Part shown: positions 1 to 21,386 of the stretch, piece after piece
How positions within the stretch are numbered: position 1 is the stretch's first letter
Layout of the letters: each line of letters starts with the position of its first letter
DNA from: a virus
DNA: 21,386 nucleotides
Direction: 5' to 3' (one strand)
IMG/VR virus record: IMGVR_UViG_3300035187_001640
Coordinates: 1-21,386 of that record
Notes under the pieces: generated by a model
Databases searched by the model: none
Seen by the model: the letters and a program-made list of their open reading frames with translations, nothing else
What the model was told of the DNA's origin: nothing
Position numbers and translations under genes: made by a program

Positions 1-123
1 TGGGAGTTGATCCGCGAGAAGCAAAGAGAAATACGCTCACTCGAGAGCCAACTAGCGAGGACTGATCCAAATGAACTGGTTGAACCGATTGATACGAAGA
101 CTAAAGCACAAGGCGAGACTTGA
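1..123 (+). CDS. 3' end of a coiled-coil protein (partial)
   Basis: The reading frame is open from the first base and ends at TGA 121-123, so the gene begins outside the window. The visible 40 residues start with a charged, heptad-like helix (ELIREKQREIRSLESQL) and end with a polar tail. This looks like the C-terminal end of a small coiled-coil phage protein. No family is recognisable from so short a piece and no function is proposed. The next small frame starts inside it at position 71. Confidence 0.5.
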   Translation, partial: WELIREKQREIRSLESQLARTDPNELVEPIDTKTKAQGET

Positions 124-190
124 CTGGCGTCATGTACCGCCGCCGAACTGGGCGTGTTCACGCCGACGCACGGGAGGGTTTTACTGGTGA
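71..190 (+). CDS. Possible 39-aa basic small protein
   Basis: An ATG at 71 follows a GAGG at 57-60 and opens 39 codons ending at TGA 188-190. The product is basic and aromatic (begins MNWLNRLIRRLKHK, ends GGFYW). It overlaps the previous gene's 3' end by 53 nt in another frame. Its stop overlaps a GTG start (GTGA at 187-190) of the next gene, the same arrangement that links other genes here. No family is recognised. The start-site and overlap evidence is suggestive, but so short a frame could be chance. Confidence 0.4.
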   Translation: MNWLNRLIRRLKHKARLDWRHVPPPNWACSRRRTGGFYW

Positions 191-366
191 ACATGGAGTA
201 CTCACAAGACCGGCTGCGAGCGCAGATTCGGAAGCTGGAAGACAAGATGGATCGGATGAGCGAGGAGTTTGAGATACGCCAGCGCGAGGCGCTGGTGGGT
301 GAGATTGTGGTGTGCGTGGTGATGTTTTTTATTGGGATGCTGTGCGGGTGGGTGATTGCGACATGA
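187..366 (+). CDS. Small coiled-coil protein with C-terminal membrane anchor
   Basis: 59 aa starting at GTG 187, chosen because GGGAGGG at 172-178 lies 8 nt upstream and the GTG overlaps the preceding TGA as GTGA. ATG 193 in the same frame is the alternative. Residues 8-36 form a charged, probably coiled-coil helix. Residues 38-57 (EIVVCVVMFFIGMLCGWVIA) form one hydrophobic segment at the very C-terminus. The layout predicts a tail-anchored inner-membrane protein with its helix in the cytoplasm. It does not resemble a spanin or a classical holin. Its stop overlaps the next ATG as ATGA, implying translational coupling. Function unknown. Confidence 0.62.
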   Translation: MNMEYSQDRLRAQIRKLEDKMDRMSEEFEIRQREALVGEIVVCVVMFFIGMLCGWVIAT

Positions 367-548
367 AGTACTACTGCTCGCACTGCGAGTCGGTGATGGA
401 GCGGGACTCAAAAAAGGTTTGGATGAATTCATTTTGTAGTGACACTGGCAAGACGGTACGAATCTATAGGAGAACTAGACATGCAAATCGACAGAGAAAG
501 CCCGCCGGGGGCGTGGCAGCGGGAGTGGGACGCAAGGAGTCACACTGA
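363..548 (+). CDS. Small Cys-containing (zinc-ribbon-like) protein
   Basis: 61 aa starting at ATG 363, which overlaps the upstream TGA (ATGA 363-366). The N-terminus holds C5-x2-C8 and C25 (YYCSHCES, then FCSDTG), resembling half of a zinc ribbon. The last 25 residues are basic and rich in Arg, Gly and Ala, and lie over the start of the next gene in a different frame (68-nt overlap, 481-548). The conserved part is therefore probably only the first 35-40 residues. No family name can be assigned. A nucleic-acid-binding or metal-binding role is a guess from the cysteines. Confidence 0.52.
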   Translation: MKYYCSHCESVMERDSKKVWMNSFCSDTGKTVRIYRRTRHANRQRKPAGGVAAGVGRKESH

Positions 549-678
549 AACGGAGTACCGCCAGGAGATACGGGAGATGCGCGAGCGGATATGGTACTAC
601 CTCAAGCGAATTGCGGAGCTGGAGCAGGAAGTGAAGGAGTTACGCGCCAAAGATGCAAGATGGGTGCAGGAGCCATGA
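481..678 (+). CDS. Small coiled-coil protein, 65 aa
   Basis: ATG 481 is preceded by a clear AGGAG about 8 nt upstream (tataggagaactagac). That supports this start over an in-frame GTG at 439. The polar N-terminus is followed by a long amphipathic helix from about residue 22 to 58 (EYRQEIREMRERIWYYLKR and onward) with leucine and isoleucine at heptad spacing, so a coiled coil is likely. It ends in ATGA overlap with the next gene. No family is recognised. Small coiled-coil proteins like this are common in the early or accessory gene runs of phages. Confidence 0.6.
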   Translation: MQIDRESPPGAWQREWDARSHTETEYRQEIREMRERIWYYLKRIAELEQEVKELRAKDARWVQEP

Positions 679-911
679 CCCGCGACGACATCATCCGAAT
701 GGCGCGGGAGGCTAGTAGCGAGCATGATTATGACTTCCCAAACATTTTTGCGCTTGAACGCTTCGCCGCCCTTGTTGGCGCAGCCGAGCGCGAGGCGTGT
801 GCGGAGGTGTGTGAGGATATTCCGGTGCCGCAAGACCCAACAGAATTGACGCATATTCCAACACTTGAGCGATGCGCTGCCGCCATCCGTGCGAGAGGAG
901 AAAGCAAATGA
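675..911 (+). CDS. Conserved small phage protein (MTRDDIIRMAREA type)
   Basis: 78 aa starting at ATG 675 in an ATGA overlap with the previous stop. The N-terminus MTRDDIIRMAREAS, the middle ALERFAALVGAAEREACAEVC and the C-terminus RCAAAIRARGE match a pattern I recognise from many phages and prophages of proteobacteria, always annotated as hypothetical. The protein is mostly helical. It has cysteines near residues 45, 49 and 69, but they do not form a recognisable metal site. Function is unknown. The next gene starts at 908 with another ATGA overlap. Confidence 0.78.
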   Translation: MTRDDIIRMAREASSEHDYDFPNIFALERFAALVGAAEREACAEVCEDIPVPQDPTELTHIPTLERCAAAIRARGESK

Positions 912-1267
912 CATCTGTGCATCAGAAAAAAGAACTAGGCCGTTGGCTACTGCCGGGGGCGGAGGGTGTCCAACAGTTTGGAGTAACCCGTAAACCCCAC
1001 GCATTCCACCGTGCCATGATGCGACTATGCTTCGGCTGGCAGTGGATGGACAAGGAACTGACTTGCGACTACTGCAACCTCTACCCACGGCTACGCAAGA
1101 AAACACACTGCGCAGAGTGCGCCCGTTCGCTTGAAGGCGGCGAGTTATATAACGTGATCAAACTTGCCGAGAAAGCCGGGATCGTGTTTGGAATTAACAG
1201 CACGGAAATCACAGTGCAGAAATTGGAGAAGTTTTTCGCTCTCGCACAGGGGATCAAGAAGACATGA
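908..1267 (+). CDS. Hypothetical protein with a CxxC-CxxC zinc ribbon
   Basis: 119 aa. ATG 908 was chosen because a gagaggag Shine-Dalgarno sequence lies just upstream and the start overlaps the previous TGA. A four-cysteine zinc ribbon is evident: C53-x2-C56 and C68-x2-C71 (LTCDYCNLYP and THCAECARSL). The N-terminal half is rich in Trp and His; the C-terminal half is helical (KLEKFFALAQGIKK). No known family is recognised. A small DNA- or RNA-binding, or protein-interaction, role would fit the ribbon but is inference. The stop at 1265-1267 overlaps the ATG of a possible 22-codon frame. Confidence 0.75.
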   Translation: MTSVHQKKELGRWLLPGAEGVQQFGVTRKPHAFHRAMMRLCFGWQWMDKELTCDYCNLYPRLRKKTHCAECARSLEGGELYNVIKLAEKAGIVFGINSTEITVQKLEKFFALAQGIKKT

Positions 1268-1332
1268 GCGGCCATAAACGACCGCTTAATCGGACAGGCG
1301 TTCATGTATTTCACGCGCAGGAGGAAGCATGA
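1264..1332 (+). CDS. Possible 22-aa coupling peptide or microprotein
   Basis: The 61-nt gap between the zinc-ribbon gene and the methyltransferase is filled by a 22-codon frame (begins MSGHKRPLNRTGVHVF, ends HAQEEA). Its ATG overlaps the upstream TGA (ATGA 1264-1267) and its TGA overlaps the methyltransferase ATG (ATGA 1329-1332). Both junctions use the dominant linking device of this operon. The frame also runs across the methyltransferase's strong AGGAGG site (1319-1324). It may be a real microprotein or a leader that keeps ribosomes on the message. Chance cannot be excluded for so short a frame. Confidence 0.4.
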   Translation: MSGHKRPLNRTGVHVFHAQEEA

Positions 1333-2039
1333 TTGATCCGATGTCGAGGGGCGGCGTTCGTCGGTATCTGGATACCGTCAAGCCGGAAGAGTACTTGCCG
1401 AACACGGGCGAGGTGAACCTACGGGAGATGACGCTGACCGGGCTGTGCGATCTATACGGCAGCGACAAGGGCACGATCAAGCACCGATACACTGATGTGT
1501 ACGAGCGCCTCATCGACCGGCTGATTCGCGCAGAGGATCTTCCTCGAGCGGACTGCGACTTTATGATTGCTGAAGCGGGGATTGCATGCGGCGCGAGCCT
1601 GCGGGCATTCGCGAATTACCTTCCAGGCTCTACGATCTACGGCTACGACATCCGCCCGGAGTGCGCGGGGTTATGCGAGAACTTGCATAACGTGAACATT
1701 GTGATTGACGACCCAGCGAAGATGGAAGCGCCGGACTTTTGCTTTGACATTTTCATTGACGATGCTTCGCACATTTCGGAGCAGATCGTTGCGATGTTTG
1801 AGAACTGCTGGGACTGGGTGAGACCCGGCGGGTACTACGTAATTGAGGATCTGCGGTGTACCTATAATAAGGCGTACACTGAGCAGTTCCGCAGCCACTT
1901 TGATCCGAACGCGGTGAACGACCGGCGCAGTATCTTGGATTTGATGGATACTTTGATGCGCGTAGTTGATGCACGAGGTCCGGTCAAAGAGTTGAGTTAC
2001 TACCCCCAGATGCTAGTCATAAGGAAGGATACGAAATGA
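1329..2039 (+). CDS. Class I SAM-dependent methyltransferase (sugar O-methyltransferase-like)
   Basis: 236 aa; ATG 1329 follows AGGAGG at 1319-1324. The N-terminal LCDLYGSDKGT...HRYTDVYERLI pattern (residues 39-62) is typical of methyltransferases related to the macrolide and tetracenomycin sugar O-methyltransferases and their many glycan-cluster relatives. The SAM fold is visible as IAEAGIACGASL (80-91, motif I), IYGYDIRPE (103-111), DIFIDDASH (140-148, likely metal or catalytic acidic loop) and RPGGYYVIEDL (165-175). The substrate is not determinable. Directly downstream are two glycosyltransferases and a GT9-like protein, so methylation of a sugar is the best inference. Confidence 0.85.
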   Translation: MIDPMSRGGVRRYLDTVKPEEYLPNTGEVNLREMTLTGLCDLYGSDKGTIKHRYTDVYERLIDRLIRAEDLPRADCDFMIAEAGIACGASLRAFANYLPGSTIYGYDIRPECAGLCENLHNVNIVIDDPAKMEAPDFCFDIFIDDASHISEQIVAMFENCWDWVRPGGYYVIEDLRCTYNKAYTEQFRSHFDPNAVNDRRSILDLMDTLMRVVDARGPVKELSYYPQMLVIRKDTK

Positions 2040-2341
2040 GCGAGTTTGATTACATGGAGAAGCCTCAAGTGGTGGAAAACCCGGAGGAGGTTTGGTGCAA
2101 GATCGGGCCAACCGGGGAGCTGGATGTTTTCAACTGGGAGTTTGTTGAAAAGATGGCTGCTGCATACGATCTGTCTGGTGCGTTAGCACCGAAGACCAAC
2201 CCGCAGATCATCTGCAAGCTGGCCGTTCTGATTCGCAAGCAGACCCTGCAACTGGCAGCGGAATCGATGCTAAAGTACAAGGATCAGTCGGCGACTTCAT
2301 CTGTGATTATCATTAAAGAAATGCTGGAGGAAGAGGCGTGA
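2036..2341 (+). CDS. Hypothetical protein, 101 aa, in the glycosylation cassette
   Basis: Starts at ATG 2036 overlapping the methyltransferase stop (ATGA) and ends in a GTGA overlap with the next gene, so it is embedded in one translational unit. The N-terminus is acidic and aromatic (MSEFDYMEKPQVVENPEEVW). The middle and C-terminus are predicted helical (IICKLAVLIRKQTLQLAAES, then IIIKEMLEEEA). No signal peptide, membrane segment or recognisable motif is visible. The family is not recognised. Its location between a methyltransferase and a glycosyltransferase is the only functional hint. Confidence 0.72.
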   Translation: MSEFDYMEKPQVVENPEEVWCKIGPTGELDVFNWEFVEKMAAAYDLSGALAPKTNPQIICKLAVLIRKQTLQLAAESMLKYKDQSATSSVIIIKEMLEEEA

Positions 2342-3009
2342 ATCGTTTTGTATTCTTTCACGTTGGCGCTGACATCACATTCCCGACGAAGATGGTGAAG
2401 TCACTGAAGGAAGTGATGCCGGATTCGCAGGTCACGATGTGCACCGATGATGCGACTCCGCAGGTACCTGGCGTAGACGATTACAAGTACTCGCAGGGTA
2501 ACTACGAGCAGATCATGTACTGGCGAACGAAGGCATTTGCAGAGGCAAGGATCACGCAGCCGGCCGCGTACATTGACACGGACATGCTGTTCGTACTTCC
2601 GTTCTCCCCGGCTGCGGTATTGGGCGAGCGCGAAGTTATGTTTTGTCGTCGCTCGTTTGATCGCGATGCGGGGTTCAACGGGGAGCAGCGGGACGGTGCA
2701 TTCAAAAAGTACCACGGCATTCCGCTTGGTACGCTGTACCCGTACCTTGGGTGTATGACGATGACCAGTAACTATCATGCGTGGAAGTGCATGGCGATTC
2801 TGATGGGGTTCATGGACGAGCCGCTACGCAAGTGGTATGGCGATCAAGAGGCGCTGAAGGTGTACTCGCACATGCTACTGCCGGAGCTGGTTGGCGAGAT
2901 CGAGGAGAGCGAGTACGCCTGCCTGCCCGACAGGCGATTACCCAATCAAGTACCGAAGGTGCTGCACTACAAGGGGCCGGCGCGTAAAGAGGCTTTCTTA
3001 AATGCTTAA
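2338..3009 (+). CDS. Putative GT-A-fold glycosyltransferase with DTD motif
   Basis: 223 aa starting at GTG 2338, which overlaps the previous stop as GTGA and lies after GGAGG at 2327-2331. The N-terminus shows alternating strands (RFVFFHVGAD, then SQVTMCTDD). The key signature is AAYIDTDMLFV, with a DxD at residues 80-82 following YWRTKAFAEA. This is the usual nucleotide-sugar and divalent-metal site of GT-A enzymes. Near the C-terminus VPKVLHYKGP supplies the His often seen as a late metal ligand in GT8-like proteins. Donor and acceptor are unknown. It overlaps the next gene by 8 nt. Confidence 0.75.
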   Translation: MNRFVFFHVGADITFPTKMVKSLKEVMPDSQVTMCTDDATPQVPGVDDYKYSQGNYEQIMYWRTKAFAEARITQPAAYIDTDMLFVLPFSPAAVLGEREVMFCRRSFDRDAGFNGEQRDGAFKKYHGIPLGTLYPYLGCMTMTSNYHAWKCMAILMGFMDEPLRKWYGDQEALKVYSHMLLPELVGEIEESEYACLPDRRLPNQVPKVLHYKGPARKEAFLNA

Positions 3010-3673
3010 AGTATTTGTTGGATACGACAGTCGCGAAGATGCTGCGTATCAAGTATGTGAAAAGTCTTTGCAGACGACGGCTTCGATTCCTTTAGAAATC
3101 GTTCCGATAAAGCAGTACGAGCTGCGCAAGCAGGGTGTCTATTGGCGTGGATTCGATGCGAAGGCGTCTACTGAGTTCAGCATTACGCGGTTTCTTACTC
3201 CATACCTCGCGGGGTATACCGGCTGGGCCTTGTTTTGCGACTGCGATTTTCTGTTCCGGCGGGACATCGCGGGACTGCTTGACTACGCCGACCGGACAAA
3301 AGCGTGCTTCGTTGTACCGCACGATTACCGGCCGACCGAAACGGTCAAAATGGATCATCGACCGCAGCATCTTTACCCTCGCAAGAACTGGAGTTCATTC
3401 ATGTTCATCAACTGTGAGCATGAACAAGTTAAGCAACTAACGCCAGAGATTGTGAATGTTGCGACACCGAGTTATCTTCACAGGTTTGAATGGCTCACTG
3501 ATGATGTCATTGGTTACCTTCCGGTGACGTACAACTATCTTGAGGGTTGGTACAAACCGTCTGACGAACCGGATCCCATAGCGGTTCACTTCACGAGGGG
3601 CGGTCCTTGGTTTAAGGACTGGTGCGACGTTGAATACGGCCGCGAATGGATGGCCGTGGCATCGATGACATGA
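3002..3673 (+). CDS. GT8-like glycosyltransferase with DCD motif
   Basis: 223 aa starting at ATG 3002, inside the last codons of the preceding gene. The opening VFVGYDSREDAAYQVCEKSL and the block STEFSITRFLTPYLAGY followed by GWALFCDCDFLF are characteristic of a glycosyltransferase group found in cyanobacteria, proteobacteria and phages and related to GT8. The DxD motif is D80-C-D82. The C-terminal AVHFTRGGPWF offers the late His and Gly-rich loop. Although the same length as its upstream neighbour, the two proteins differ clearly outside the DxD region, so they likely act in succession. Substrates are not predictable. Confidence 0.82.
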   Translation: MLKVFVGYDSREDAAYQVCEKSLQTTASIPLEIVPIKQYELRKQGVYWRGFDAKASTEFSITRFLTPYLAGYTGWALFCDCDFLFRRDIAGLLDYADRTKACFVVPHDYRPTETVKMDHRPQHLYPRKNWSSFMFINCEHEQVKQLTPEIVNVATPSYLHRFEWLTDDVIGYLPVTYNYLEGWYKPSDEPDPIAVHFTRGGPWFKDWCDVEYGREWMAVASMT

Positions 3674-5052
3674 CAAAGCATCAAAAGACTATCAAGCAGA
3701 TTGAAGCCAAGTTCCAGGCGGGCAAGCTGGATGAGGCTATGGATCTGTGCAACCTTGCGATCTCTCTCGCTCCGAAAGATCCGATTGCATACCGTGCGAA
3801 GGCGCGTCTTTTCCAGATAAAGGGTAACTACCCGGAGGCGGAGAAGTACTACTGCGCAGCCATGAAGAGGATGAATCCCGAGGTTGATGACCTTGTGAAT
3901 CTTGGGATCAGCCTGTCTTCTCAGCAAAAGTACGACGAAGCGATTGTTCAGTTTGATCGTGTGCTCGAGATGAACCCGAAGTATTTGCACGCAGTGATTC
4001 AGCGTGGCGCTTCGCACTGGGAGATGCACCGGTACGACAAGGCGATGGAGGACTTTCGTTTAGCAAATGAAATTGCACCGGACGATGCCAATGCAAACTG
4101 GATCTTGGGTCTGCTGTCGCTACAGATGAACGACTTCAATACGGGCTGGCCGTTGTATGAAAAACGCTGGCAGAGCGAGAGGTTCAAGAGTCGTAAGCTG
4201 GTCACTCAGAAACCGCAGTGGACTACGAGCAGCAATGCGAATTCTGCGCTGGTCTGGGGTGAGCAGGGCATTGGGGATCAGATCATTTACGGATCGTTGC
4301 TCCCGGCCATTCGCAAGAAGGCGGGTTACGTGACGGCGATGGTAGATCCCAGGCTGGTGCCGATCTTCAAGCGGTCGATGCCGGACATCAACTTCATGTC
4401 GAACTTGGATCAAGTCCAGGCTGCGTTACATGAAACGCAGATTCCGTTCGCCAGCATTGGCGGAACATTTATTCAAGAGCCGGACGACATTGAGGTTCAC
4501 GCAGCCCGGCGGTACCTGAAGGCTGACCCCGAACTGGTTGAGAAGTACCGCCAAGAACTCGGGCTTGACCCGAACAAGTTGACGGTGGGGATGTCGTGGA
4601 TCAGCAGCGCCATCAAGATTGGGCCGCACAAGAGCGTCAATCTTGAGCAGCTGATGCCTATTTTGAAGGGCGACTACAACATCTTAAACCTGCAATACGG
4701 CAGCGATAAGCGGGCCATTGACGAGTTCAACCGCAAGCATGGCACGAACATCGTGACAAGCTCTGTGAACCTCTGGAGCGATTTTGAGGGGCTTGCTGCG
4801 ATCTGTATGCAATGTGATGTGGTGGTATCGATCAGCAGTTCCACCGTTCATCTGGCCGGTGCTCTGGGTGTACCGGTTCTTTTGATGGATGCAAACAAGT
4901 TGTGGTACTGGGGCAACACCCGCAATGGTCGCAGCCTGTGGTACCCAAGCGTTCAGGTTTTCCCCAGAGCGAGTATGGTTTCGCCGTGGGATAATGTGAT
5001 TGAAAGCGTTAAGAGTGCATTAGAAACTGGGAGTTTTAAAAATGGAGGTTAA
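3670..5052 (+). CDS. TPR protein with C-terminal GT9-like glycosyltransferase domain
   Basis: 460 aa; ATG 3670 was chosen for its ATGA overlap with the previous stop, rather than an in-frame ATG at 3646 inside the upstream gene. Residues about 5-150 contain four tetratricopeptide repeats (for example KLDEAMDLCNLAISLAPKD and KYDEAIVQFDRVLEMNPKY). Residues 190-455 form a GT-B domain like that of heptosyltransferases: ALVWGEQGIGDQIIYGSLLP, a late SISSSTVHLAGALGVPVLLM motif, then LWYWGNTRNGRSLWYPSVQVF. The TPR-plus-GT9-like fusion is widespread in bacteria and aquatic phages. Protein or glycan glycosylation is probable; the catalytic state and substrate are unknown. Confidence 0.82.
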   Translation: MTKHQKTIKQIEAKFQAGKLDEAMDLCNLAISLAPKDPIAYRAKARLFQIKGNYPEAEKYYCAAMKRMNPEVDDLVNLGISLSSQQKYDEAIVQFDRVLEMNPKYLHAVIQRGASHWEMHRYDKAMEDFRLANEIAPDDANANWILGLLSLQMNDFNTGWPLYEKRWQSERFKSRKLVTQKPQWTTSSNANSALVWGEQGIGDQIIYGSLLPAIRKKAGYVTAMVDPRLVPIFKRSMPDINFMSNLDQVQAALHETQIPFASIGGTFIQEPDDIEVHAARRYLKADPELVEKYRQELGLDPNKLTVGMSWISSAIKIGPHKSVNLEQLMPILKGDYNILNLQYGSDKRAIDEFNRKHGTNIVTSSVNLWSDFEGLAAICMQCDVVVSISSSTVHLAGALGVPVLLMDANKLWYWGNTRNGRSLWYPSVQVFPRASMVSPWDNVIESVKSALETGSFKNGG

Positions 5053-5221
5053 TGAGGATGCCATCAAACAGTACCTCGCCGCTATCGGCAAGCGAGGTGG
5101 AAGCTCTGCTAGCGGAGATAAAAAGCGCAGACCGCGAGAGCACTACCAGCGAATGGCAAAGCTCAGCCACGCCAAGCGAAAGAAGCGATCCCGTAAATCC
5201 AAGTCACTACAAGAAGGGTGA
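5042..5221 (+). CDS. Small basic protein (IGKRGGS type), dual-coded with the DUF3310 gene
   Basis: 59 aa starting at ATG 5042, 8 nt after GGGAG (5029-5033). The N-terminal NEDAIKQYLAAIGKRGGSSA followed by a Lys/Arg-rich tail matches a short basic protein type I recognise from many phages, usually annotated hypothetical. It overlaps the TPR/GT gene's end by 11 nt and then runs for 164 nt in a different frame from the DUF3310 gene. Both frames have good ribosome-binding sites. A nucleic-acid-binding role is plausible from about 20 Lys/Arg in 59 residues, but this is inference. Confidence 0.62.
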   Translation: MEVNEDAIKQYLAAIGKRGGSSASGDKKRRPREHYQRMAKLSHAKRKKRSRKSKSLQEG

Positions 5222-5399
5222 CATCGAGTGCATCGATGCCATCAAGGCGATGCTGACACCCGATGAGTGGAGGGGGTTTCTGAAGGGGACGGCAGTGGCG
5301 TATCTCTGGAGGCTCGGGCACAAGGATGCCATCGAGCAGGATGCCAAGAAGACGCTGTGGTATGTCTCTTGGCTTGCGAACAAGGACCCGAGGGGATAA
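5058..5399 (+). CDS. DUF3310 family protein
   Basis: 113 aa. ATG 5058 was chosen because GGAGG (5044-5048) lies 9 nt upstream; in-frame ATG 5052 is only 3 nt from it. The DUF3310 domain occupies about residues 45-110: VNPSHYKKGDIECIDAIKAM, then LKGTAVAYLWRLGHKD and DAKKTLWYVSWL. DUF3310 is a phage family related in sequence to T7 gp1.7, a nucleotide kinase in T7; kinase activity here is not established. The first 40 residues are low-complexity and share DNA with the 5042-5221 frame. No in-frame start codon lies nearer the domain, so the overlap appears forced. Confidence 0.82.
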   Translation: MPSNSTSPLSASEVEALLAEIKSADRESTTSEWQSSATPSERSDPVNPSHYKKGDIECIDAIKAMLTPDEWRGFLKGTAVAYLWRLGHKDAIEQDAKKTLWYVSWLANKDPRG

Positions 5400-5446
5400 G
5401 ATCCCCCCGTGCTATCTCATGTTATCTCCTGTTAGTTGTGAGACTT

Positions 5447-5473
5447 GCCCCGGCTTCGTGCCGGGGCTTTTTT
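5447..5473 (+). terminator. Rho-independent terminator ending the plus-strand operon
   Basis: Left arm GCCCCGGC (5447-5454), loop TTCGT, right arm GCCGGGGC (5460-5467) and six T residues (5468-5473): a textbook intrinsic terminator for plus-strand transcription. It sits 48 nt after the DUF3310 stop. The last two T residues are part of the minus-strand PrimPol stop codon (5472-5474), so the two convergent units are packed end to end. Read on the minus strand the hairpin is not followed by a T-run, so it should work in one direction only. Confidence 0.92.
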
Positions 5474-7709
5474 ATCTGAGCCTTGCGCGATAGACCCGGC
5501 GATCCCGGCCCGGTCCGCCCTTGACCACTTCTTCCAGCAGGTCTCCGGACTCGACAAGGGTTTGCAGGATTTCGTTTCGGTCTCGCGCCTTCATCCCTTG
5601 GCAGACCTTGGTGATTTGCGTGGTGCTCATGCCGGCATCGCCAGACTTGCGAATGATGTTGAGCACCTTCTTGTGCGAGGCTTCGATTTCGTTCTCTGAG
5701 ATTTCCTTAACGATCAGATCCGAGGTGTAGTTGAACGACCAGCGAGTCAGATCGTTGGCCATCTTGAAGATGTCGAGCGTCAAGATGGGGCTGACCGGAT
5801 CTCGAGCGATGGCCTCGATCATTCCGATCTTCACGGTGATCTCGGTGTAGCGAACCCACAAGGCATCGTCCTTGCGTGCTTGGTTGATTTGCCACTCGCG
5901 CATCTTGCTGTACTCAGCGAAGGCTTCCTCTTCCCACTCGACGACAATCGGAACGACTGCCGAATTGGGAATGCCTTGGATGTTGGTCATGTTCCCGATG
6001 CCTGAGGGGATGATCTGTGCCGAGTGCTGGATATCTTCGATGACATCCTGCGGCACCTCTGTGACTTCTGGGATCTGAGCATCCGGGTAATCATCGAACG
6101 GCGGCACGAGAAGTATTCGGCTGAGCGTTCCGTTATCCACCATGTCGTGGTTCAGCGCGGGGATCAGCGTCCTCGGAGTTGTGGTTCCGAAGAAGTTGAA
6201 GTTTGGCTGATTGATGTCGAGACGCTGCCGGTCTTTGGAGTCTGCGTACTCCTGCCCGTGGTACACGCCGCTGCTGGAGGAGTACACCTCGAGCAGAGTC
6301 TTGATGATATCGCGCTGGTGCGAGGCTGCGTTCTTTGACGTCAGCGTTTGCAGGTACAGCCCCATCTCATCGAGATGCGATATGCGGGACGGGTAGTCGT
6401 GAAGCGTCCGCAGAATTGCAACGCCTGAGCTGAACCGGTCGCCGCAGATCAGTTGCCCAAGCCCGCACTTCGCCATCAGTTCTTTGATGCGCTGGCGCGA
6501 ATGATCCTTGCCTGCGCCTGGCTTTGCGACTGCGATTGAGAAAAGGTTGCAGCGCGTATTCAGGCGAGCCATTGCGTAGCGCCGCCCGAAGAGTGCGCCG
6601 AACATGCACAGCGTGTTCATCAACGCGAACGTCGGCTGCGGTTGTTGGGCGGTGGAGTTGATCCAGCGGGTAACGCGCCCGACCAGCGACGGGCTTTGGA
6701 ACCACTCCTGCGGGAAGTTCTCTCGAGTGCTTCGGGTAACCTTTTTTACCATCTTATCTAGCCCGGTGAGATCGACCTTTGGCGTCTTCATCGGGTTGAG
6801 ATCAATGTGCGGGGGCGGTACCCAGCCGCTTTGCTGGGCCAAGAAATAGAGCGTGCCGGCACCGATCTTTGTGGGCGGCGACTTGCTGTAGTGATCCCAC
6901 CGCTGGCGGGTTTCGATTTGGTTGTACTTGCCAGAGGACTGCGACCACTGATCGAAGATGGTGAATCCCTTTGCTTCGGTGGCGCAGTAGATGGCCATGC
7001 CGATTCTGTTCCAGTCATCCCAAGAAAGGTCTGGGTTTTGAACGTAGCGAAGAGCGTCCTCGACCGCAGCAAAGGTGCCGACGAGTCCGTCTTGCGAAGC
7101 CTTGACATCCTTGTCTGGGATGACAGTGCGCAGTACCTTCTTGCGAAGGTTGGGCGGCAGTACTTTGTACGCTTCCTCGCAAGCGTGCAGGACTTGCTCT
7201 CTGGTTACGAGGGGCAGCGAACTGACGGGCGTCTCATGCGGGGGGCTGACCGGCCAGCGATACGGCTCACAAGTCTCGGGGTGTATTGCATAAGCCACGA
7301 ACTGCTGGCCAGCGCCCAGCACTTCGATGGGGTGCATGGAGATCTTGCTAAACGGTTCGTTGGTTCTGTACAGGTACAAAGCCTTGGGCGCTTTACCGAT
7401 ACGGATCATGTCCGTCTGCCCAAGAATATTTGAGAACACCTGGCCCACTTGTACGGCAACATCCTGCTCGAGGATATCGATGTCGATAGCGACGACCTCG
7501 CCGGCTAGGATTCCGATACCGCAGCCCGGCCATGTAGACCAGATGTCGATGTGCGCAAGTTGCGCATCGATATCGTTCCAGCGCGACAGTTCCCCCCACT
7601 TGCCACCGTCCCACCGACCTGGACGCTTTGTGCCCGGCATGATGGGGATTACGCGATAGCCGGCATCTTTCAGCTTCGCGCCAAATTTGTGCATGAAGTT
7701 GTCAGACAT
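5472..7709 (-). CDS. Bifunctional primase-polymerase with PriCT and DUF3987-type ATPase domains
   Basis: 745 aa. ATG 7709 was chosen because it overlaps the RusA stop by 8 nt; ATG 7784 would overlap RusA by 83 nt. Residues 1-165 are an AEP PrimPol domain, with catalytic acids in VVAIDIDIL (D76, D78), then IGKAPKALYLYR (104-115) and the GAGQQFVAYAIHP loop (132-144). Residues 212-297 resemble PriCT-2 (SWDDWNRIGMAIYC, ending IGAGTLYFLAQQSGW). Residues 320-640 are a DUF3987-like P-loop ATPase with AKPGAGKDHS (395-404) and HLDEMG (445-450). The C-terminus looks like a winged helix. It likely primes and unwinds DNA at the phage origin. Confidence 0.88.
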   Translation of the reverse strand: MSDNFMHKFGAKLKDAGYRVIPIMPGTKRPGRWDGGKWGELSRWNDIDAQLAHIDIWSTWPGCGIGILAGEVVAIDIDILEQDVAVQVGQVFSNILGQTDMIRIGKAPKALYLYRTNEPFSKISMHPIEVLGAGQQFVAYAIHPETCEPYRWPVSPPHETPVSSLPLVTREQVLHACEEAYKVLPPNLRKKVLRTVIPDKDVKASQDGLVGTFAAVEDALRYVQNPDLSWDDWNRIGMAIYCATEAKGFTIFDQWSQSSGKYNQIETRQRWDHYSKSPPTKIGAGTLYFLAQQSGWVPPPHIDLNPMKTPKVDLTGLDKMVKKVTRSTRENFPQEWFQSPSLVGRVTRWINSTAQQPQPTFALMNTLCMFGALFGRRYAMARLNTRCNLFSIAVAKPGAGKDHSRQRIKELMAKCGLGQLICGDRFSSGVAILRTLHDYPSRISHLDEMGLYLQTLTSKNAASHQRDIIKTLLEVYSSSSGVYHGQEYADSKDRQRLDINQPNFNFFGTTTPRTLIPALNHDMVDNGTLSRILLVPPFDDYPDAQIPEVTEVPQDVIEDIQHSAQIIPSGIGNMTNIQGIPNSAVVPIVVEWEEEAFAEYSKMREWQINQARKDDALWVRYTEITVKIGMIEAIARDPVSPILTLDIFKMANDLTRWSFNYTSDLIVKEISENEIEASHKKVLNIIRKSGDAGMSTTQITKVCQGMKARDRNEILQTLVESGDLLEEVVKGGPGRDRRVYRARLR

Positions 7710-8079
7710 TTTGAACTTGAACCTCCACCCTATCTTCCCCGTACTTTTTCGAGGCAATGATTTCTGCAACGGCTGCATCGTCATGGAAGACGATGCCGTT
7801 CAATCCATCCAGTATTGCCTTGATGATGTTGTCGAGATCAGGGCGTGATGTGTGATATCCCGTTTTCGTTTTGTGCGAAAAGTACGCCGTGATCGTGACC
7901 CTTACTGGCCCTTCTAACATGGACTTGCCGAACATGGCAACTTGCCCAAGAGTCTTGACTTCTTGCTCGTACATCTTGGTCTTGAACGGAGTGTACGTCA
8001 CGGTCTTCCCCGACCGGCTGCGACCGAATCTTGGGCGGGCTTTCCCTACGGGCTTTCCGTAAATAACCAGGTCGATCAT
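7702..8079 (-). CDS. rusA: RusA-family Holliday junction resolvase
   Basis: 125 aa, the usual RusA length. The N-terminal GKPVGKARPRFGR (8-20) and TYTPFKTKMYEQEV block and the catalytic stretch SRPDLDNIIKAILDGLNG (78-95) followed by VFHDDAAV are diagnostic. The acidic residues D81, D83, D91 and D100/D101 are all present, matching those used by RusA for metal-dependent cleavage. RusA enzymes cut four-way junctions symmetrically to resolve recombination and replication intermediates. The start overlaps the HTH gene stop (ATGA 8076-8079) and its end overlaps the PrimPol start, so the three genes are translationally coupled. Confidence 0.93.
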   Translation of the reverse strand: MIDLVIYGKPVGKARPRFGRSRSGKTVTYTPFKTKMYEQEVKTLGQVAMFGKSMLEGPVRVTITAYFSHKTKTGYHTSRPDLDNIIKAILDGLNGIVFHDDAAVAEIIASKKYGEDRVEVQVQNV

Positions 8080-8438
8080 TTGACACCCAAAAACTTGTGT
8101 ATACGCTCGCGGGTCCGGGCGCTGGGAACTTCCTCACCCTTGGCATACTTGGCTAATGTGTTGCGACTCATTCGCATCTTCTTCGCTCCGTCACGGATGG
8201 TGAGTCCGTTCTTGAGCAGTGCAAGCATCAGCCTTTTGTGATAGGGATCTGACGCGCTTGCCTCAGTGCTTGCGACTTCGCCCTTTGTTTTCTGGCTGAT
8301 GATGCGCACAGCCTTGGGCGATGGGGATCTTGACCCGCTGATCCACTTTGTGACGGTTGACCTGTCAACCCCGCACATAGCAGCGAACTGCTGATGCGTC
8401 AAGTCATTATCGCGTATGTACCTCAAGAACTCATTCAT
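8076..8438 (-). CDS. Tandem helix-turn-helix regulator (XRE/Cro-like)
   Basis: 120 aa. ATG 8438 was chosen because, on the minus strand, GGAG lies 7 nt upstream; an upstream in-frame ATG at 8495 adds an unrelated-looking 19 residues. HTH 1 spans about 12-50 (LTHQQFAAMCGVDRSTVTKW, then SGSRSPSPKAVRII), a typical Cro/C1 fold. HTH 2 spans about 78-118 (LTIRDGAKKMRMSRNTLAKY, then KGEEVPSARTRERI). Two DNA-binding units in one short chain, joined by a Ser/Ala-rich linker, are unusual. It is the first gene of the RusA-PrimPol operon and faces the divergent promoter region, so autoregulation and control of the opposite operon are likely but inferred. Confidence 0.8.
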   Translation of the reverse strand: MNEFLRYIRDNDLTHQQFAAMCGVDRSTVTKWISGSRSPSPKAVRIISQKTKGEVASTEASASDPYHKRLMLALLKNGLTIRDGAKKMRMSRNTLAKYAKGEEVPSARTRERIHKFLGVK

Positions 8439-8468
8439 CGGGTAGCTCCATGCTGTATTGAGGGTGAC

Positions 8469-8497
8469 ATCATGCCACCACTTGCATTCCGTCACAA
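8469..8497 (-). promoter_or_regulatory. Candidate sigma70 promoter for the HTH-RusA-PrimPol operon
   Basis: On the minus strand TTGTGA (8497-8492) and CATGAT (8474-8469) are separated by 17 nt; each matches four of six bases of the -35 and -10 consensus. Transcription would start near 8462, leaving about 24 nt of leader before the HTH gene start. An inverted pair GTGAC (8464-8468) and GTCAC (8491-8495) brackets the promoter and could be an operator. Both assignments are by eye and the consensus match is moderate. Confidence 0.35.
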
Positions 8498-8549
8498 GGG
8501 GGTGTACGCTCTCTATGTCGGCATTAACGACAAACCAAGGAAACCTGAA

Positions 8550-8933
8550 ATGAAAACTGAAATTGAAATTGCAGAAGAGTTGTTTACAGCAAAGATCGAA
8601 GAGAAGAAGGCTACCGAAAAGCGAGTAGCCCTCGAGGAAGAGTTGATCGCTCTTCTCGGTTCAAGAGAGGAAGGTTCCCAGACCCATCAGGTCGGGGCTT
8701 TCAAGATCACCATCACTGGCAAGCTCAACCGCAAGATTGATTGGGACATCTTCGATGCAAAGATTGCAACGAAGATTCCCGAGAGTCTGCATCCTGTGAA
8801 GATGAAGCGCGAGCTTGACGATGCTGGGGTCAAGTACCTTTCCAACAACGAGCCGCAGTTCTACAAGATCCTCTCTGCTGCACTCACCGTCAAACCCGCC
8901 AAGACCGCAGTAACCATTGTCCAAGGAGTTTAA
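8550..8933 (+). CDS. Conserved coiled-coil protein preceding the Sak4-like gene
   Basis: 127 aa. ATG 8550 was chosen after AAGGAAA; an open frame continues upstream only because it runs antisense over the HTH gene. Residues 1-40 are a highly charged helix (EIEIAEELFTAKIEEKKATE), probably a coiled coil. Residues 45-80 carry a beta-rich block (THQVGAFKITITGKLNRKID). The C-terminal half includes SLHPVKMKRELDDAGVKYLS and FYKILSAALTVKPAKTAV. The last pattern resembles short proteins that commonly precede Sak4/AAA_24 genes in phages (possibly the DUF7173 group, not verified). It is the first gene of the recombination operon. Activity unknown. Confidence 0.78.
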   Translation: MKTEIEIAEELFTAKIEEKKATEKRVALEEELIALLGSREEGSQTHQVGAFKITITGKLNRKIDWDIFDAKIATKIPESLHPVKMKRELDDAGVKYLSNNEPQFYKILSAALTVKPAKTAVTIVQGV

Positions 8934-8937
8934 TGAG

Positions 8938-9702
8938 ATGGCGATATCACTGAGTAGTTTGAGGAAGACAGGCGTTGCCCGTCCGCCACGCATCGTGGTG
9001 TACGGCACGCACGGCATCGGCAAGTCCACGTTCGCGGCGCAAGCCCCGAAGCCGGTGTTCATCCAGACCGAAGAGGGCTTGGATGCAATCAACGTGGATG
9101 CGTTCCCGCGATGTCAGAAGTTTGAAGACATCATGGAGTGCATCAGCGCCCTGGCGTCGGAGTCGCATGAGTTTGGCACCGTGGTGCTTGACTCTGCGGA
9201 CTGGGCCGAGCAGTTGATCCACAAGAAGGTTGCCGAAGATAACAACGTCAAGACCATCGACGCCATCGGCTACGGTCGCGGCTACAAGGCTGCGTCGGAT
9301 TACTGGCGGCAGATTCTTGATGCGTTTGATTACTTGCGCAACGAGCAGGGGATGCAGGTGATCGTACTCGCTCACACGCAAGTGAAGCGTTTCGATGACC
9401 CACTCGCTGACCCGTATGACCGCTATCAGTTGGACCTGCATCACGGCAGTTCCAGCCTGATCTCGGAGTGGTGCGACATTCTGATGTTTGCGAACCAGCA
9501 GTACTCGACTGTCAAGAGTGATGTGGGTTTCAACCAGAAGATCACTCGCGCTGTGGGTAACGGTAACCGGGTGCTGTACACCCAAGAGCGTCCGGGTTGG
9601 CAGGCGAAGTCTCGCTGGCCGCTGCCCGACATGCTCCCGCTTGAGTATCAAAAGTTTGCCGATGCACTGGGCACGGCAATGAACAACGTCACTGGAGGTT
9701 AA
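8938..9702 (+). CDS. Sak4-like RecA-fold ATPase (AAA_24 family)
   Basis: 254 aa. ATG 8938 lies 9 nt after AAGGAG (8923-8928), which sits in the 3' end of the preceding gene. Walker A is GTHGIGKST (23-31), Walker B is TVVLDSAD (81-88), and a sensor strand VIVLAHTQVKRF (141-152) follows. The order matches the AAA_24/Sak4 group, single-strand annealing proteins with a RecA-like core. They are usually encoded next to an SSB-like partner, and here a DUF669 gene begins 5 nt after the stop. The predicted role is recombination-dependent replication and repair of phage DNA. Confidence 0.88.
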   Translation: MAISLSSLRKTGVARPPRIVVYGTHGIGKSTFAAQAPKPVFIQTEEGLDAINVDAFPRCQKFEDIMECISALASESHEFGTVVLDSADWAEQLIHKKVAEDNNVKTIDAIGYGRGYKAASDYWRQILDAFDYLRNEQGMQVIVLAHTQVKRFDDPLADPYDRYQLDLHHGSSSLISEWCDILMFANQQYSTVKSDVGFNQKITRAVGNGNRVLYTQERPGWQAKSRWPLPDMLPLEYQKFADALGTAMNNVTGG

Positions 9703-9707
9703 TTAAA

Positions 9708-10193
9708 ATGGCTAAGGTAAGTTTCAACGTAGCAGACGCAGGCGATCTCACTCAGAACACCCGCGAGATTCTGCCAGCTGGGGACTACACGATGCAGGTC
9801 GTGCAGTCGGATCTTCGCGACACGAAGGCAGGCGACGGCCAGTACATCTGGCTGGAGTTTGAGGTGATGGGCCCGAAGTACGCGGGCAGTCGATTCTGGG
9901 AGCGTCTCAATCTCTTCAACAAGAGCGAGGCGACTGTCAAGATCGCGAAGAAGACCTTGGGCAACATCTGCAACGCGGTTGGCCTGTCCGTGTTTGAGGA
10001 CACCGAGCAGTTGCATTTCAAGCCGATGAAGGTCACTATTACCCACAAGGAGAACAAGATGGGTGGTCTGGACGCACGCGCTGCGTACTACCCCTTGAGC
10101 GGGACCGCTCCCGCAGCCGCTGCTCCTCAGGCTGCTCCTGTTGCCACTGCCTCGGCCGCTGCGCCGAAGCCGTGGGAACGTCACAAGAAGTAA
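9708..10193 (+). CDS. DUF669 protein, SSB-like partner of the annealing ATPase
   Basis: 161 aa; GGAGG at 9694-9698 is 9 nt before the ATG. The DUF669 core (about 1-125) is seen in ILPAGDYTMQVVQSDLRDTK, YIWLEFEVMGPKYAGSRFWE and KIAKKTLGNICNAVGL. The family is predicted to have an OB-like fold and occurs beside Sak- or Erf-type recombinases, where it probably binds single-stranded DNA. Residues 130-155 are an Ala/Pro-rich linker. The tail PWERHKK is basic rather than the acidic tip of bacterial SSB, so it should not recruit host SSB partners in the usual way. Confidence 0.87.
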   Translation: MAKVSFNVADAGDLTQNTREILPAGDYTMQVVQSDLRDTKAGDGQYIWLEFEVMGPKYAGSRFWERLNLFNKSEATVKIAKKTLGNICNAVGLSVFEDTEQLHFKPMKVTITHKENKMGGLDARAAYYPLSGTAPAAAAPQAAPVATASAAAPKPWERHKK

Positions 10194-10199
10194 CACAAA

Positions 10200-10282
10200 G
10201 AGGCGCGGCATCCGGATAGCAACTCCCCCGTTGCTAAATTGCCACCCACCTGCCGGATGTCGCGCCTCCCCTTGGAGGAGAA
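10200..10282 (+). promoter_or_regulatory. Structured RNA leader before the nuclease gene, with possible SD switch
   Basis: A 16-bp stem is formed by GAGGCGCGGCATCCGG (10200-10215) and CCGGATGTCGCGCCTC (10253-10268); the only non-Watson-Crick pair is one G-U. Inside it is a second hairpin, TAGCAAC (10217-10223), loop TCCCCC, GTTGCTA (10230-10236), plus a 16-nt single-stranded stretch. Just downstream, CCTCC (10265-10269) can instead pair with the Shine-Dalgarno GGAGG (10274-10278) across a CCTT loop. The two folds share 10265-10268 and exclude each other. There is no T-run, so this is not a simple terminator. It may control translation or mRNA processing of the nuclease gene. Confidence 0.72.
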
Positions 10283-11233
10283 ATGGTCAAGATTCCAGAC
10301 ACTGAAGATCTCACGTTGCGCGCTGTAGACGCTGCGATGGAATCTTTGCAAGAAAATAGTCCACGCGGATACCTTGGTGCATCTGCTGTGGGAGACCCTT
10401 GTGAGCGGAAGTTATGGTTTAACTTTCGCTGGGTCAGGCGAGGCTTTATCGAAGCCGGTGGGCTGCGACGAATCAATGATGGACATCGGGGCGAACAGGT
10501 AGTCGCAGACATGCTTCGCCTTGTGCCTGGCGTTAATCTTTCCACGGAAAAGGAACCCGGTGCCCAGCATTCTTTTGAGGCAATCGGCGGGCACTTTCGC
10601 GGCAACTGCGACGGGCTTATCGATGGTCTCTTGCAAGACCCGGACGAACTCTACGTTTGGGAATGCAAGGTCATCAACGAGAACAAGTTTAAGAAGTTGC
10701 AGAAGTTGCGCTTCACGGATGAATCCACCGCGCTGAAGAACTGGGACTACGTGTACTACGCGCAGGCTCAGATCTACATGCATTTCTTTGGGACGAAGAA
10801 GCACTACCTTACCGCAGCCTCACCCGGCGTTCGCGATCTGATGAGTGTGTGTACGTTGTACGTACAAGAAGAGGCGGAGATGTTTGTCGAGAAGGCGAAA
10901 CGCGTCATCTTCGCTCCGAAGCCTCCGGGCAAACTGTCGAACGACCCGGCATGGCACGAGTGCAAGTACTGCACCTTTAGTCAGATGTGCCACGGCGACG
11001 ATATGCCGAGACATAAATCGTGCAGGACCTGCTTGCACAGTACACCGCTTCCGACTGGCGGGTGGAAATGTGAGTGGCATAACAAGAGCTTGGATCTTGA
11101 AGTGCAGAAACGAGGCTGCGAACACCACTTGTTTGTTCCCGATCTGATACCGGGAGAGCAGATAAACTCTGGCCCTAACTGGGTTGAGTATCTGATGAGG
11201 GACGGATCGGTATGGACAGACACCGCAGCATAG
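10283..11233 (+). CDS. Cas4-like PD-(D/E)XK nuclease with predicted Fe-S cluster
   Basis: 316 aa; ATG 10283 follows GGAGGAG. The nuclease motifs are D110 in GNCDGLID and E127-C-K129 in LYVWECKVIN, giving D-x16-ExK. Upstream, YLGASAVGDPCERKLWF (30-46) is the Cas4/AddB-like entry motif with C40. Together with C227, C230 and C236 (HECKYCTFSQMCHG) this makes the one-plus-three cysteine arrangement that holds a [4Fe-4S] cluster in Cas4 and AddB. A second cysteine set (C247, C250, C263, C279) follows, probably binding zinc. Position after Sak4/DUF669 suggests end resection for recombination rather than CRISPR adaptation; no array or cas1 is seen. Confidence 0.85.
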   Translation: MVKIPDTEDLTLRAVDAAMESLQENSPRGYLGASAVGDPCERKLWFNFRWVRRGFIEAGGLRRINDGHRGEQVVADMLRLVPGVNLSTEKEPGAQHSFEAIGGHFRGNCDGLIDGLLQDPDELYVWECKVINENKFKKLQKLRFTDESTALKNWDYVYYAQAQIYMHFFGTKKHYLTAASPGVRDLMSVCTLYVQEEAEMFVEKAKRVIFAPKPPGKLSNDPAWHECKYCTFSQMCHGDDMPRHKSCRTCLHSTPLPTGGWKCEWHNKSLDLEVQKRGCEHHLFVPDLIPGEQINSGPNWVEYLMRDGSVWTDTAA

Positions 11234-11430
11234 ATCCAGATGAAGTATCGGACGACGACGTTGAGTCAACGATGCTACTCACCGGAGAAGATTTGCTCAT
11301 CATTTTGAAAGCACTAGATTTGTATGCATATAGCCTGATCATGTCGTTCTCTGACAGAGAGCTTGAACATGTGAAACATGTCGCAAAAGAAATTATTAAA
11401 TCATTACCGAAACAGGAACTTGACTCGTGA
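11212..11430 (+). CDS. Small acidic helical protein, 72 aa
   Basis: ATG 11212 lies about 9 nt after GAGGGA and inside the last 22 nt of the nuclease gene; its stop overlaps the helicase GTG start (GTGA 11427-11430). The N-terminus is acidic (SIDPDEVSDDDVESTMLLT). It is followed by two predicted helices (LLIILKALDLYAYSLIMSFS and LEHVKHVAKEIIKSL). No motif or family is recognised. Tight overlaps on both sides indicate a real gene of the recombination operon. It may be a small cofactor of the nuclease or helicase, but nothing in the sequence proves this. Confidence 0.65.
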   Translation: MDRHRSIDPDEVSDDDVESTMLLTGEDLLIILKALDLYAYSLIMSFSDRELEHVKHVAKEIIKSLPKQELDS

Positions 11431-13106
11431 TTAAACTGCGCTACTACCAAGAGGAATCCATCGAAGCCACCATGCGCTACATGCAGGAGAATGATGGCAA
11501 CCCCGTCATCGTCCTGCCGACTGGCACAGGGAAGAGCCTGGTGATTGCGGAGTTCTGCCGGTTGGTTCTCGGCCAGTGGGCAGATACGAAGATTCTGGTA
11601 GTGACGCACGTTCGCGAGTTGATCAGGCAGAACTACGATGAACTGAAGAGTCTCTGGCCAGAAGCCCCGGCCGGCATCAACTCCGCCGGGTTGAACAAGC
11701 GCGAGTACGAACCTTCGATTGTGTTTTGTGGGATTCAGTCGGTGCATTCAAAGGCATCGAAGTTCGTCAAGGTCGATATCGTTTTGATTGACGAAGCGCA
11801 TCTAATTCCGCGCAAAGCCAACACGATGTATCAGAAGTTTCTGAACAACCTGAAGGTGATGAACCCGGACATGCGGGTGATTGGGTTAACTGCTACACCA
11901 TATCGGCTGGACTCGGGGCTCCTGTACGACGGCAAGGATGCGCTGTTTGATTCGGTCTCGTACGAGGCTCCGCTTTCCGACATGGTGCGCGAGGGGTTCC
12001 TGACCAAGTTGGTATCGAAGCAACCCAAGACGCAGCTGGGGGTAAGCGGGGTTGGAATGCGAGGCGGCGAGTACATCCAAGGGGAACTCGAGAAAGCCGT
12101 TGACAAGGACGACATCAACGCTGCCGTGGTGGAGGAGATTCTGGAGTACGGAAAGGACCGGCGCTCGTGGCTGATCTTCTGCTCTGGCGTGAGTCACGCC
12201 ACCCACATTGCTTCGCTGTTGGGAAAGCACAGCATCGACTGTGCGACCATCTTTGGGGACACCCCAAGGGTAGAGCGGGACGAGATCATCCGCGACTTTA
12301 AGGCCGGCAGGCTGCGGGCTATTGCATCCATGGGAGTTCTGACGACCGGGTTCAACGCCCCGAATGTGGACCTCCTTGCGGTGCTTAGACCTACCTGCTC
12401 AACCGGCTTGTACATACAGATCATGGGACGGGGGATGCGTAACTCGCCCGGCAAGACGGACTGCCTGGTGCTGGACTTTGCGGGCAACGTCGCCCGGCAC
12501 GGGCCGGTGGATAAGGTCAATCCCAAGAAGCCCCGGCGTAGCGAAGAGGGCGGCGAGGCTCCGACCAAGACATGCCCAGAATGCCATAGCATCGTTTTTG
12601 CGGGCTCCATGGAGTGTCCCGACTGTGGATATGTCTGGCCCCCTAGAGAGCCTGAGATCGCCTCTACGGCGACGACGTTGCCCATTATGAGCGTGGACGC
12701 TCCGGCCGAGTGGAAGAAGGTCAATGCGGTCTTCTATCGCCGGCACAATAAGCCGGGCAAGCCGGACTCAATGCGCGTGGAATATCGATCCGGAATGGAA
12801 GTTTTTCGGGAGTGGGTCTGCTTCGACCACAAGGGATACCCCAAAGACAAGGCAGTCAAGTGGTGGCGCAAGCGCATGAAGGGACCCGGCATCCTGCCGG
12901 CCTCGACCGCAGACGCCCTTGGTAATGCAGACGCATTACTCAAACCCACCGAGATCAAGGTTCAGAAGAATGGCCAGTACACGGAGATTACGGAGTTTCG
13001 GTTTGTGTCCGATGTGTCATCGGGAAGCGAGGGGGTTCATGTACTCCCCGCCGCCGGGGGAAACCCGACCGACCGCCAGGTTCTGCTCACTAAAGTGCGT
13101 GGATGA
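11427..13106 (+). CDS. RadD-like superfamily 2 DEAH helicase with zinc ribbon
   Basis: 559 aa starting at GTG 11427, overlapping the previous stop. The RecA-1 lobe has the Q-like RYYQEESIEATMRYM, Walker A PTGTGKS (31-37), VVTHVREL (Ia), IDEAHL (121-126) and LTATPYR (154-160). The RecA-2 lobe has WLIFCSGV, GVLTTGFNAPNVD and QIMGRGMR (331-338, motif VI). A zinc ribbon follows (C383, C386, C397, C400), as in RadD (YejH). The distal 150 residues (WKKVNAVFYRRHNKPGKP onward, with WWRKRM) form an extra domain of unknown role. It likely unwinds branched DNA during recombination. Its last 137 nt overlap the DUF6511 gene in another frame. Confidence 0.88.
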   Translation: MIKLRYYQEESIEATMRYMQENDGNPVIVLPTGTGKSLVIAEFCRLVLGQWADTKILVVTHVRELIRQNYDELKSLWPEAPAGINSAGLNKREYEPSIVFCGIQSVHSKASKFVKVDIVLIDEAHLIPRKANTMYQKFLNNLKVMNPDMRVIGLTATPYRLDSGLLYDGKDALFDSVSYEAPLSDMVREGFLTKLVSKQPKTQLGVSGVGMRGGEYIQGELEKAVDKDDINAAVVEEILEYGKDRRSWLIFCSGVSHATHIASLLGKHSIDCATIFGDTPRVERDEIIRDFKAGRLRAIASMGVLTTGFNAPNVDLLAVLRPTCSTGLYIQIMGRGMRNSPGKTDCLVLDFAGNVARHGPVDKVNPKKPRRSEEGGEAPTKTCPECHSIVFAGSMECPDCGYVWPPREPEIASTATTLPIMSVDAPAEWKKVNAVFYRRHNKPGKPDSMRVEYRSGMEVFREWVCFDHKGYPKDKAVKWWRKRMKGPGILPASTADALGNADALLKPTEIKVQKNGQYTEITEFRFVSDVSSGSEGVHVLPAAGGNPTDRQVLLTKVRG

Positions 13107-13314
13107 TTACATGATCGACAAGTCACCAAACGAACAGGCCGCTATCAACGATGCCGCCGCTGCCGGTGGTTACTTCATCGAGGCTATCGGGGTGTACAAC
13201 TTCCTCGAGTTCACGCCTACTCAATACGATGAGTTAATTGAAGCGATCATCACAGCGTACGTGGATTCGCTTCAGACTCAGAAGGCTGAGTCCGAGGGGG
13301 TTCGTTTCCCCTAA
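12970..13314 (+). CDS. DUF6511-like zinc protein overlapping the helicase 3' end
   Basis: 114 aa from ATG 12970. In-frame ATG 12925 and TTG 12919 lie further upstream; a later start would lose the first cysteine pair. The zinc site is C13-x2-C16 ... C39-x3-C43 (GLCPMCHREARGFMY, then RFCSLKCVDD), followed by DKSPNEQAAINDAAAAGGYF and a helical C-terminus (YDELIEAIITAYVDSL). The RGF-Y/W, RFCSxxC, TPNE and GGYxxE pattern is that of DUF6511, a small phage family of unknown role. The first 46 codons share DNA with the helicase in another frame. The 3' end also overlaps a convergent minus-strand gene. Confidence 0.8.
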   Translation: MASTRRLRSFGLCPMCHREARGFMYSPPPGETRPTARFCSLKCVDDYMIDKSPNEQAAINDAAAAGGYFIEAIGVYNFLEFTPTQYDELIEAIITAYVDSLQTQKAESEGVRFP

Positions 13315-13444
13315 CGAACCCTTCCCCTTTGCAACGCTCTTCGTTGAACTTGACTTCCATGAAGCCGGAGTATTTTCCGTTTGAGCACCACCCCTCGTCC
13401 TCGTAAGTCTTGATGAAGTGCTTGCACTGCGGGCAGCGGTTCAT
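13250..13444 (-). CDS. Small four-cysteine protein, 64 aa
   Basis: ATG 13444 was chosen because it overlaps the metallophosphoesterase stop (ATGA on the minus strand). Cysteines C4, C7, C20 and C38 (NRCPQCKHFIKT, GWCSNGK, ERCKGEGF) form a compact putative zinc-binding site of a type seen in many unnamed small phage proteins. The polar C-terminal 20 residues (EPPRTQPSESEANPRTL) lie over the end of the convergent DUF6511 gene for 65 nt and are probably unconserved. It is the last gene of the long minus-strand unit. Function unknown. Confidence 0.68.
   Translation of the reverse strand: MNRCPQCKHFIKTYEDEGWCSNGKYSGFMEVKFNEERCKGEGFVRGNEPPRTQPSESEANPRTL
13275..13323 (+). terminator. Tandem hairpins at the convergent gene ends, candidate terminator
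   Basis: Hairpin 1: GACTCAG (13275-13281), loop AAGG, CTGAGTC (13286-13292). Hairpin 2: GGGTTCGTT (13298-13306), loop TCCCCT, AACGAACCC (13313-13321), followed by TTCCCCTTT. Both stems are perfect. Hairpin 2 straddles the DUF6511 stop codon (13312-13314). Only a weak, C-interrupted pyrimidine tail follows on the plus strand and none on the minus strand. It may end or slow plus-strand transcription, or protect the 3' end, but an efficient intrinsic terminator is not assured. Both hairpins also lie in the coding end of the minus-strand gene. Confidence 0.5.
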
Positions 13445-14436
13445 ACTTCCTTGCCCCGGAACCATGCTTTGCCGTGCTCCACAACGCACAGCTCAGGCTG
13501 AAGCATCTTGCCGTCCTTGAAGGTAATGACGGCAAACCCCGCCGCCCAGTTGACGGGCCCGGCTTCGGCGTAGTTGAACTGCGGGCCGTATGGGTCCGCA
13601 AGGGTGCCCGTATCTACACCGTATCTACGTCCACGGTAATCCGCCCATGGCGTTACCTGAAGCTTGTGAAGGTGCCCGTGCACGTAAGAGACGCCAGCCT
13701 TTAGGGTGCTGTTGTAAGAGGCGTGTATCCCACCGGATACAGGGCGGTGACGGATCGTAAGCCACCCGTCTTCTCCCCTATTCAGGTGCAAGCACCAGCC
13801 CGCTCGCCATCGAGGCAGATAGTCAAGCAGGGTAGTTCCGGTCATTTCTTCAAACTCGCCAATCCGGCCAGACAGGTAGTTCTCAAAGCGAGCATCGTGA
13901 TTGCCAATCGTCCTGATGAGCTTCGCATTACCCGCAGCACGCTCAATCTCCGCGCACCGGTCTTGCACGGCATGGATCTCTTCTTTCAGTTCAGGCTGCT
14001 TTTCCCACATGATCCGGGCATGCCGGCTGATGCGGGCACCGTCCAAGATGTCGCCATTCAGCACGATCATTTTTGGACTAAGTTTCTTGGCTAATCTGCA
14101 GAACGCTTCATGCGCTGGGCTCACGATGCCGGGCCAGTAGTGCGCATCCGAGGCAATCATTACTACGCCGTCTTCCAGCGTATCGAGCATCTCTGACTCG
14201 TAGCGCCTGGCTCTGTCCTCGGCAGTCTTGGACGCTCTGTTTCCCTTCAAAGTTTTATCACTTTGAGAGTTGTTCTTGTTAACTGTGGGAAGCGCAATCC
14301 CGTATTTGATTTCAAGATTGCGGCGCCGAGACATCATCGACCTTTGAGATAAGCCTAGTTCTTTTGCTATTTCATTAGGCTTTTTAAGTCTGATCCAAGT
14401 TGATATGAACTCTTCGTCAGATATTCTCTTTGGCAC
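13441..14436 (-). CDS. HTH-containing calcineurin-like metallophosphoesterase
   Basis: 331 aa starting at GTG 14436 after AAGGTGG on the minus strand. Residues 1-45 are an HTH (ISDEEFISTWIRLKKPNEIA, then KELGLSQRSMMSRRRNLE), followed by a polar linker to about 75. The phosphoesterase core shows the five family blocks: ASDAHYW (95-101), LNGDILDGA (126-134), GNHDARFE (178-185), RHRP (229-232) and VHGHLHK (252-258). These supply the two-metal site used to cleave phosphomonoesters or diesters. HTH plus metallophosphoesterase fusions occur in phages, and DNA-targeted nuclease or phosphatase activity is possible. It lies downstream of the virion-type genes and overlaps its small upstream neighbour by 20 nt. 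Confidence 0.88.
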   Translation of the reverse strand: MPKRISDEEFISTWIRLKKPNEIAKELGLSQRSMMSRRRNLEIKYGIALPTVNKNNSQSDKTLKGNRASKTAEDRARRYESEMLDTLEDGVVMIASDAHYWPGIVSPAHEAFCRLAKKLSPKMIVLNGDILDGARISRHARIMWEKQPELKEEIHAVQDRCAEIERAAGNAKLIRTIGNHDARFENYLSGRIGEFEEMTGTTLLDYLPRWRAGWCLHLNRGEDGWLTIRHRPVSGGIHASYNSTLKAGVSYVHGHLHKLQVTPWADYRGRRYGVDTGTLADPYGPQFNYAEAGPVNWAAGFAVITFKDGKMLQPELCVVEHGKAWFRGKEV

Positions 14437-14644
14437 GATCCACCTTTATTCCAAGTTCTTTACGGCGCTTGTCGGTGGCCTTGTCATCTCGGGTGGCTCT
14501 CCACTCCAAGTGCCCATCGACCATCCGGAACTCTTCCTTGTGAACCAAAGCGCAGTCGCAACACTCCGTGTGCGTATACCCACGGACGCGATACCACTTG
14601 CCGTCCTCAATCTGGACAGGAGTGTACTTGTCCTTCTTTTTCAT
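14417..14644 (-). CDS. Small Cys/His-rich phage protein, 75 aa
   Basis: ATG 14644 begins a basic protein (MKKKDKYTPV) with the core WYRVRGYTHTECCDCALVH (residues 17-35), then FRMVDGHLEWRATRDDKATD. C28, C29, C31 with H25 and H35 could coordinate a metal. The core resembles small unnamed phage proteins with a CCDC-x-LVH motif. An AGGTAG about 13 nt upstream is a weak ribosome-binding site, so translation may depend on the upstream gene, whose stop is 10 nt away. The gene is followed by the metallophosphoesterase with a 20-nt overlap. Function unknown. Confidence 0.72.
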   Translation of the reverse strand: MKKKDKYTPVQIEDGKWYRVRGYTHTECCDCALVHKEEFRMVDGHLEWRATRDDKATDKRRKELGIKVDRAKENI

Positions 14645-14654
14645 GGACTTGACT

Positions 14655-17600
14655 CTACCTGCTTGCGTACTTCCTTAGCAAGAGTTCTTCAGCAAGAGTA
14701 TATCCACCACGAGCCTTTTTGATCCTTTGAGCTTCCATTTGATGAAGCTTTTCGGCGTAGGCACTGGACTCTTTTGGGGTGCTAAAGACACCAAGATGTT
14801 TCCCGGTTTTTAAGTAATGGTCGATGGCTTCTTTATCCGAAACCACACGCCCGTTAACTACCGTTGGTATCAGGACTTCCTTTCCATTGATGTTAACGCC
14901 CATGGATCTTACGGTGCTGTAAGTTCCATCCGCGTTACGAACTGCTGGCAATTTTGAGACATCAATGTTGCCGGGTTCAACCAAGCCGCCCTGAGCCTTT
15001 CCCTCGGGAAACTTAACTCCCAGTTCCTCCAAAACCCGTAGTTCATCACGACTTAATGACTTCTTTATTGCATCAGTCATGAAGGCATCAGGTTTTTCCT
15101 GCATAGCATCCTGACGCGCCTTGGTGTTTGTCTCGGACAGAAGCTTCTTCAGGATCAAACGCTTTTGATGATTGGTCATCTGAGCGTACTGCGGGTCCTG
15201 CACAAACTTAGAGATCACCTCGTTGATGATCGGAGCCGACTTCGATGCAATCAATCGATCCGCAGCCGGGTCGCCCGTACGCTTGAAGATTTCAAACTCT
15301 TTGATCTGAAGCCGGTCCATTTCTTTCTCGGCTTCGTTCTTTGGCGAGATCTGGGTCACACCCGTAACCTGGCGCATACCCGGAGCTTCACGCACCCGAG
15401 GCTGCGGGTTTGTATACGAGAACGACTCTGGTAGTTCACGACCAGCAACCGGAAGCTTGGATGTAATCGGACCCGTTAGCGGCTCCTCGGTAACCCGGCG
15501 AACCTTAGCTTCTTCTGGCTCGAACTCCGCCATGACATCGCGGATCTGCTGGAACGGAATGAAGAATGTACCGGCGTACTCACCAGCCATCTTCGCCAAG
15601 AAGTCTTCGGCTTTCTTTGCACCAACCTCCGGGTCTTCTCGCAACGTGCCAAGCAAGCCGTCAACCAACTGCAAGCCGGTCTTATCAGATCCGATGCCAG
15701 CAACAGCCTCGGTAATATCCGCACCCTTCAGATCGTACAGCGTGCCATCAAGGTTTCGCTTGATGACATCCCCAACAAACAGATACGCAGAGAACGGAGC
15801 ATACGGGCGCATGTCGATGGTCTTGCCATCCTCGCCCTTTAGCTCGTACCACTTCTCGCCTGCGTACTCAGAGTCTCGCAGCGCATAAGCGCCATACAAA
15901 AGACCGGAGCCAGCGAGTGATTTAGACAGCAGCTTGGTATCACCGCCTTTAAGTGCAGCGCGTTCGTTCTTGCTGAGCAAATGCAGCGGACCGAGCGGAC
16001 TGTACTCCGTCATGAACCGCATCGAGTTAACCAAGAATCGCGGGAACGGAATGGCTACCGTTGCAAGCGGAAGGTTATCAATTGCAGTGACGACAGCCTG
16101 CTCGGCTTTAGTCTTCGGTGCATTGGAGAAAGTAAACTCCATCGCATCCGCAACGCCGCGCTGCACGATGTCCTCGGGAATATCACCCATGCGACCCGAC
16201 TTCATCACTTCGTGGAAGTCGAGTCCGCGAGCCTTCATGCCACGCTCAACCGAATCCGCAAAGACGGCGCTACGCATCACGCTATCTTGGAATCGGTTGA
16301 AGATGTTGAGCGCATACACGCCCTTCTCGGCTGCGCCTAGGATGTCGCTTCCTTTTCCGCCGAGTGCAACGCCAGCGTTGTACTGGCGGAACATCTCATC
16401 GTATTCCTTGGGGCGAACTTCCAAGATTTGCTTGGTGAGATCGTACGACTGCTTCGGATTCAAAAGACTGAGAACCTGACCGAAGGCATCACCCGCTGTC
16501 GTCAGCGGCATCTCCGGGTTAACCCGACCCGTAGCCTTCTGGATTCCAAAGTCAATCAGCTTCGTACCGGTATCAAGTATGGATCGCCCCACGCCAACGG
16601 TTGCGTTACGCACCGCTGTTGAAAGCTGGGACACCATCAATCCACGACGCATATCTTCTATGCGTCTGAAGATCCCGCGATCATCAATGATTCCACCCGC
16701 AGCCTGAGTGTTGATGCCATCGACCGCATCTTCTGCTTCGCGCGTGAACTTTCTAAAGTCACTCAGAATCTGCAACGTACGACCGGCCTGCGAGACTTCC
16801 TGAACGTAAGACTGCGAGAACTCTTCTGGCGTCAGGTTGTTCTTCTTCAAGATGTCTACATAGACATCGGGTCTCAAGCGACCTGACTGAAGAAGATTGG
16901 CAACCTGCAAGAACGGCGGGATGCTGGGGTCGATCTTGACCTCGCCAGTCTCCAGCAATTCCTTTGCTGCATTCGTGATGTTGCGCTGCGCAGCGACCGT
17001 GGGCGCTACGCGCTCGCCCGTCTTTACACCGGGGATGACGTTCTCGGGCAGATCACGCGCTGCAATACGCGCAGCTTCTAACTCTGGATCTGCCGACAGT
17101 TCAACCTCAGACTTAACAACTTGCGTGTTGACTTGATCTGCCGACTTCACAATCGGCAAGTCTTTAGCCTTAGGTTTGCGTCCGCGCTTTGGCTTACCGA
17201 CAACTTCCGGCACTGTAGTTGGCGGAGCAGGTGGAGCCGGTGGTTCTGGCGTAACCGCAGGCGGAACATCAGGCGCGCGCTTAGCGCGACCAACCAAAGT
17301 CTTTGCAGCAACGGCTCCGGGGATGACTACCTCGGGACCGAGAACATCTTGTGCAATCGTGCCGGCAACTTCGGAGCCGGTGACTTTTTTGACGCCCTTA
17401 CCAATTAGTTCAGACGGAACAGACAGGACTTCCGCAGCAGGGCGGATAGTTTCCATACCGAGCTTGCCCATCTGGGTGCGCGGTTCGTACGTCATCTTCT
17501 GCTGCGTTTCGCGAATAGCCTTCGCAGCTTCAGGGTCAGACTCGCCCGTTGCTAATCCATAAAGACCGCGAGCATACGACGGAAGCAAACTGGCTACGCC

Positions 17601-17918
17601 CGTTAGCATAGACAGCGCAGGCTCGGTCACGAGAGAAGTCAGACTGAGCGGAGCTGGCTCTTTGCGCGACGGAGCCGGAGCCGCTTCTGGCTCTGGCTTC
17701 GGAGCAATAGTCGGACGCGCAGGCGGAGCCGTTCGTTGCTCACGCATAAAGTCTACGCGCGCAGGCGGAGCAGAAACTTCTGGCTTCTTAAGCTCCGGCT
17801 TTGAAGCGCCGTACTTAGACTTCAGAACGTAGGCTTCTGCATCCGCTTGGGTTGCCCCTTCGGGTGCAGGAACATTCCATTTCTTTCCGTCCGGACCGAT
17901 GACCGTAAAAGTTGGCAT
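14655..17918 (-). CDS. Large phage virion-type protein, 1087 aa (probable internal or ejection protein)
   Basis: ATG 17918 has GAGGA 7 nt upstream. The N-terminus (residues 1-38: FTVIGPDGKKWNVPAPEGAT) resembles a short domain found at the start of many phage internal virion proteins. A long Pro/Ala/Lys-rich low-complexity region follows to about 260. The middle (about 270-860) is helical, with hydrophobic patches such as LTSLVTEPALSMLTGVASLL and LPLATVAIPFPRFLVNSM. The C-terminal module (from about residue 984: NIDVSKLPAVRNADGTYSTV, then GKEVLIPTVVNGRVVSDKEA) recurs at the ends of varied phage virion proteins. A role in the DNA ejection apparatus is inferred. No lytic catalytic motif is visible. 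Confidence 0.72.
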   Translation of the reverse strand: MPTFTVIGPDGKKWNVPAPEGATQADAEAYVLKSKYGASKPELKKPEVSAPPARVDFMREQRTAPPARPTIAPKPEPEAAPAPSRKEPAPLSLTSLVTEPALSMLTGVASLLPSYARGLYGLATGESDPEAAKAIRETQQKMTYEPRTQMGKLGMETIRPAAEVLSVPSELIGKGVKKVTGSEVAGTIAQDVLGPEVVIPGAVAAKTLVGRAKRAPDVPPAVTPEPPAPPAPPTTVPEVVGKPKRGRKPKAKDLPIVKSADQVNTQVVKSEVELSADPELEAARIAARDLPENVIPGVKTGERVAPTVAAQRNITNAAKELLETGEVKIDPSIPPFLQVANLLQSGRLRPDVYVDILKKNNLTPEEFSQSYVQEVSQAGRTLQILSDFRKFTREAEDAVDGINTQAAGGIIDDRGIFRRIEDMRRGLMVSQLSTAVRNATVGVGRSILDTGTKLIDFGIQKATGRVNPEMPLTTAGDAFGQVLSLLNPKQSYDLTKQILEVRPKEYDEMFRQYNAGVALGGKGSDILGAAEKGVYALNIFNRFQDSVMRSAVFADSVERGMKARGLDFHEVMKSGRMGDIPEDIVQRGVADAMEFTFSNAPKTKAEQAVVTAIDNLPLATVAIPFPRFLVNSMRFMTEYSPLGPLHLLSKNERAALKGGDTKLLSKSLAGSGLLYGAYALRDSEYAGEKWYELKGEDGKTIDMRPYAPFSAYLFVGDVIKRNLDGTLYDLKGADITEAVAGIGSDKTGLQLVDGLLGTLREDPEVGAKKAEDFLAKMAGEYAGTFFIPFQQIRDVMAEFEPEEAKVRRVTEEPLTGPITSKLPVAGRELPESFSYTNPQPRVREAPGMRQVTGVTQISPKNEAEKEMDRLQIKEFEIFKRTGDPAADRLIASKSAPIINEVISKFVQDPQYAQMTNHQKRLILKKLLSETNTKARQDAMQEKPDAFMTDAIKKSLSRDELRVLEELGVKFPEGKAQGGLVEPGNIDVSKLPAVRNADGTYSTVRSMGVNINGKEVLIPTVVNGRVVSDKEAIDHYLKTGKHLGVFSTPKESSAYAEKLHQMEAQRIKKARGGYTLAEELLLRKYASR

Positions 17919-17929
17919 CGTAATCCTCG

Positions 17930-18865
17930 TTACTGGCCTGCTTGACGTTGAATCAGAATGTCGAGAATGCTTGTGTTTCTCTTCTGCTGATCTTCATACA
18001 TCTGAAGTTCGCGGAGTTCTTCAGGTGTCGCCGTTCCTTTATCTCGCTTGATTGCGATCTGTGCCATGCGCGTAATCAGCGCAGGTTTAGGAGGGGCAGG
18101 CGGAGTACGCCCTGGATATTTTAACTCCATGAATTTTTGATAGGCTTGCTCTGGAGAAAGATTTGGGAATCGAGCCATTGCATCCCTTTTATTTCTTTCT
18201 TCCACAGGATCTTTTGGTTTTCTCATAGCGACAAGTCTTCGAAGCTCAAGAACTCGCTTTCTGTAATCCGCCAGCGATTCCGCAGCTTGACGTTTCTCTT
18301 CACTTGCTGACTTGCGCATCAAGATATCAACAGCAAGCTCTTGAGCTGTTTGTCTACGCTTCTCGTTTTCCTGCTCGGTCTTGCGAATCAACTCCGCAGA
18401 ACGGCGCATGGTTCCCGCACCCAAGATGTCAGCGATGCTGAGTTTCTTGGATGCTTCGAGATTAGCCTTCGCCTTATCAAGCAGCGCCAGCAGATCATCT
18501 TCATACTTGTTCTTGCTAGAGACAGCCGGAACGTCAGTCAATCCAGCATCAATCTCTTCCTCGGCGGAAAGTTCTTCCTCGGAAACTTCAGGCTCAAGAG
18601 CAGGCATATCCTCCTCTTCGTCCTCTTCGAACTCAACGAGTTGACCCTTGTCTGGAGAAATCTCCTCTTCCTCCATCTCGTCTTCAAGCTCAATGGGTTC
18701 GCCCCACCCAGGCTGCGAACTTGCAGCAGGTCTTGCTGATTGAACAGGCTTGGCTTTACCACCCAAGATGTAGTCCGAGTACATGCGAACCATGTCCTTC
18801 TTCAAGACATCTCGCGGATCTTCAAGACCCAGCCCCGGAATAATGTTAGCTCTCTTAACCGCCAT
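17930..18865 (-). CDS. Acidic coiled-coil virion-module protein, 311 aa
   Basis: ATG 18865 lies 3 nt after the stop of the 465-aa gene. The N-terminus (VKRANIIPGLGLEDPRDVLK) is followed by a strongly acidic stretch about 57-110 (EDEMEEEEIS and FEEDEEEDMPALE). A long, charged, probably coiled-coil region runs from about 120 to 225 (RKTEQENEKRRQTAQELAVD). A Pro-rich segment then leads to a C-terminal helix. No enzyme motif, signal peptide or membrane segment is seen. Its place between two virion-type genes suggests a structural, scaffold-like or ejected protein. The family is not recognised, so the function is inferred from context only. Confidence 0.62.
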   Translation of the reverse strand: MAVKRANIIPGLGLEDPRDVLKKDMVRMYSDYILGGKAKPVQSARPAASSQPGWGEPIELEDEMEEEEISPDKGQLVEFEEDEEEDMPALEPEVSEEELSAEEEIDAGLTDVPAVSSKNKYEDDLLALLDKAKANLEASKKLSIADILGAGTMRRSAELIRKTEQENEKRRQTAQELAVDILMRKSASEEKRQAAESLADYRKRVLELRRLVAMRKPKDPVEERNKRDAMARFPNLSPEQAYQKFMELKYPGRTPPAPPKPALITRMAQIAIKRDKGTATPEELRELQMYEDQQKRNTSILDILIQRQAGQ

Positions 18866-18868
18866 GGG

Positions 18869-20266
18869 TTAGCCTCTGCCAAAAAATTTCTTCAAAAGAT
18901 TTAAGAGGTCAGATCCAGACTTACCCTTAAGAATTTCATCAAGGACTTTATATGCATTTGCATATTTTGAAATATCAGTTTGCAGCAGATCTTCATCCGG
19001 AAGTTCTTGCTTGGTGGTGATTTCCGTCTTCGGAATCTGAACTCCGCTAAGAATGCTTGCCAAGAACTTAACGCGTTCTTCTGGATAACCTTCTTGACGC
19101 AAGAAGTCCTCATACGCCAAGTTAAGATTGGCTTGGCGCATGGCACGTTCTTTCTCGCCAACACCGGTAACTGCTTCAGCACCCTTAAGTCCAAGTTCTT
19201 GCTCAGCCTCACCAACACCCAAATATTTTGTTGAAAGATCGCGCAGAGCAGCAGCATCCTCAAGCGACAGCTTGCCCTTGGACTCTGCAATACGAGCAAG
19301 CTGTTCTGCATCTTGCTGTGTAAGCGTGCCCGTGGTCTTGCCAATATCAATCAACCGAGCGGCATCGTCGCTCGTCAACTGACCAGCCTTGGCTCCGATA
19401 TCGGCAACGCGAACACCGCTCTCAAGCAAGCGGTTAAGATCATCAGAGCTCAGCTTGCCGCTAAGACCAGCAGCCTCCAGCAATCGCGAGGCATCTCTGC
19501 CGAAGATTTCCGCAGCCTGACCGTAGCCAGCTTGGAGCGCCTTAGCTTGTTCGCCCAAAACTGATTGCTGAACGTCGCGTAAAGCACGCGAACTAAACTC
19601 ACCCATACGGCTACTACCGGGGCCGACACTGAACTGACCGGCTCCGATGAACTCTTGTCCAATTTCAGGCAGGTACTTTTCCTTGAGCTGACGAACACCA
19701 ATGTCGCCAATCTGCTCCACAACTCCCTGAATGTAGGGACTCATGTATTGCTGAACCATACCGGGGAAGGTAGCGCCAGCGCCTTCCAAGTAAGGCTGAG
19801 CTGCGGCTAGAGAAGATCCAGCACCGGCCTTTTGAATAGCTTCTACGCCAGAGGCGAAGTACGGACTTGCAGCGCCCATACCCGACATAGCCTCGGCTTT
19901 GCCAAGATATGGCTTAGCGGCACCAGCCCCAGAAAGTGCCGATGCCTTGGCAAAATCTCCTGCCGCAGCGCCCATGCCGGTAATTTTCCCGGCTTCTCCA
20001 AGGGTCTCACCGGCCTTACTTAGGAAGGGCTGATAAGCACCCGCAGCCTTTTTGGTTGCTTCAAATCCAGCCTTTTCATCTGGAGTAAATCCAGCGATTC
20101 GAGGACCGGTATACGCAGCATAGGGGCGATCAGCCAGTGCTTGCGCACGAGCTAACATGTCAGTGGTGTACTGGGTATACCACTCTGGAAGTTGAACCGT
20201 GGAAGTTCCAGTCAGGGTAACTGGAGTGGGTGGTTTCCCCTCAAAAAGAAAATCTGTCACGCTCAT
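18869..20266 (-). CDS. Repetitive helical virion-type protein, 465 aa
   Basis: ATG 20266 shares one base with the stop of the gene upstream. Residues 26-65 (QLPEWYTQYTTDMLARAQAL, then YAAYTGPRIAGFTPDEKAG) form a motif I recall from structural proteins of aquatic podovirus-like phages. Two repeat arrays follow. Residues 78-180 hold degenerate Ala/Gly units built on PYL/PFL and GMGAA (for example KPYLGKAEAMSGMGAASPYF). Residues 270-345 hold four units of about 18 residues with consensus G-x-L-S/T-x-x-D-A-x-x-L. The C-terminus is polar with FLASILSGVQIPKTE. No catalytic motif is seen. An internal virion or tail-stalk role is inferred. Confidence 0.7.
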   Translation of the reverse strand: MSVTDFLFEGKPPTPVTLTGTSTVQLPEWYTQYTTDMLARAQALADRPYAAYTGPRIAGFTPDEKAGFEATKKAAGAYQPFLSKAGETLGEAGKITGMGAAAGDFAKASALSGAGAAKPYLGKAEAMSGMGAASPYFASGVEAIQKAGAGSSLAAAQPYLEGAGATFPGMVQQYMSPYIQGVVEQIGDIGVRQLKEKYLPEIGQEFIGAGQFSVGPGSSRMGEFSSRALRDVQQSVLGEQAKALQAGYGQAAEIFGRDASRLLEAAGLSGKLSSDDLNRLLESGVRVADIGAKAGQLTSDDAARLIDIGKTTGTLTQQDAEQLARIAESKGKLSLEDAAALRDLSTKYLGVGEAEQELGLKGAEAVTGVGEKERAMRQANLNLAYEDFLRQEGYPEERVKFLASILSGVQIPKTEITTKQELPDEDLLQTDISKYANAYKVLDEILKGKSGSDLLNLLKKFFGRG

Positions 20267-21386
20267 TAGGCTAACCCTCCGCCCATGTACTTATCGGGCG
20301 ACTTTGCGTCCGGACTAATCTGGCCACGCGATAGGGCACGACCCTTGTGCTTTCGGATATTAGCACGGAACTGATCCATGCGCCGAGCACCCTCCTTGGT
20401 CGATCCGTCCCCCAGCAAAGCCAGCGTTTCTGCATCAATCACGTATTCCCCATCGCTCAACAGAGCCGGAATCTTATCTTCCCGACCGGAACCGGGACCT
20501 GCCACATAACGACTCGTATTGGAGCCTCCCTTGGCATAGCCAGTCAGCCCGCCCGCAGCCATTGGCTTATCTTCACCAGGCGGATTGGCAGGCGGCCCTT
20601 CTGGCTGGGACAGCGGCGGCTGCGTCGGCTTCTCCAACTGCATGGTGTCCTCGAAGAACTTGGCTTCAGGACGAGTGCCATAGGTGTAGTAGTCAATGTC
20701 TGGATTTAACTGCTGACGGGTATAGGTGTACTTCGGCAATGCACCGCCCAGTCCCCCAGTCGGAGCAGTTGGGGTAGTAGTGCCACCACCTTTTCCACCA
20801 GCACCGGCCGCGCCAAGAGCGCCAAGTAACTTGAGCAACTCTTGAAGTTTTGCCCAGTCACTCAGGTAGCCCTTAACCTTATCTAAAGGCGACTCTTCCG
20901 GCGGCATATTAATGTCCGTCGGCTTGTCCGGAATATCAACTGGCGTATCCGTTGGGATATTCGGCGGGGGAATGATTGGCGTGGTTACGGGAGGCTTAGT
21001 TCCTGTAACCGTGACTTCCGGCAAATCTTCTTCCTCTGGAGGCTCAGATAAAGGCGGCTCAAACACGGGCGGTTTTTCCGGAAGGTCAACCGGTGTTTCC
21101 GTCGGAATATCAGGCGTCGTAATAATTGGCGGAATACCCGGCGGTTTGGTTCCCGTAACCGTAACTACCGGAGGCTCTTCTTCCGGTGGGGTTTCTTCAA
21201 CAGGAGGCTCTGCCAGAGGCGGCTCAAACACGGGCGGCGATTCCGGCAGCGTAACTGGAGTTTCCGTCGGAATATCAGGCGTCGTAATAATTGGCGGAAT
21301 ACCCGGCGGTTTGGTTCCCGTAACCGTAACTACCGGAGGCTCTTCTTCCGGTGGGGTTTCTTCAACAGGAGGCTCTGCCAGAGGCG
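20266..21386 (-). CDS. Proline-rich tandem-repeat virion-type protein (5' end outside window)
   Basis: The frame is open from the right edge, giving at least 372 C-terminal residues; no start is seen, and the GTG at 21231 is internal. The first half is made of Pro/Glu/Thr repeats of about 55 residues (for example PPVFEPPLAEPPVEETPPEE, then VVTVTGTKPPGIPPIITTPD). A Gly/Ala hinge (GALGAAGAGGKGGG) leads to a conserved C-terminal domain with RYVAGPGSGREDKIPALLSD, GEYVIDAETLALLGDGS, ARRMDQFRANIRKHKGRAL and SPDAKSPDKYM. That domain recurs in unnamed virion proteins of aquatic phages. The repeats probably form an extended stalk. It is coupled by a 1-nt overlap to the next gene. Confidence 0.75.
   Translation of the reverse strand, partial: PLAEPPVEETPPEEEPPVVTVTGTKPPGIPPIITTPDIPTETPVTLPESPPVFEPPLAEPPVEETPPEEEPPVVTVTGTKPPGIPPIITTPDIPTETPVDLPEKPPVFEPPLSEPPEEEDLPEVTVTGTKPPVTTPIIPPPNIPTDTPVDIPDKPTDINMPPEESPLDKVKGYLSDWAKLQELLKLLGALGAAGAGGKGGGTTTPTAPTGGLGGALPKYTYTRQQLNPDIDYYTYGTRPEAKFFEDTMQLEKPTQPPLSQPEGPPANPPGEDKPMAAGGLTGYAKGGSNTSRYVAGPGSGREDKIPALLSDGEYVIDAETLALLGDGSTKEGARRMDQFRANIRKHKGRALSRGQISPDAKSPDKYMGGGLA
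20923..21386 (-). repeat. 165-bp in-frame tandem repeat array
   Basis: The repeat unit is 165 bp (55 codons) and begins at the PPVFEPPL motif on the minus strand. The copies in the window are a partial edge copy (from 21386 down to 21238), a full copy (21237-21073), and a diverged 150-bp copy (21072-20923) that has lost 5 codons. Bases 21095-21221 and 21260-21386 are identical over 127 nt, so that duplication is very recent or is maintained by recombination. The array continues past the right edge, so the total copy number is unknown. Confidence 0.9.

Follow-up and report, generated by a model that had tools for sequence, protein, structure and literature searches.

A covarying RNA hairpin directly behind the SSB gene of a phage recombination operon, and its candidate role as a cistron boundary

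In the T7 early mRNA, hairpins that are processed by RNase III lie between the phage genes of a single transcript, and in Shine-Dalgarno (SD)-sequestering translational attenuators one segment has two competing partners, an upstream arm and the SD. In E. coli, an exonuclease-blocking hairpin sets polarity after galE (PMC11925234). Among phage proteins, Sak4 is partnered by DUF669, a genuine single-strand DNA-binding protein (SSB), and the DUF669 protein of phage HK620 has been demonstrated to be an SSB (PMC5928155). Here, we describe a hairpin in the gap between a DUF669 gene and the nuclease gene that follows it in a 21,386-nucleotide stretch of viral DNA (IMG/VR record IMGVR_UViG_3300035187_001640), the whole of which is referred to below as the window.

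Gene order and layout of the hairpin

The + strand of the window carries, in this order, genes for DUF7173, Sak4, DUF669, a Cas4-domain exonuclease (the nuclease) and a helicase. The DUF7173 and Sak4 genes overlap and the Sak4 and DUF669 genes are spaced by 5 nt; the gap that holds the hairpin is the break dividing a Sak4-SSB block from a Cas4-helicase block. No sigma-70 promoter was found in this gap by a consensus scan. The features of the region are as follows.

8917-9702, + strand: Sak4-like annealing ATPase (phrog_124, AAA_24)
9708-10193, + strand: DUF669 gene, phage SSB (Pfam PF05037, E 3.6e-15; PHROG SSB families), with its stop codon at 10191-10193
10200-10215, + strand: left arm of the 16-bp stem, GAGGCGCGGCATCCGG (from sequence, fold and covariation)
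10217-10236, + strand: inner 7-bp hairpin TAGCAAC/GTTGCTA, arms 10217-10223 and 10230-10236 (from sequence and fold)
10237-10252, + strand: unpaired C-rich strand on the 3' side, AATTGCCACCCACCTG (from fold and relatives)
10253-10268, + strand: right arm of the 16-bp stem, CCGGATGTCGCGCCTC (from sequence, fold and covariation)
10265-10278, + strand: alternative small hairpin CCTCC-CCTT-GGAGG, which would mask the SD and competes with the base of the long stem
10274-10278, + strand: SD of the nuclease, GGAGG, 4 nt before the ATG
10283-11233, + strand: Cas4-domain exonuclease gene (phrog_1990, E 1.8e-67), with its ATG at 10283

An earlier note on this DNA, made from the sequence alone, had described the 16-bp stem with its nested 7-bp hairpin, a G.U pair at 10208/10260, the CCTCC at 10265-10269 and the SD, all of which are correctly placed. 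The RNA of 10190-10300 is strongly structured, as had been proposed, and folds with an energy of -43.8 kcal/mol (z = -4.6 against dinucleotide shuffles, 0/200 of which fold as well). In this fold the long stem is stacked on a second hairpin across an asymmetric internal loop. The inner 7-bp hairpin differs in both sequence and position between relatives, and the unpaired strand on the 3' side is C-rich in most of them. The note had recognised no riboswitch class, and an Rfam search likewise returned no family at gathering thresholds, with permissive matches in 10150-10320 at chance level, so that a riboswitch or other known RNA family was rejected.

Elsewhere in the window, a textbook intrinsic terminator (GCCCCGGCTTCGTGCCGGGGC, then TTTTTT) lies at 5447-5467 between two convergent genes, whose ends are at 5399 and 5472. 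Two large minus-strand ORFs of 1087 and 465 aa (14655-17918 and 18869-20266) have no Pfam or PHROG match, and the window ends (21038-21386) in a tandem repeat with a 165-nt unit (2.1 copies, 93% matches) that overlaps a minus-strand ORF with weak similarity to tape-measure proteins. A search of genomes for a prophage or host found distant relatives only, at about 35-45% identity, and a DUF669 survey of 274 bacterial genomes gave almost no matches.

Selection on the stem in related phages

IMG/VR supplied 67 relatives of the nuclease, and the stem is present in every one of the 65 that have upstream sequence; relatives lacking any stem, which the earlier note had named as a refutation, did not turn up among them. 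In an alignment of 24 distinct rows made without reference to structure, 9 of the 16 stem pairs show compensatory (two-sided) changes and 96.4% of cells are paired at the true register, as opposed to 38-60% when the register is slid. The covariation score also exceeds that of 500/500 shuffles, but these ignore relatedness, and the slid controls and the count of double-changed pairs therefore weigh more. RNAalifold applied to the alignment yields the identical stem. One-sided changes are nearly all to G.U when read on the sense strand (62 cells, versus 6 for A.C), which is the pattern of a sense-strand RNA and not of a DNA dyad, and the wobble at 10208/10260 itself is retained in 20 of the 24 rows and replaced by A-U in the remainder. 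Together with the compensatory changes, this bears out the suggestion that the element functions as RNA rather than DNA, and from these comparisons we conclude that the stem is a real sense-strand RNA structure under selection.

The arms are 86% identical and the core 94%, compared with 44% for fourfold sites of the nuclease gene and 42% for the loop. Part of this sequence conservation may be due to slow compensatory evolution and the rest may reflect recognition by a protein.

A covariance model of the hairpin finds a single copy per phage record, once in each of 25 related records, and its minus-strand matches are the same palindrome read backwards; a mobile or repeated element was rejected on the basis of this single copy, always behind DUF669. 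At least 80 loci elsewhere in IMG/VR match the pattern and, among the matches listed, two pass the covariance model: L095, which is the contig already underlying L002, and L072, which has the same gene pair. In four related records (G004, G005, G010 and G014), a second TGTCGCGC, the 8-mer of the right arm on the same strand, occurs upstream at a similar distance from the stem, about 3.9 kb; this is possibly a coding coincidence.

Hairpins behind the SSB gene in related and distant phages

Natural gene insertions indicate which of the flanking genes owns the hairpin. A PAPS-reductase-like gene is inserted between DUF669 and Cas4 at three loci (L011:36-918, L012:2117-2999 and L034:2130-2999) and a 73-aa ORF (phrog_8676) at a fourth (L014:2213-2513), although L011 and L012 are near-identical and the independent cases thus number at most three. 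In all four, the stem, together with the small SD hairpin, lies directly behind DUF669 and Cas4 is without a stem. Among the surveyed loci with inserted genes, the mean z is -2.76 in the 80 nt after DUF669 versus -0.45 in the 80 nt before Cas4. Because the stem remains with DUF669 when genes intervene, we assign the element to the 3' end of the DUF669 gene and not to the nuclease leader. The earlier note had taken it primarily as a nuclease leader or switch, a reading that is not supported; unrelated phages also carry hairpins or terminators right after DUF669; in those distant phages, too, the structure is retained with the upstream gene when the downstream genes change. At the inserted-gene loci, the retained stem/SD cassette now precedes and serves the inserted gene, and the fact that different genes occupy the gap between cassette and Cas4 suggests that this gap is a gene-insertion spot.

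The wider distribution was surveyed in 42 representatives (Cas4 clustered at 80% identity), with 46 other same-strand gaps from the same loci, defined by a simple ORF caller, as controls. In the 80 nt past the DUF669 stop, mean z is -3.08, with 74% below -2, versus a mean of -0.33 and 13% below -2 in the control gaps (p = 9e-11). Terminator-like hairpins were found in 49/90 DUF669 representatives versus 7-10 in shuffles, and the hairpins of distant phages have no evident sequence in common. Similarly, 18 annotated isolates have a mean z of -2.70 after the SSB gene versus -0.27 after Sak4 (p = 0.001). Textbook terminators follow the SSB gene in coliphages JenP2 and KS_A3, Pseudomonas phage MiCath, Alteromonas phage R7M, Brenneria phage BREN6 and BcepGomr; Mcat29, NP1, AV127 and MW202475 are exceptions to post-SSB structure. 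Five distant phages (L229, L261, L284, L303 and L316) carry a tandem pair about 100 nt past the DUF669 stop, consisting of a short terminator-like hairpin and a further stem that extends as far as the Cas4 SD or close to it.

Taken across unrelated phages, the data suggest that a terminator or hairpin right after the SSB gene is a general solution that has evolved repeatedly; the literature searched makes no mention of such an element at this place.

Interpretation and comparison with known systems

We favour, at a probability of roughly 55%, the reading that the hairpin is the 3' boundary of the SSB cistron in the recombination operon and keeps expression of the nuclease and helicase that follow below that of Sak4-SSB. 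Since unrelated phages often have an ordinary terminator at that spot, the hairpin most likely limits the message that continues into the nuclease. The RNA would fold on transcription, 6 nt past the DUF669 stop, and would leave the message for Sak4 and SSB more abundant than that for the Cas4 exonuclease and helicase; recombination operons of phages presumably require a large amount of SSB and little exonuclease. In most distant phages a leaky intrinsic terminator would do the boundary job, and in the family of the window the task would fall to a stem that is longer and more stable but lacks a proper U-tract, acting via partial termination, as a block to 3'-to-5' exonucleases or as a processing site. 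Because the stem ends at the nuclease SD, its folding would also keep the SD more open. Sequence shows that the structure exists, that it is selected as sense-strand RNA, that it is attached to the SSB gene and that terminator-type elements occupy the same place in many other phages; the message-level effect and its exact mechanism are inferred.

Several observations count against a boundary. A GC-rich hairpin lies immediately 3' of the gene, as in an intrinsic terminator, and many distant phages add the U-tract, but the family of the window does not: the 8 nt that follow the stem contain 2 T in the window and 2-5 in the family. A terminator scan gave no match at the hairpin site, and the survey of terminator-like hairpins found no genuine one in the family. 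With so few T and a large apical region, the hairpin of the window family is itself not an intrinsic terminator. The conservation of arms and core is also something that a plain roadblock does not need, and there is little space between stem and SD, the alternative pairing being available in every member.

This last arrangement would be the basis of a translational switch, in which the CCUC at the end of the right arm pairs either with the left arm, leaving the SD open, or with the SD, masking it; a trigger such as a ribosome finishing DUF669 would open the stem and reduce nuclease translation. We regard the switch as unlikely. The mutually exclusive pairing proposed in the earlier note holds up insofar as the SD hairpin can form in all members and, in modelling, blocking or removing the left arm takes the median SD accessibility from 0.32 down to 0.08-0.10. 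The drop exceeds that for stems with permuted pairs (0.169 versus 0.093, range 0.056-0.133). The stem and SD hairpin are moreover kept as one cassette ahead of the inserted genes. The signs of coevolution are weak: there is no SD/anti-SD covariation in a fixed register, the own-versus-swapped advantage is marginal (p = 0.033) and shuffling the pyrimidine stretch gives equally good energies in 23% of cases. Purine/pyrimidine composition accounts for much of the SD complementarity, which follows in part from the fact that left arm and SD are both rich in purines. The stem/SD overlap is mostly absent from distant phages with a hairpin in the same position, the full-length model has the SD already largely paired, and no ligand or leader peptide is evident as a trigger. 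Masking is feasible in all members, selection for it is weakly supported, and an SD switch is a possible extra role of the hairpin.

A site at which RNase III, or another endonuclease, would cut the operon message into SSB and nuclease parts has somewhat lower odds again. The length and stability of the double-stranded stem, its stacking on a second hairpin and the asymmetric internal loop would suit such a site, as would the location exactly at the sizeable DUF669-Cas4 gap. On the other hand, RNase III requires no conserved core, a 16-bp helix is short for a two-turn site, and many distant phages have a short terminator hairpin at the equivalent place.

The conserved GCGCGRCA/TGTCGCGC duplex could instead be recognised by a phage or host protein, for example the DUF669 SSB itself or Sak4, that represses or protects the message. 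The identity of arms and core relative to fourfold sites and loop, and the persistence of the 10208/10260 wobble, favour such a protein-binding RNA, but any strongly selected stem evolving slowly by compensation would also show high identity, and the hairpins of other phages have no sequence in common with those of the window family; we consider it improbable. The same applies to a phage RNA family that would combine a duplex bound by a phage protein with a right-arm toggle masking the next SD, by which the SSB, or ribosome traffic on its gene, would directly set exonuclease synthesis. Finally, a DNA-level element, either operator dyad or replication-origin hairpin, is very improbable despite the near-perfect dyad adjoining replication/recombination genes, and was rejected on the strand asymmetry, seen again in the covariance model (61.5 bits sense versus 34.8 antisense), and on the absence of half-site enrichment in the window (45 matches versus 46 expected).

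Whichever role applies, the window family has a well-supported, selected RNA structure after the SSB gene with sequence conservation beyond the need of a plain terminator, and this combination makes it a good target for studying how phages set SSB:nuclease ratios. Among known systems, the hairpin resembles a leaky intra-operon intrinsic terminator: it follows the SSB stop directly and precedes the Cas4 SD, and distant phages of the same gene order carry a GC hairpin and U-tract there, although the window family differs in its 16-bp stem, large apical region and inadequate U-tract. The competing pairings of one segment resemble those of SD-sequestering attenuators, but here there is no known ligand, leader peptide or trigger, and the coevolution of the SD pairing is weak. 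As with the T7 RNase III hairpins, a long hairpin lies between genes, but the stem of the window family has a conserved core. In galE, the hairpin has an 8-bp stem and lies close to the 3' end of the galE mRNA, an end that falls within galT (PMC11925234). The stem of the window family is longer, covarying and sequence-conserved, unlike that of galE; like it, the stem is stable, lies past a stop codon within an operon and is tied to the upstream gene.
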